Assembly (NCBI GenBank): GCA_015039365.1
Contig: WION01000089.1
Coordinates: 1-64,000, forward strand
Source: Amanita rubescens
Lineage: Eukaryota > Basidiomycota > Agaricomycetes > Agaricales > Amanitaceae
Direction: 5' to 3'
DNA: 64,000 nt
Shown here: positions 1-64,000 of the stretch, one piece after another
How positions within the stretch are numbered: the first letter of the stretch is position 1
How the letters are laid out: every line of letters starts with the position of its first letter
Notes under the pieces: model-generated
Databases searched by the model: none
Seen by the model: the letters and a program-made list of their open reading frames with translations, nothing else
What the model was told of the DNA's origin: nothing
Program-made: the position numbers and the translations under genes

Positions 1-78
1 GGAACGCAATTGCTCCAAGTGTTTCAGGTCTTGTTTCAGGTCTTACGCGTCGGTTGAGTGGTTCTGAACCGTTATCGA

Positions 79-300
79 GAGTGGCCCAAGTAGAAAGGCG
101 ACAACGCCTTCGTCTGGCAGTATCGTTGTGAATGACTCGTGGCACTAAACCGAACTTGACGTTCACGCTATATCCACTTTAATACACATGTTAGCCTGTA
201 ACAGCTATTCGATTTTAATAACGACTTTGATGTGTTGATATCACTTTGCTTGCAAGCATCATACGAGTGAAGATTGTATAGTTGCGCGCATGCGTTTACT
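79..300. repeat. dispersed direct repeat, copy 1
   Basis: This stretch matches 4,731-5,030 in the same orientation. Both share GAGTGGCCCAAGTAGA, a following CAACGCCTTCGTCT, and then GACTCGTGGCACT and ACATGTTAGCCTGTAAC. The copies differ by small indels. No coding capacity was recognised. It could be a relic of a mobile element or of a duplicated gene end. Confidence 0.7.
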
Positions 301-1628
301 TAAGTATATTGCGCTGCCGCCATGATTTCTGCTTTTTTTTGGCACGTTCCTAGGAGCATAGCGTCCAGGTCGGTTGCATAGCTCACGGCTCATGACGAAG
401 GTCTTATTGCATTTCGACAGACGAGAATACCTTGTTCGAATGAGAGGACATGTCTAGCACTGGCTGTGGGTATTCGGACGGGCCGCACAGCCTGATGATA
501 ACGAAGGCGCTAAAATAAGCCTGCCCAACTCGCTAAGATATCGACAAAGTTTGAAAAAAAGTTTGTCTTCTATAATAGGATTACCCAAAACTAATAGTGT
601 TTCAAGGCTATGATCCCACCTTTGTTAGGACGTCTCTTCCTCCCCACCGGTTTCCTCGTTATTCCGACCCGGTGTCACGACCCAAATCATGATACGTCGT
701 CTATTTCAGGTCTATTGCAATGTCTTTGAAGGTATCCGCAGACCTCTCCACTGGTTAGCCTTTATCATGCAATTCTGTCTGTCAATCTTATTGACTCACC
801 CAGCGAGATCTTATCGTATTCCTTGACATATCGCAAAGTCGGCCAATGTCACTGCCTTTCTATGTCTTATTAAATATGAGTCCGTCACGGACTTTAGGCA
901 TGAATAGCAAAAGTGCCGCAGGTGCTATGCAAGTTGCGTTTACTTCAACTCACGAAAGCCTAGAGCATACTGTTAGAGCGTTTGTAACAGCTGCTAATTG
1001 TTTTGTTTATAGAAACGTACGTACTGGTTGTAAGTTCTTGACAATAAAACCTTTCGGGTGGCGAGCACTTTCTTATTGAATATCATTGGCACAAAGCCGA
1101 TGGCGGAGCGGACCCTCTCCATCTTCATTAACGTGACCGCCCATATGGCGGTAGCGCGAACAATTCTCATAGCTCGGATAAGGTTAATTTTAGTAGGATT
1201 AGCAATTAGACGTAACATAGGTTGTTTGTCTATATTATTATAGTATACGAATTTTGCGCTATTAGTTTACGACACCGCCTGTTTTTCAACTACCCCCACA
1301 CGATCTCCAAGGACACCTCAAGACCTAGAACAGTTACGCCGAATAGGATTTTCATCGCCTCGGCGCCTAAGGCCTTGGGTACCAAGCCTCTGACTCACTG
1401 CGCACCCAAGGGCGCAGCCCCGTAACCTAAATGGGCGACTCATCACATCACGGTTCGTCCGCCGCTAATCAGGCTTGGCCATGACGGACTGAATGGACTC
1501 AATCCGGTGCTGCTGAACCATCCAATAATAACTCACGATATGACGTTGGGACAGTCCCCAGTTCTCGGGAGTATAAAGCCCCAAGCTTGAACCCACCCCT
1601 CCCACAGTAAACTTCATATTCGCCAAAG
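301..1628. other. no gene recognised
   Basis: Only short unconvincing open frames lie here. TCACGACCCAAATCATGATACGTCG near 674 resembles a stretch near 63,907 at the other end of the window, so a dispersed repeat may be present. A pyrimidine-rich tract and CCCCACAG lie just before the gene at 1,629. Confidence 0.5.
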
Positions 1629-2189
1629 ATGCAACCACGAAGGCACGTCCCTTTTGCCACCACCAACCCATACGCCTTCCCGTCGGGTCCTTCCAGGTCA
1701 AGGTCTACGCGCCTTCACTCATTAATTGACTACTCCACATCTACTATCGCCTATGACTTTGTCCATCCTCCGTCCACCATGCCATCTAGGCGAGACCGGA
1801 TTTCATCGCGCGCACTTGACGAGCCCGCCACTAGCCCTCCCATGCAGAGTATGACATTGCATTCACCCTACCTGCCATGGGTGATCCAAGTCGTAGCAAG
1901 CAATAGATCATTCGTCTCTGTAAGGGACATCATCGATAATATTTACCACTGCTTGCGAACGAAGGTTGGTGGGCGGGAGCTCTCCAAGCAATTTCCCAAA
2001 AAAATGGATCAGGATAGGGTGACGGCGGCTTACAGGCAGCGATACAGGCATTACAAGGACCCAAGGACGTACGATGAAGAGAAACTCCGCGGTTTGCTGC
2101 GGATTGACTTCCTTATGGGCCATTCAAAGTTCAGAGGTCTGTCAAAGACAGATTCTCCTTCGAAATGGTTCCTCATTTTCGGTGAATGA
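1629..2189 (+). CDS. DUF6699-like protein
   Basis: This is a 186-residue single-exon protein with an ATG start. Residues 60-186 follow the pattern I know from the agaricomycete DUF6699 family: a HSPYLPWVIQV strand segment, then SVRDIIDNIYHCLRT, a basic AYRQRYRHY stretch, LLRIDFLMGHSKFRGL, and a short hydrophobic end. The first 60 residues are rich in Ser, Arg and Pro and look disordered. The family has no established biochemical role and is often multi-copy in mushrooms. No intron is needed. The domain call is from memory of the family pattern. Confidence 0.6.
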   Translation: MQPRRHVPFATTNPYAFPSGPSRSRSTRLHSLIDYSTSTIAYDFVHPPSTMPSRRDRISSRALDEPATSPPMQSMTLHSPYLPWVIQVVASNRSFVSVRDIIDNIYHCLRTKVGGRELSKQFPKKMDQDRVTAAYRQRYRHYKDPRTYDEEKLRGLLRIDFLMGHSKFRGLSKTDSPSKWFLIFGE

Positions 2190-3079
2190 ACTGCCCTTGC
2201 CACGGATACGATGGACCCGATGCTCCTTTCGCGGCGAAGTGCATGGCTTTACCATCCTCTTCAGCCAATTACTGGTGATCATCTCGGTTTACTTTGTCTA
2301 GTACCTGGACCGTTTTTACGTGATCCATAGCGTTCTCCTCGGACGAGATACTTACTTGACTCGATGTCACGTCACTTACTTATAATATCTATGATATCTA
2401 TAGCTATGCATCATGCTGCTGATTCATGCATCATGTTCTCTGCTGTATATGCTCTATCCTGTGACCATATCGCAATTAGGACTGGCAGTGGCACTTGAAA
2501 TCATATGCTATCAAACTTCCAATGTCATTGCCAAACGATCAAATGGCTGGGGTATCAACGGCAGAAAAAGTTTTCCGAGGCCGTAAGTGGAACGGAAGGT
2601 ATCGGTTTTATCATGTATGTCGTTGGAAGCATAGACCAGCTTGCAAACTGGTCTTCAGCTAGTATTGATGTCATGATGTCATCGCGCTGAGTGCGGACAA
2701 CTATCTGACATAGAGCGGTGAGTCTCTTGCTGATGTTTCGGACGCACTGCTCATAAGCATGTAGCTACGATATTGCTCTCGGCAAGCACGACGTCGACGT
2801 TACAATATAGATAGTCTAATGCTGATCAAAGAGTGGTTTCGGGTATCTCGGGATTTAATTGCAACAAATGAACTCCTCTCGCGTATCGTGCTGCAATTCA
2901 GATTGGATGGCCGCCTGCCTTAAAATGCCACAAATAATGATGGCGGGATAGCGAACGCCAGTGTATAATTTAAATTATTGAATAGTATGGTGAAAATCCT
3001 GTGCTGACATCTGCTGACATATGGCCGATGAGTAATTCACTTGACCACCTCCATCGCCAGTAATACTAAACATGTTCGC
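2190..3079. other. intergenic, no gene recognised
   Basis: No convincing reading frame was seen. A short motif near 2,787 (GCAAGCACGACGTCGACGTT) recurs in shortened form near 4,669, which hints at old repeat debris. Confidence 0.4.
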
Positions 3080-4391
3080 CTCTGGGCTATCCCATCTTGT
3101 TTCCTCCAGAGATTCTCGATGAGATAATCGATCAAACTGACGAACAAATCGATGTTGCCTTTCCTTCGGCCTCATCTGCGGACGAGCCTCTTGTCAAAAG
3201 CCGACGTCGTCTATTCTCCTCCCTCGAGTTCACCGACCACGAGAGGTTTCGAACTACTTTTTGCATCTTCGCCGGCAAGCCATGGACCAGTTTTACGTTG
3301 GCCGTCACAGAGATTCACCTGCAGGATGTGTTTCACCACAACTTCCGCTACCGTTATAAGTGGGACCATATACAGGTTGCATCAAACCTCCGTAACGTGA
3401 GGGTCACTAAGTATATCAGCACACAAGCTCTGGAAAACCCGGATGGCGGATCGTACCGCGCTCTGTTCTGGATGTTATCTTCCAGTTGAACCTGCACGAT
3501 CTCCAGATAGATGCCGTGGGCACATGGCGCACGGAAGATGTCGTGATGCTATTCAGCCGGCTTCCTTCCTCTGTGAAAACACTTGCCTTCCGGAGGCTAC
3601 GATTCCAAGAAACGCCCGATCTCTCTCGCCATTTAGATACATTTCGTCGTCCTTTCCGCTTCAGAAATATCGATAACATCTCGCTCGCTCTTCTAAGAGA
3701 CGTATTGGACCCATCGAGTAACCCGAACCTTGACGTCGTCGTGCAGGCCTTCCATATTCGAAACCCGACATTCCCCTTGCACATGCTGACAATCTCTTGA
3801 CCTCGAGATTTTTACATCACATCGGCCCTCATCTTGAACAGCTTCTCATTACCTTTGGCACCAACCCATATCGCGGTGAGCACAGTTCCGTGTCAAATAT
3901 ATGATATCCCTAAGCCACCGATTCTCAACAGATTCATCCGTTGAATATTTGGAACCAACTCAAATTGCCCAATGCATTAACATCCGCATGCTATTTGTCG
4001 GTTTCCAACTTTTGCGTACAAAATACCTCTGCTTCTTCCAGCTATGTGGAAAATGTTGTCCGCGCTGCCCGCGCCGAACGCTCTACACGAATTTTGGTTC
4101 AAGTTCACGCCCTATCTAAGCTCTTTCGAAGAACAAATGTCCTTGTTGGGATTCTTTGAATCTCCGAATCTCCTTCATAGATTGAGGCACATGTTTCCGA
4201 ATCTGAAGATAATCAAGATTATATTAGACGTTTGGGGACAGTCAAGTTATGATTTTTACTTTGAAGGGTTGCGCCGAGTGACTGACTTGAGAGCATTTGA
4301 GGAAATTGGTTTTGTGAAGTTCGTCGTGGGAGGTACGAAGGAGCATGTTGCGTGTCACTCTGTTTTCGAGGGCTGTAATTATTTGTTGTGA
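3080..4391 (+). pseudogene. F-box-like protein, frameshifted
   Basis: The beginning reads FPPEILDEIIDQ, a typical start of basidiomycete F-box-like proteins, followed by RRLFSSLEFTDHERFR and FAGKPWTSFTLAVTEIHL, which also fit that family. The homologous reading then jumps frames. It leaves frame 1 near 3,450-3,480 and resumes as SVLDVIFQLNLHDLQ. It changes again near 3,780 into NLLTSRFLHHIGPHLEQLL and again near 4,040-4,060 into LPAPNALHEFWFKF. The last part runs to a stop at 4,391. Some jumps could be introns, but the one at 3,450-3,480 has no plausible splice sites. It is most likely a decayed member of a large F-box family. Confidence 0.55.
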
Positions 4392-4730
4392 AATTATGTG
4401 GTTCTAATTGTCCGCATACCGTCCGTGGTGTATATGTGGCGCCAGAAACATTCATTCACTCGTACAACTGGCAGCTCTTACCATTAATTTCCCCTGCGAC
4501 GTCTGTCCAATTCCCTTTCCACCCTTCGCCGGGCACTTGATCCTGCCGTATTGATATATAAATTCCTGTTATACTAGTTGATCATACATTTATATATAAA
4601 CACTGATCTTCATAGGACGACTTTATACATAAAATGCCTGTAGTATATTGGCCGGTTCGACTGGGGCAAGCACGACGTTCCAATATAGATACATCCGCAT
4701 ATATAAATTATGGTGTAGCAAGATGGGTGA

Positions 4731-5030
4731 GTGGCCCAAGTAGAGAGGCAACAACGCCTTCGTCTTGCCTTCGTCTGGAAGTATCGTTGTGAACGACTCG
4801 TGGCACTGATTCGAAACTTGACGTTGGCGCTGTATCCACCTCAGTACAGGCTGAGTACACATGTTAGCCTGTAACGACTATAATAACTTCGATGTGTCGA
4901 TATTACTTTAATGGCAAGCATCACTGCAAATTGAAGTGAAGAGGGTCCTGCAACCAAACAAGGGCGAGATCTTTGGACTGCTGGTTGGGCCATCGTGTGA
5001 AGATAAGATTGTACAGTTGCGCAAGCCTTC
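4731..5030. repeat. dispersed direct repeat, copy 2
   Basis: This is the second copy of the repeat at 79-300. It carries an internal duplication of GCCTTCGTCT and extra sequence in its middle. It lies downstream of the kinase gene that ends at 5,204. A purine-rich GAAAAAGATGA-type tract at 5,085-5,165 follows it. Confidence 0.7.
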
Positions 5031-5203
5031 ACTTCAACTTGAATACAGATAGAAGTAATAATATTTCCAATCCGAATACCGATAAAGAAATCGAAAGAAA
5101 ATAATAATGAAAAAGATGAAAAAGATGAGAAAGATGAAAAATATAGAAAGAAGAAAGAATAGTGTGAAATAACAATAAGCACTCGTTCACCGGATCATTC
5201 CCA

Positions 5204-8144
5204 TCAGCAAAGAATAGTTCGTTTGCGTTTCAAGCATTGAGTATGCTTCACTTTCGGTACCCACATCTTCTGGAACCTCCACTTGATAGACGCCCACAAT
5301 GACATACCGTCACAACCGAATAAAGTAAGCGCGGACGCATCTTCTCTTTTCTTGCACCAAGGCAGGGGTCTCTTCAACCATGACACAACATATCTGTACA
5401 GCGAAATCGCTCGAAACTCCCGTCTGGGAATGGAATCCACCGAGATCGAGGGCTCGGAGTCAAAGATAGGCTCGGAACATTCCACTAGTGGTTCAAGGAT
5501 GGCTTGGAACGAAGGAGGCCTTGTGAAATCGATGGTAACTTCAATTGAGGGTGGTTTTGCGAAGCGAAGAAGCTTTGGTACAGCCGATTCGAGGACGGTG
5601 TTGGACAGGGCAGTTTCTACAACGGATTCGGGGATAACACTGACGTTAGTATGACTGACAACAGGCTCCGCTTTGGACTTGACGAAGGGAGGAGAGAACC
5701 GGCCCAATGGGCCACCTAGACTTTCAAAAGAAGTTGCGAGGGGAGAAGCAGGCAAGCTTGAGTCGACAAGCTCGGGGATGACATGTTCAACAGTGCTAGA
5801 TTCGGCGGCACATTCAATGATGGGCTCGACGGGGGGTGCAAGGGCATCTTCCATTGGCGCAGAGACATCAAATTCAGATGCATGGCAAGTGGCGGGTTGC
5901 GAAGGTTGAACGATGGCTGGAGGTTCTGACTCTGCAGGGCACTTGAATTTAACCAGATTAAGCAACGAGGATCCCGAGTGGAATGACGGTAACATATGAG
6001 TGTGAGATTCCGGAGTAGAGATCATCGGAGAGCGAACTTGGACCACATTGACTGGGCGAGCATCGTCATCGCCATCCTCCATCTCAAAAGTCCATAATTC
6101 GTCTTCATTCACGTTGTCTTCCTCTTCAGAGGTAAAAAGATAGCTGAAGAGGTCATCGAGGAAACATTCTTGTGGATCATAAGAGACCGAGCCATCGAGG
6201 GATTCGTCCTTGATGCCGTTGCATTGCATATCAGGAGACGTGTAAACGAAGTCGGGAAGAATGCCTTCTTCCTCCTCGCTAAGTGCGCTTCCAGGAACAA
6301 AGTCCTCGATTGTACCCCAGTCCTCAAAGAAGTGATGTCCCTTGACGAAATCCGGAACCCAAGGAGGCAAAACAGTCCTATTCCTCATAGCCTCCCAGTC
6401 CCTGCGAACAAAATCAACAAATAGTGCATGAAAGACGAATGAACGCGTACACGCCAGCAAAATAAGGGTGAGAAGTCATGTCGAGTCCAATCCTGAGCCG
6501 TTCAGCAGGGTCCTTCCTCAACATTTGGGATATGAAATCTTTGCATTCGTCGCTAACGTCGTCTTCGGGGGCAAATTCGATGTCGACCTCAAGAATCTGC
6601 AGTGCAACCTCTTCTTCATCACTCCAAGGATGCTGAGCCGCAGTATTAGTTTCAAGATGTGACGAACCAAAGTATGACTTACTTTGCCAGTGACCATTGC
6701 ATAGAGAGTTACGGCCGCAGACCAGTAATCCACGCCAAAAGAGTAATAGTCACGGCGGACGATTTCAGGCGCCATTTCCATTTCCGAACCACACCAATCT
6801 TGAGAAACAAACGTCAATTCCGTAGGCGAGCGACGCGGTGCCTCAAAGACGCTATCATCGGTCTTGAATGGCCAGTAAGGTTGATAAGATCGTTCAGCGA
6901 TAGTCGGTTTAGACCCAAAGTCCTTGGAAAGGCCAAAATCAGCTAAAACAATATGACCGTCGGTACGAATAAGGATGTTGGCTGTCTTGACGTCTCTGTG
7001 GATAATACCACGCTTGTGCAATTCATCCAAAGCAATAATCTTGGAACCAATTAGAAGGGTGAGATGAAGGTCAGAAGAAGCTATTGCTTACCATTTCAAC
7101 CATGTAGAAACGCGCTCTGTCGGCCGGAAACGTTTCGCATCGGATAATTTCGCTTTCTATATCTGTAGGATAATACATCTGTGCCGGAAGTTAGACACAC
7201 CAAGAAAACAACGTGAAATCGTACTCACCATTGCGAGGTAAATGTTGTTCGTGTCGTGCCAGCTCGCTTCGAGCTGTACAAACCAGTCCAAACCCTGGAG
7301 CGACGCCATAATCTTCTTCTCTTCAATAAGAACTTGCTTCACAAATGGATGGTCCCAAACACCAGCCACCTTTCGAATCACTTTGAGTGCAACTTGCTTG
7401 CTAGAAACATTATCCCTCGCGAGATAGACCTGTCCACACGAACCCTTGCTGAGAAACTCGAGAAGCTCGAAATCCTGGATGTTGACGACGCGAGGCTCGC
7501 AGAAAGGTGCCGCGGATACATCAGATGCTGGAGAAGAAAGAGCAGGAGTAGAACAAGTGAGCGAAGGGGTGCAGAGCGAGGCGGAAACGTCGTAGATGTT
7601 CGAAGAATCTTCAAAAACCGGGGTGCTCGGCAGCCGAGGAGTACGGGGAATGACCGCAAGGTCCGTGATGGTATCCAGAGGCTCAAGAACAAGCGGTGCT
7701 ACGAAAATTGGACTTTGGTTGACACCGAGGATGTCGGAGCTGGATGGAGCGAATGATACAGCAGAGAGTTGCAGGGGAGTCGCAAGTCCGTATTTCACAG
7801 AACGACGAACGTCAAGCAGTTCTGGTTCGTGGTATGCCTCACCGAGGGCTTCAAAATACGACGTTTCGTTAGCCTAATTCTCGAGCAGTCAGCAATGCTG
7901 ATCAACGAAAGCAAGAACTAGTGGCTGACCTCAGGTTCTGGCTTGACAAATGTGTCTGGCTTGACAAGTTCTGCCTTTGCCATCGACGAGAAGGCCTCAT
8001 CAACGGATTTGCTTGCCTTGGCGTGCTTGACCTATATGGATCGTCGTTAGCTAAGTTGAACGGACAGAATTCGCCATGATGACAAACCTTCTTGCTTCGA
8101 CGAATTAACTCCGTAACGGACCGCTTGATGCGCAAGAACGACAT
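5204..8144 (-). CDS. AGC-type serine/threonine protein kinase
   Basis: Seven exons join in frame: 8144-8088, 8031-7930, 7873-7229, 7178-7092, 7039-6683, 6632-6451 and 6401-5204, giving about 875 residues. The kinase domain starts with NIQDFELLEFLSKGSCGQVY. It has the ATP-binding Lys in VALKVIRK, the catalytic loop IIHRDVKTANIL, the metal-binding DFG in LADFGLSKDFG and APE in EMAPEIVRRDYYSFGVDYWS, so it looks active. HPYFAGVDWEAMRNR near the end of the domain matches the start of AGC kinase tails. The next 400 residues are acidic and Ser/Pro-rich and probably disordered. The N-terminal 160 residues are unrecognised. The position of the kinase within the AGC group is not resolved. Confidence 0.9.
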
Positions 8145-9392
8145 CTGGGTAGACGAATGGAGATTAGGGACGAATGCGGAAGTTCGGTGCAGTAATAGCT
8201 CACCTGACGCGTCTACTATACCTGTACCGAATACAACTAGTTGGTTGATCAGTGTCGAAGTGCTAGTATTTGATGGATCCTAGAAAGGGCGTTGAGAGAT
8301 GGGGTTAGAAAAAAGAGGAAATTGCGCGTTGGAGCGGGTTTATTTAGGAATTATGTTGCGGCTGACATGGCTAACATATGTTGGAGCCAAAAGTCAGCCA
8401 CAGAGCCTACTCACGTATTTCCACTATTAACATAGCCAAATTAAGCATTGACGTATAAATATTTCTCGAGCAGAGGGCGCTGCTATGTAGAAGTGAGAAG
8501 AGTATCGGGGCGGGAGCTAGTCATCCACCTAACTGACCTTGGCAAGTCTGGGGGATTATAATGCGGTCATAATCGACTCGGTCACGGGCTCCCCAAGCAC
8601 GATCTAGGCTGCCAGAGAAATGATGGCAACCGTAGAGTGGCGCTGAAGTGACAAAGGTTGAGATTGACCTAAATCTTGAAGCTTGAAGAGCGGTGAGGTC
8701 TACCTAGTGCCAAGGCTGTCAATCTTAACAGGAAAATTGACAGTGAACCAATAATCGAGCAAGTAGCCCCGCTTCAAAAGTCAGAGTGCCGTACTTACAT
8801 TCGATGAACCCACTTCGATAGACTCTCCAGAATGCCAAACCTCGAAGGTCCCGCCCGCGTCGGGTCTTGAAGAACCATGGTGTTCAGTAAATCGTGGCTT
8901 GATGGCCCACGGATCGGGATTTCTTGTGACAATTTCATGGCCATCGTTTCGAGCCTATGATGGACTTGCTTGCAGTGTCATAGTCACGGATAATTTGAAG
9001 GAGTGACGAGTTGGACTCTAGAAATAGCCTCAGGAAACTGATATAGAGAATAAGAGCAGACGATGATAGGTGATTCGAGGCGACGTGATGGTCTGAGTAG
9101 AAGTGCCATGAGAAAAATCAAGTAATTCCATTAGGCTGCGTCACAACAAAATGCCTGTAGCTACTAGCCACTGACGACGATATATTCATTAGCCTTAGAG
9201 GTCATTTCAAGTATTAGGTTCTAATTAAAATTGATGATATGGATGCTATATACATGTAATTATACATATGTATCTACAAAAATGTCAAATGAGCCTCGTC
9301 CCCATAATCATACGTAAAAAACAGGAAAAGAAAATGCCAATGTAAACCAGAACGAGGAGAAAAAATGATGAAAGGTATCAATGTTCGTTGTC
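8145..9392. other. intergenic, no gene recognised
   Basis: This is the presumed promoter side of the kinase and the 3' side of the small gene that ends at 9,393. No frame with family resemblance was found on either strand. Confidence 0.4.
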
Positions 9393-10001
9393 CTATGCCT
9401 TCTTTGCCATCATCGACTGAATGGATTCTGCGGCTGCCTTCAATGCGGAGATCATCTCTGGTGTCCATGCATCCGCTGATATCCCCGCCATGAAAGCAAG
9501 GGCATTGGACACCTCGACAGGGGGCGCTTTCTGCTGAGGTGCTTTCTGAGTCACGGTCGATGTGTGCATCGTCATGCCAGAAATATTGGGCATCCCTCCT
9601 GGAAGGGAAGATAGCGCAGTTTGAAGCAAATTAGACAAGTCCGGCGTCAAGCCCTCTACGGTTCCTGTTAGCGAAAGGATTAAAACACGATATTAGCTGA
9701 AATTGCTGCCAATACATACCGTTGAATGCCGTCCTGCCGGTCCCGAAGGAAATCGTGTTCCCATGGCCGTTTCCTTCAAAAATGAGTCAGCAGGAGCGTT
9801 GCGAGAGTCCACGGAATACATACCAATGGTATTGTTCATCGTTTCCGTATTATTCTTGGACACCGTAGAGCCCGAGTAATGATTATTCATGTCAGAGTTA
9901 TTCGTCACGTTTTTCGTCTCGTTCCGGGTGTAGTTACCCTGAACGTCGTTCATCTCTACATTGTTCATAGAGAAGTTGGATGCACCGGTGAAGAAAGGCA
10001 T
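9393..10001 (-). CDS. small Asn/Gly-rich protein, family member 1
   Basis: Three exons (10001-9824, 9773-9720, 9664-9393) give 167 residues. The N-terminus reads MPFFTGASNFSMNNVEMNDV, then a polar stretch of short Asn/Thr/Ser motifs (VTNNSDMNN, SGSTVSKNN). A small middle exon encodes a Gly/Asn segment (GNGHGNTISFG). The C-terminal exon ends in an amphipathic helix-like block around DAWTPEMISALKAAAESI. Genes at 40,399 and 49,383 share all three parts and the same intron positions. The N-terminal motif resembles short N-terminal motifs I know from basidiomycete proteins; a beta-solenoid or amyloid-type assembly motif is an inference. No enzymatic domain is seen. Confidence 0.75.
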
Positions 10002-10916
10002 TGTGGTTGAACGTTGAGAACGGAAGAGAAGGGTAGACGGAGGTGTTAACGGAACAAGTTGCTGTTAGGTTAAGCCATCATATACCTTATATATCGATTA
10101 GCGAGAACTTGGCAGTGCATGCACAAAAACAGAATTAATTGTTCCCGATCAGGATCGAACAGCCTCGCCGCCTATGCCTGGTCGCCTTGCGAGTGTCATG
10201 TTGTGGGTGCATGTCATAATCATTGTTCAAGATAACGGCCTTGAAACAGAGAAGGACGTTTCCTGTGTTAATAAAAGAACATATGAATGACTTGAGCGCT
10301 CACGGATTGGCCGAAATTGCCAACTTTGGCTGGCATCACCGTCAGGGCGACTTTGCTCGCAGCTCCTTGACAGACGTGGGACCCAAAGTGCTTATTGTGC
10401 CGGTTCCTGAACATATAAACGGGCTATGTCATGCGGATTCCCAGCTATGTCAGACCTCGTTGAGTCGTTGTCGATGATGACATACGTTCATTCAATGCGG
10501 CAAAATCCGGTGTACAGGAGCTGTGCCCACCTCATGTTTTCGTGCCGAGTCATCATTGGACTTTTGCCCATGACCCTGATAGACGCACCCGAGGTTAAAG
10601 TTGAAAGTTCTGATGAGCAAATCGAATCTCTCGGTAGAAACTTCGTGCCGTCTGGGCCACGAGTGTGACAAACCAGCTCGGGACGCACAATCAAATATAA
10701 TAAGTACCTTCCATCCTTGTCATCTTCTCTCCCAGAGGCCAAAAACCCCAAGTGCAACACTGAAGCGAAATTGGTTAATTAAACACTCGGTAAGTAGTCC
10801 ATGCTACAAGGGTATAATAATATCATCTATTCGAAAACAAGATAAAAAAACAATGCCAATGCATGCGGATTATATACTTGTATGCGGATGTCAACGAAAA
10901 ACGAAAAAAAGAGAGG
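10002..10916. other. intergenic, no gene recognised
   Basis: The region contains no frame I can assign. A tRNA-like T-arm string at about 10,141-10,160 is not supported by the rest of a tRNA. Confidence 0.4.
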
Positions 10917-13900
10917 TCATGCACAGATTCTCTCATACATACAGATATACGCTTTGGCCTTGAGAACTTCTTCTAACGTTGCAAGCCTCACGTTTGCGTC
11001 GCTGATATATGCCCATTGCCGTGCCGGTCTTGAACCCTTGGATGATGATGAGTTTGAAGGAGATATCGACGGTGCGACCAGAGTCGCCGAGGAAGCAGAA
11101 TTAGCTGAAGACGGTTTTGGCCCTTCCTCACTAACCGCAGGGGAAGCTGAAGCACCCGACGAGCCGGGCGTCACCGGCTGGTCAGGTATCGCCGTGTACG
11201 CAACGTAATGCCCACCGAGCTATAAAAAGTATACGGTTGGTTCCCATCGACTCCGAGATGATAACAGGTAGGTTACGCTTACCATATTACCAACATGCAC
11301 GACAACAGCATATAGCCGGTACATGCATTTCCCATGTTCCTCGCTAAACTCTCGTTTCACATCACCGCCATCGTCATCTGTCTGGTTTGACTCAAACTCT
11401 TCCCTCCGTGGAGCCAAAAAGGGCGTCAAGTCCAAGTATTCCGGGAAAGTCACATAGTCATCTAACTTCTTGAACCCGTAAGTTGGTGTAAACGAGATCA
11501 GCGGCATCTTGTCCACCTGCTGAAACCGCTTTAAATGGATCACGAGCACAGGGGGTGCAGTCGCAATGAGGTAACGCTTGTACGCAGGTCCCATGATGAC
11601 TGGTTTGGGCTTCTTCGGTCTCTTCGCCTCTTTCTTCCTTTCCCTACTCTCAGTTTCTCCGGCTTCACCATTCGTCTCAGGCTGGGCTCCAGTGACAACG
11701 ATATCCAGACCAGGTGGTTCTTCTGCTTTCTCACAGCCACTATCACTGAGCGATCTCGGCTTGGATGATTCCCCCGACCTGGGGGGCGACAATGATGACG
11801 AAGATCCAAGAGAGAGCCTATCATCCGCATCCTCCCCACCACTCCGGCTATCCATTGCGGAGATCGACTCGTCGCTCTCGTTATCCGTCGAATCAACACC
11901 TGCGGTTCCCCGACGAGTAATAGGTGCTCGAGGAATCACCAAAGATTCTCTCTCGCCTACTTGCGACACTGGCCGGGAATACAGTTGACTTAACGGATAA
12001 GGTGGATACGAAGACCTCGGATGTGGGGTCGAGTGAGGCGACACGACAGTGGATGGTATGGATGGCGATGAAGCGTTACGGTGAAGGGTTGATGCATCTA
12101 GTATGGGCGTATTCTCCCGGGAAGAAAGGGCAGAGAGACTGACAAAGTCTGCGCTGTTCGACCGTAGAGGATGTGGGATCCTGGGACGGGAGGGTGGCTC
12201 CAACGGTGATTCTGGACCCGTCGTAGCTATGATAGGTATCGGCATACCGCCGGGCGTGTTGGGCGTCATGGATAACCTCTCATACTCTTCAGGACGCGTA
12301 GTCAACGTTTGCGTAGAAGTCAACAACGAAGTGGGCGACCTCTGGAAGCTCGTCTCGTCTTCTTCCTCGCTGCTACTTTCCTCGTCGTCCATTCCATCTT
12401 CGTGTTCATCCCCTTCTTCTTGTGAATCGCCCCCCTCTCTCTCTTGATAAGCCATCTTCCAACACCGCCGACACCCAACCACGTTTTCGTTATCCAACAC
12501 TTCCACACTCGTGAACAGTCTCAAGCATTCTTCAACCCCGCTAAGCCTGTTCATGCCCAACCACGACGACCACTTGTGCGATGGTCGAGTTTCTCCCGTA
12601 CCCGTACCCGCTGCGCCAACCGCGGCAACGTCTACTTTGCTACCACTCTCGCTCCCTTCAGACCCCTTTTTCGTCCCGCTAGACTTCATAAGAAGCGCAA
12701 ACGGATTCACGAGCGCATGGTGTGAGGGAGCGCTAGCGGCTGGAGGCCATCCACCTGAAGTCGTAGGCGATGATCCCGATCCTGACACGTCAATGTCGGC
12801 CAGAATACGCCTCAGGTACTCCGCTTCTGCGGACGTTGGTGAATGGATATGAAGTTTGTGCTTGTGCTTTAGGGAAACCTTGGGAGTTCCGGAAGGTTTC
12901 TCGTTAAGGTGGAGGAGGGCGTGTGATATCGAGGGACAGCCAGATGGCGTCGTGGTTGGTTTTAGGATAGAGGGTACCACTTTGAGTAGGGGCGACTGGT
13001 AAGGTGGTTGAGAGAGCGGAGAAGACTTGGGTACAGGCAGTGACGAAGGATGATGGTGAATAGCAGGTGGTGATAAACTCGGGGATGAAATGGTTGGCTG
13101 CGTCTTTGTTGGTAATGGGGGTGGCGTGTTGGCATGGTCGCGTCGGGGAGTAGACCTTCCGCTTGGGTCTGGTGACGACTCGCGAGACTTTTTCTTTGCC
13201 CGAACTTCATCAACGACGCCGCTTTCCTTGTCTTTGGCCTGCCATGCTAATATGTTCAACCGCTTTCCAAACTTGACCCATCCATCCTCTTCTTTGTCTT
13301 TCTTCTTTTTCTTCTTTTCATCGCCCTGGAGTAACGTTTCATCGCATGGTTCCGCTTCCTCTTTGACGATGGACCAATCGCTCTCAACCGTCTCATGTGT
13401 ACTCGGCGCCGTCGTATTCGCGTCGTCTCTCCCTGTGCTCCCATCACCACTTCCTTGTTCATCGTCCAGACCTTCCCGCTCTTCACTGCCATCCCGCACC
13501 GTCTCCAATGTCGTCGCCTTGTTCAGGTGACCCAAACTCCTGCTTCTCCTCTTCCGCAGGGAATCTCTTCTGCTCTTAGCATCATCGAGTTTCGTCTCTG
13601 CACTGTCAGCTGGAGGCACAGAAGACGATCTGGGCATTTCAGGTTCAACATGATTAGCTTGGTTCGAGAAGGCCGCGTCATTAAACGTTGTAATGCGCTT
13701 TGCAAATTTCTTGAATCTGTCCCGTCTCCGCTCCCTTCCGTGTTCCTCGTTTTCCGCTTCCTTGACTTTCCCTTTTTCTTTGGTTTCGCCCTTTCCCTTC
13801 TCCTTCACACCACTCAAACTCCTCCCGAGAGAAAACAGGACGGTAGATGAAGCAGAAGGGGGAGGAGAGGTGGATGATGACGCATAATCTTCTGGCTTTA

Positions 13901-14781
13901 TGGAAAGCGAGATATCGTAGAAATCCTCGTATGTCTGGGAGATGCGCTTGCAATTTTGGCAAACGAGGATGCTTGTGAGCTGACCCCCAAAGATCATGTC
14001 CGTAAAAGGAAGTAGGGTACCGGAGGGGGTATCGGAAAGAGACGCTGCAGTAGAAGAACGCCTCCGTTTAGCGCTGTATACGTGTTTTTTCTTTCTGGAT
14101 TTTTTATTCTCTAGTTGGGGTTGTCGTTTTTTGATGACCTGGATACACAATTAGTGCTAGGACCATGCAGAGCATCGAAACGCACGTCTATTTCCTCCAT
14201 CCGGACGGCGTCGAACAGGATACGCATAAATTCGTGGGCATCTTGCTGTGCAAAGTCAAGGTATTGTTGGTATTTCCTTCCGAGGGCATTAAGAAGCGGT
14301 CTGCAGGTGTAAGTTGGTTGTACGGCCGGTGGATGTAGGGACGCACTTGGGGCTGATGGATTCCCTCCTTCCCTCTGACTGTGCGTCCCAAGCACGGTAC
14401 ATAACCGAAAGCAATCGGTCTCCGATTGGCATACAATCTATGTACGTTTGTTCGTGCGGGCCCGCTACGCCATGTCCATTCGTAAGCTGGGGAGATCGGG
14501 CTGGGTCGAGTAAGGGGTAGGTCTTGAGTTCAGTGGATATGGGCGCAAAAGTGGCTAGATCGTGAAGAAGTCTTGTTGCGATAATCTGTGTACGGAGTGA
14601 GCGGTGTCCGCGGTGAGCGAAGAACGGGCCGGAAACTTACGCCCTGGAGAACGGAGTTCATGAAGCAAGTGTTGCCATGGTTGAGGAGGCCCGGGGGTAG
14701 GAAAGCAGCGCGCTCGCGTTCCTCCTTGAGTTTTCGCTGATTGTAGAGCTCTCGAGGTGAGGGCTGCTTGCTCTTTAGCAT
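10917..14781 (-). CDS. ubiquitin carboxyl-terminal hydrolase, USP/UBP family
   Basis: Five exons (14781-14641, 14585-14347, 14300-14186, 14138-11283, 11219-10917) join in frame to about 1,217 residues. The Cys box is GLLNHGNTCFMNSVLQ with catalytic Cys39. The QQDAHEFMR block and the zinc-finger-like FGGQLTSILVCQNCKRISQTYEDF block follow. Near the end come VLVIHLKRFQQ and the His box LGGHYVAYTA, which exists only if the intron 11282-11220 is removed. A large disordered insertion of about 600 residues splits the catalytic domain, as in USP16/USP45-type enzymes. ATG 14781 was chosen; the frame is open further upstream but without an ATG. It should remove ubiquitin from protein substrates. Confidence 0.92.
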
Positions 14782-15502
14782 GGTGGTGACCCGGTGACGG
14801 TGACGGGAAATGGTGCTGGCGAACTGCGGGTCGCACTGCGGCACACGTGGAGATGACGATGGCGGCTCAGCGCTCGGAGGCTGTGATGCGACCACGACAA
14901 ACTGTTCCAGGATTTCCACTGCTACCACTTACAGGCTCAAGCGTTCATCCCTATCTGTCAATGTCACCGCGGATCTCGTCGGAGCGCAGCCGGTCAAAGG
15001 TTATCTTGCCTCCGGTGCCGGTGGCGTCGATTGAAGCCCGATAAAAATCGCGCTTAGCTGTCAGTCACAGTTGGTGCAGCGTTAGGTTAGGACTCGCGCA
15101 GACTTCGATTGCAATGTCTAATATCAGACAACAATGATCAACCTGAATTCAATGTTTCCTGGTGTTTTGATAAAAGGGCCGGGGCCGGCGCACTCGGTGA
15201 TGTACCCCTCACTGATCCAGATCGCCGTCTACAATACGAAGCTCGAATTGAAAATAGCACGCTGCACCTCGGTTGCAAATGGGTGCGTTTGTCGCAAACA
15301 AGAAGCATTTTTGCCAGAGCCATAGAAACTATAGTAACAGTCTACTGGTACATCAAAAGAGAGCATATTTGAAACACATCAGCATCAAGAAAAGTTGTTG
15401 GTACAGCTTGAAGGTGACAAAATTAGGATAACAATTGGAGTTTTATCCTAAGAATGAAGCTTGCATAGGCGTTGTATGATGGGAATGAAGAACATACCAG
15501 AG
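14782..15502. other. shared spacer between USP and GTPase 1
   Basis: This is the presumed upstream region of the USP gene and the 3' side of GTPase gene 1. It recurs in shortened form at about 25,890-26,480. TCAGTCACAGTTGGTGCAGC is present in both copies. No coding feature is seen. Confidence 0.5.
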
Positions 15503-18500
15503 TCAGATATGGGTAATTTGATCATACAAAAACACAAACAGATCATCTGGATCTGAAGGTAACAATGCAGGATTTAGGTGATTCTTCACTTTCTCAACAT
15601 TGCCCTGCTCCTTGAACTGCTTCAAAGCTTCCATCATTGATTCATCAACTGACTTCATCTTCACCCAGAATGCCTGCCTGACAATGATGAGGATAGCTTG
15701 AAAGTGTCAGCTTATAAGAAAGTAAATTGGGCAGGATGCATTACTGGCTAAGATTTGGCAGCCTATGAGCTAATTAAACCAATATTAACTACATTAGTCC
15801 AGATACAAGTTAGAATCTCACAGTTGTGGAAAGCCCATCTGTTTCTTTTCCAAACAACACAAGAATTTCATCCTAAAGATGACAAAGGTGAAATTATAAG
15901 GCCAGTTCAGCATTAGACCTACAACCTGACATGAAGATGAAGATGCCTGCTAAACCATCATCTTGAATTATGTGCTTACCTAAACAGAAGGAAGATTAGA
16001 AAAATTGCTATAAATGAACAGTGGAAGTTGTATTGTACAATCTGTACACAGTAGTATCATCATTAAAATCTAAAATGTTGCACATCTATCCACTTACTGG
16101 CTGTGAAATTCAGATGGAGACATGGCATTGCTAAAAAGAATGAGGGTTTCTCACACCCTGTTTTGATTGGCACCAGATAATATGAGAAGGGACTCTACAA
16201 GTTAAATTTGAAGGACTTACAAACTGTTGTCAATGTCATGTTACACTGAGATCTCTCTACTAGATATATACACAAATTGGCACTTACATTCTATCAGTCA
16301 TAATAAGACTACTGCCTGGATGAAAGAAATGTGCTATGCATGACATACATACTAGGATTCATTGGTGGGATATTTACAGGAACATGAAATGCAGTGCCAC
16401 TCACATTCTATCCATCATTTATACAATGAGACAGCTTGGCAAAAGACAGTGTGATAATGCCACTGACATACTATTTATTATATCGAGTGATGAGGCCCCA
16501 TGCTTGCCAAAAAAATGCTACTTACTACCTGTTATTGATCACAGAAATGGATTTATGAAACTTCCTAATGAATCAAAGTAAGGTGTCACTCACATACTGT
16601 TGACATGGCATGGAATATGTCAAATTATTAAGACCACCTGGCAGCAAAAAGTGTCATGCTGCTCACATGCTATCATGGTTGTTGGATTAAACAATGGTTA
16701 AGATTGCTTTGAAAAGTGCTGTATCACTTACCTGCTGTTGATGACTCTGAGATTATACTTTTAAGCAAGTAAAAGCAAAGTGAGCTTACTACCTGTCAGA
16801 CAAGTCATGATACTCCACAAGTCTTCAAAAAAGAGAATGTCACTCACTCCCTGTTATTAATGGAATAAGATAAAATGGGAACAGATAGTAAAATAGTAGT
16901 ATTACATCTTCCTATTGGTCATGAGCTGGGTATGATTACATGGAAGACAAAAGTGGATTATGCATACCCCCTGGTGATTACAGGATGAGGTCTATTTAAT
17001 AAAGGAAAGAATGGTATCACTTACCGTCTATTTATCATAAGATGAGTTTGCATAGAATATGAAAGTATATTGTCACTCAAATACTGTTAATCATAACATG
17101 AGAAGTGATGGTGGAAAATACAATGCTACTCACTGCCTGACAATTATTAGAGGGGTTGTGATGAAACTGATTGCAAGAAAAAGTGGCTCCTCACTCACTT
17201 CCTATCGGTTATTGAGTTGTGAAGACTAGCCAGTAAATATGATTAATGTGTCACTCACACCCTGTTGTTTATTATATGCTATGAGAGGGGAAAATGGCAG
17301 GAAAAGGTGTAATTGCTCACTTCCTGTTGGAGATTGAATGTGTGGTGTCACTATCTGGTGAAAGTGTGCTCAGGTGCAATATCACTCACTCCCTGTTGGT
17401 CATAGGATTGGACAAGATTAGACTGCCAGAAACAGAAGGTAGAGTGCTACTTGCTTCCTTTTAATCATGACACAATATATGAGATGACATTGTTAGACAA
17501 CTGTTCAATGTCACTTACTAGCTGATCATCAAGAATGAGTTGTGTGTGTGTGATGAAACTGCCTCATGACATCACTTACAAACTTTTGGATTACATACAC
17601 ATGTAAAAATGTGTATAACTTCCTGAAAAAGAAGAAAGGTAGCTCACAAGCTATAGTTCATGTCATGAGATATGCTGAAAGCCTGAAACTGTCTGATGGA
17701 TGGAAGTTCACCCACATCCTATTAGTTATAAAATGGGATTGGTGAGAATGTCCATAGCCTGGGAGGACCAAATGCAGTTTACTCACATACTGGGTAATGT
17801 GAAAAGGTCCAATGAGATTGCCCTGAAGACAAAATTACAAAGTCACTCACATCCTAATGAATATTTGATGAAACAGAACACTACCAGATGAAAGTCACAT
17901 TCACCTTCTGTGGGTCATGGGATGCAACTTTCCAGCAAATACCCAGCAAATATGTTATGCTGCTCACCTCCTGTTTACAGTGGTGTAATGTGGCCATGAG
18001 TTTGCCCAGCAGATGAGATCACAGTGCCACTTACAAGCTAAATATTGTAGTGGTGGCAGATGACAAGGGATTGCCTTGAGAGAAAAGGTGGGGTTGCTCA
18101 CATACTGAATGGGATGTGATGTGATTGTGAATGGAAAATAAAATAACCTCACATTCTAATATGATACCACATGGTAAGACTGCCCACCAGAAAAATAGTG
18201 AAGTTTTACTCACTTCCTGAAGGCAATGAGAAATACTTCATGAAATATGCAGCACTGTCTTACTTTCTGTTGATCATGGATGATATGTGATACATAACTT
18301 ACTTGGCAGGAAAGTGTACATTGCCACTTACTTTCTGTTCAGCATACATATGTATGATGAAGTGCAATGAGATTGCCATTCATGAAGTGAAAAGTCACAT
18401 GTCACACACATACTGTTGGCAAAGAAAGGGGGGATAAATGATGTGTTCAGCATGTTCCAGGAAAAAAAGTACAATGTTACTTACTTCCTGTTAGTCATGG

Positions 18501-21046
18501 AAAGGAATGTGGTAAGACTTGGTGGCAAATAAAAGTCAAGTGTCACCTACATTCTTTGCACCATATGGCATGGGGTTAGGTGATCACTGCCATTGTGGAA
18601 AAACAAGTATGGTATGACTCACTCTCTGTTGGTGATGGAATAATGGAATGAGAATTGCTCAAGAAAATGACACTGTTGTGACTTGCTTCCTGTTGGTCAG
18701 GTATTATTTCTAAGACTGTCCATTAACAAACAAGCAGCACCACTAACTTTCTATGTATATTTAATAGTCAGAGATTCAGAGAAACATGCAGTTATACTTA
18801 TTACTTACAAACTTTTGGCCAATGGTTAAGATGTTGTGATTAAATGTTATGTTTAATAAAATGAAGCATTACCCACCCACTGTTGGTCATGGGATGTTCA
18901 TAAATGTTTGCTTTGCTAATAAAACCAATGCTTCACACACTTTCTAATGCAGACAGTGGGATGCAAGTGAGACTCAATAAATTCTCTACTCACTTCCTAT
19001 TGTTCATGGAATGTAATTTGATGATATTGTTGGTCATAAAATGCTGTTGCTCATTACTCACATGCTGTTAATCATCAGAAGAGACATGATGAGACTACTA
19101 CTTCTTCTTTGTATCACATTGAATGACACTCACATACTGTTAGTTTAAACTGAGACTTGATGAGACTTCATACAAAGATTAGTGTACCGACATCCTGTTG
19201 CAGTTGCAAAGTGAGTGCATGTATGTGCAGAAATAGAGAACTTACATCCTACATATTGGTCATCATGTGAAAAAAGGAATTGCTTATAAGTGCAGAAGCA
19301 CTCACCTCCTGGTACAATGAGCTATCTACATTTCTGAAAGTTAAGTATCACTTACAGTCTGTGTTGGTTGGCATGAGTTATGTGACTAGAAATGGGGAAG
19401 TTACACGCACTTGCTTTTGGTGATGCAATCAGACCTCAGTGGTATCATTCACTGAACATCACATACCCACTTTTGTCCATTGCATTAGATGGGGTTGCAG
19501 GTGCAGTTATAATATTGCTCACTTTCATCAAAAAATGCTAGATTCAACATTGCATTATATTAGTATTCCAGGGTTAAGCAGAATTATGTACATCCTATTT
19601 GTCATGGTATTTAGAAAATAACTTTACAGCAAGGCAGTGCACTCACACTCTGATTCATATTTTTTACCATCTACTATTTGATCTGTGAAAAGCACAGGAC
19701 TTACCTTTTTGATGAACTTGCCTGGGCTTAACTTCTATCTTGTCAAAGGCATTTATACTTACCCAAAAGTATGGAAAGCAGTTGAGGGCATCCCAAATAA
19801 CTTCACTCCATGAACGCCCATGATGAGCCAAGGCTTGTCTGAAAATTGGAATATGAGATTTTATGACACTCACTTAAGGGCTGACTTGACACAAAGATTA
19901 AGATTGTTCATTTGTGTTGAGACAAAAAGCTCATATAGGCTGGAATCATTAATTGCATCAGCAGTTTTCTCACTCAGTTCAGAACAGTCCATCTCTGGTG
20001 TATCCAAGTCTGTTGAGTCAGTGATTAACAAGAAATTTACTGTATCAGGATGTGTGTATCTATCATGAATGTTAATTATTCACACCTTGCAAGCGCACAT
20101 ATGCCTTTGGAGGAAATTGAGCATTTAAGACTTTGGAAAGGAATGCCTCCTGGAAGATAATATCAGCTTTTTCTTCAGCTTTAGACCACCTAGTATCTGA
20201 TCCATCTTGTTCTTCATTCAATTTTGCATATTCCTGAATCACCAGAGCATCAAATTTGGTGAATGCATTCACCAAAGGGACTGTGAACATCCCATTTAGG
20301 ACACATTATCCAAATTCAATAAAAGCAGAAAATTGTCTCAGCTTACCTTTCCCTGTCCCTTTAGTAAAGAACTCAAGTTCTGATGATAAAATGGGGCGAG
20401 AGTCATCCATGGGTATGCAATACCTAAGAAAATGTTGAAACTGGCCATGGCCATATAGAAAAAGTAAAGAATACCAAATTGCATGCAACTGATCTCCAAC
20501 TTCAATTGCAGCAGATTGCCTCTCAATGAATTTCCAAACATCCTGAAGCTCCTTGTTGTCCCCAGCTTCAAATCCCTGTGAATCATGGAAGATAAAGTTA
20601 CTTCCAGGGTAAGTAATCTGGTGCTCTATATCATGTAGGCCTCGCTGAAAATATTGCATATCAATCCTAAGCACAGTTTATGCAGTTTACTCACCTCCAT
20701 TGATGGTGCCAAATGCAATGAAGAAAGTTCTGATTATCTATGTCAAAAGGGTGCCAACCCCATGTAGTACACTGGTGAAGATTGGCAAGCATACCTTCAA
20801 GCTCAACACCATTCTGGTCATATATGATGGGCTTTGTCCCCTTTGCCACACCACAAACCTTCTCAAGGATGGTGGTCTTGCCTGCATTGGCCCTTCCTAT
20901 GATAAGAATACGGAAATGGTGGCATTTGTATCGCTCTTTGAGCACATTAACAGAGCCTACGATGAGAGTTACTAGTAAATGTTAGTAGTGTATGCGGATT
21001 GCGATGTACATGAATCATTTGTGATAGAAGCCTCTGACTGCGACAT
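15503..21046 (-). CDS. P-loop GTPase with single-codon exon array, copy 1
   Basis: The start is ATG 21046 (MSQSEASITNDS), with a first intron ending at TCGTAG. The G domain has the P-loop GRANAGKTT (G1), DSQGFEAG (G3) and TKFD (G4), spread over normal exons down to about 19,750. That part ends in SWSEVIWDALNCFPYFW. The sequence then becomes FIKK (12 bases), about 60 exons of exactly one codon, HFLMK (15 bases), one 6-base exon, a 51-base exon DEILVLFGKETDGLSTT, one more codon and the last exon AFWVKMKSVDE to FLYDQITHI, stop at 15,503. All array exons are multiples of three, so all introns are in one phase. One donor near 17,073 (TTGAGT) looks broken. Related G domains are common in Agaricomycetes; their role is unknown. 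Confidence 0.75.
15735..19735 (-). repeat. microexon-intron array of GTPase 1
   Basis: On the minus strand a unit of about 50-80 bases repeats some sixty times. It consists of a donor GTGAGT/GTAAGT, a variable middle, a pyrimidine- and CAT-rich end, CAG, and one free triplet. On the printed strand this shows as ACTCAC, three bases, CTG, often followed by TTGGTCATGG. Examples of triplets are ttc at 17,330 (GAA), ata at 17,785 (TAT) and cca at 18,872 (TGG). CG dinucleotides are nearly absent. Donors GCAAGT occur near 17,450 and 18,680. The site at 15,974-15,981 reads AG directly followed by GTAAGC, with no base between. Confidence 0.8.
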
Positions 21047-22044
21047 GAGTTTCAAGTTGCTTGCGCTGGACGGACGCAAGTCCTAGATACAGAAGACAGC
21101 CCATCAGAGTGGACCAATGTTTGTGAAGTAGGAAAAAAATACGTTACTAGAGAGCCGTGTTCAAGAAGCAACGAGGTAGGGGTCGAGTTAAAGCGGACAA
21201 TGGAGATAACCGGTAATCAGTTGCGATGCTTACAATCTTGGAACGACTTAGAGTACACACGCCATCTGATGATCTGACAATATATATATGCCGGGCGGCC
21301 CGGGCCTAACTCAGTCTCGTCTCCGAATTTATTCTTTTACCATTTGAAGGAGCGAACTCCAGCTGCCATCTGTAAAGAAGCGCGAACCTTATGACATCAT
21401 TGTCAGATTGTAAAGCTCCCTTCACGCCCACAGATAATGCGGATGGTGTCGATTACACTGTAATCATTGTCTTGTCAACGTGCCCGATCATCGCTGGATC
21501 AGCGGATCCTGCGATCTTGAGATCTGAGGATGAGCACATAGCTGAGGTTGTGCGATCAGTCATTGATTCAACTGCAGCTTGCGATAAACGCAATGAATGC
21601 AGATGTGAACCGTTTGGCGTGTCAATCGCAAACATATGAGACGTTCACGAGATGTTCCTTGAGCACAGGAAAGGGGACGAGCATGAGGGATTATTGAGTC
21701 TGAGCACGGTGACCCATGACAATACAAATGCGATGGTACGAGCTTATAATATACATACTCTTGGAGGGAAGTGGCCATGGCGCGGCTCGGCTGGGGGTCA
21801 ATCCGGCTATGCGGGCTCATTTCCCCTCCTGCCAACCAATAGCTCAGTGCAACGCATAAAACATAACAGAAGGGAATGCCTATTGGTATTGCAATAAGTG
21901 GCTTGATCCACTACAGTCCGGCAACTGATAGTCGCACGCTCGGTCTTAGGTGGGTTGTTTCATGAAATTCTATGCGGCGCCAACCCGAGTTTTGGCCTTA
22001 ATTCTCCCTCTGTATTAAATACGACGTGTGCATTCATCATAAAA
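21047..22044. other. spacer between GTPase 1 and peptidase
   Basis: This spacer is duplicated at 31,541-32,460. Around 21,385-21,440 lies the damaged counterpart of the aspartic-peptidase-like fragment described at 31,799. No intact gene is seen. Confidence 0.5.
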
Positions 22045-23553
22045 CTATGAGGTTCTGTTAGTTTTCGTCAACAGATACAATTTGTTTAGGAGGATTTCAC
22101 CTGCTGCCTAAAGCCCATGTACCTGAAGGCCATTCACCCTCGGGCGTCACCTGAATTGCCCCGAGACATACATGCTCGTTGTTCAAGGGGCCTTGGTTTG
22201 AATGGGTTCCTCCGTGGTTAACAATGGTCCCGAAGAGCATAAAACTAGAATTGCGCATCAATATCAATATGCTCCTTGAGAGCCTTGCTCACCTATCACG
22301 AGTCAACGTCCAATCTTGGCCACCCCATGAAAAACTTATTTTGGGAAATGGGTGTAAGTTACACCTGAGGATCCAATGCCCATTCCTTTTGACAGCAGTT
22401 TCTATCTTGGCGTAGATCTTATCCACCTGTTCTTGAGGGCCAAATATCGCATCCGTTCCACTGACGATAAGTGTCCGCAAATTCTCTGCTATAACTTCTT
22501 CGCCCACTTTGACCTTTCCATTATCGATCGCCCAGTACGATAAGGCTACTTTTTTCAGCCCCACTGCCCCCGCCTTGACGACCCGATGGTACTCGAGACG
22601 ACTTGCGTCAAACAACGCCGGATCCCCAAGCCAGCCGATGAAGAGTTTGGAACCGGTCTCTGCGATGTGGAGGGCAAAGACGTGAGTAAGTCTGTGTTGA
22701 CTGAAGATCTCAGAGATAACAGATTTTTCCTGGCTGAAGGCCAAGGCGGAGAAAGCGAGGCCAAGAATGCTGATTATTTAAATCTCAGCACAAAAATTCA
22801 AGTAGACAGGTAGGAGATCGCTTACCCGTCATATGGCTGATCATCAAAACATTTTGTGAAGCCCGCTAAAGCACCATATTTGTGTCTCACTACTGTTACG
22901 CCTCCAAATATTACTTCGCCTTCGTACAATTTGCTATTTGTATCCGGTGTTTTGCCTTTCAACAAACCCCACACGCCATACTTAGGCCTATATATTCCAA
23001 CCTGACTTGTGTATATCGTTTTCACGTATTTTCTTTGTGAAATCGATTCTGACTGTAACTTGTCTATCTCCAATGTCGTCTTCTGAATTCCCGTCGGCGG
23101 TTTATAAAACTTTGAAGCAACCCAAAGGTCTGATGATCCAGTATCGACTTTCACTTTGAATACAGTGCCAAAGCCCAAAGTGATTTCTGCGACAAAAACG
23201 TTATCGTATTCAAATCGATTTGTTCTGTAGTGCTGGAGATTTATCGTGATCTGCTGCTGGTTTCGCCGTTCAATGGGTGGCGCCGAAACAAACGCTTCGT
23301 CAGTGTGAGGGTCGATATCACTACCCTGTGATTGAAATTCAGCATGTCAATGAAATAAGCATGAAAAATGCCTCCATACCATGGTAAAAGTCTCGTCATC
23401 AATGTAGGGGTAGTAGTTTAATACGCCGTCCGTCGTTAGGTTGTTGCCGAGAGAGACGAAGCCATCCTCGGAGTTGCTTTGTTTGCGACGGGGGCGAGCG
23501 GAGAACGTGACGGTGGCAGTGAGGAGGGTAACCACCAGCTTTGAGAGAATCAT
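22045..23553 (-). CDS. secreted A1-type aspartic peptidase homologue, copy 1
   Basis: The start is ATG 23553; MILSKLVVTLLTATVTFSA looks like a signal peptide. Exons join as FTM|GSDIDPH and QPYDG|ILGLAF. The first catalytic motif is intact: VFKVKVDTGSSDLWVA. At the second catalytic site the sequence is TLIVSGTDAIFGP. Family members have IVD(S/T)GT here, so the Asp codon is cleanly missing. After WTLTRD a further exon encodes MLFGTIVNHGG to GEWPSGTWALGS. The expected last segment then loses frame near 22,045. It was probably derived from a pepsin-like secreted peptidase. Without the second Asp it should not be catalytic, so it is either a pseudoenzyme or a decaying gene. Confidence 0.7.
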
Positions 23554-24720
23554 ATATATCTTGTTAATATAGAGAATTAGGATGAGAAAGAATTGGTCGA
23601 GATGATGACGACAAGGCAGCTGAGAGCGCTAGCTAGACGTGGGGGTTGATTTGCGACACGCTGACTACTATTTGATTTCCGAGTCGCCGGAGTTGTCCCT
23701 TGATAGATGGTTTCCATGAGTGCTATGCTGTGTGCCGTGATTGCCTATGATTGCGGAGGACTGCACTCAGCAAGCGAATGGTATGTGACTGCGGTGTACC
23801 CCGATGCTGAAGTGAGTTTGAGCGTATGAACACTGGAGTACTATTTGGTAAACGTTGGCAGACCAAATCAGACGCGGGGGGTGGTCGGGTTGATCGCTGG
23901 CCAGTAATTATAGCTCTGATGCCATATTATCTCGCTAATATTGCAAGAGGAGGTAAGTACCTGTAAGTACTCGATAAAGGAAACGTACGAACGGCATAGT
24001 CGGACGGAGGTGACTCGACGCATCGGGCTCGGATCTCGCCGGCATTCACTGATACCCCGGCGCGCTCGCTGGACGCGCACACATTTCTGCAGAGAGTCCA
24101 CTGGCTCAGGCGTCGGATCAAACCCACCTGCCGCCACTCGCGCTCTTTGATCTTCTCTTTGAATTTGGCTGGTGTTGGGTATGTGTGCGGATTGTCATTG
24201 GGGGGCTGCAACGGTTGTTGGGGTCACCCGAGCATTTTCCCTGTTTTTGCTTCGCCCTCAACGGCCAACGTCACCTCTGCAATCATTCCGGGCACTTCAA
24301 ATGCCTTTTCGAGATACAAATCTCGAAATGGCTTCCTGTAAGTCGTCAGATCCGTCGCCTGGGGCGGTATAACTAATCTTACTATCCAGACACGATTAAA
24401 CGGATGGTGCGCTGAATGTTATGCGCAGGCGAACGACTCAAGGAAATGATGTGGTTGGTGGGGACACCAAGGCTCCCGGTGTGTTTGCTCTATGCTGACC
24501 CGACATTCGATCTAATCACGCCGGACGAGCACAGTCGCCGAAAGACAAGAGCAGAGACGATGTCCCGGGTTCCCCGATGAATTTCAGTCAACGTCTCTGA
24601 CCCAGGACTCACCAACATTCCCAGGTCTCGTGTGGCCGGCACGATGTTCGTTGGATAAAGCTGAAAATATGTTTTGTCGCCGTAGGTACTTTTCTCGCCT
24701 GCGCGTCTACCCGAATGTAA
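23554..24720. other. unit-1-specific segment, possible gene fragment
   Basis: Here unit 1 is longer than unit 2. From about 23,940 to 24,720 the sequence has no counterpart at 34,200-34,780 and replaces the first exon of the prolyl-tRNA synthetase. On the minus strand KPFRDLYLEKAFEVPGMIAE and TPAKFKEKIKEREWRQ read like protein (about 24,340-24,130), but frames do not join cleanly. I cannot name a family. It may be a fragment of an inserted gene. Confidence 0.35.
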
Positions 24721-25625
24721 TTATTCTGTACCAAGGTTTGGTGGTAGTTTCCCCTCTTGCTTTGACAGAAAAAAACATTTCTCGTGTTTCCACTGTCGTC
24801 GTTCCATCTATGCCCTACATACCTCCTCCTCTTCTGCCATCTTTCTCAAGGAGAAAGACGTGCTCGCATATCTTCGCAGTCTAGAAACATCTGAAACCAA
24901 GCTCCAAATTGTCGATTTCGCCGAAACCACTGCTTCATCCGCTACCGGTGCAACAGCCCCTGCTCCTGTTGTTCCAAGGAAGACGCAAAGATAGAGGGTG
25001 CAGTTCAGATTGCTATCGGAGTTAAGAGGTATATCAATGTACGTTTTTTCAACACGATAAATTTTTCCTTGTGTTAAATTATGAGTAATTAGGTCGTGAT
25101 CAAAGCGGACATGCTGGACTATTACAGCTACAACATCTGGAAGGAGATCCAACGTACGATCAACGGACAACCATCGCCATTCGTTTCTAATGTCTAAACA
25201 GAGTGGTTCAACTCTCAGATCGGGGAGCTCGGCGTCCAAAATTCATCCTTCCCCATGTTTGTGTCAGCCAAAGTGCTAGAGCGGGATAAGGACCATATCG
25301 AAGGATTCTCTCCAGAAGTTACATGGGTCACGCGAGCGTTCGTACAAACTTTGCTCTTCGATCCGTTAGCTAATTGACGACCTGTAAATCACAGTGGAAA
25401 CTTGGATCTAAAAGGGCCGATTGCAATCCGGACCTCAGAGACGGCAGTGTACCCTTGTAAGTCTACATATGCACTTCGGAAGAGTGCATATATTCACTCA
25501 CTACGCTAAATGGATCAAGAGTCATCGTAATCTTCCACTCAAACTCAACCAATGGAATAGCATCTTTCGGTGGGAAATCAAAGCCCTCGTACGTTACTTC
25601 GCATTGTTCTGCGCCTCTTGTTAAG
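24720..25625 (+). pseudogene. prolyl-tRNA synthetase fragment
   Basis: This is the unit 1 counterpart of exons 2-6 of the intact gene at 34,284-36,979. Recognisable pieces are [28 protein letters not shown] sequence near 24,855-24,900, the segment around 25,095-25,300 and the PTSE-like region at 25,425. It lacks exon 1 and everything after the equivalent of FKNP at about 25,590. Small deletions break the frame, for example around 24,978 and 25,140. It stops where the USP fragment of unit 2 begins, as expected at a tandem-duplication junction. Confidence 0.85.
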
Positions 25626-25639
25626 TGTGCATCTCATGG

Positions 25640-26145
25640 AGGGACCATAACCGAAACCGATCGGTCTCCGATTGGTGTACGTTTGTTCGTGCGAACCCGC
25701 TACGCCATGTCCGTTCGTAAGCTGGGGAGATCGGGCAGGGTCGAGTGAGGGATAGGTCTTGAGTTCGATGGAGATGGACACAAAAGTGGCCAGGGAGAAG
25801 GAGTGTTCCCATGGTTGAGGAGGCCCAGGGGTAGGAAAGCAGCGCGCTCCCGTTCCTCGAGCCTTTACTGGTTGTACAACTCGTGAGGCGAGGGTTGCTT
25901 GCAGACGGCACTGGCGAACTGCGGCACACGTGGAGATGTCGATGGTGGCTCAGCACTCAGAGGCTGTGATGCGACCACGACAAGCTGTTTCAGAGATTTC
26001 CGCTGCTCTGCTTATAACTCAACCGTCCATCCCTATCTGTCACTGCAGATCTCATCGGAGGTTATCCTTACCTGCCGGTGGCGTCAAAGCCCGAAAAAAT
26101 CGCGCTAAGCTGTCAGTCACAGTTGGTGCAGCACTAGGTTAGACT
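25640..26145 (-). pseudogene. USP 5'-end fragment
   Basis: The sequence repeats part of exon 2, exon 1 and the upstream region of the USP gene (14,400-15,110) with deletions. On the minus strand SPQLTNGHGVAGSHEQTY and DPARSPQ are readable, and RPIGFGYGP reads in a shifted frame. The catalytic Cys exon is partly deleted and no downstream exons exist. It marks the left edge of unit 2. Confidence 0.85.
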
Positions 26146-26481
26146 TGCGCAGACTTCGATTGCAGTATCTAATATCCAGCGCACTTGGTGATGTACCCCT
26201 TACTTATCACCGTCCATAATACATGTTATTGAGGCTCAAACTGAAATAGTGCCTGGGTTGTATCACAAGTGGGTGTGTTTGTCACAAACAAAATGCATTT
26301 TGCAAGAGCCATAGAAACTAACAGTCTACTAGTACATCAAAATGAGAGCATATCATACATGTCTGACCATCGAGAAAAGAAGTTGGTACAAGATGACAAA
26401 ATTAGGATAACAACTGGAGGTTTGTCCTGAGAATGAAGCTTGCATAGGCATTGTGTGATAGGAATGGAGAACATACCAGAT

Positions 26482-29400
26482 TCAAATATGGGAAATCTGA
26501 TCATACAGAAACATAAACAGATCATCTGGATCTGAAGGTAGCAATGCAGAATTTAGGTGATTCTTCACTTTCTCAACATTGCCCTGCTCCTTGAACTGCT
26601 TCAAAGCTTCCATTACTGATTCATAAATTGACTTCATCTTCACCCAGAATGCCTGCTTGACAATGATGAGGATAGCTTGAAAGTGTCAGCTTGTAAGAAA
26701 GTAAATTAGACAGGATGCATTACTAGCTAAGATTTGACAGCCTATGGGCTAATCAAACCAATATCAGCTATGTATATATGTATTAATCCAGATAAAAGTT
26801 AGAATCTCACAGTTGTGGAAATCCCATCATCTGTTTCTTCCCCAAACAACACAAGAATTTCATCCTAAAGATGGCAAAGAGTGAAATTCTAAGGTCAGTT
26901 CAGCACTAGACCTACAACCTGACATGAAGATGAAGATGCCTGCTGAGTCATCTTAAATTGTGTGCTTACCTAAACAGAGGAGAAATTAGAAAAATTGCTA
27001 TGAATGACAGTAAGTTGTGTTGCACAATCTGTACACAGTGGTATCATCATAAAAAAATCTAAAATGTTATACATGTGTCCCACTCACTGGCTGTGAAATC
27101 CAGATGGAGACATGTAATTGTTAAAAAGAAAGAATATTTCTCACAGCCTGTTTTGATCACCAGGTGAATGAGAGAAGAGAGTCTACAAGTTTGACAGATA
27201 TGAGTAACTTACAAACTGTTGTCAATGTCATCCTATGGTGAAATCTCTACCAGATATATGCACACAAATACTTACATCCTGTCAGTCATGAAATCAGACT
27301 GCAGCCTGAATAAACAAAATGTGTGTTGTATGTATGACATACATACTAGCATTCATTGGTAGAATATTTTCAGGAAGGTGATTGGAATGCCACTCAGGAT
27401 AGATCATAAAATTGTAGCATTACTTCTTCCTGTTGGCCATGAGCTGAATGTGACTACTTGGACAAAAGAGCATGATACACACCAACTGGTGATTAAAGGA
27501 TGAGATGTATCTGATGAAGGAAAGAAGGGTATCACTTGCTATCTGTTTATCACAAGATGCCAAGTCTGTATAGCATATGAAAGCATATTGTCACTCACAA
27601 ACTGTCAATCATAGCATGAGACATGATGGGTCTGGCAGGCAGAAGAAATGCAATGCTAGTACTCACTGCCTGAGGATTATTAGAGGGGTTGTGATGAAAC
27701 TGATTGCAAGGAAAAGTGGCTTCCTCACTCACATCCTATGGATTATTGGATGAGTTGTGAAGACTAACTAGTAAACATGATTACTGTGTCACTCACACTC
27801 TGATGTTTATGAGACAGAAAATTGCCTGAAAAAGGTGTAATGGCTCACTTCCTGTTGGAGATTGAATATGTGGTGTCACTATCTGTAGAAGTGCAATATC
27901 ACTCACTCCCTGTTTGTAATAGGATTGGACAAGATAAGACTGCCAGAAATGAAAGGCAGAGTGATACTTGCTTCCTTTTAATCATGACACAAGATGTGAG
28001 ATAATGTGTTAGACAAGTGTCCAATGTCACTTACTAGCTGATCATAAGGATGAGTTGTGTGTGTGATAAAACTACTTCATAATATCACTTACAAACTTGT
28101 GGATCACATATGTAAAAATTGTACAACTTCCTGTCAGAGAGGGAAGGTGGCTCACAAGCTATGGTTCAGGTCATGATATGCTCAAACTTTCTGACAGATG
28201 GAACTTCACTTACATCCTGTTAGTCATGAAATGGGTTGGTGAGACTGCCTGTCACCTGGGAGAACCAAATGAAGTTCACTCACATACTGAAATTGAAAGG
28301 TCCAACTTTGAGACTGCCTTGAAGACAAAATTACAGCATCACTCACATCCTAAAGAATATGGGATGAAAGGAAAGAAGACAGCTAGATGAAAGTGGCATT
28401 CACCTTCTGTTGGTCATGGGATTTGACATCCAGCAGATATCCAGCAGATATGTTATGCTGCTTGCCTGCTGTTATAGTGGAGCATTGTGATGAGGTTGCC
28501 CAGCAGTGAAATCACAGTGATGCTTACAAGCTAAATATTGTATGAAAAGGATAGCCATATGAGAAAAGAAGGGGTTGCTCACATACTGAATGGAATGTGA
28601 TGTGATGTGCAACTGGGAAATAAAGCATCACTCACATTCTTTGGATATGATACAACATGTGGTGAGACTGCCTATCAGAAAAATAGTGAAGTTTTACTCA
28701 CTTCCTGAGGGCATATGATAAGAATACTTCATTAAATATGTTGCCTTACTTTCTGTTGATCATATATAATATGTGATGACTCTGGCAGGAAAGATTACAT
28801 TGCCACTCACTTTCTGTTGAGAATATGAAGTACAATGAGATGGCCATTCATAAAGTGCAATGTCACTTGTTACATACATACTGTTCAAGGGTTGGGGTGT
28901 AAAGAATGTGCTCAGCACACCTGAGAAAGAAAAAGAGTACAGTGTCACTTACTTCCTGTTAGCAATGGAAAGGGATGTGGTAAGACTTTTTGGCAAATAA
29001 ACTAATGTGTCACCTACATTCTTTGCATATGGCATCATGGGGTTAGATGATCACTGCCACTATGCAAAAAACAAGCACAGTATGACTCACTCTCTGTTAG
29101 TGATCAAAGGTAATGGAATGAGAATAGCTTAAGAGGATGATACTGTTACTTACCTCCTGTTGGTCAGGTATCATTTCTGAGAAGACTGTCCATTAACAAA
29201 AAAGCAGTGCCACTAACTTTCTATGTATATTTAATAATGGGCTGTACTAGTCAGACATGGGTCAGAGAATACTTACAAACTGTTGGCAATCAGGTGTGAT
29301 GTTGTGATTAAATATTTTATTTCACCCACCCACTGTTTGTCATAGGATGTCCATAAAATATTTGCCTAATAGATAAAACCAATACTTCACACACTTTCTG

Positions 29401-31540
29401 ATGTGGATGGAGGGATGCAAATGAGACCCAAGGGCCTATGTAAATTCTTTACTCACTTCCTATTGTTCATGGAATGCAATTGATGACATTGTTAAAATGC
29501 TGTAATGTTACTCACATGCTGTTAATCATCAGAAGAGACATGATGAGAGTACTTCCTTGCATCAAATTGAATGACACTCACATACTGTTAATTTGGAATG
29601 AGACTTGATTAGATACAAAGATTAGTGCACTGACATCCTTTTGGTTGTGAAAGCATATCAGCATGTACTAATGTGCAGAAATAAGTTTAATAGAGCACTT
29701 ACTTCCTGCATATGTATTGCACATTAATGTGACAAGAAGGATTTCCCTATAGGTACTGTAGCACTCACCTCCTGGTACAATGAGCCACCTTATGTACATA
29801 TCCAAATGTCAAGTAGTACTTACAGTCTAATTGTTGGCATGAATTCTGAACTAGAAATGGGACAGGTTCACGCACTTGCTTTTGGTGATACAATCAGACC
29901 TCATTGGCATCAGTTATATTTCATCATCACTTACCCACTGTTGTCTATTGCATTAGATCTGGTTGCAGGTGCAGTTATAATATTGCTCACTTTCATCAAA
30001 AAATGCTATTTTCAAGAAATTTGCATCACTATGTCAGCATATCAGGTTGAGCAGAATTACACACATCCTTCACCATGGTATTCAGAAAATAAATTTACAG
30101 CAACATGTGAAAGTGCACTCACATTCTAATTCATATTTTTTGAACATCTACTGTTTTAGGTATGGCTATGAAAAGCACAGTACTTACTTTTTTGATGAAC
30201 TTGCCAGGGCTTAACATTACTAGTCTTCTCAAAGGCATTTACAGCTTACCCAAAAGTATGGAAAGCAGTTGAGGGCATTCCAAATAACCTGACTCCATGA
30301 AGGCTCATGATTAACTAGGGCTTGTCTGAAAATTGTCAAAATTTATCACTGGAATTTGGAATGTGACTCTCACTTAAGGGCTGACTTGACACAAAGATTA
30401 AGATTGTTCATTTGTGTTGAGACAAAGAGCTTGTATAGGCTGGTATCATCAATTGCATCAGCAGTTTTCTCAGTCAATTCAGAACAGTCCATCTCTGGTG
30501 TATCCATGTCTATTGAACATTGTATTAGTATCTCTCATGATTCAAAAAATGTTAATTATTTTCACCTCGCAAGTGCACATATGCCTTTGGAGGAAATTGA
30601 ACATTTAAAACTTTGGAAAGGTATGTCTCCTGGAAAACAGTGTCAGCTTTTTCCTCAGCTTTAGCCCACCTATCTGATCCATCTTGTTCATCATTCAATT
30701 TAGCATATTCCTGAATCACCAGAGCATCAAATTTGGTGAATGCATTCACCAAAGGGACTGTGGGTATGCCATTTAGGACACAAAAATGAAATCAATAAAA
30801 GCACTGGACTTATTTGTGATGGCTTACCTTTCCCTGTCCCTTTAGTAAAGAACTCAAGTTCTGATGATAGAATGGGGCGAGAGCCATCCATGGGTATACA
30901 ATACCTATGAAAATGTTGACTAACTGGCCATGGCCATGTAGAAAAAAATTAAGAATACCAAATTGCATGCAACTGATCTCCTACTTCAATTGCAGCAGAT
31001 CGCCTCTCAATGAATTTCCAAACATCCTGAAGCTCCTTGTTGTCCCCAGCTTCAAATCCCTGTGAATCATGGAAGATAAAGTTACTTCCAGCATATGTAA
31101 TCTGGTCCTCTATATTGTGTATGCCTCGCTGAAAATATTGCATATCAATCCTAGTAAGTTTATGCAGAAGTTTACTCACCTCCATCGATGGTGCCAAATG
31201 CATTGATGAAAGTTCTGATTATTGGTGTCAAAAGGCAACCACAGCCCCATAGTATACAGATGAAGATCAAGCATACCTTCAAGCTCAATACCATTTTGAT
31301 CATATACGATGGGCTTTGTCCCCTTTCCCACACCACAAACCTTCTCAAGGATAGTGGTCTTGCCTGCATTGGCCCTTCCTATGATGAGAATACGGAAATG
31401 GCGGCATTTGTATCGCTCTTTGAGCATATTAACGGAGCCTACACGATGAGAAATTTGAAGAGTTACTACTAGTAAATGTTGATGTATGCAGATTGCAACG
31501 TACATGATTCATTTGTGTTAGAAGCCTCCGACTGCGACAT
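26482..31540 (-). CDS. P-loop GTPase with single-codon exon array, copy 2
   Basis: ATG 31540 (MSQSEASNTNES) starts the gene and the first intron ends just before the exon encoding VNMLKERYKCRHF. G1 is GRANAGKTT, G3 DSQGFEAG and G4 TKFD. The conventional part ends in SWSQVIWNALNCFPYFW. The array follows: FIKK, two codons, HFLMK, W, then about 50 more single codons, the 54-base exon DEILVLFGEETDDGISTT, one codon, and the last exon ending FLYDQISHI. Relative to copy 1 an interval of about 490 bases is missing near 27,385. It removes eight consecutive codon-intron units without shifting the frame. About 41 of 52 shared microexon codons encode the same residue as copy 1. Confidence 0.75.
26710..30230 (-). 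repeat. microexon-intron array of GTPase 2
   Basis: This is the same kind of array as at 15,735-19,735 and collinear with it. Introns have drifted with many small indels while the three-base exons and splice motifs are retained. GC donors occur near 27,547, 27,967 and 28,444. The codeless AG-GTAAGC site of copy 1 is conserved at 26,964-26,971. Confidence 0.8.
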
Positions 31541-32462
31541 GAGTTTTGCTTGTGCTGGACGGAAACAAGTCCTAGATAGGGACGACAGCCCATTAGAGCG
31601 GACCAATGTTTGCGAAGTAGAAAAAAGTACGTTACTAGAGAGCCGCGTTCAAGAAGCGACGAAGTGGGGGGTCGAGTTATAAGAAGCGGCTGATGATGGA
31701 GGTAGCCGGTAACCAGCTTCGATGCTTACTCCATAGGCAAACCCAGAACGAGTACATTCTGATCATCTGATAGCACATATATGCTGAGCCTAGGCTCAAA
31801 TGACTCAGTCACGTCTCCGAATTCGGATTTCGGGTGACGGTACTACGATAATGCCTCAGCTGCACTTTGACCACTCGTCTGTAATGAAGCGCGAACCTTA
31901 TGACATCATTATCGACTCGGGAACAACGCAACTATATGGCAAAGATCCTTTCACGTCCACAGATAACGCGGATGGGTGCCGATTACGAGCAGTATCATTG
32001 TCTTGGCGCCCGGCGTATTGATCCGATCATAAGATCTGAGAAGCTGAGGTTGTGCGATCAGTCATCGATTCGCCATAAACGCAATGGTACGACGAATGAC
32101 AAGGAGATGCAGATGCACAAAGCATGGTTGGACGATTCTTGAGAATCTGAGTGTACGTACTTATAATATACATACTCTTTCCGGGAAGTTGCCATAGCAT
32201 CGGCTCGGCTGAGGGTCAATCCGGCCGTGCGAGCTCACTTCCTGCCAACCAATAGCTCAGCGCAACGTATAAGAAATAAAACAAGGGAATGCCCGTAGGT
32301 ATTACAACAAGCGGCTTGGTCAACTAGAGTCCAGCGACTAATAGTCGCATGTTCAGCGCTGGTGCCTACGATTCTTGGGTTGTTTCATGAAATGGCGCCA
32401 ACCCAAGTTTTGGCCTTAATTCATTCTCTGTATTAAATACGACGTGTGCATTCTTCATAAAA
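31541..32462. other. spacer between GTPase 2 and peptidase 2
   Basis: This is the counterpart of 21,047-22,044. It contains only the peptidase-like fragment listed separately. Confidence 0.5.
31799..32021 (+). pseudogene. aspartic peptidase fragment
   Basis: A plus-strand frame reads EPYDIIIDSGTTQLYGKDP, which has the form of the second active-site motif of A1 aspartic peptidases (IIDSGTT). It lies on the strand opposite to the neighbouring peptidase gene and has no first motif, signal peptide or C-terminal part. In unit 1 the same site (about 21,388-21,415) is interrupted. It looks like the relic of another, divergently placed peptidase gene. Confidence 0.4.
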
Positions 32463-33911
32463 CTATGAGGTTCTGTTAGTTTTTGTCAACAGATACAATT
32501 GGATTTCACCTGTTGCCTAAAGCCCATGAACCTGAAGGCCATTCACCCTCGGGCATCACCTGAATTGCCCCGAGACATACATGCTCGTTGTCCGAGTGGC
32601 CTTGGTTTGAATAGGTTCCTCCGTGGTTAACAATGGTCCCGAAGAGCATAAAACTAGAATTGCGCATCAATATCAATATGCTCCTCGAGAGCCTTGCTCA
32701 CCTATCACGACTCAACGTCCAATCTTGGCCACCCCATGAAAAACTTATTTTGGGAAATGGGTGTAAGTTACACCTGAGGATCCAATGCCCATTCCTTTTG
32801 ACAGCAGTTTCTATCTTGGCGTAGATCTTATCCACCTGTTCTTGAGGGCCAAATATCGTATCCGTTCCACTGATGATAAGTGTCCGCAATGTCTCTGCTA
32901 TAACTTCTTCGCCCACTTTGACCTTTCCATTATCGATTGCCCAGTATGACAAGACTTCTTTTTCCAACCCCACGGCCCCCGCCTTGACGCCTGGGTGGTA
33001 CTCGAGACGACTTTCGTCAAACAACGCCGGATCTCCAAGCCAGCCGATGAAGAGTTTGGAACCGGTCTCTGCGATGTGGAAAGCAAAGACGCGAGTAAGT
33101 TTGTGTTGACCGAGGAGCTCGGCAATAACAGATTTTCCCTTGTTGAAGGACAAAGCGGGGAAACCGAGAATGCTGGTCATTTAAATTTCAGCACAAAAAT
33201 TCAAGTAGACAAATAGGAGATCGCTAACCCGTCATACGGCTGATTGTCAAAGTCTCTTGTAAAGCCCTCTAAAGCACCATATAGGTGTCTCACTACTGTT
33301 ACGCCTCCAAATATTACATTGCCTTCGTACGCTCTGCTTTTTTCATTGTTTGAATTGTCTTGCAATAAACCCCACATGCTATACTTAGGCCATACGTTCC
33401 AATGTATAGAGCTGGTGCACCTGAGTTGGGTGGTATCTCCAATATAGTTTTCCGAATATCTGGATTCACAGGCGGTACACGAGCAACCCAGAGGTCAGAT
33501 GATCCAGTATCGACTTTCACTTTGAATACAGTGTTATGGATGTTGATTCGTGCGACGAAAACATTGTCGTATTCAAATCGATTTGTTCTGTAGTGCTGGA
33601 GGTTTATCGTGATCAGCTGCGGGTTCCGCCGTTCAATGGGTGACGCCGAAACAAACGACCCATCAGCGTGAGGGTCGATATCGCTACCCTGTGGTTGAAA
33701 TTCAGCATGTCGATAAAATAAGTAGGGGAACATGCCTCCATACCATGGTAAAAGTCTCGTCATCAGTGTAGGAGTAGTAATTTAATACGCCGTCCATCGT
33801 CGAGTTGCTGTCGAGAGGGATGAAGTCATCTTCGCTTTGTTTGCGGCGGGAGCGAGCGGAGAAGGTGACAGTGGCAGTGAGGAGGGTAACCACCAGCTTT
33901 GAAAGGATCAT
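32463..33911 (-). pseudogene. aspartic peptidase homologue, copy 2
   Basis: It starts at ATG 33911 with a signal-peptide-like N-terminus, as in copy 1. The first motif VFKVKVDTGSSDLWVAR is intact. Near 33,391 one base is missing relative to copy 1, so the frame leaves GTYGLSIACG and the homologous reading resumes as MWGLLQDNS in another frame. The second catalytic motif is TLIISGTDTIFGP, without the Asp, exactly as in copy 1. The C-terminal exon is also shared. An unannotated intron could in principle repair the frame, but no good splice pair is visible there. Confidence 0.65.
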
Positions 33912-34283
33912 CAACAAAGATCTCAAGAATTGGTCTGGACAAGGCAGTTGACGTGGGGGTTGATTTACGACCTTTTATTGCCAATACGTTTTCCGAGTTG
34001 CCCGAGAGTTCAAGTTGTCCCTTGATAGGTGGTTTCCATGAGCTATGGTCGGTCACTGCGCTCCCAAAATGAAGAATTTACATACGGTTGTACTCTGGTG
34101 TACTCCGACGCATCATGGAGTATTATTTGATAGACGTTAGCAGACAAGAAGATGGTGCGGTCGGAACTGCGTAGATGCCGTACTTTATCTCGCTAAGATA
34201 AAAATTTAAACATCAACCGAACCTGAGCACAACGAAAAGTCAAACCTCGTTTTGCTCTCGTCGTCGCCGGCAGTGAGCACCGG
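33912..34283. other. divergent intergenic region
   Basis: This is the space between the peptidase homologue (-) and the prolyl-tRNA synthetase (+), so it probably holds both promoters. Part of it matches 23,560-23,940 in unit 1. No clear motif can be named. Confidence 0.4.
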
Positions 34284-36979
34284 ATGCTCCGAGCCTTGCG
34301 TCTTGTTTCTAGTTGCCGCCATCAGATAAGAGTCATAAGACTCGAATCACCTCCCTTATCTTTTCCCAACCGCTTCTGCTCATCGTTCTTGACGGCCACC
34401 ACAACACGCGCTAGGATGGACACCATCACAGCTTCGCTTTCCGCCATCTCCATCACTCCAGTCGCCTCAGCTGCACACAATGAAACCTCTTCACCAGCGA
34501 GCTGGAAAGACGCGCTTCTAGGTGCTTCCTCTGCACCTGCCTCATTCAACCTCATCAAGACCCTCGTCTACAAGCCAAAAACCCCAAAATCAACTGCCCC
34601 GGTTCCAGTCATTGTCATCGCAAACGAAAATACGGAGACTTCGTCCAGTACCCTCGGAAAAAAACTCAATCTTAAAGAACTTCGTCTCGCTTCCGAAGAC
34701 CTTCTCACAAGTTTTTTCTCGCTCGACAAAAACTCACGTACGTCCCCTATCTATGAGATTCTCTTCTCTACTAACGTTTAGTGGTAGTCTCCCCTCTTTC
34801 TTTGACAGAAAAAAACTTTTCTCGCGTTTCCACTGTCGTTGATGCTTCCATTGACTCAGATACCATCTATGCCCTACATGCCTCCTCCTCCTCTTCTACC
34901 ATCTTCCTCAAGGGAAAAGATGTACTCGCATATCTTCGCAATCTAGAAACGTCTGAAACCAAGCTCCAAATTGTCGATTTCGCCGAACCCGCTGCTCCAT
35001 CCGCCACCGGTGCAACAGCCCCTGCTCCTGTTGTTCCAGCAAAAGAAAAGGAAGACGCAAAGATAGAGGGTGCAGTTCAGATTGCTATCGGAGTTAAGAA
35101 AGAGGCTGATTTTGCATCATGGTATACCAATGTGCGTTTTTTCATCGATAAATTTTTCCTTGTGCTGATTATGAGTGATTAGGTCCTGATCAAAGCAGAC
35201 ATGTTAGACTATTACAGCGTCAGTGGTTGCTATATCCTCAAACCCTGGTCATACAGTATCTGGGAGGAGATCCAACGTATGATCAATGGACTACCATCGT
35301 CATTCGCTTCTAACGTCTAAACAGAGTGGTTCAACACTCAGATCAAGGAGCTCGGCGTCCAAAATTCATACTTCCCCATGTTTGTGTCAGCCAAAGTCCT
35401 AGAGCGGGAGAAAGACCATATCGAAGGATTCTCTCCAGAAGTTGCATGGGTCACACGAGCGTTCGTACAAACTTTGCCCTTCAATCCGTTAGCTAATTGA
35501 TGACGTGTAAATCACAGTGGAAACTCAGATCTAGAAGAGCCAATTGCAATTCGCCCGACTTCGGAGACGGCAATGTACCCTTGTAAGTCTACATATGCGC
35601 TTCAGAAGAGTGCATATATTCACTCATGTGGCAGACTACGCTAAATGGATCAAGAGTCATCGTGATCTTCCACTCAAACTCAACCAATGGAATAGCGTCG
35701 TTCGATGGGAATTCAAAAACCCTCGTACGTTACTCCGCATCATTCTCCTTCTCTTTTTAACACGACTACCTTCGCAGAACCTTTCCTTCGTACACGAGAG
35801 TTTCTCTGGCAAGAAGGCCATACGGCACACCTCACCAAAGTCGAGGCTGATACCGAGGTACTGCAAATCCTCGACCTCTACCGCCAAGTATATGAGGACC
35901 TCCTCGCTGTTCCGGTTATCCCCGGTATCAAGTCCGAGAAGGAGAAATTCGCTGGAGGACTTTACACGACCACCCTGGAGGGGTTTGTCCCCACCTCTGG
36001 ACGAGGAATCCAAGCTGCTACGTCTCACTGCCTTGGTCAAAACTTTTCCAGGGCTGAGATGTTCAACATTGTCGTAGAGGATCCGAATGATCCAACTGGC
36101 CAGGGCAAGTTGCACGTTTGGCAGAACTCGTGGGGTCTTAGTACCCGTACGATTGGTGTGATGGTTATGATTCACGGAGATAACCAGGGTTTGGTCCTTC
36201 CTCCAAGGGTAGCCTCCGTTCAGGCTATCATTGTACCGTGCGGTATCACGGCTCGTACATCCGATGAGGACAGGAAGAAGATTAATGGATCTTGCGAAGA
36301 GCTTGCGGCAAAGTTGAAAAAGGCCGGGATCAGAGCCAAGGCGGATTTGAGGGAAGGATACACCCCAGGATACAAATTCAACGATTGGGAACAAAAGGTG
36401 TGTGTTATCGCCTCTTTTGTTAACGAACGAGTGTGACTAATGCTGGGACGTTAGGGTGTTCCTCTCCGACTCGAAATAGGTCCCAACGACCTCACCAAAT
36501 CTCAAACTGTCACTGTCCGCAGAGATACGGGCGCCAAACATCCAATTTCACTCTCCAACGTGGAAACGACTGTGCAAACCATGCTTGACACGATCCAAAA
36601 GGAAATGTTCAATCGCGCCAAGGAGGCATACGATTCACGTGTTATTCCGGTTACCAAATGGGAAGATGTCGTTCCCACGTTGGATAACAAGTGTATTGTG
36701 GCTATGCCATGGTGTGAGGTTGAAGCATGCGAGGATGATATCAAGGATAGGAGTGGGAGAGCGTGAGTGTCTTCAATGTTGTCTACAGGCTTTCTGAAAA
36801 GCTAACGAGGCACGCGTAGAGCTGAGCCTACGGACGAGCGCGCGCCTAGTGCCGGTGCTAAATCACTCGCTATTCCGTTTGATCAGTCCCGCTGGCCGGC
36901 AATTGAACCTGGCAAGACCAAGTGTACGGCGTGTGGTCAGGATGCGAAGAGGTGGACGTTGTTTGGTAGGTCGTATTAA
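34284..36979 (+). CDS. prolyl-tRNA synthetase, eukaryotic cytosolic type
   Basis: Nine exons join in frame: 34284-34737, 34782-35131, 35183-35276, 35325-35460, 35518-35582, 35635-35724, 35778-36397, 36455-36762 and 36820-36979. Class II motifs are clear: [11 protein letters not shown] and [15 protein letters not shown] (motif 1), PTSETAMYP and [13 protein letters not shown] (motif 2), [30 protein letters not shown] and [19 protein letters not shown] (motif 3). The C-terminus WTLFGRSY is the usual end of this enzyme. It charges tRNA-Pro with proline. An N-terminal domain of about 220 residues precedes the core. ATG 34284 gives 758 residues and adds 44 Arg/Ser-rich residues to the product of ATG 34416 (714 residues). 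Confidence 0.95.
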
Positions 36980-38643
36980 TGTGTAGAGTTCCATGGGCAG
37001 AAAGAAATTGGTACTTTGTATATCATAATCAATTACTGTCGGGGAATACGAATAGGTGTAGCCGTTCCGGGACACACAGGCTCCTGATTCGTACTACCAT
37101 AAGGTATCCATGGTCCTTGACCAGATGACCCCGTCACGACGCTGATAAATGCCTTTATGTCATAGTTGCGACTGATGAGAAGACCAAATGTCAACCCATA
37201 TCATCCCCGTCCCTTCGCGTGGTGCTGCCCCCTTAAGGCACAACCAGCATTGCGAAGCTGTTGTGGATGTTTGCCTGGAGAAGTTGTGTTAGCGCACGCT
37301 GTGGCATACTTTGTCCCGTAGATGGGGCTGCGTACGTTGTGAGACTGACGTTTTCGGCGTTGCCCTCGAATTTGGCGCGAAAGTTAAACTTTCCCTGCAT
37401 CACTTCAGTTGACTCTCTGCTCACGCCATTGTCAGAGAAAATGATTGTAATACTACGGAGACATACCGTCGCGCGCTGACAGCCGGCTAAGTAAACTATA
37501 TCCTTCCTTCAAGGACCGTTATAAACACAGAAGCGAGAATCCATGCTTTGAACATTTTAGATCTCGTGTTTGTCTCGCTGGAGGTAACTTTGTTCTCAAT
37601 TAAAATGATATGTGCCATGCAGTTATTCAAGATACGAACCTGACGGCTGTACAAGGTTGGTTCAATTGATACAAAACGTTCAAGGTACTTACTAGTCCGG
37701 AAGTTCAGCGGCTCTGATATGTGACATGTGACATAACACATTAAATTGACAGCACCTCATGACGGTCGAGGACGGTCACCATTAATCGGAGAAGTTGTGA
37801 GTCTCGCATCAGGCAACACAGTGAGAAAGGGGTATTAACTTGAACTTCAAACCGTCAGCGAATCAGTCCTTTCCACGTCGCCAAGTTCTTAGTTCATAGC
37901 CCTGACCATCCATCCAGCTTCAAGAACTACATGTTCCATGGCACCAGGTAATTGAATGGATTATGTATGTTCAGCTGTCAGCACCGCCCGCTATGAAACG
38001 TAAACCTTATTTCAGACCAAATCGGCAAATATGCCCTTGACAAGAATGACATGATACGAGTCCTTTTTATCTTCAGCTGAATTAACGCTGAAAAATTGCT
38101 GCTCGACTTGACTCTTATGTTGCCAACATCCTCACATCAATCGGGTCTCTTTTTCCTCGACGCATACAGTTCGATAACAGCACAATGACTCTCCAGCAGG
38201 GATCTTCGTTCCGATGTCAAGGGCCAATACATAATCTCGACGTTGATGACGGATCAGGTTGATCTACGTGAGGCACCATCTGGATCACGTCATTAAGTCA
38301 ATGATGGTTGCTGGTAAGCAGAACCTAGCACATTTCTTCATAGAGGGAACTTAGAGCACTAAGTATCCATATTACTGGAATCCAACTACTATTCGGTGGC
38401 CTTACCTCACACCACTTCAATCGTCATCGTGCAATCTCATCTTTCGCTCCTACGATCAGTCGCTCTTAGAAACCTGTCAGCGGGAACAGATGATGTATAA
38501 CGTCATCTTTGGACTGCGAAACAAGGCCGTAACTACAGGTCGTTTTTGGTAATCGTTTATATCAAGATGCAAGGGAACTAGATGAAACACGGATTTCAAT
38601 GTATATACGTACGTTCCTGCAATTGACCAGGTCGTCACTCCCA
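36980..38643. other. mostly intergenic, one doubtful small gene
   Basis: On the minus strand MFKAWILASVFITV (about 37,554) could be a short signal peptide. A separate open stretch at 37,424-37,233 reads QGKFNFRAKFEGNAENVSL to FAMLVVP, but the two do not join convincingly. From about 37,545 the sequence is duplicated near 60,575 onward. Nothing else was recognised. Confidence 0.35.
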
Positions 38644-39550
38644 ATGCTTGCCCATAAGGTGCGTCAGTGTACCCAATCACAGGCCATCTGTGACACTTAA
38701 CCAAAACAGCTTCCTGTCGGACTAGTACTTCTGTTATCTTTTTTCACCGTTGCTCTTGGTTCAGGCCCCAACTTCGCTGCGTGCCTACAGCAAGCCCTTC
38801 AAAACAACGGTTCGCTCGAAGGCACCGTTGATACCAACGGAAATCCAACAACAAACACAAGCCAGATAACTGGCCTCACGTACGATCGTTGCGTGGCAGA
38901 TTGCGGTCATGGATCAGTTAGTTTCGACTGGCACACGTTCTCCCAGCAATTTACTTCGTGGCTCCTCCCGTGGCTAGCCCTTATTTCTCAGCTGCCGTAC
39001 GGTTCACGAGATACACTGAGCAACTGCCTAGCTGTGCTCCTGACGATTGGATCTCCGACCCTTGCAGCATACTCTCTCGCACTCTCTGTCATCAGTAATC
39101 GATGGATGGTCAAACGGTCTGGAAGGAGCAACTATCTCAGCAGTCGTTTGGCAGCCCAGACTCTGAGTAATCTTCAACAGGTGTCTCTGGACCTTCCTGA
39201 CGATGAACATGTACTGCTGTCCCTAATCGTTATTCAAAAGAACCAGCAGTGGTGGCAAAAGCTCGCTCAGGGCCTTGATTATGCAAAGTGGACGTTGGCT
39301 TCAATCATGTCCGTTGTGTATGTTGTATTGGCCGATCTCTTCACGTGGATCGATACCCTTTCTGGGCCTCTTTCCAATGTCGTCGTCAATGCCACTGGTG
39401 GAGGCATTTCGTCGCTTTGGTTATGTTTCTTGCCTATCGTCATTGGGAACCTACAACTATCCCCTAAAACCGACCCTAATCGCATTTGTAGAGCTTTTGA
39501 CCACGCCAACTCATGCCTTTTTGTCGCTATCGATGAGGGCCCGCCAAAAC
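37545..39550. repeat. 2 kb direct duplication, copy 1
   Basis: It matches about 60,575-62,530. Shared landmarks include TCAGATCTCGTGTTTGTCTC-like sequence on the minus strand, CATCGTGAGGCACCAT-type upstream sequence (GATCTACGTGAGGCACCAT at 38,262 and 61,212), and the first half of a membrane-protein gene. Similarity ends abruptly inside that gene near 39,550. Confidence 0.8.
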
Positions 39551-39573
39551 AGGCTCATCGTTTTCTGCGCTAA
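38644..39573 (+). pseudogene. truncated multi-pass membrane protein
   Basis: The first exon is the 15-base MLAHK exon shared by the family; the second starts at 38,710 with a signal-like LPVGLVLLLSFFTVALG. Family blocks follow: GTVDTNGNPTT, FTSWLLPWLALISQLPYGS, GSPTLAAYSLAL and ISSLWLCFLPIVIGNLQLSPK. The frame ends after GPPKQAHRFLR, where the paralogue at 61,622 continues for another 270 residues. Nothing of the second half is present downstream. It is a 3'-truncated copy made by the duplication with 60,575-62,530. Confidence 0.8.
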
Positions 39574-40398
39574 TACCAAACGTATTCAATCGCTGATCAA
39601 ACGGCAAAATGGAGCATTCGGTCCGTGTCGTGATCGACTATTCTACTCATGTATAGATGAAAGGTACCCGCCGCAGCAGTTCCCTTATAAAGCACTTAAC
39701 TCACCATCTATAGATTCTTCTATTTACACATAAATGAAAGGTACCCGTCGCACCATGTTCTCTCATTAAAATACTAAAGTCACCATTTATATTCCTCCCT
39801 ATTGATAAGGATCTGTACAGCACTTTTACAACAATGGGGAGAAACGAATTACGCCCGAGTGGTTGGCGTCTCTTCTCTGTTATGAATGAGAGCTTGACAC
39901 TGCGCGGGCACAGCCGCGCCATAAAGCAACGTTAGAAAGACAATTGATTTCTGAAAAGAGCGATACTCCGATCGGAAGGTCGGCTTAAAGTCCATATAGG
40001 GATATGTATACCAAGTACCGCATCATCGTGCAATTTGCTGTTCTTCTATCGGTTGACAACGTCTTCTTGTAAGCAAGGCTGTCTCTAATGAAATTTCTCA
40101 CAGTAACAACTCGCTATGACTCGAAGGCACAGCCCTTATGATCTATCCCACGGTTATCCTTGTCATAACATTTCCGTGCAAGACAATTCTTTGTGTTGAT
40201 TACGTATGTTCTTCCAGTGTGCTCAGAAAGCATAGCTACATGGCTGTTGTTCGCACTAATCCGTGAACAATTGGTTCATGAGTACCTCAGGTCCTTCCTT
40301 ATATATAAGGACTATGCGGATTCCATTCAATATTGCCAGGCCTACCTAGGTTACGCGCTACATTCTCCACCCTTCTATTTACACCATCCTCGATTGCG
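39574..40398. other. intergenic, no gene recognised
   Basis: A short internal similarity is visible between about 39,657 and 39,730 (GAAAGGTACCCG occurs twice, each after an ACATAAATGA- or ATAGATGA-like string). No gene is seen. Confidence 0.4.
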
Positions 40399-40958
40399 AT
40401 GCCCTTCTTCCAAGAAGCGCATAATTTCTCCGTTCATAATGCGAAGATGAACGATGTCGGTGGCGACTACACCGAGAACAGGCAGACGACGGAAACGAAC
40501 AATAGCGACTCCAATAACCTTTACATCGGGTCCTCAGTACGCAAAGGTAATACAGAGACACATACCACGACTATATTGGTACGTATCGTCGTCAGCATCC
40601 ATAACAATCAAGCTGATTTACGGAAGGGGATGGCAACCACAATACTATTACACGTGGAAACAGCGGAGCAGCAAGCAACAGTACGTTCTCATAGCTATTT
40701 TGAAAAAGACCCGTCGTAATTTTATCCTCAGCAACAACCGCGACGAACTTCCTGACGCCAGAAGTGCTTCGAATCATTCAGGCAGCGTCACAGCCACCTG
40801 TGATCACGCCAAAGAGTACACCCGGACTCCCTCCTGATGTCTCCAAATCTCTTGGAATTTTGCAAGAAGTGCCAGGAGATGCGTGGACGTCAGATATGGT
40901 CACGGCACTGGAATATTGCGTAGGATTTATTAAGTCAGCAGCCAGAGCGAGCAAGTAA
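40399..40958 (+). CDS. small Asn/Gly-rich protein, family member 2
   Basis: Exon 1 (40399-40578) encodes MPFFQEAHNFSVHNAKMNDV and a polar Asn/Thr/Ser stretch (TNNSDSNN, GSSVRKGN). The C-terminal exon (about 40,731-40,958) reads NFLTPEVLRIIQAASQ to DAWTSDMVTALEYCVGFIKS, matching the C-terminal block of the genes at 9,393 and 49,383. The small middle exon is degenerate: the Gly/Asn repeat is not recognisable and its frame is uncertain. Exon 1 is two bases longer than in the other two genes. The gene may therefore be damaged. Its second half is repeated at 42,815-43,121. Confidence 0.55.
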
Positions 40959-41330
40959 ACCAGTCGTACTCCTCTACACCGTATTATAGTGTCCTTTCAT
41001 GCGTCCTATAGTGTATCTTCCGCGTCTTCTTTCTGTCATCCATTGCTTGTAATTGGAATCAGACGAATCTATGGATAAATACCCAATTAAAGTTGACGAT
41101 CTAGCTGCTATGCTTCTGGATTTCTGCACGTACCAGGTCATGTAGTAGACTTTCAAGTCACATTTGCTCGACCGCAAAGTGCTCTGAGAAATCGGTCATG
41201 GCATGGTAAGCTGGAGGTCACGGATCTTGATAGATTTGAAGTCTTGATAGACCATTTAGCTTTCAACGACGTTCCGGCCGCAGCGCTGACTACGGATTGA
41301 CCATGATCCTAAACCAGACACTGCGCAGTG
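40655..41330. repeat. direct repeat left of HNH gene
   Basis: About 0.65 kb including the last exon of the small Asn/Gly-rich gene and its downstream region. It recurs at 42,815-43,475 in the same orientation, with landmarks AGCAGCAAGCAAC, AAAGACCCGTCGTAATTTT and GATAAATACCCAATTAAAGT. Confidence 0.85.
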
Positions 41331-41354
41331 TGAAGTTAGTACACTGAACATGAT

Positions 41355-42688
41355 CTAATTTGTCTCGGGATTCTCCACTGATTCTAACCACTTTTTAACA
41401 CCTTCGTTGCGAGAAAGACTCGCTACATGAACATCTTCTGTCTTTTTCTTGCCCATCCTCGAAGACTGCATCCACAGCGCGCACACTCCATTCATCAAAT
41501 CAGCCAAGCGACTCTCTTTCGGGGGAACATTTGACGTTCTGTTCCTGCTATGTAGAGCGTAACGTCCGGATGCAGATTGTCCTGTTGTCTGATCACCCAT
41601 CTGTGCATCAACATGACTTGATCCACTACTATCCGACACATTGTCATCATCTTCATCTTCATCTTCCCCTTCGGGATAATAAACGTCGCTCGACTGTTCC
41701 CGGACATAGTCGATAAAGGATTTTGGACTCCATGCATTCATAGCGGCCACGGCATAGAAGAGATCAACAATGACAGCAGGTGGCCATTCACTGGTGTCTT
41801 GTGGCTGCCGCGCATCAGAGTTGTGGGGAGCGAGATTGGGGATCACGCGGCCAAGCTGAGGTAAATCGACGAAATGGTGCAGCGTAAGGCGACTGGCCGG
41901 GCCCTCTTCATCTGCTGCGTTTGGTTGATTGTAAGGAATATCATCAACAGTCAAACCAAAGTTGGGCGTCTGAGATACTTAAGTTTCAGAATAGCCCTGG
42001 ATGGAAATAACAGCAAACCTTCAGGAACGCTATGCGAGCAGCTCCAAACGGGAAATGGAGTTGGTTGACTAACAGAAGTCCATTCCGAGTGTCATTAATG
42101 TCGTTAATGTCATCGTCTGGTCCGCCGCGGTGATGGACGACGTTCGAGATGTACTTGATTAAGTCAGAAAGTTGCCAAAGAAGATTGGTAAGGCCGCACG
42201 TTGCTTCCCTTCGCATGGGGGAGAATATGGCACGCAGTGCAGTATTCATCTATATCATCCGTTATCACGCAGGTTCCATCTCGCTCAATCACGTTGGTCC
42301 TAAAATCTCTTCGGCGGATAGTTAAATTTGAAGTAATTGATGTTCTGTCGTCCACTGCATCGACATCGACAAGGCGGGGTGAACCTGAGAAGGCAAACCA
42401 CGTTAGCGAGGTATTATCGTATGCCGGACACTCCACCTTACCCTCTGAGACGAAATAGTATGGACGGGCCTCTATAGGTGCTGTATAATCACCGAGATCT
42501 AGGCCATCTTTCGATAGGGAGAGGTGGCCTTCGCGTCCATAGATGGAAAACCCTAGAAATCGGAGCCATTTTAGAGGGTTAACAGCAAAGGTGACGCATT
42601 TATCAAGTGGGATCGACAGCGCAACCTTGGCCCGGGTCACATTGGGGAAAGACAGCCGTAACCTGACTTTGGGCGTGGTTGCAGACAT
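41355..42688 (-). CDS. HNH endonuclease-domain protein
   Basis: Three exons (42688-42200, 42153-42019, 41969-41355) give 412 residues without breaks. The central block NVIERDGTCVITDD, CTACHILPHAKGSN and DTRNGLLLVNQLHFPFGA has the order of the fungal HNH_2 type: a Cys/His-rich first strand, the Asn turn and a final His. The N-terminal 120 residues are a beta-rich leader as often seen in this fungal group. The C-terminal 200 residues include an acidic run (about 41,640-41,690) and look disordered. Fungal members are of unknown role; metal-dependent DNA cleavage is the family activity. The gene is bounded on both sides by the direct repeats at 40,655 and 42,815. Confidence 0.85.
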
Positions 42689-42814
42689 GATCTTCAGCCT
42701 GACGTTTGATATGGTTCTATCGGCGAAACAGCACTAGAGGAAATATATGGAGATTGATGCGCAGGATGACGTCTGTCCTCAGATTTTTTCAATCTCCGAC
42801 TCAGATGGTGCTGG

Positions 42815-43475
42815 ACGTGAAAACAGCGGCGGAGCAGCAAGCAACGGTACGTTCTCATAGCCGTTTTGACAAAGACCCGTCGTAATTTTGTTCTCAGCAA
42901 CAACCGCGACGAACTTCCTGACGCCAGAAGTGCTTCGAAAGCGTCACAGCCACTTGTAATCACACCAAAGAGTACACCAGTGACCGGGACTCCCTCCTGA
43001 TGTCTCCAAGTCTCTTGGAATTTTGCAAGAAGTGCCAGGAGATGCGTGGACGTCAGATATGATCACGGCACTGGAATATTGCGTAGGATTTATCAAGTCA
43101 GCAGCCAGAGCGAGCAAGTAAACCAGTCGTACTCCTCTACACCGTATTATAGTGTGGCCGCCCTGTCATGCGTCCTATACTAGTGTATTTTCCGCGTCTC
43201 CTTTCTGTCATCTATTGCTTGTAATTGGAATCAGACGAATCTATGGATAAATACCCAATTAAAGTTGATGATCTAGTCCAATAAGCTGCTATGCTTGATT
43301 TGTGCACATACCAGGTTATGTAGTAGACTTTCAAGCCACATTTGCTCTGAGAAATCGGTCATGGCATGATAAGCTGGAGGTCACGGATCTCGATAGATTT
43401 GAAGTCTTGATAGACCATTTAGCTTTCAACAACGTTCTGGCCGCAGCGCTGACTGCGGATTATTGCGCGGTGCGA
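42815..43475. repeat. direct repeat right of HNH gene
   Basis: This is the second copy of 40,655-41,330. The exon of the Asn/Gly-rich gene inside it is damaged: a deletion removes AATCATTCAGGCA-type sequence after TGCTTCGAA, and an insertion lies at about 42,980. It is therefore a pseudo-exon. Confidence 0.85.
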
Positions 43476-43701
43476 AGTTAGTAGCGATCATACGGATTGA
43501 TGCGCATGTGTCACACCGGGCCGCCAAATTCAACATTCGAAGGTGTGACACAATGTGACGCTCCATCGATCATCTCGCCCTCATAGTGCATCGTGCGAGC
43601 TTAAACACACCATCCATTGCCCAGTTTCCAGTTGGGCTTGCCAGTACTCACATAACCCAGATCAATCCCTTGTCTTATTTTCTGTGTCGGCCAACACAAT
43701 A

Positions 43702-46700
43702 ATGGCAGAGACCCCTGGCAGTAGGAACAATTAAATGTATTTGACCACAACAAAACTTAAGTGCTGGATACAGACAGTGTGGAACACATTACGGCTCTGA
43801 AGGAACGATACAAATGCCCCCATTTTCGCATTCTAATTATTGGGAGAGCAAATGCAGGAAAAACAACCATTCTCGAGAAGGTTTGTGGGGTAGAGCAAGG
43901 AACAAAACCAATCATATATGATGAGAATGGTAAGCTGGATTAATGTGGCAGCCACTTTTGCATATTCATGAGTCATGACTTTATAGGCACTGAACTAGAA
44001 CCTTCTACACACCTGACACCATCAATTGAGGTGAATAAAAAAATCAATTGCAAATGTCATTGGCATTAATATGCAGCAACTTCTAGAGAGGCACACACAA
44101 TATTGAGCACCAGATTACATACCATGGGAGTAATTTCATTTTCCATGATTCTGAGGGTTTTGAATCTGGGGCAACTGAGGAGTTGGAGCATGTTTGGAAG
44201 TTCATTGGGAAGCGGTCCACTACAACTGAACTAAAAGATCAGTTGCATGCAATTTGGTATCTTTTGAATTTTGGTTGTTAACAGGATCAGATGACTAAGA
44301 TTTCTCAGGTACTGTGTACCTATGGACAGTCCCCGCCCTCTGCTATCTGCAGAACTTGATTTCTTTAATAAAGGGACAGGGAAAGGTGAGCTCTGAGGTT
44401 AATCAACACTACCACAGTGCTTGGCTTGGTATGGTGAGAAGCCTCTACTTTGCAGCAATGCATACAATTTTATATTCATGACTTGCCTGCATATCATGCA
44501 ATCTACCAGTCCAAGCTATGGCATGGCAACTAGAATTATTTTCACAGTTCCTTTGGTGACCATATTCACAAAATTTGATGGTCAAATAATAGCAGAATAT
44601 GTCAAATTGAATGATATGGAGAGTGCTCAAGATAAGTGGGAGAAGGCTAGGGAGAATGCTGAAAATACTTTTCAGACAATTTATCTTCCAAAAATATTGG
44701 ATAGTAAATGTCCTCCCAAAGCCCATGTGCGACTACAAGGTGAGAGTTATGGACATTTCTTAGCAGGAGATGCCAACTCTTTGTAGATATGGATGTTCCA
44801 GAGAACAATTGTCCTGAACTGACAGAGAAGACTGCTGATGCAATTGATGATGACATTCTACATGATCTGTTTGTCTCAACACAGATGAACAATCTTGATC
44901 TTTGTATCAAATCTGCCCTTCAGTATGAATCACATTGACAATAACATTCCACACTTTTGACAGCATCCAGATATGTTTTGATTCAACAAGAACCTACATG
45001 GCATGGAGTTCTCATCATGGTCCTTTCCAAGTTCCCACATTTCTGGGTATTTTAAAAATACTTTTGTGTGTAGTAAGACTGAAAGAGGGACAGGTCAATA
45101 TAAAGGTGGGCTGTGTGATATCATAGGTGTCTTATTTGCCAAAATGGGTAACAGGATGTAAGTATAGTGAGATGCCCTTTATTAATTAAACAATGATGAT
45201 GATTAGAATGTATGTGACACTGTACTTCTACTGCAAGGAAGTGCAAGATGTGTAATGATTCTGCATGAACAGTTGGAAGTTCTACATGTGAGTGGTACTC
45301 TAACCCTCTCTGGATCAGGATCTGATTGTATACATATATGACAGTGGGTAAGTGGTGTGGAATAGATATAGAATTTGATAGGTTATGATCCTACAACAGG
45401 GGGTAAGTGGCACTACATATTCTGCTACAAGTCTCATCAAATCTCATGTTCCACAACAGAAAGTAAGTGACATTGCACTTGGAAGTTCCACACATCACAT
45501 GTGATTATGAATAGAGAGTAAGTGATTGCAGTCATACCACTCATCATTGTTGATGTATCATATGATCAGAGAGTGGGTGCATTTGTTTCTAGCATTTTGA
45601 TCCTATTTTATCTTCAGTTTTATAGGAGGTCAGTAGCATTCATTTTTTCTGCAAGTAGACCTTGTTACATACATCTTGAACAACAGAGGGTGAGTTGTTT
45701 TTATGTTAAGCTATTGCATCACTGAGTCTCATCCCATATATTGAAGGAAGTGAGTCACACTAAGTTTTTCCAGCAAGGTAGCAGTTGTCACATTGCTTTC
45801 ATGGCATACAGGCAGTGAGTGACTGAGTGTTCACTGCTAAGCAATCTGACTTTCACATCCTGTCCAACAGTATGTGAGTTATGGTGATTTCTGCTAGGAA
45901 GCGGTTCACCACACTTTTTTTTTAACAACAGGAGGTGAGTGATGGCACTGTGTTTTGTCTTGCAGTCTCAATTCATGTCATCCCATGGCCAACAGTCAGT
46001 GAGTGATAACAGCTTTTTTTGGAAAGGTAGTCTTGTTGCATCTCATATCTTTTACAACAGGAGGTAAGTCATACTGCAATTACAATGTATTTCCCACCAT
46101 ATCTCACCTCATGACAGTATGTGAGTATACTAGATTTTTTTCTTACAGACACTGTTATTCTGACATATACATACTATGATCTCCTATGAAAAAAAAAACA
46201 GGTTGTGAGCAACCTTTCCTCTCTCCTAGTTTGTATAAGCACATCTCATCCCACAACTAACAGTATGTAAGTCACACTACAACCTGCTTTGCAAGACATT
46301 GTGTCCCATTTCAGCTCATGACCAACAGGTTGTGAGTGATATATATTTCAGTTTCTCCTGCCATGTGACATCATTATCACAATCATCCATAACCAACAGA
46401 GGGTGAGTCAGTTTATTCTTATGTAGGCTCACTACATCACATCTAACAATCAACAGGATGTAAGCACTACTGTTGCATTTCTTGCAAGGCTATTGCATCA
46501 CAGCTCATTTTTTAACCAACTTTAGGCTGTGAGTAGCAGTAGTTCTTCTGCCAGGCAATCTCATCATGCCTCATACTATCCTGATCAACAGCAAGTAAGA
46601 CATGCTGCACTTTTCTGCCAGCTGCTGCATCAGGCTTCTCACTCATTAATTGACAGGATGTGAGTAGCACTTCTGTTCTTTGATACATGATTACATCTCA

Positions 46701-48607
46701 TCCCACAGGGTGTGAGTAATACTGTGCTATTGCTATGAGCTATTTTATAACATTTCCAATAGCTTGTAGGTGACACTCTACTCCATAATTTTTCCAGACA
46801 GTCAGAGCATATCACTCATTGCATGTCCAACAGGATGTGTGTGACACTGCATGTTTTTCTGGGACCTGAAGTTGTCTCATCAACCACCTTATCCTATGAT
46901 CAACAGGAAGTGAGTGTTGCAATTATTGCTGCAAAGCATTTTGTCCCAACTACTTTGGCCAACAGACAGTAAGTAGTATGCAGTGACTTTTCATGAGAAA
47001 ATTGCCAAATGGTCACATCACATATGAATAAAAGACTGTATGTGGAGTTGAATATTGAAATTTGTGCAGTTTGATAATCATATCTCATTGCCAACAGTCT
47101 GCAAGTAACATTGCAGCTTATTCAATTTCCAGCCATCTGATCTTACTCACTCAATAGGCTGTGAGTGATGCTCCAATCTTTTCTTGAGTCTCACCCTGCT
47201 GATTGTGTGATCAACAGCAAGTGTGTTTTATTGCATTTTGTTCTGCAAAAGTTATCTCATCATATTTCAACCCATGAATAGGAAGTGAGTTTGTATGCTG
47301 CAGTTCTTTCTGCCAGGTTATCTTATACATGTCTCATACTAACAGCTTGTGAGTGAAGTTATGTTTTTCCCCTAAGCAGTCTCTTCACAGAATTTTTTCA
47401 TAATCCCTAGGAAGTGGGTGACACATCCTGCCTTCAATACAGACTTCTCATCATAAAACCAACAGGGAGTAAGCCATTTATCACTTTCATCTGCTAGGTA
47501 ACCCTTCACATGCCATGACAGCGTGTAAGTGACTTTGAACTACTTTCTTGAAGTCACACATCTCATTTTTTGACTAACAGCGAGTGAGTTACATTGCTTA
47601 GTATGCAAGTGGCTTTCATCATATTTCAAACAGGGAGTGAGTGAAATTGCAATTTCTCTCACTGTGTAATTTTATTTAAGATGATCCTGGAATGGCCAAA
47701 TAGGAAGTAAGTGACATTAACACTCTTTTTTACCTTCACCTTTATTCAACCTATTTCATGGTCAACAGCAAGTGAGTGATACAGTTTTTTCAACTGCTAC
47801 ATTGTCTTATGCATCACATACTACAAATAAAAGCTTGTGAGTGATTCTACAGGTATGTTTTGCCTTCATTGCAATCTAATTTAAGAACCAAAAGAGAGTG
47901 GGTCATACTCATGTTTCTCCATAAATAATCTCATAATGTCTTGATTATTAGACAGTAAGTAACACCAGATTTCTTTGCTCACTGTGTCATTTTTCATCTG
48001 ACCTAACAGAAAGTGGGTAAATATTATTTGTTTCAATCAATCTTTTTATGCTAATATTATGATATGTGCATAGATTGTAAGATACACTAAGGATTCTCTA
48101 ATAGCTGCCTCTTGATTTGGTGTATCAAGGCAAGTGATGAAAAAGAGCAAATAAAATATGCTGACAAACATATAAGGTTGTATGTCCACTGCTGAGATTC
48201 TATTGAAATTTTGCTCCTTCATCCTTACTAGTCTAAACTGCAATACCTCTTTGGTGATGAATCAGAAAAACTTTCAAGAATCAGTGTAAGGCCTGTGTCT
48301 GATTAATTCTGCACTATGATGCAGCTGATGTTGTAACCAGCCCACAGCCTGTCAGCTGTTAGCTGGTAAGTCACTGTATTGTATTTGTTGTTTTATTTGA
48401 CCTAATAGTTACTAAGCAACTAATATCCTTGCCAAGCTGTCATTTTGGATCAGGAAACCAATCTATGAATCAATCATGGATGCCTTGGAACAGTTTGAAA
48501 GACAAGATGATGTGAAGAAACTGAAGCTACAAATCACTTCTGAATCAATGCCTTCCAATTTGGAAGATTTAATTGCTTTTCTTTATGATCAGGTCATCCA
48601 CATTTGA
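43702..48607 (+). CDS. P-loop GTPase with single-codon exon array, copy 3
   Basis: ATG 43702 (MAETPG) joins over an intron to MLDTDSVEHITALKERYKCP. G1 is GRANAGKTT, G3 HDSEGFESG and G4 TKFD in VTIFTKFDGQ. The conventional part ends TWHGVLIMVLSKFPHFW. Then come VNIK (12 bases), three codons, LEVLH (15 bases), W, about 44 more single codons, the 54-base exon SKLQYLFGDESEKLSRIS, one codon (CTG), and the last exon SFWIRKPIYES to FLYDQVIHI with stop at 48,605-48,607. The exon lengths and order equal those of copies 1 and 2 although the protein differs widely. One junction (intron around 44,928-44,967) does not keep frame with the obvious splice sites; a frame error or another donor is possible there. 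Confidence 0.75.
45080..48400 (+). repeat. microexon-intron array of GTPase 3
   Basis: On the printed strand the unit is CAG, three bases, GTGAGT or GTAAGT, then about 40-75 bases often containing CTGCCAGGCA, CTCATC and CCAACAG. Clear cases are cagTCAgtgagt at 45,993, cagGAGgtaagt at 46,062, cagGATgtaagc at 46,455 and cagGAAgtgagt at 46,905. I count 49 single-codon exons. One GC donor (TCTgcaagt) lies near 47,100. No triplet is a stop codon. Confidence 0.82.
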
Positions 48608-49382
48608 TGGTATGCATTTGATTTACAAGTTATTGTCATCTTCATTTACAATACTTTGTAAAACCAGCTCTACTGCACCATCCTATGTACTTCCCTTGTG
48701 CATCAGGATTTTAAGCCCTATGTGGCATTTGCTGCCCAACTTCTTTCACTTCAATGTAGGGAATGACAGAGGAGATAAACCTAGTCATTCTGCAGATGAA
48801 TCATTTTTTACTTGAACATTTTTTACATTCATACCATAAAGAAAGAGTCTAGAGATCCTCATTCACTGATGAGTGCTGAACAAGAGATTTATGGAGATGA
48901 TTAGTAAATAACTCAGAGATGTAAGCTGAGGGGACAAGAAACAATCATGTGCAGCATCAGTCACCATTTCTAAGCCACAGCCCACAGAAGATAGTTGAAG
49001 AGCAAAAACGATTCAACGAAGGGGAGGGAATAGGCAGTTACAGCAGGTGTCCAGGATATGGAAGACTCTGAGGCCAGGCTGGCGTACTGGGGTACTATTA
49101 TCTCGTAGCCACAGGCAATGTCCGATCAGTACGTGAGTTCCAAACTTTCTTATATTAATTGCCATAACACGCGCATTTGTTCAATTGAAGCTGTGATAAA
49201 ACAATGACGCTGCTAGGTCGAGACTGGATGCACAGCTTTTCATCCGAATCAGTGAACAATTTACTCTTTGTTTTGTGGGAGTCACAGCCCTTCTTACACG
49301 TATAAGAACGGCAGAGGACACTTACCCTAAGTCTAACATCGTCCAGATTCCATCCTAGTCTACAAGAAACCTCGATTGCGTT
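48608..49382. other. intergenic, no gene recognised
   Basis: AT-rich sequence like the GTPase locus continues to about 49,000, after which composition returns to that of the surrounding genome. No gene is seen. Confidence 0.45.
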
Positions 49383-50006
49383 ATGACTTTCTTCGAAGGA
49401 GCACACGACTTTAGCCTTCACAACGACAAAATGAACGATGTGAAGGGAAATTACAATGTAAACGAAACAAAGAATGTCACGAACAACACTGATTGCAATA
49501 ATCGCTATCTGTTCTCCGACGTGAGCAGAGGAAACAATGTGACGCACACTAATAGCATCGGTATGTCCTTTTATCACGGTTCGCGACACCCGCCCTGATC
49601 CATTGAAGGGAACGGAAATGGAAACATAATTTCAACTGGAAACGGACAGACTGGTGGCGGTACGTTTCATGGCAGCATTGGAAAGCCTTGTCATAACTCG
49701 CTCTCGTCTTGAATAGCTGCCTCAGTGAACCCGCAGGACATTGCCCGAATGCTTGTCGCAGCAGGGGTATTCAATACCGTCATTCCCGCAGCACAAGGAT
49801 CGGTTGCGCCACAAAGCGCGCCACAGCAGCCCGCGCAGAGCGCAGCACCTACCCCTGCCGCCACCATTCCGATGAATGGTATAATGGAGAGCATCCAATC
49901 TGGAACATGGACGCCCGAGATGATGAGCACCTTTAACGCGTTCTTGAAATCCATACAGCCAGTGACGCAGACAGACGGGAAGCAGCCCCAGAATAGCCAG
50001 CAATAA
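49383..50006 (+). CDS. small Asn/Gly-rich protein, family member 3
   Basis: Three exons (49383-49560, 49609-49659, 49717-50006) give 172 residues. Exon 1 has exactly the length of exon 1 in the gene at 10,001 (178 bases). It encodes MTFFEGAHDFSLHNDKMNDV and TKNVTNNTDCNN. The middle exon encodes GNGNGNIISTGNGQTGG, a clear Gly/Asn repeat. The C-terminal exon has VNPQDIARMLVAAGVF, an Ala/Pro/Gln linker and GTWTPEMMSTFNAFLKSI. The family resemblance is strong, and this is the best preserved copy with member 1. Role unknown. Confidence 0.8.
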
Positions 50007-50223
50007 CTTTTACGCGTTCTACATTGTATCATTGTCCGTATGTGTAATATTTGCCAAGTTTCCAGGTTCCGGTTGTCTTTTTTTTCTTTCTTTTTGCTTC
50101 TGTGTATGTCTAGAAAGATACGAGGATTCCTGTAACGGAGATTGTAGAATCGTACAGTGACAATTCTGTATCCCACGGTTAGCAGTATGCAAATAATTAC
50201 ATAATCCCTTGAGGCCCCGCATC

Positions 50224-50830
50224 ATGGCCGCCGCTGTGAGACGCGTACAGAAAGCCTTGCTCAGACCAACGGAGAGACTTGCCAGAGATGCGAATACGGG
50301 AAAAGCCATGGAGCATGCTCTCCACCTAGTCAAAGACGTCTTGGCAAAGAACCTCACTCCTGAGGGGCTCACCACCGCAGAGATATTCAAGCTCTCCCAA
50401 GAACACAAACCCCCTCCCGACTTCAAGCCTGCGCACCTTCCAAAGAATTCTACCATCCCTCCGAAACCGGACTCGGTTATTCGATCCCCCCAGTGAGTAT
50501 AGTAATCCATCAAGCCGTTTACAGCTCATCATCCAATTGCACAGTTATCTCAAAAAATGGATTTTGCCCTTATTGCGGGCAGACGGCTTCATTCGTATGG
50601 CGCCAGTACAGCGGGGGCCCAAGGAGGAGATATGGGCATGGGTCCCTGACCCACTCGCAGAAAGGTGGACGGATCGGATAGGAAAAACAAAACCCCATCG
50701 TCGCAGAGGACAATTTCGACGCGTTGAAGAAGCGAGAAAGCGATATCGTGAGCTGCGAGAAGCCATGCGGATGCAGGATGAACTCGTAGAAAAACCACTC
50801 GTAGAAAACCCGTTGAAGGAAGATCGGTAG
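50224..50830 (+). CDS. small basic protein, possibly mitochondrial
   Basis: Two exons (50224-50492, 50545-50830) give 184 residues. The N-terminus MAAAVRRVQKALLRPTERLA is basic and amphipathic, like a mitochondrial presequence. The first exon then has LTTAEIFKLSQEH and a Pro-rich linker. The second exon reads HYLKKWILPLLRADGFIRM, then EIWAWVPDP and a Lys/Arg/Glu-rich helix. A mitochondrial ribosome or translation factor would fit this composition, but I do not recognise the family. It is convergent with the Dcp1 gene, with stops only about 100 bases apart. Confidence 0.65.
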
Positions 50831-50931
50831 CTAGCAGTGGTCGTGGATAGGTTACTTAGCGTTACAACAACGTATACTATTACTACCCAAGATGAGATAC
50901 TAATGAATGCGCGTTCGAGGTTGAGCACGGT

Positions 50932-53660
50932 CTACGCATCCAACCTATCCAGATAGTCCCTCCAGAGGGTCTCCACAAAGGGTTTATCAGTCTACGTGAA
51001 ATAAATCACCAAACGTCCAAAATACACAAAACAACCCACTCACATGAATCAACGTCAACACCTCCCGGACAAACGCATTCTTCTCCAACCTTCCCGGCTT
51101 CTGCGAACAGCCCGACAGCGTCCCAATCAGACTGTCTTTAACAATTTCGCTATCAACCGCTGTCCCCAGATTTCCATTCACAACTGGTGGCTTCTTCGTT
51201 TGATGAGGATGTGAGATAGCACCATTAACAACCTTGTCCTTCCTAGATGGCGTTGGGGACCTAGCCATTCCCAGGCCAAGCGGCACGGCAGGGGGAGGAT
51301 TCGAAACAGGCACCGGTGTATCCCAACTGTTCTCGATCTGCTCCTGCTTCTCCGCCTCCTTCTCCTTCCGAGTCTTCTTCCGTCCTTTCCCTCTCCCATT
51401 CACACCAAATCCTTCCGCCCCAGACCCAGCACTACTCACACCCGCATTCGCATTCGTTCCATGACTCCTCTCCTTTCCCTTCCTCATCGCCTTCTTGAAC
51501 GCATTCATATCGCTCAAAGCGCTCGTCTCTTCAAAATCGAGCTCGAGTATCTCCCCATCATCTCCATTCTCGCCCCCACTCGTGCTCAAATCAGACGAGC
51601 TCGGTCGCAAGGGGTACGGCCACAACTCAGAATCAGCCGAGAAAGGTACCAGAGGCCGGTGTTTCGGTCCATTCGCGCCCGACTCTGCAGACCCGTTCGG
51701 TTGTCTTTCATCTGCCTGGTTTGCACGCGTACTAATCGGCGCAGCGCGCACAGTCGATGTCGATAAAGACAACTCAACAGGCGGCGCCGTAGGTGGAACG
51801 CTCGCTCTTCCATCCGCCTTCTCTCCTCCCCGCTGTATGCGCGCCGTACCCTGCAACCTCGACGTGGAGCTCATCCGCAAGAGAGACGAATGCATGCTGG
51901 TCGGAAGCGGCGGACGTGGCGTAACGTCACCGTTCGTGTCGCCTTGTTCGTGCGAATTCCGCCCAATCGCCGTCTGCGGGTTCCCTCTCAACAACTCGGT
52001 AGCTTGCCCCAACGATGGCCGCATCCCGCTCCTGGACGCACCCCTTTGGATCGCGTCGAGTGCAGCTTCGGCGTTGAGCACGTTGCTCAATTCGAAGTGT
52101 CCTCCATCAGAAGTATACTGGCCCGTCCTAGATCCAATTCGCCGAGATCGCCGGCTGGGCCCTCTTTCGCTTGCACTGGTGATCAAGCTTTCGGCATCGT
52201 CGTTCCTTCCTGCGTCACTGTCTTCTTCGTCATCTCCTTCCCTTGAACTTGGATGTGAACGAGCGCTAAGCATACTAGGTGCATTGCTGCTATATGCGCT
52301 CGACGCAGAAACGACAGAGGCGCTCCTGGAAGGTGGGAAACCAAGAAGATTGGATAGAACATCTTGAGATAGAACTTGGGGTCCTGAAGACGTCGTTGTG
52401 GGTGCTGGAGAATTAATATTCGTAGGTAGAGTATTCGTACTTGAAGGTGTCGCTGACGCAAAAATAGAATTCAATAAACAAGTAGCTTTCGTGTTTGTAG
52501 TTATGGTGGGCGGTTGTAGTGATGAAGATTGGTTCGAGTCAGGACCCGACAATACAGCAAAAAGAGAATCAACGGTCATTTTAGACGTAGATTGTGGTAC
52601 AGGTGGTATAGCCGTGGAAGAGATAATGTTATGAGTTGCTGATACAGAGTTGACAGGAGATGGGGCAGATGGAGGTTGAAGTTTCATGAATAGTTTATCA
52701 AGATCAGAAAGGCCATCGGGAGATGGGGAAAAGACGTCTTCATATGAAGCGACAGAATCATTTTCACTTGTGGGATCGGGCGATTGGATGGATTTGGTCG
52801 GACTGGTATCGACTGTTTACAGGATATGAGGGAGATCATGGGCAAAAGGGAACGGGGTCGAACCTCTATTTGATCTGCGCGAATTTGGATTGGGAGGTGG
52901 TGGCCTTCCAGGACCGTACCTGAACTCTTCAGGATATGGCAGATTTTTCTTAATATATGAATGAAGGCTGAAGGAGATTAGTCGATGATCCACTACTTTG
53001 GTGTGACCCGACATACCGCAACATGACGTCTATCATTGGCTCTCTAGCGTCAGTGGCGAACATCCAGAGACCGACAGTTTGTGATCGCCCTTTGTCGTTA
53101 TATCCCAGCTTGTCCAAGTTTGGCACAAGGTACACATCAGAGAACTTGTCTGGTAGAGTTTCGTGTGAAGAATCGACGGCATTTAGTCTCTCGGTGGTGA
53201 AGTCGGGGTAAGAACGGATCATGAGGTAGCTGGCATGGGCGCCAATGTCATCTTCAGGATACAGACGATGTATATAGTCTTCCATTCCCATACGGTTGAG
53301 GATGTAGAAGCCATAAGGGGGGTAGGACTCTCTTTGACGAGATCAGTACCAACCCTTTTGACCGTTATGACCGCTGACGTACCGCTCGTATAAAAACATA
53401 CTTCCTTCAAAGCCCTGTTTTTCCCATTTCATGCCATTGTGGTGGTACACGCAGACATGACTGAACTGATCAAAGATTGAGATGATGGAAGGATCTCGTC
53501 GGCGTAAGACCTTGAGATTGTGGTTATATCTTGAGGTGGGAGACATGCCCATGTTTTGAGGAGGCTGGGTTGGCGCTGGCGTACGGTTTCGTGGAGCCCT
53601 TGGATGTCTTGAAGAGCTCGCCGGCCTGTCGGCCGCGGCGTCATGTGTGGCAGCATTCAT
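50932..53660 (-). CDS. DCP1: mRNA-decapping enzyme subunit 1 (Dcp1)
   Basis: Five exons (53660-53383, 53331-53017, 52948-52920, 52812-51044, 50991-50932) keep frame and give 816 residues. The EVH1-like domain is clear: NHNLKVLRRRDPSIISIFDQ, FSHVCVYHHNGMKWEKQGFE and SYPPYGFYILNRMGMEDYIH. The long exon encodes a disordered Ser/Pro-rich region of about 550 residues. The C-terminus EKNAFVREVLTLIHTDKPF and LWRDYLDRLDA fits the Dcp1 trimerisation helix. Dcp1 activates Dcp2 in removing the 5' cap of mRNAs in P-bodies. An insertion inside the EVH1 domain between about 53,210 and 53,020 is unusual in length. ATG 53660 is the first ATG in frame. Confidence 0.88.
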
Positions 53661-54353
53661 GGAGGTTTCAAGACTTTGGCCAAGTGACTTGATGGCCGCA
53701 CGCGAGCGTATTTGGCACAGTGGCTGATGCCAAATACAGGACTTGTCGCGTGCCAAATTGATCTCCGCACGCGAGAACAGCAACTGTTGCCTTGAACTTG
53801 AATTGCACCAGCCCTCCGAAATATTCCAATTGGCGGGCGACTCCTACTTATATATGTGACTTGTTCTCGTTCCGAAATTTTCTATTTGTAAGCACCAAAT
53901 CGAACCTTTGCTCTTTGTCGCCGGATTTTTGTGCCTAGTATCTGGCGACTGCAAGAGTAGCAAATGTAAGCAATTCATGCCAACTGAAGTGTGTCATCTC
54001 ATGAAATTGTAGAAGCAGAAGTTAATGCAATTCCCCATATCGCCGTTCACGCGCACAGCCCCCGGGCTTAAGTTGAGCGTTGCGTTGAGCGGCCGCACTG
54101 ACATCGCCACCTGATGGGACTTATTACAGTGGGGAACTTGAAGCTGTGCGGTGGGAAAGCATGCGCAACACCTAATTCCTTGGGCCTGACATAACGTCAT
54201 TCGTAATATCGAGGAAGGTCACCAAGTCAGATCCTCCACAACCCCGTTCCCACGCTGTCATTTAAAACACGAGATACGGTGCCAGATCCGGGCTAAATGA
54301 TATATATGTAGGCCTGTGGTCCGTCTGCATCAGGGTCTGGGCTGTTGCTCGGA
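53661..54353. other. divergent intergenic region
   Basis: It separates Dcp1 (-) from a membrane-protein gene (+) and probably holds both promoters. GCACGCGAG occurs twice (53,699 and 53,768), as does GCCAAAT, which may be a small local duplication. No gene is seen. Confidence 0.45.
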
Positions 54354-56198
54354 ATGCTTGTGCCCAAGGTGCGCCAGTTTAAATAACTAATCAAAGACTA
54401 GACGATGCTAAATCAAAACATCAAAACAGCCTCGCGTTCCGTTTGCGGTTCTGCTTTCGCTGCTGTCAATTTGTACTCTCGCCCTCGGCGGAGGCCCTAA
54501 CTTCGAAGCATGCCTATCAAACGTGATCAATAGTGGTTCCCTTGAAGGCACCGTTGATATCAACGGTGCTACAACGACAAACATTAGCCTGATAACCGGG
54601 CTCACCTACGATCGTTGCGTAACGGCTTGTGGGCGTGGGGCAGTGGCATTTGATTGGCAAACATTTTCACAGCAATTCACTTCTTGGCTTCTTCCCTGGC
54701 TCGCCCTCATTTCTCAGCTTCCTTACGGCTCAGGGGATGCGCTCAGCAACTGCTTAGTTGTGTTTTTGACAGTCGGCTCCCCCACGCTTGCAGCATATTC
54801 TCTCTCTCTCGCCATCATCAGTAACCGATGGATGGTTAAGCGATTCGAAAGAACCACCTACACCAACAGTCGTTTGGCCGCCCAGAGCCTGAGTAGTCTT
54901 CAACAGGTGTCTCTTGACGTTCCTAAAGAAGAGCATGTACTACCCTCCCTGATTGTTCTGCCAGCGAACCGGAAGTGGTGGAAAAAGCTCGCTCGTGAGC
55001 TTGATTATCCAGTCCCAAAGTGGACGCTGGCCTCGACAATGTCCGTTATATATCTAGCATTGGCAGACATCTTTGCGTGGGTGAGCAATCTTGCGAACCC
55101 CCTCTCTAACGGCCAAGTTTATGCGACCGGACAAGGCATTTCATCGCTCTGGCTATGTTTCTTGCCCATTGTTATAGGCAGTCTTTTATTATCACCAAAA
55201 AGCGATTGGGACCGAATCCGTCAGGCCTTTAAACTCGCAAATTCTTCTTTCCAGGCTGCTAGAGGTGATGGCTTGCTTAAACGAGGTTTGCCGAAGCGAG
55301 GTTTGCCTAAACGAGATTTGTCCAAGCGAGATTTGCCTAAGCAAGGCAACGAATCCCAACTTATCAAGGTTCGGACGGCACCGCGGGACGCCATCGAGGA
55401 AGATGAGATATGCTCAGCGTCTGTATTCTTTTATGCACGCGCTTTTACATGGCTCCGTCTGGTGGAGAAAGTCGCGGACAGCTTTGATGCCGCTTCACAA
55501 CGTGCATCCGTCTGTAGCGCGAATGAAATCCTCCCCCGTACGCGGCTCCAGGTCATCGCTTATTGCAAGTCCGAAGATCAATCAGTAACCGGACATGCTA
55601 CCTATGAGATTTATAGCATCTTCGCAAGGTCTGCTTTCCTCGCAATCTTTTTACAGTGGGGTACCACGGGAGCTGCGATTATGGCCCAATACTTTACACC
55701 CACCAAAGGTCGGTTTATTGACGCGAATAGCATTTTTACCGATTTCATGATATATGTCCAGGTCTTGGATGCCGATCAGGAGCTTATCTCCTCTATGGCA
55801 GCATCTCCACCTTGATCTGGCTCCTCTGTGTGGTGTCAAATATCCTGGCCCATAGTTACAGGGCCTCCAAGAAGCACACCATATCCCGCGAAATTGTTTG
55901 GGGATTTTCTATCGTTTTTGGTCACGCGGCCAAGGTTTTGGCTGCGCTCAATGCAGTTTGGTTGTTTTTGAATGCGATAATTCAATTCAGCAATATTGAA
56001 GATAATTGCTGGTGCAACTCCAGCAAGCTTAGTCTTGGCAATAAAGCATACACTGTCATAGTTTTCCCGAATGGTTTTTCGGAAAGCATCAAGTATGCGT
56101 GGGCTGGTGGATTAGTGGTATCGTTTGTGACGGCAGTGATATTCCTTCTCTCCATTATCCTTTTGAGAAAACCTGTTATCAGCAGAACATCTCGCTGA
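54354..56198 (+). CDS. multi-pass membrane protein, family copy A
   Basis: Exons 54354-54368 (MLVPK), 54430-55708 and 55762-56198 give 576 residues. After a signal-like hydrophobic start comes a short Cys-containing ectodomain (ITGLTYDRCVTACGRG). Hydrophobic segments follow around SWLLPWLALISQLPYGS, GSPTLAAYSLSLAII and SSLWLCFLPIVIGSLLLS, with more in the C-terminal third. Four to eight membrane spans are likely. The family is widespread and often tandem in Agaricomycetes and has no known function. This copy alone has five units of a 15-base repeat at 55,273-55,347 in the loop after the third conserved block. Confidence 0.85.
55273..55347 (+). repeat. coding 15-base minisatellite
   Basis: Five consecutive 15-base units encode variants of L-P-K-R-(G/D): LLKRG, LPKRG, LPKRD, LSKRD and LPKQG. 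The paralogues at 57,947 and 61,622 have a few unrelated residues here. Units have diverged by point changes (CGAGGT/CGAGAT), so expansion is not brand new. The frame is kept because the unit is a multiple of three. Confidence 0.9.
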
Positions 56199-57946
56199 AT
56201 GATTAGCAATAGACGTTGGGTATTTACTGGTATTTATTAATAGCTGTATTTATTCGCATGTTTAATTAGTTGACACAGGGTGGGAGCGCCTTCGTCGTGA
56301 GCTGGCTCAGGTATTATGACCGTTTTGTGAATGGGAAGGCTATCCGCTTTATCCCAGCGGAATGGTCCACACCGCCAGCTGTCAACAGCATTTGGCTGAT
56401 AATCACATCAATACGGCAAGCAAGGACGTCGGTACCGTTAGAGGCGTTACCATGCGGCACTCCGATTCTGGCACAGGTTTGAAATTTGAAATTTGACTCG
56501 AAGACTCGTAATATTTTTAGTCATCGTCAAGACCGCTCCGGGGAGTCTGCCTCTTAGGCGATTTTCCCGTGTACAAATGACCAACCTAACAGATGTCATA
56601 CGGCTTGCCATAGGTGCCATGGACGACCGATCCTGAGCAAAGAAATTGAAGAAAGGTGTAAATGTCTTTCGAAATTGGATTAAGCAACCCAACGCCTCTG
56701 CTAGCTGGCCCACCATCGTTGCCGATTCTCTGATCGGTGCGTAACTTTGCCATGCATAATTTATCGCTTTGACATTGCCATGTCTGTAGACTGAATCCAT
56801 CCGCAAATATGAACGCCTCCGATATATCCCCATGGCTTTACTGGGCAGACTTGAAGTCAACTTAAGAATGTTAATGGATTTCTCGACACTAGCGTTATTA
56901 TCGCTGATGTGACATCCGTTTGAGACGTGCATCCGAAGACAGCCACAGAGGAAACAGCAATTATCGATGAAGCGAACTGGTTACAAGCGCACATCCACAA
57001 AGCGCACATCACAAGGTATACAGCCGCCATATGCACAGTCCTGTATACAGGCCCTCTGAAAGTTGCACTCTGGCCAGCTGGATGGGTTTGTCATCTGCGC
57101 CCGCAAGCGCAACCACTGGAATCATCGAAACATAGACAGGGGAGAGCATCCTTGGTTACCGTCAATGGCTATGCAAGTGTAACACCAGCAGCTTCAGCGT
57201 GGCTGATGGGTGTAAAGTGGACGGCGATGATCGATGTACCGAGTCTTGCACTTACTTAATAGTGGCCGCGCTGTAGTATCCCTAGCACCCAAGAACCCAG
57301 TCATGACAGATGGGATGCTTCTAACCGCACGGTTATGTACAATGTCGCTTTTGACATAGGTCAGGTATACAAAAAGCGGAGTGCTCAAACCCCATAATCT
57401 GCGGTCAACAGCATTTGGTTGAACATCGATCAGGTACACCAATACGGATGCGGAGAAGAGAACTTGTAGCATTGGTGTGCGGTGTGCGCGAGCATGAAAC
57501 AGTTTAGTGTGTCACGCGTCACGGCTGATCATATTAGATTCCAGAATTGGTAACTCGTTCCCTACACCGCCTCATCGTCATCGATCATCCTAGTCCTGGC
57601 CAAGTCGGCGGCGGCTTGAGCGTGCGATCATCCCTCAGATTCCAGCACAGATAAGTTCCGGACTTGCCTTGCGCAATATTTAGTCGACGTTAATTCAAAT
57701 TGGAATCTACGCAACAGGAATTGTCGACCTCCATGTTAAGTAAGGGACAACGCACAGCTTTCAACTGTCAGCGTCACTCTCCGCTCACTACTTATTCTTT
57801 CAGGCGTGAGATACATGGCGTAAACTGGCGTTTTTGGGTCGCATAACCAAATGGCTACTGCATTAGGATCGAGATGCAAGGGAATCGGGTGGGATGCGGA
57901 TTAGAAAGTATAAATGCACCTTTTATGGTCCGAGTCGTCACTCCAA
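56199..57946. other. intergenic with degenerate repeats
   Basis: GTCAACAGCATTTGG occurs at about 56,381 and 57,405 and neighbouring stretches also resemble each other, so an old duplication lies here. A 161-codon minus-strand frame (56,932-56,447) has no recognisable family and mixed composition. I do not call it a gene. Confidence 0.4.
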
Positions 57947-59735
57947 ATGCTTCTCCCTAAGGTTCGTCGCTATATCCAGCCATAGACTGACGCTTAACCC
58001 AAAGTGACAGCCCCCTGTTGTGCCGACTCTTCTGCTTTCACTCTTGTCATTCTGCATCGTCGCTCTCGGTTCTGGCCCCGACCAAGTGTGCCTTCAGAAT
58101 GCACTCAATAGCACGCTCGGAGGCACTGTTGACCAAAACGGAAATCCGACGACAGACATAAGCCAGATAGTTGGGATCACGTACGATCGTTGTGTAGCGG
58201 CTTGTGGGTACGGACCAGTCGGCTTTTATTGGCCGGGCTTTTCCGCGCAGTTCACTTCTTGGCTCCTTCCCTGGCTAGCCCTTATTTCCCAGCTACCACA
58301 CGGCTCAGGAGACGCACTAAGCAACTGCTTAGCTGTACTCTTGGCAGTTGGATCTCCAACCCTCGCGGCATATTCTCTCGCACTCGCAGTTATCAGTAAC
58401 CGATGGATGGTCAAGCGGTTCGAACTAATCACCTACCCTAACAGTAACCTGGCTGCCCAAACTCTGGGTGAACTTCAGCAGGTATCTCTTATCCTTCCGG
58501 AAGAGGAGCATGTGCTACCATCTCTGATTGTTCTGCCTGATAACGAGATTTGGTGGAGAAGACTGGCTCGTGGACTTGACTATATAGTACCGACATGGAC
58601 TTTGGCCTCGATAATGTCTGTTCTATTTGTTGTATTGACCGACATCTTCAATTGGGCAAGCATCTTTTCAGGTCCTCTTGTCGAGATCCTAAGGAATAGC
58701 GGGGGGTCCTTTTCGTCGCTTTGGTCATGTTTCTTGCCTATCCTCATAGGTTACCTTCAATTATCCCCAAAGAGCGAATGTGATCGAATTCGCAGGGCAT
58801 TCGACTACGCCAATTCTTCCTTCCATGTTACCACAGATGAAGGCAAACCTGAACCCGGCCGTGGCTCTCTATTGATTAAAGTTCGGACTGCGTGTCGTGA
58901 TCCTATTGACGAAGACGAGATAAGCTCCGCGCCTATCTTCTTCTATGCACGGGCTTTCAATTGGCTTCGTATGGTGCGGAAAGTAGCCGACGGCTTTGAT
59001 GCCGCCTCGCAACACGCATCATCCGATCATCACACAGATGGTATTCCTCCCAGCAAACGGCAGCAAGTGGTCGAATATTGCAAGAGCAAGGATCAAATAG
59101 ATGGGAACACGCACGAATTCTTCAACATCTTCTTGACATCCGCATTCCTCGCAATACTTTTACAGTGGGGTACCACCGGATCTGGAATTATGGCCATGTA
59201 CCTCTCATCTCCCAAAGGTCAGCCTATCTCATCATTATCGTCGATTTCGCTCATAAAATATCTAGGTCTTGGATGTCATTCCGCAGCGTATCTGCTTTAT
59301 GCATGCCTCTCCACTCTGGTCTGGCTGCTCTGCGTCGTATCGAGTATCCTTTCGTATAGCTATAACGCATCTCAGAAACGCAGCGCAATCGTTTGGGGAC
59401 TATCTATTGCTTTTCGTCGCATGGCTAAAATCTTGGCTACGATCAATGCAATTTGCTTGTTCTTGTCTGCGTTATATCAATACACCAATCTCGGCAATAA
59501 TTGCTGGTGCAGCTCGGTTAAACTCAGTCTTCACCAAAAAGCATATGTTCCGGTAATAACCCCAAATGATCTCGCGATTAGCGAGGCATTGATTTGGGTC
59601 GGTTCATTGGTGATGTCAACTCTTGCAGCCGGCCTATTCCTCCTTGTCATCAATCTTTTGCGCAAACGCCCGGAACGGCTATATGAGCCATCGAGTGGAT
59701 GGGAAGAGTTACAGAGTTTGAATACTCGTCACTAG
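57947..59735 (+). CDS. multi-pass membrane protein, family copy B
   Basis: Exons 57947-57961 (MLLPK), 58011-59217 and 59266-59735 give 563 residues. The second intron (59,218-59,265) has no in-frame stop, so unspliced reading would add 16 residues. The alignment with the other copies shows K-G|LGCHSAAYLLY as the spliced form. Conserved blocks are GTVDQNGNPTTDISQIVG, FTSWLLPWLALISQLPHGS, GSPTLAAYSLALAVISNRW and, late in the protein, NNCWCSSVKLSL. The last 20 residues after the final hydrophobic segment are polar. Function unknown; it is probably in the plasma membrane or an endomembrane. Confidence 0.88.
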
Positions 59736-61621
59736 ACAATCCGTACGTGCTTCTTGTCGATATATTTGGCGCTCTCATTCATTCTTGAGCTACGGTTATC
59801 TTTTCAGGTTGTCAGCGTCCAGAAGTTGCCACCCAGTGGACATGAACTAGATGCATCTGTTATTCGGGTATTACATTCAGGAAGAGCTCTATCAACATTT
59901 ATACCATAATTTATGTACTACTGTATCAATACATATTTCATTTTCATTATAATGAAGTCGTGTAACATGGGTATAAAATTTGACTTTTGCCAATCGGGCC
60001 GAATGCCATATGCCCGTCACGCGTCGCGCGTCACGTTGACTCTGGCGCATCCCTTGAAAGACTCGAAACAACTTCAACGCTCATATCAAATCAACTAGAT
60101 ATGGGTACGTAAAAAGGTCACCAGTTGATTGTGGTCAGTCCATAAGTACGGTTCAATGTATATTTCGCGTCAGTACCTCTGAAATTTTCTTCAAGATTGT
60201 CACGTTCAGGTAAAAACTGGAAACTAGAGCTCCTGACGACTCGGATTGTGCCGTTGATTCATGATAGCCCAATTTCCGGTGGTAGCATGTTATCATCTGT
60301 CATATTGGCTCCCCTGCATCGCCGCGTCAGCATTCTGATGCAAACGGACCGCCATCGGTCTTTGTCGTTCAATTTGTACTAGAAGTCGTTTTGGGTTGCA
60401 CTGGTATGCGGTTGCGCTGCGCTCTTAGCGGAGCCCGCTGATCTGTTATCAGAAGGTTCAAGAGTCATCTTGACGCATGTTTGGCAGTTTTGCGAATGGA
60501 ATCAATTCAACTCGGACAAACTTGGAGCTGTACTTGTGTTACATAACAATCGTACTTTGTTGGTGGCGCGCTTTACATGTTGAACATTTCAGATCTCGTG
60601 TTTGTCTCTCTGGCGGTAACTTCGTTCTCAATTAAAATGACATGTGCCCCGCAGTTAACATATGAACCAGACGCCTGTATGAAAATGGCACAATTAATAC
60701 ACAGCGTTGTATGCAGCAGCTCCGATGTGTGACTCAGACATTGGATGGCCGTTCGCATGAGCGCATCGCCATTAATCAGCCGCACTTGAAAATCGACGGA
60801 GAAGTTGTGGGCTCACATTAGGCAACATGCATTCATAGGGGTATTAACGTGTCAACGAATTAATCCTTTCCAAGCAATCAAGTTCACAGCCCTGTTCATC
60901 CTTCCAGTTCGAGACCTACAATTATGTATGCTCAGGGGAGGTCAGCACCGCCTATGGTGCATAAACCTTAATTTCCAGCCCAACTAGACACGTCCTTGAC
61001 AAGAATAACTGGTCAAACATGGTACGAGTCCTTTTATCAGAATCAATGCTGAAAAAAAACTGCACAGACTTGTTAAGTTGCCAACATCCTGACATATCGC
61101 AATCAAGTCTCCCTTGGGCACGGTTCGAAGTAACGGCACAATGACCCCACAGGATCTTCGTTCCGATGCCAAGGGCCAATAACCTCGCTCCATGTGGTTC
61201 ACGGATCAGATTGATCTACGTGAGGCACCATATGGATCTGAGATCACATCATTAAATTAACGGTGGTTGCCGGTAAGCAGCAGAGCAGAGCAGAGCCTAG
61301 CACATCTCTTCATTGAGGGAACTTAGAGCACTAAGTATCAGTCTCATACTACTGGAATTCAACCGTTAAGGCTTGGTCATCTCCGTCGCACCGCTTCAAT
61401 CATTGTCGTCGAATCGGGCCGTCTTTCGCTCCCACGAGTTACGCTTTCAGACGGGAGAAGATGATGTGAGCTGTCATAGGCTGCGAAACAAGGCTGTACA
61501 GGCTATCTGTTGTCTAGTTGGGTAATCATTTATGGCGAGACGCCATGAAGTCGGGTCAAAGCGCTAAAGCTATATAGGTGCGTTATCTTGTCTCATCCAA
61601 TGGTCTAAGTCATCACTCGGA
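59736..61621. other. spacer, right half duplicated
   Basis: From about 60,575 onward this matches 37,545-38,640. CAGAGCAGAGCAGAGCC near 61,280 is a short tandem. No gene was recognised; the minus-strand frame near 60,600-60,785 is the counterpart of the one at 37,550 but differs in frame and is not convincing. Confidence 0.4.
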
Positions 61622-62530
61622 ATGCTTGTCCAAAAGGTGCGTTGGTTTGTCCAGCCACAGCTTACCCGTAACGCTTAACGGAAACAGCTTCCCGCTGCAA
61701 TAGCACTGCTGCTATTGTTTTGCACAGTCGCTCTTGGCTCAGGGCCCAACTTTTCTAACTGCCTCAATCAAATCCTCCAAAGCAACAATTCGCTCGAAGG
61801 CACCGTTGATACCAACGGAAATCCAACAACAGATATAAGTCAGATAACTGGGCTCACATACGATCGTTGCATAGCAGATTGCGGGCACGGTTCAGCCGGT
61901 TTTGAGTGGCACACTTTTTCGCAGCAATTTACTTCCTGGCTCCTCCCGTGGCTAGCCCTTATTTCTCAGTTGCCGTACGGTTCACGGGATACACTGAGCA
62001 ATTGCCTAGCTGTGCTCTTAACGGTTGGATCTCCGACCCTTGCAGCATACTCCCTCGCACTTGCCGTTATCAGTAATCGATGGATGGTCAAACGGTTTGG
62101 AAGGAGCAACTATCCCAATCGTCGCCTGGCAGTCCAGACCCTGAGTAATCTTCAACAGGTGTCTCTGGATCTTCCCGACGAGGAACATGTGCTGCCGTCC
62201 CTAATCGTTATCCAAAGGAACCGAGAGTGGTGGCAAAAGCTCGCTCACGGGCTGGATTATGTAGTACCAAAGTGGACGTTGGCTTCGATCATGTCCGTTG
62301 TGTATGTCGCATTGGCCGATCTATTCACGTGGATCGATACCCTTTCAGGACCTCTTTCCAACGTCGTCGTCAATGCCACTGGGGAAAGCATTTCGTCGCT
62401 TTGGTTATGTTTCTTACCTATCGTCATTGGGAATTTGCAACTATCCCCTAAAACCGACTCGAATCGCATTCGTAGAGCTTTTGACCACGCCAACTCCTCC
62501 CTTTTTGTCGCTACTGATGAAGGCCCGCCG
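60575..62530. repeat. 2 kb direct duplication, copy 2
   Basis: This is the counterpart of 37,545-39,550. It includes the upstream region and the first half of the intact membrane-protein gene at 61,622. Since the gene is complete only here, this copy is the likely source. Confidence 0.8.
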
Positions 62531-63438
62531 GAACACGCTCGTGGCTCCTTATTAATAAATATTCGGGCGGAATCCCGGGATACGATCGATGAGGATGAAC
62601 TATCCTCAGCGCCTGTGTACTTTTATGCCCGGGCCTTCACGTGGATACGCTTGGCACGGAAAGTAGCTGACGGTTTCGACGCCGCTTCACAACATGCATC
62701 CGATCATCGTACAAGCGGCGCCCCCCCGAGCGGGAGGGAAGGTGTCATTGAATATTGCAAGAGCAAGGACCAAACAAATACGCATTCATACGAAACTTTT
62801 AGCATTTTCGTGAGATCTGCGTTGCTGGCAATATTTCTACAATGGGGTACGACGGGAGCTGCGGTCATGGCTATGTTCTTCACACCGACAAAAGGTCGGC
62901 TCATTCGATTATGATCGTGTACTGCGATTCTTACGGATTTCATCTAGGCCTCGGATGCCGTTCCGGAGCTTACGTGCTCTACGGAGTCAATTCCACTTTG
63001 ATTTGGCTCTTCTGTGTCCTATCAAGCGTTCTTGCTCATTGCTACAAGACATTTAAGAAGGGGACTGCCGCTAGCACGATTATTTGGGGAGCTTCCCTCG
63101 CTCTTCGTCACACAGCTAAATGTGTGGCTGCATGCAATGCCGTGTGGCTGTTTATGACCGCCATACTTCAATTCGGCAATCTTGACGATAATTGCTGGTG
63201 CAACTCGAGCAAGCTTAGTCTTCACAGTAAAGCATACACTGTGATAACGTACACGGATCCATTTTTAACGAGCATCAAGATGGCTTGGGCTGGTGGGCTG
63301 GTGATGGCATTTTTTACGGCTGCCCTATTCCTTATCGCACTCAACGTCTTGCGGAAACGTCCGCCGAAGGAGACGGAGAGTATACCGTGGATGGAACCGG
63401 AGAACAACCAAGGAACCTACGCGAGTCACGTTTTGTAA
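61622..63438 (+). CDS. multi-pass membrane protein, family copy C
   Basis: Exons 61622-61636 (MLVQK), 61688-62894 and 62948-63438 give 570 residues. The signal-like segment LPAAIALLLLFCTVALG is followed by SGPNFSNCLNQIL and GTVDTNGNPTTDISQITG. The intron after TPTKG contains a stop in frame (LIRL then stop), so it must be removed to reach GLGCRSGAYVLYGVNS. Late blocks include DDNCWCNSSKLSLHSKAYTV and the last span FFTAALFLIALNVLRKR. It is the closest relative of the truncated copy at 38,644. Function unknown. Confidence 0.88.
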
Positions 63439-64000
63439 GCATGCCTACCTTTTCTCATTTAAATCTGGTTTCTGGCATATTTTTGGTGTAGAATGGTGGC
63501 GCTGGCGGTATTTATGTATTCTTTAGATCTCTACGGTCTGCAGATGTATATGGCAGACAGGTCATACGAATGTATTAATCTAACCTGTAGAAGTACCCTT
63601 CTCGTATCATTCAAGAAAAAAATTGTAATATATGTTTTTGAATTTGTCAACCTTTCCGAACATTGTCTGTAGCGAACATCAAGCCGTAATCTGGGAATTT
63701 CTCTTTCAGAATTTTGATGAAGGCAGCTCTGACCCCGAATGTATATGATTTGTTCAGATTGTTTCTGGTAATGATCTCGCGAGCGGGACAGTCATTTGGA
63801 TCGGTGGACCGACGATGTCATCTCTTGCGTCGGTGACGTCTCGATGCCTTTCCAAAATCCTGTTAAAGCAGAGGAAAAAGAGGAGATTCACACTTACCTC
63901 CTCCCTGTCACGACCCGAACGGATGTCACTGCGATACGTCGCGAACAGATTGGTTTGTTAACTTGAAGCACGAGCTCCTTGACAAGCCCATACCCCCCTC
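63439..64000. other. no gene recognised
   Basis: This is the 3' flank of the last membrane-protein gene. TGTCACGACCCGAACGGATG near 63,906 resembles TGTCACGACCCAAATCATGA near 673. Nothing else is visible. Confidence 0.4.

Follow-up and report, generated by a model that had tools for sequence, protein, structure and literature searches.

The window analyzed here, a stretch of 64,000 nt from contig WION01000089.1 of Amanita rubescens, carries on its minus strand a predicted GTPase gene, copy 1, whose C-terminal segment appears to be split into dozens of exons of a single codon each (Table 1). Exons were placed with a splice-chain model that uses priors on intron and exon length, but no stop-codon rule. 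It replaced a second model that still missed weak units; an initial Viterbi model, which forbade stops and constrained exon length only loosely, had been dropped as it gave implausibly long exons.

In copy 1, the automatic chain comprises 52 three-base exons, at most 36 of them in an unbroken run, and 55 introns, together with one 7-base and one 72-base exon that we take as mis-parses. Further single codons were added by hand from the splice-site list and paralogue models: D at 19592-19594 and 19246-19248, N at 18153-18155, Y at 17081-17083, I at 16039-16041 and V at 15923-15925. The hand-curated total is 58 one-codon exons, with an intact donor in 57 of the 58. Introns, including those of the hand additions, are 47 to 75 bases long, with the single exception of one of 113 bases that precedes the last codon. 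The first-pass annotation had read about sixty consecutive one-codon exons at this place, with all introns in one phase, and both points are borne out. Its exon sizes stand for the exons of 15, 6 and 51 bases, but no 12-base exon was found in copy 1 (one, encoding VDRE, is present in L022-type paralogues); its intron range of about 50 to 80 bases gives way to the one stated above, and its GTRAGT donor is not found at every unit. The Tyr unit with a TT donor is predicted to be skipped in frame. After splicing, the segment is predicted to read SD-HFLMK-WQTEDDYHEKWFK....

Table 1. Features of the three GTPase gene copies in the window
Feature	Position	Strand	Basis and remarks
Copy 1, GTPase exon (RGLHDIEHQ...HDSQGFEAG...)	20475..20644	-	DNA reading, alignment with P0024 and others; exon end and gene 5' end provisional
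Copy 1, GTPase exon (YCIPMDDSRPIL...)	20347..20423	-	Alignment
Copy 1, GTPase exon containing FTKFD	20086..20280	-	Alignment
Copy 1, GTPase exon (DLDTPEMDCSEL...NNLNLCVKSAL)	19874..20009	-	Alignment
Copy 1, exon with FPYFW at its end	19763..19838	-	Donor 19761-19762; structure up to 19649 uncertain
Copy 1, array	15923..19649	-	58 one-codon exons by hand, 52 by chain; phase 0
Copy 1, 15-base exon HFLMK	19523..19537	-	Within the array; also in copy 2
Copy 1, Tyr unit (TAT)	17079..17083	-	Donor (17079-17080) TT in the window copy, GT in L011 and L013
Copy 1, 6-base exon GAAGAT (Glu-Asp)	16906..16911	-	Placed by eye
Copy 1, 51-base exon (DEILVLFGKETDGLSTT)	15822..15872	-	Aligns to PELFSVFGEHS... 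of P0024
Copy 1, exon LIGCQILA	15745..15769	-	Like TACQVLAA of P0024; join read by eye
Copy 1, final exon with stop codon (...AFWVKMKSVDES...DQITHI)	15503..15696	-	DNA reading and alignment
Copy 2, GTPase domain	30267..30660	-	80% identity to the copy 1 query
Copy 2, array	27029..30187	-	45 three-base exons, 15-base HFLMK exon, 48 introns
Copy 3, GTPase domain	44790..44924	+	Partial
Copy 3, array	45066..48408	+	47 three-base exons, 52 introns

The joined domain of copy 1 matched MMR_HSR1 in a profile search (E 1.1e-5; 26 bits for a cut-off of 21.9), and alignment placed in it GRANAGKT, HDSQGFEAG and FTKFD, which we take to be the P-loop, DxxG-like and TKFD motifs. Judged from these features, copy 1 belongs to a P-loop GTPase (MMR_HSR1-like) family of Agaricomycetes. 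A protein-database search returned 1123 homologues at E <=0.001, of which 120 are listed. MMR_HSR1 was also matched in homologues P0029 and P0024, but below its cut-off. Neither NACHT nor ANK was among the families listed for P0029, P0024 or the joined protein of copy 1; P0077 gave a 17-residue NACHT match far under the cut-off.

Arrays in the window and the genome

Besides the three arrays of the window, similar arrays lie at many further loci of the genome. Runs of at least 10 three-base exons were found in 38 of 40 modelled loci, many of which are near-copies, and the largest array (L037) holds 86 three-base exons within 5.8 kb. Among units with exact flanks genome-wide, 1044 have an exon of 3 bases, 16 of 1-2, 6 of 4-5 and 9 of 6. 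The observation made in the first pass is confirmed, and belongs to a larger phenomenon across loci.

A chance origin of the arrays is excluded: 100 dinucleotide shuffles of the copy 1 stretch yielded at most 3 three-base exons, compared to 52, 45 and 47 in the window arrays. When the window minus its last 4 kb was cut into 6-kb strand-tiles (n = 20), 4 tiles held array pieces, and the other 16, which hold no array or merely the edge of one, reached at most 2.

Stop codons, conservation and codon usage

The three-base exons of 19 arrays contain 1 stop among 851 codons, for a permutation mean of 56 and a minimum of 41 in 2000; an earlier pattern count gave 2 stops in 496, with 43 expected. The sole stop counted, in L026, vanishes under an alternative parse. 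L025, outside this count, also shows a stop, where its near-copy L045 has arginine, and the stops carried by some longer chain-placed exons reflect mis-parses. Genome-wide, TAA and TGA are found in none of the 1044 exact-flank three-base units, in a count that does not include TAG. In five near-copy pairs out of nine compared, 2 of 480 sites at codon positions 1 and 2 differ, as against 367 of 13483 sites in intron interiors; old arrays, copy 1 among them, show less change in their codons than in their introns from one near-copy to another. That the array codons of copy 1 and its relatives are coding is strongly supported by these patterns, stop depletion and codon conservation both backing the earlier reading of about sixty one-codon exons in one coding gene; for the family, though not for copy 1 in particular, intron-free proteins that contain the segment back it as well.

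One-codon exons have A or T as their third base in 91% of cases, versus 64% in four GTPase exons of copy 1. The preference is seen even among synonymous codons (TTT 64, TTC 0; TAT 37, TAC 1; GAT 53, GAC 2).

Homologous proteins and splicing

Full-length proteins from short JGI contigs run through the homologous segment without introns; beyond the reading frame, the contigs of P0029, P0024 and P0045 have only 49, 120 and 154 further bases. These contigs, given their shortness, are probably transcripts (cDNA), but could be intronless genes. The peptide predicted for L020 from its one-codon exons only matches the three proteins with z values of 13.8, 12.7 and 13.2 (0 of 500 shuffles each). Altogether, 6 of the 11 arrays tested match such proteins better than any of 500 shuffles (L020, L021, L022, L026, L028 and L044), while L019 and L041 give moderate matches (z 4.2 and 4.3; 1 of 500 shuffles each). 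The window arrays had no close counterpart among the nine proteins compared (best z 2.5, 2.4 and 0.6, equalled by 12, 10 and 129 of 500 shuffles), and no copy 1 transcript appeared among these nine; since the window arrays are not among the six that match, the splicing predicted for copy 1 rests on its family. P0016, P0043 and P0085, the contigs of which exceed the frame by 285, 357 and 967 bases, end shortly past the first part of the segment. Database searches with the array part of P0085 and with the late part of P0024 returned only P0085, and only P0024 and P0045, respectively.

In P0077, a public protein of A. rubescens, FPHYW is followed directly by the C-terminal part, a join across about 1.9 kb of a stretch (L046) that itself holds an array. 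This join comes close to the removal of a whole array as one intron, the pattern that the first-pass annotation had set against its own reading.

The array might instead be one composite intron, made of recursive splice points or a decayed tandem repeat, removed over its full 4 kb with no codon translated. The gene model of P0077, which evidently drops nearly all of a comparable stretch, is in line with this, as are seven other annotated A. rubescens relatives (P0001, P0002, P0005, P0025, P0028, P0038 and P0059) that end before or near the array start. We nevertheless hold a composite intron to be very improbable, because an untranslated intron should show none of the features described above: stop depletion (1 versus 56 expected, and no TAA or TGA in the 1044 units), codon conservation in near-copies, and intron-free proteins that contain the segment. 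Exons of three bases are difficult for standard annotation, which may explain why the public models examined here for the family stop early or skip the segment.

Young arrays: identical introns, changing codons

On contigs C667/C79, C13, C254, C769, C228 and C82 the arrays consist of a 62-base intron, for the most part byte-identical, that is repeated in tandem around codons that vary; these young arrays have one common consensus on several contigs. The array of copy 1 is of the same kind, but old and decayed. The first pass could not see that this gene is an old member of a large family, the young members of which combine identical introns with varying codons. In old arrays, including w1, intron interiors are slightly more alike than shuffled ones.

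Pairs of identical introns go with different codons in 511 of 706 cases in L036, 672 of 834 in L022, 262 of 300 in L023 and 73 of 91 in L026. A unit-by-unit comparison was used for L022/L037, L038/L037, the L023 pairs and L045/L025, in which whole units differ and nucleotide alignment places gaps wrongly. L037 has one CGA unit more than L022, and the paired codons of the two are equal in 87 of 87 cases. L041 and L043 differ in two adjacent codons (ATC GGA versus CGA CGA) beside which the introns are identical; codon sites differ at 4 of 156 positions in this pair, versus 4 of 3465 intron sites. Passive duplication alone does not explain that codons outpace introns in young near-copies. Neighboring units share codons more often than in shuffles in L036 and L023; no such excess was present in L022, L026, L019 and L024.

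Identical introns and differing codons would be accounted for together if a contiguous exon had been invaded, between all neighboring codons, by copies of one mobile intron, and introner-like elements are reported in fungi (PMC4457414). Near copies of the first 38 bases of the intron number 1537 genome-wide (0 for the reversed control), but 7 of 7 stretches chosen at sparse intron matches lay in arrays, as did all copies inspected, which cover a minority of the 1537 places. The extra L037 unit and the codon sharing between neighbors, where it occurs, fit duplication, and the A/T-rich third bases make the array codons unlike an ordinary exon that was cut up. Moreover, we know of nothing that would insert introns at exact three-base intervals some 70 times over. 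Intron invasion thus appears unlikely.

Quite unlikely, too, is a codon-targeted mutagenesis, in which units are duplicated and their three exon bases then rewritten, as in diversity-generating systems. Codon sites are 20, 64 and 85 times as diverse as intron sites in L022, L023 and L036, the variation of L036 lies nearly all at codon positions 2 and 3, and ATC versus CGA implies three bases changed together, all of which such a process would produce. The ratio is, however, merely 3 to 5 in L026, L019 and L024, paired codons are equal among L022, L037 and L038 (87 of 87 and 62 of 62), and exchange from another unit gives three-base changes without any new machine.

Near-identical units are also hard to polish, and contigs C239, C193 and C12 terminate within arrays, as might be expected of an assembly or consensus artefact of repetitive DNA. 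As the source of the arrays themselves, an artefact is scarcely credible: runs of at least 10 occur in nearly all modelled loci, the window arrays are not highly repetitive, stops are avoided, and the same codon order is found on separate contigs. Doubt about the assembly is confined to exons of 2 or 4 bases and to single codon swaps, which might stem from faulty polishing where arrays are near-identical. Exons of 2 and 4 bases are found in L036, with a net frameshift, and C749 has 13 exons of 1-2 bases; together with the broken donor of copy 1, they indicate that some arrays may be decayed or misassembled.

Predicted fold and proposed mechanism

No solved structure was found by sequence for the joined GTPase domain. 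In a model of P0029 the GTPase is well ordered, and residues 335-359, which lie mid-segment, have a pLDDT <50. The best fold matches are immunity-related GTPases (Irga6, Irgb10 and GM4951), at 9-13% identity and a TM of about 0.3-0.4, values at which septin, EngB and dynamin-like folds score almost as high, and we claim no membership. As a guess at its role, this GTPase, by predicted fold closest to the immunity-related ones, may sense through a variable segment.

Very probably, then, copy 1 is a coding GTPase gene whose C-terminal segment lies in about 58 one-codon exons, predicted to be spliced codon by codon and to evolve by whole codons. Ordinary splicing of introns of about 60 bases would join one codon at a time: under intron definition, the short introns would be removed one after another, and every removal would lengthen the exon by three bases and bring it next to a donor again. 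The process would resemble recursive splicing with a three-base step, since the extended exon meets a donor anew after every removal. New units would arise by tandem duplication of an intron and its codon, and the frame would be kept because the duplicated unit is an intron plus one codon. Identical introns would permit unequal exchange and short gene conversion, by which single codons may be lost, gained or replaced, and selection would hold both ends of the segment and favor variation in its middle, predicted to be flexible.

Put more tentatively, and with some doubt on our part, the units may act as codon cassettes, identical introns serving as recombination handles for one-residue editing, within and between dozens of genes, by gain, loss and exchange of units. 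If so, this mushroom has a rapidly rewritable variable region that is built codon-wise by the spliceosome. Young arrays invert the usual pattern, coding bases varying between identical introns, which suggests protein evolution through gain or swap of single codons without frameshift. The arrays also take splicing to an extreme, with up to 86 three-base exons that would each need correct joining, and offer natural experiments on how introns are defined and exons of three bases handled, among them a donor that is broken in the window copy and intact in two near-copies.

Comparison with known systems

Schistosoma micro-exon genes and aphid bicycle genes also encode fast-evolving proteins in many short in-frame exons. 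These exons are usually longer than one codon, and we know of no tandem repeat of intron and codon in either group. As in recursive splicing through RS-exons (PMC6224609), a donor is regenerated at the junction at each step, but in the Amanita arrays every step would leave a codon behind. Fungal introner-like elements and stwintrons likewise provide many near-identical introns per genome (PMC4457414, PMC8469720); the copies inspected here are in tandem, three bases apart, and in one kind of array. Literature searches for Amanita with microexons gave nothing on point among the matches listed, and exact phrases for one-codon exons retrieved nothing relevant.

The closest system is that of the NACHT-ANK (nank) genes of Tuber melanosporum, for which passages of four papers (PMC4986451, PMC3689799, PMC9815663 and PMC10197012) describe 3-bp exons, tens to dozens in number and alternatively spliced, attributed there to Iotti et al. 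2012. The first-pass interpretation, strongly supported as to coding one-codon exons, knew of no gene built from dozens of microexons in a row; the Tuber genes are such a precedent. As far as those passages go, both systems have dozens of tandem in-frame 3-bp exons that alter the C-terminal part of proteins in an expanded family of fungal P-loop NTPases, and for both a diversification of a recognition segment is proposed. They differ in phylum (Basidiomycota, not Ascomycota) and in gene family (an MMR_HSR1-like GTPase, not NACHT-ANK). Alternative splicing is a feature of the Tuber genes as described, whereas the Amanita arrays are known here from sequence; identical introns with varying codons characterize the Amanita arrays and go unmentioned in the passages on nank. 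The phylum, the gene family and the codon-cassette pattern are what is new with respect to Tuber, and together with the truffle case they show the same device in two phyla of fungi and in two families of NTPases.

Arrays of one-codon exons in the window

The first-pass annotation's claim of tandem one-codon exons in copy 1, a GTPase gene, is borne out, and the array is real: consecutive AG-NNN-GT units with short introns follow one another along the minus strand. With a splice-chain model in which stop codons play no part in the calling of exons, 52 three-base exons were found in copy 1, against a maximum of three in 100 dinucleotide shuffles of the same stretch; 16 of 20 examined strand-tiles of the window, either free of arrays or holding an array edge only, gave at most two. 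Six codons added by hand bring copy 1 to 58 one-codon exons, the donor being intact in 57; further exons measure 15, 6 and 51 bases, and introns 47 to 75 bases with a single exception of 113. The window arrays (copies 1 to 3) are old: similarity among their introns is just slightly above that of shuffled introns.

The assembly holding the window comprises 75.7 Mb in 786 contigs, and we assign it to Amanita rubescens (Agaricales). This genome carries a large GTPase family: 51 DNA matches were obtained with a piece of copy 1 as query (40 of 191 candidates scored), and the public protein P0077 gave 236 exon-level matches (102 of 1060 candidates scored). Several contigs with family loci are near-copies of one another. 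Three contigs (C239, C193 and C12) terminate within codon-exon arrays, as though the repeats had broken the assembly. The DNA that interrupts L009, a near-copy of copy 1, contains five open frames of at least 120 residues, two of which resemble helicase pieces by eye, and is probably a mobile element.

Array features and their coordinates (three-base exons according to the splice-chain model)
Feature	Contig	Position	Strand	Three-base exons	Longest run	Observation
Copy 1 array	WION01000089.1	19.65 to 15.92 kb	-	52	36	
Copy 2 array	WION01000089.1	27.0-30.2 kb	-	45	39	
Copy 3 array	WION01000089.1	45.1-48.4 kb	+	47	44	
L009, near-copy of copy 1	C373	3020-9140 of L009				about 6 kb of other DNA after the first units
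L013, near-copy of copy 1 array	C101	2621-3215 of L013				units separated by an insertion-like gap several hundred bases long
L046	C650	814250-816320		25		30 introns also found, in the stretch jumped by P0077
C749 array	C749	2070-4154				13 of the exact-flank units have exons of only 1 or 2 bases

The arrays are coding

A single stop was counted among 851 three-base exons of 19 pooled arrays, from which L009-L018, L025, L034 and L037 were left out as near-copies, fragments or poor chains, while permuting the three codon positions within arrays gave a mean of 56 stops and a minimum of 41 in 2000 trials. This stop, in L026, vanishes when AG-AAA-GTAAGT is used in place of the neighbouring AG, a parse that yields lysine, the residue found there in the database proteins P0016 and P0085. 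Inclusion of L025 would add one stop, where its near-copy L045 has arginine. A cruder pattern count found 2 stops in 496, with 43 expected. Genome-wide, TAA or TGA occurred in none of the 1044 exact-flank units with a three-base exon (TAG was not counted). Other lengths were few, with 16 exons of 1-2 bases, 6 of 4-5 bases and 9 of 6 bases; when up to two flank mismatches were allowed, 1653 units had three bases and one had no exon base at all. Thirteen of the 16 shortest exons lie in one array, on C749, that is either in decay or poorly sequenced.

In the 19 arrays, the third codon position of one-codon exons is A in 53%, T in 38% and C in only 2%, compared with 16% C in four GTPase exons of copy 1; the skew is also present between synonymous codons.

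The window arrays were further compared in nine pairs; the near-copies among them are mutually non-independent, and three pairs, being almost identical, carry little information. Five pairs have introns that diverge by 2.3 to 3.3%. Here 2 of 480 sites differ at codon positions 1 and 2 together, 3 of 240 at position 3, and 367 of 13483 in intron interiors. Between the paralogues copy 1 and copy 2, the corresponding figures are 8/88, 3/44 and 419/2386.

Intronless proteins and splicing

The arrays are very probably spliced codon by codon. Three JGI proteins, P0024, P0029 and P0045 (461, 478 and 445 residues), lie on contigs of 1506, 1486 and 1492 bases. The reading frame takes up all but 120, 49 and 154 bases, respectively, which is too little for an array; these contigs appear to be transcripts. 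For 11 arrays, we assembled peptides exclusively from one-codon exons and aligned them with the later portions of nine JGI proteins, using 500 shuffles. The L020 peptide aligned with P0029 over nearly its entire length (DWFERAESIARDERQFYDEDG...KERNKRQQFLKREIL vs DWFESADDAAGKEREYYDDG...KERDHRRDFVEREIL; z 13.8), and also matched P0045 (z 13.2) and P0024 (z 12.7), while L021 matched P0029 (z 7.8). Against P0016, z was 11.1 for L026, 11.0 for L028, 9.6 for L044 and 6.0 for L022. None of the 500 shuffles scored as high in any of these cases; for L019 and L041 (z 4.2 and 4.3) one shuffle in 500 was as good. P0016, P0043 and P0085 lie on contigs of which 285 to 967 bases are not part of the frame, and are weaker evidence for splicing than the first three proteins. 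The three window arrays matched none of the nine JGI proteins (best z 2.5, 2.4 and 0.6), and splicing of copy 1 would be predicted from its GTPase family.

P0024 and P0045 are alike on both sides of the segment, with 279 of 292 positions in agreement ahead of it and 87 of 92 beyond it. Inside the segment, which measures 77 residues in one and 60 in the other, only 34 of 58 paired positions agree; it is thus variable in genes that are probably expressed. Two similar JGI GTPases, P0117 and P0120, start like P0119 of Gymnopus androsaceus and differ in low-complexity segments after the FPH motif, so that variable segments of this kind may, judging from the proteins, exist beyond Amanita.

Young arrays: identical introns, varying codons

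In L022, L023 and L036 (contigs C667, C254 and C13), most introns measure 62 bases, and byte-identical copies are common, between arrays as well, while the codons between them vary. Among units with 62-base introns, 41/67, 25/33 and 38/43, respectively, carry the exact array consensus. Among pairs of units with identical introns, the codons differ in 511 of 706 in L036, 672 of 834 in L022, 262 of 300 in L023 and 73 of 91 in L026; L019 and L024 have no identical-intron pairs. Codons are more diverse than introns by factors of 85, 20 and 64 in L036, L022 and L023, and of only 3 to 5 in L026, L019 and L024. Codons behind exact-consensus introns form narrow, array-specific sets: CTA, CAA, CGA and CTT in L036, chiefly GTT and GGA in L044, and chiefly GAT, CGA, TTT and GAA in L022.

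Related arrays differ in several ways. All 87 paired units of L022 and L037 have equal codons, L037 having one additional CGA unit, and L038 agrees with them at 62 of 62 units up to its contig end. L026 and L040 have the same ends, but their central parts diverge: of 46 paired units 37 are equal, and 32 units are unpaired. L041 and L043 differ in two adjacent codons (ATC GGA vs CGA CGA, 4 of 156 codon bases), compared with 4 of 3465 intron bases and one gap of 2 bases. Four successive units set L023 apart from both, one of them with a 4-base exon. Between L028 and L039, one of 42 units differs (CAG to CGG) and none of 2593 intron bases; single codon swaps between near-copies are possibly polishing errors. 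Passive duplication alone does not fit, because copied introns should bring copied codons. The observed changes are consistent with duplication of units combined with exchange among them.

Precedents

Among the papers listed by the literature searches, none described arrays of this kind in Amanita or elsewhere in the Basidiomycota, and none reported identical introns around varying codons. An excerpt of PMC11121469 states that no functional microexons had been described earlier in filamentous fungi. The first-pass annotation knew of no gene with dozens of tandem three-base exons, a claim that does not stand: passages of PMC4986451, PMC3689799, PMC9815663 and PMC10197012 attribute tens or dozens of alternatively spliced 3-bp exons to the NACHT-ANK genes of Tuber melanosporum (Iotti et al. 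2012). The gene structure itself thus has a precedent, and what is new is the phylum, the gene family and the codon-cassette pattern of the young members.
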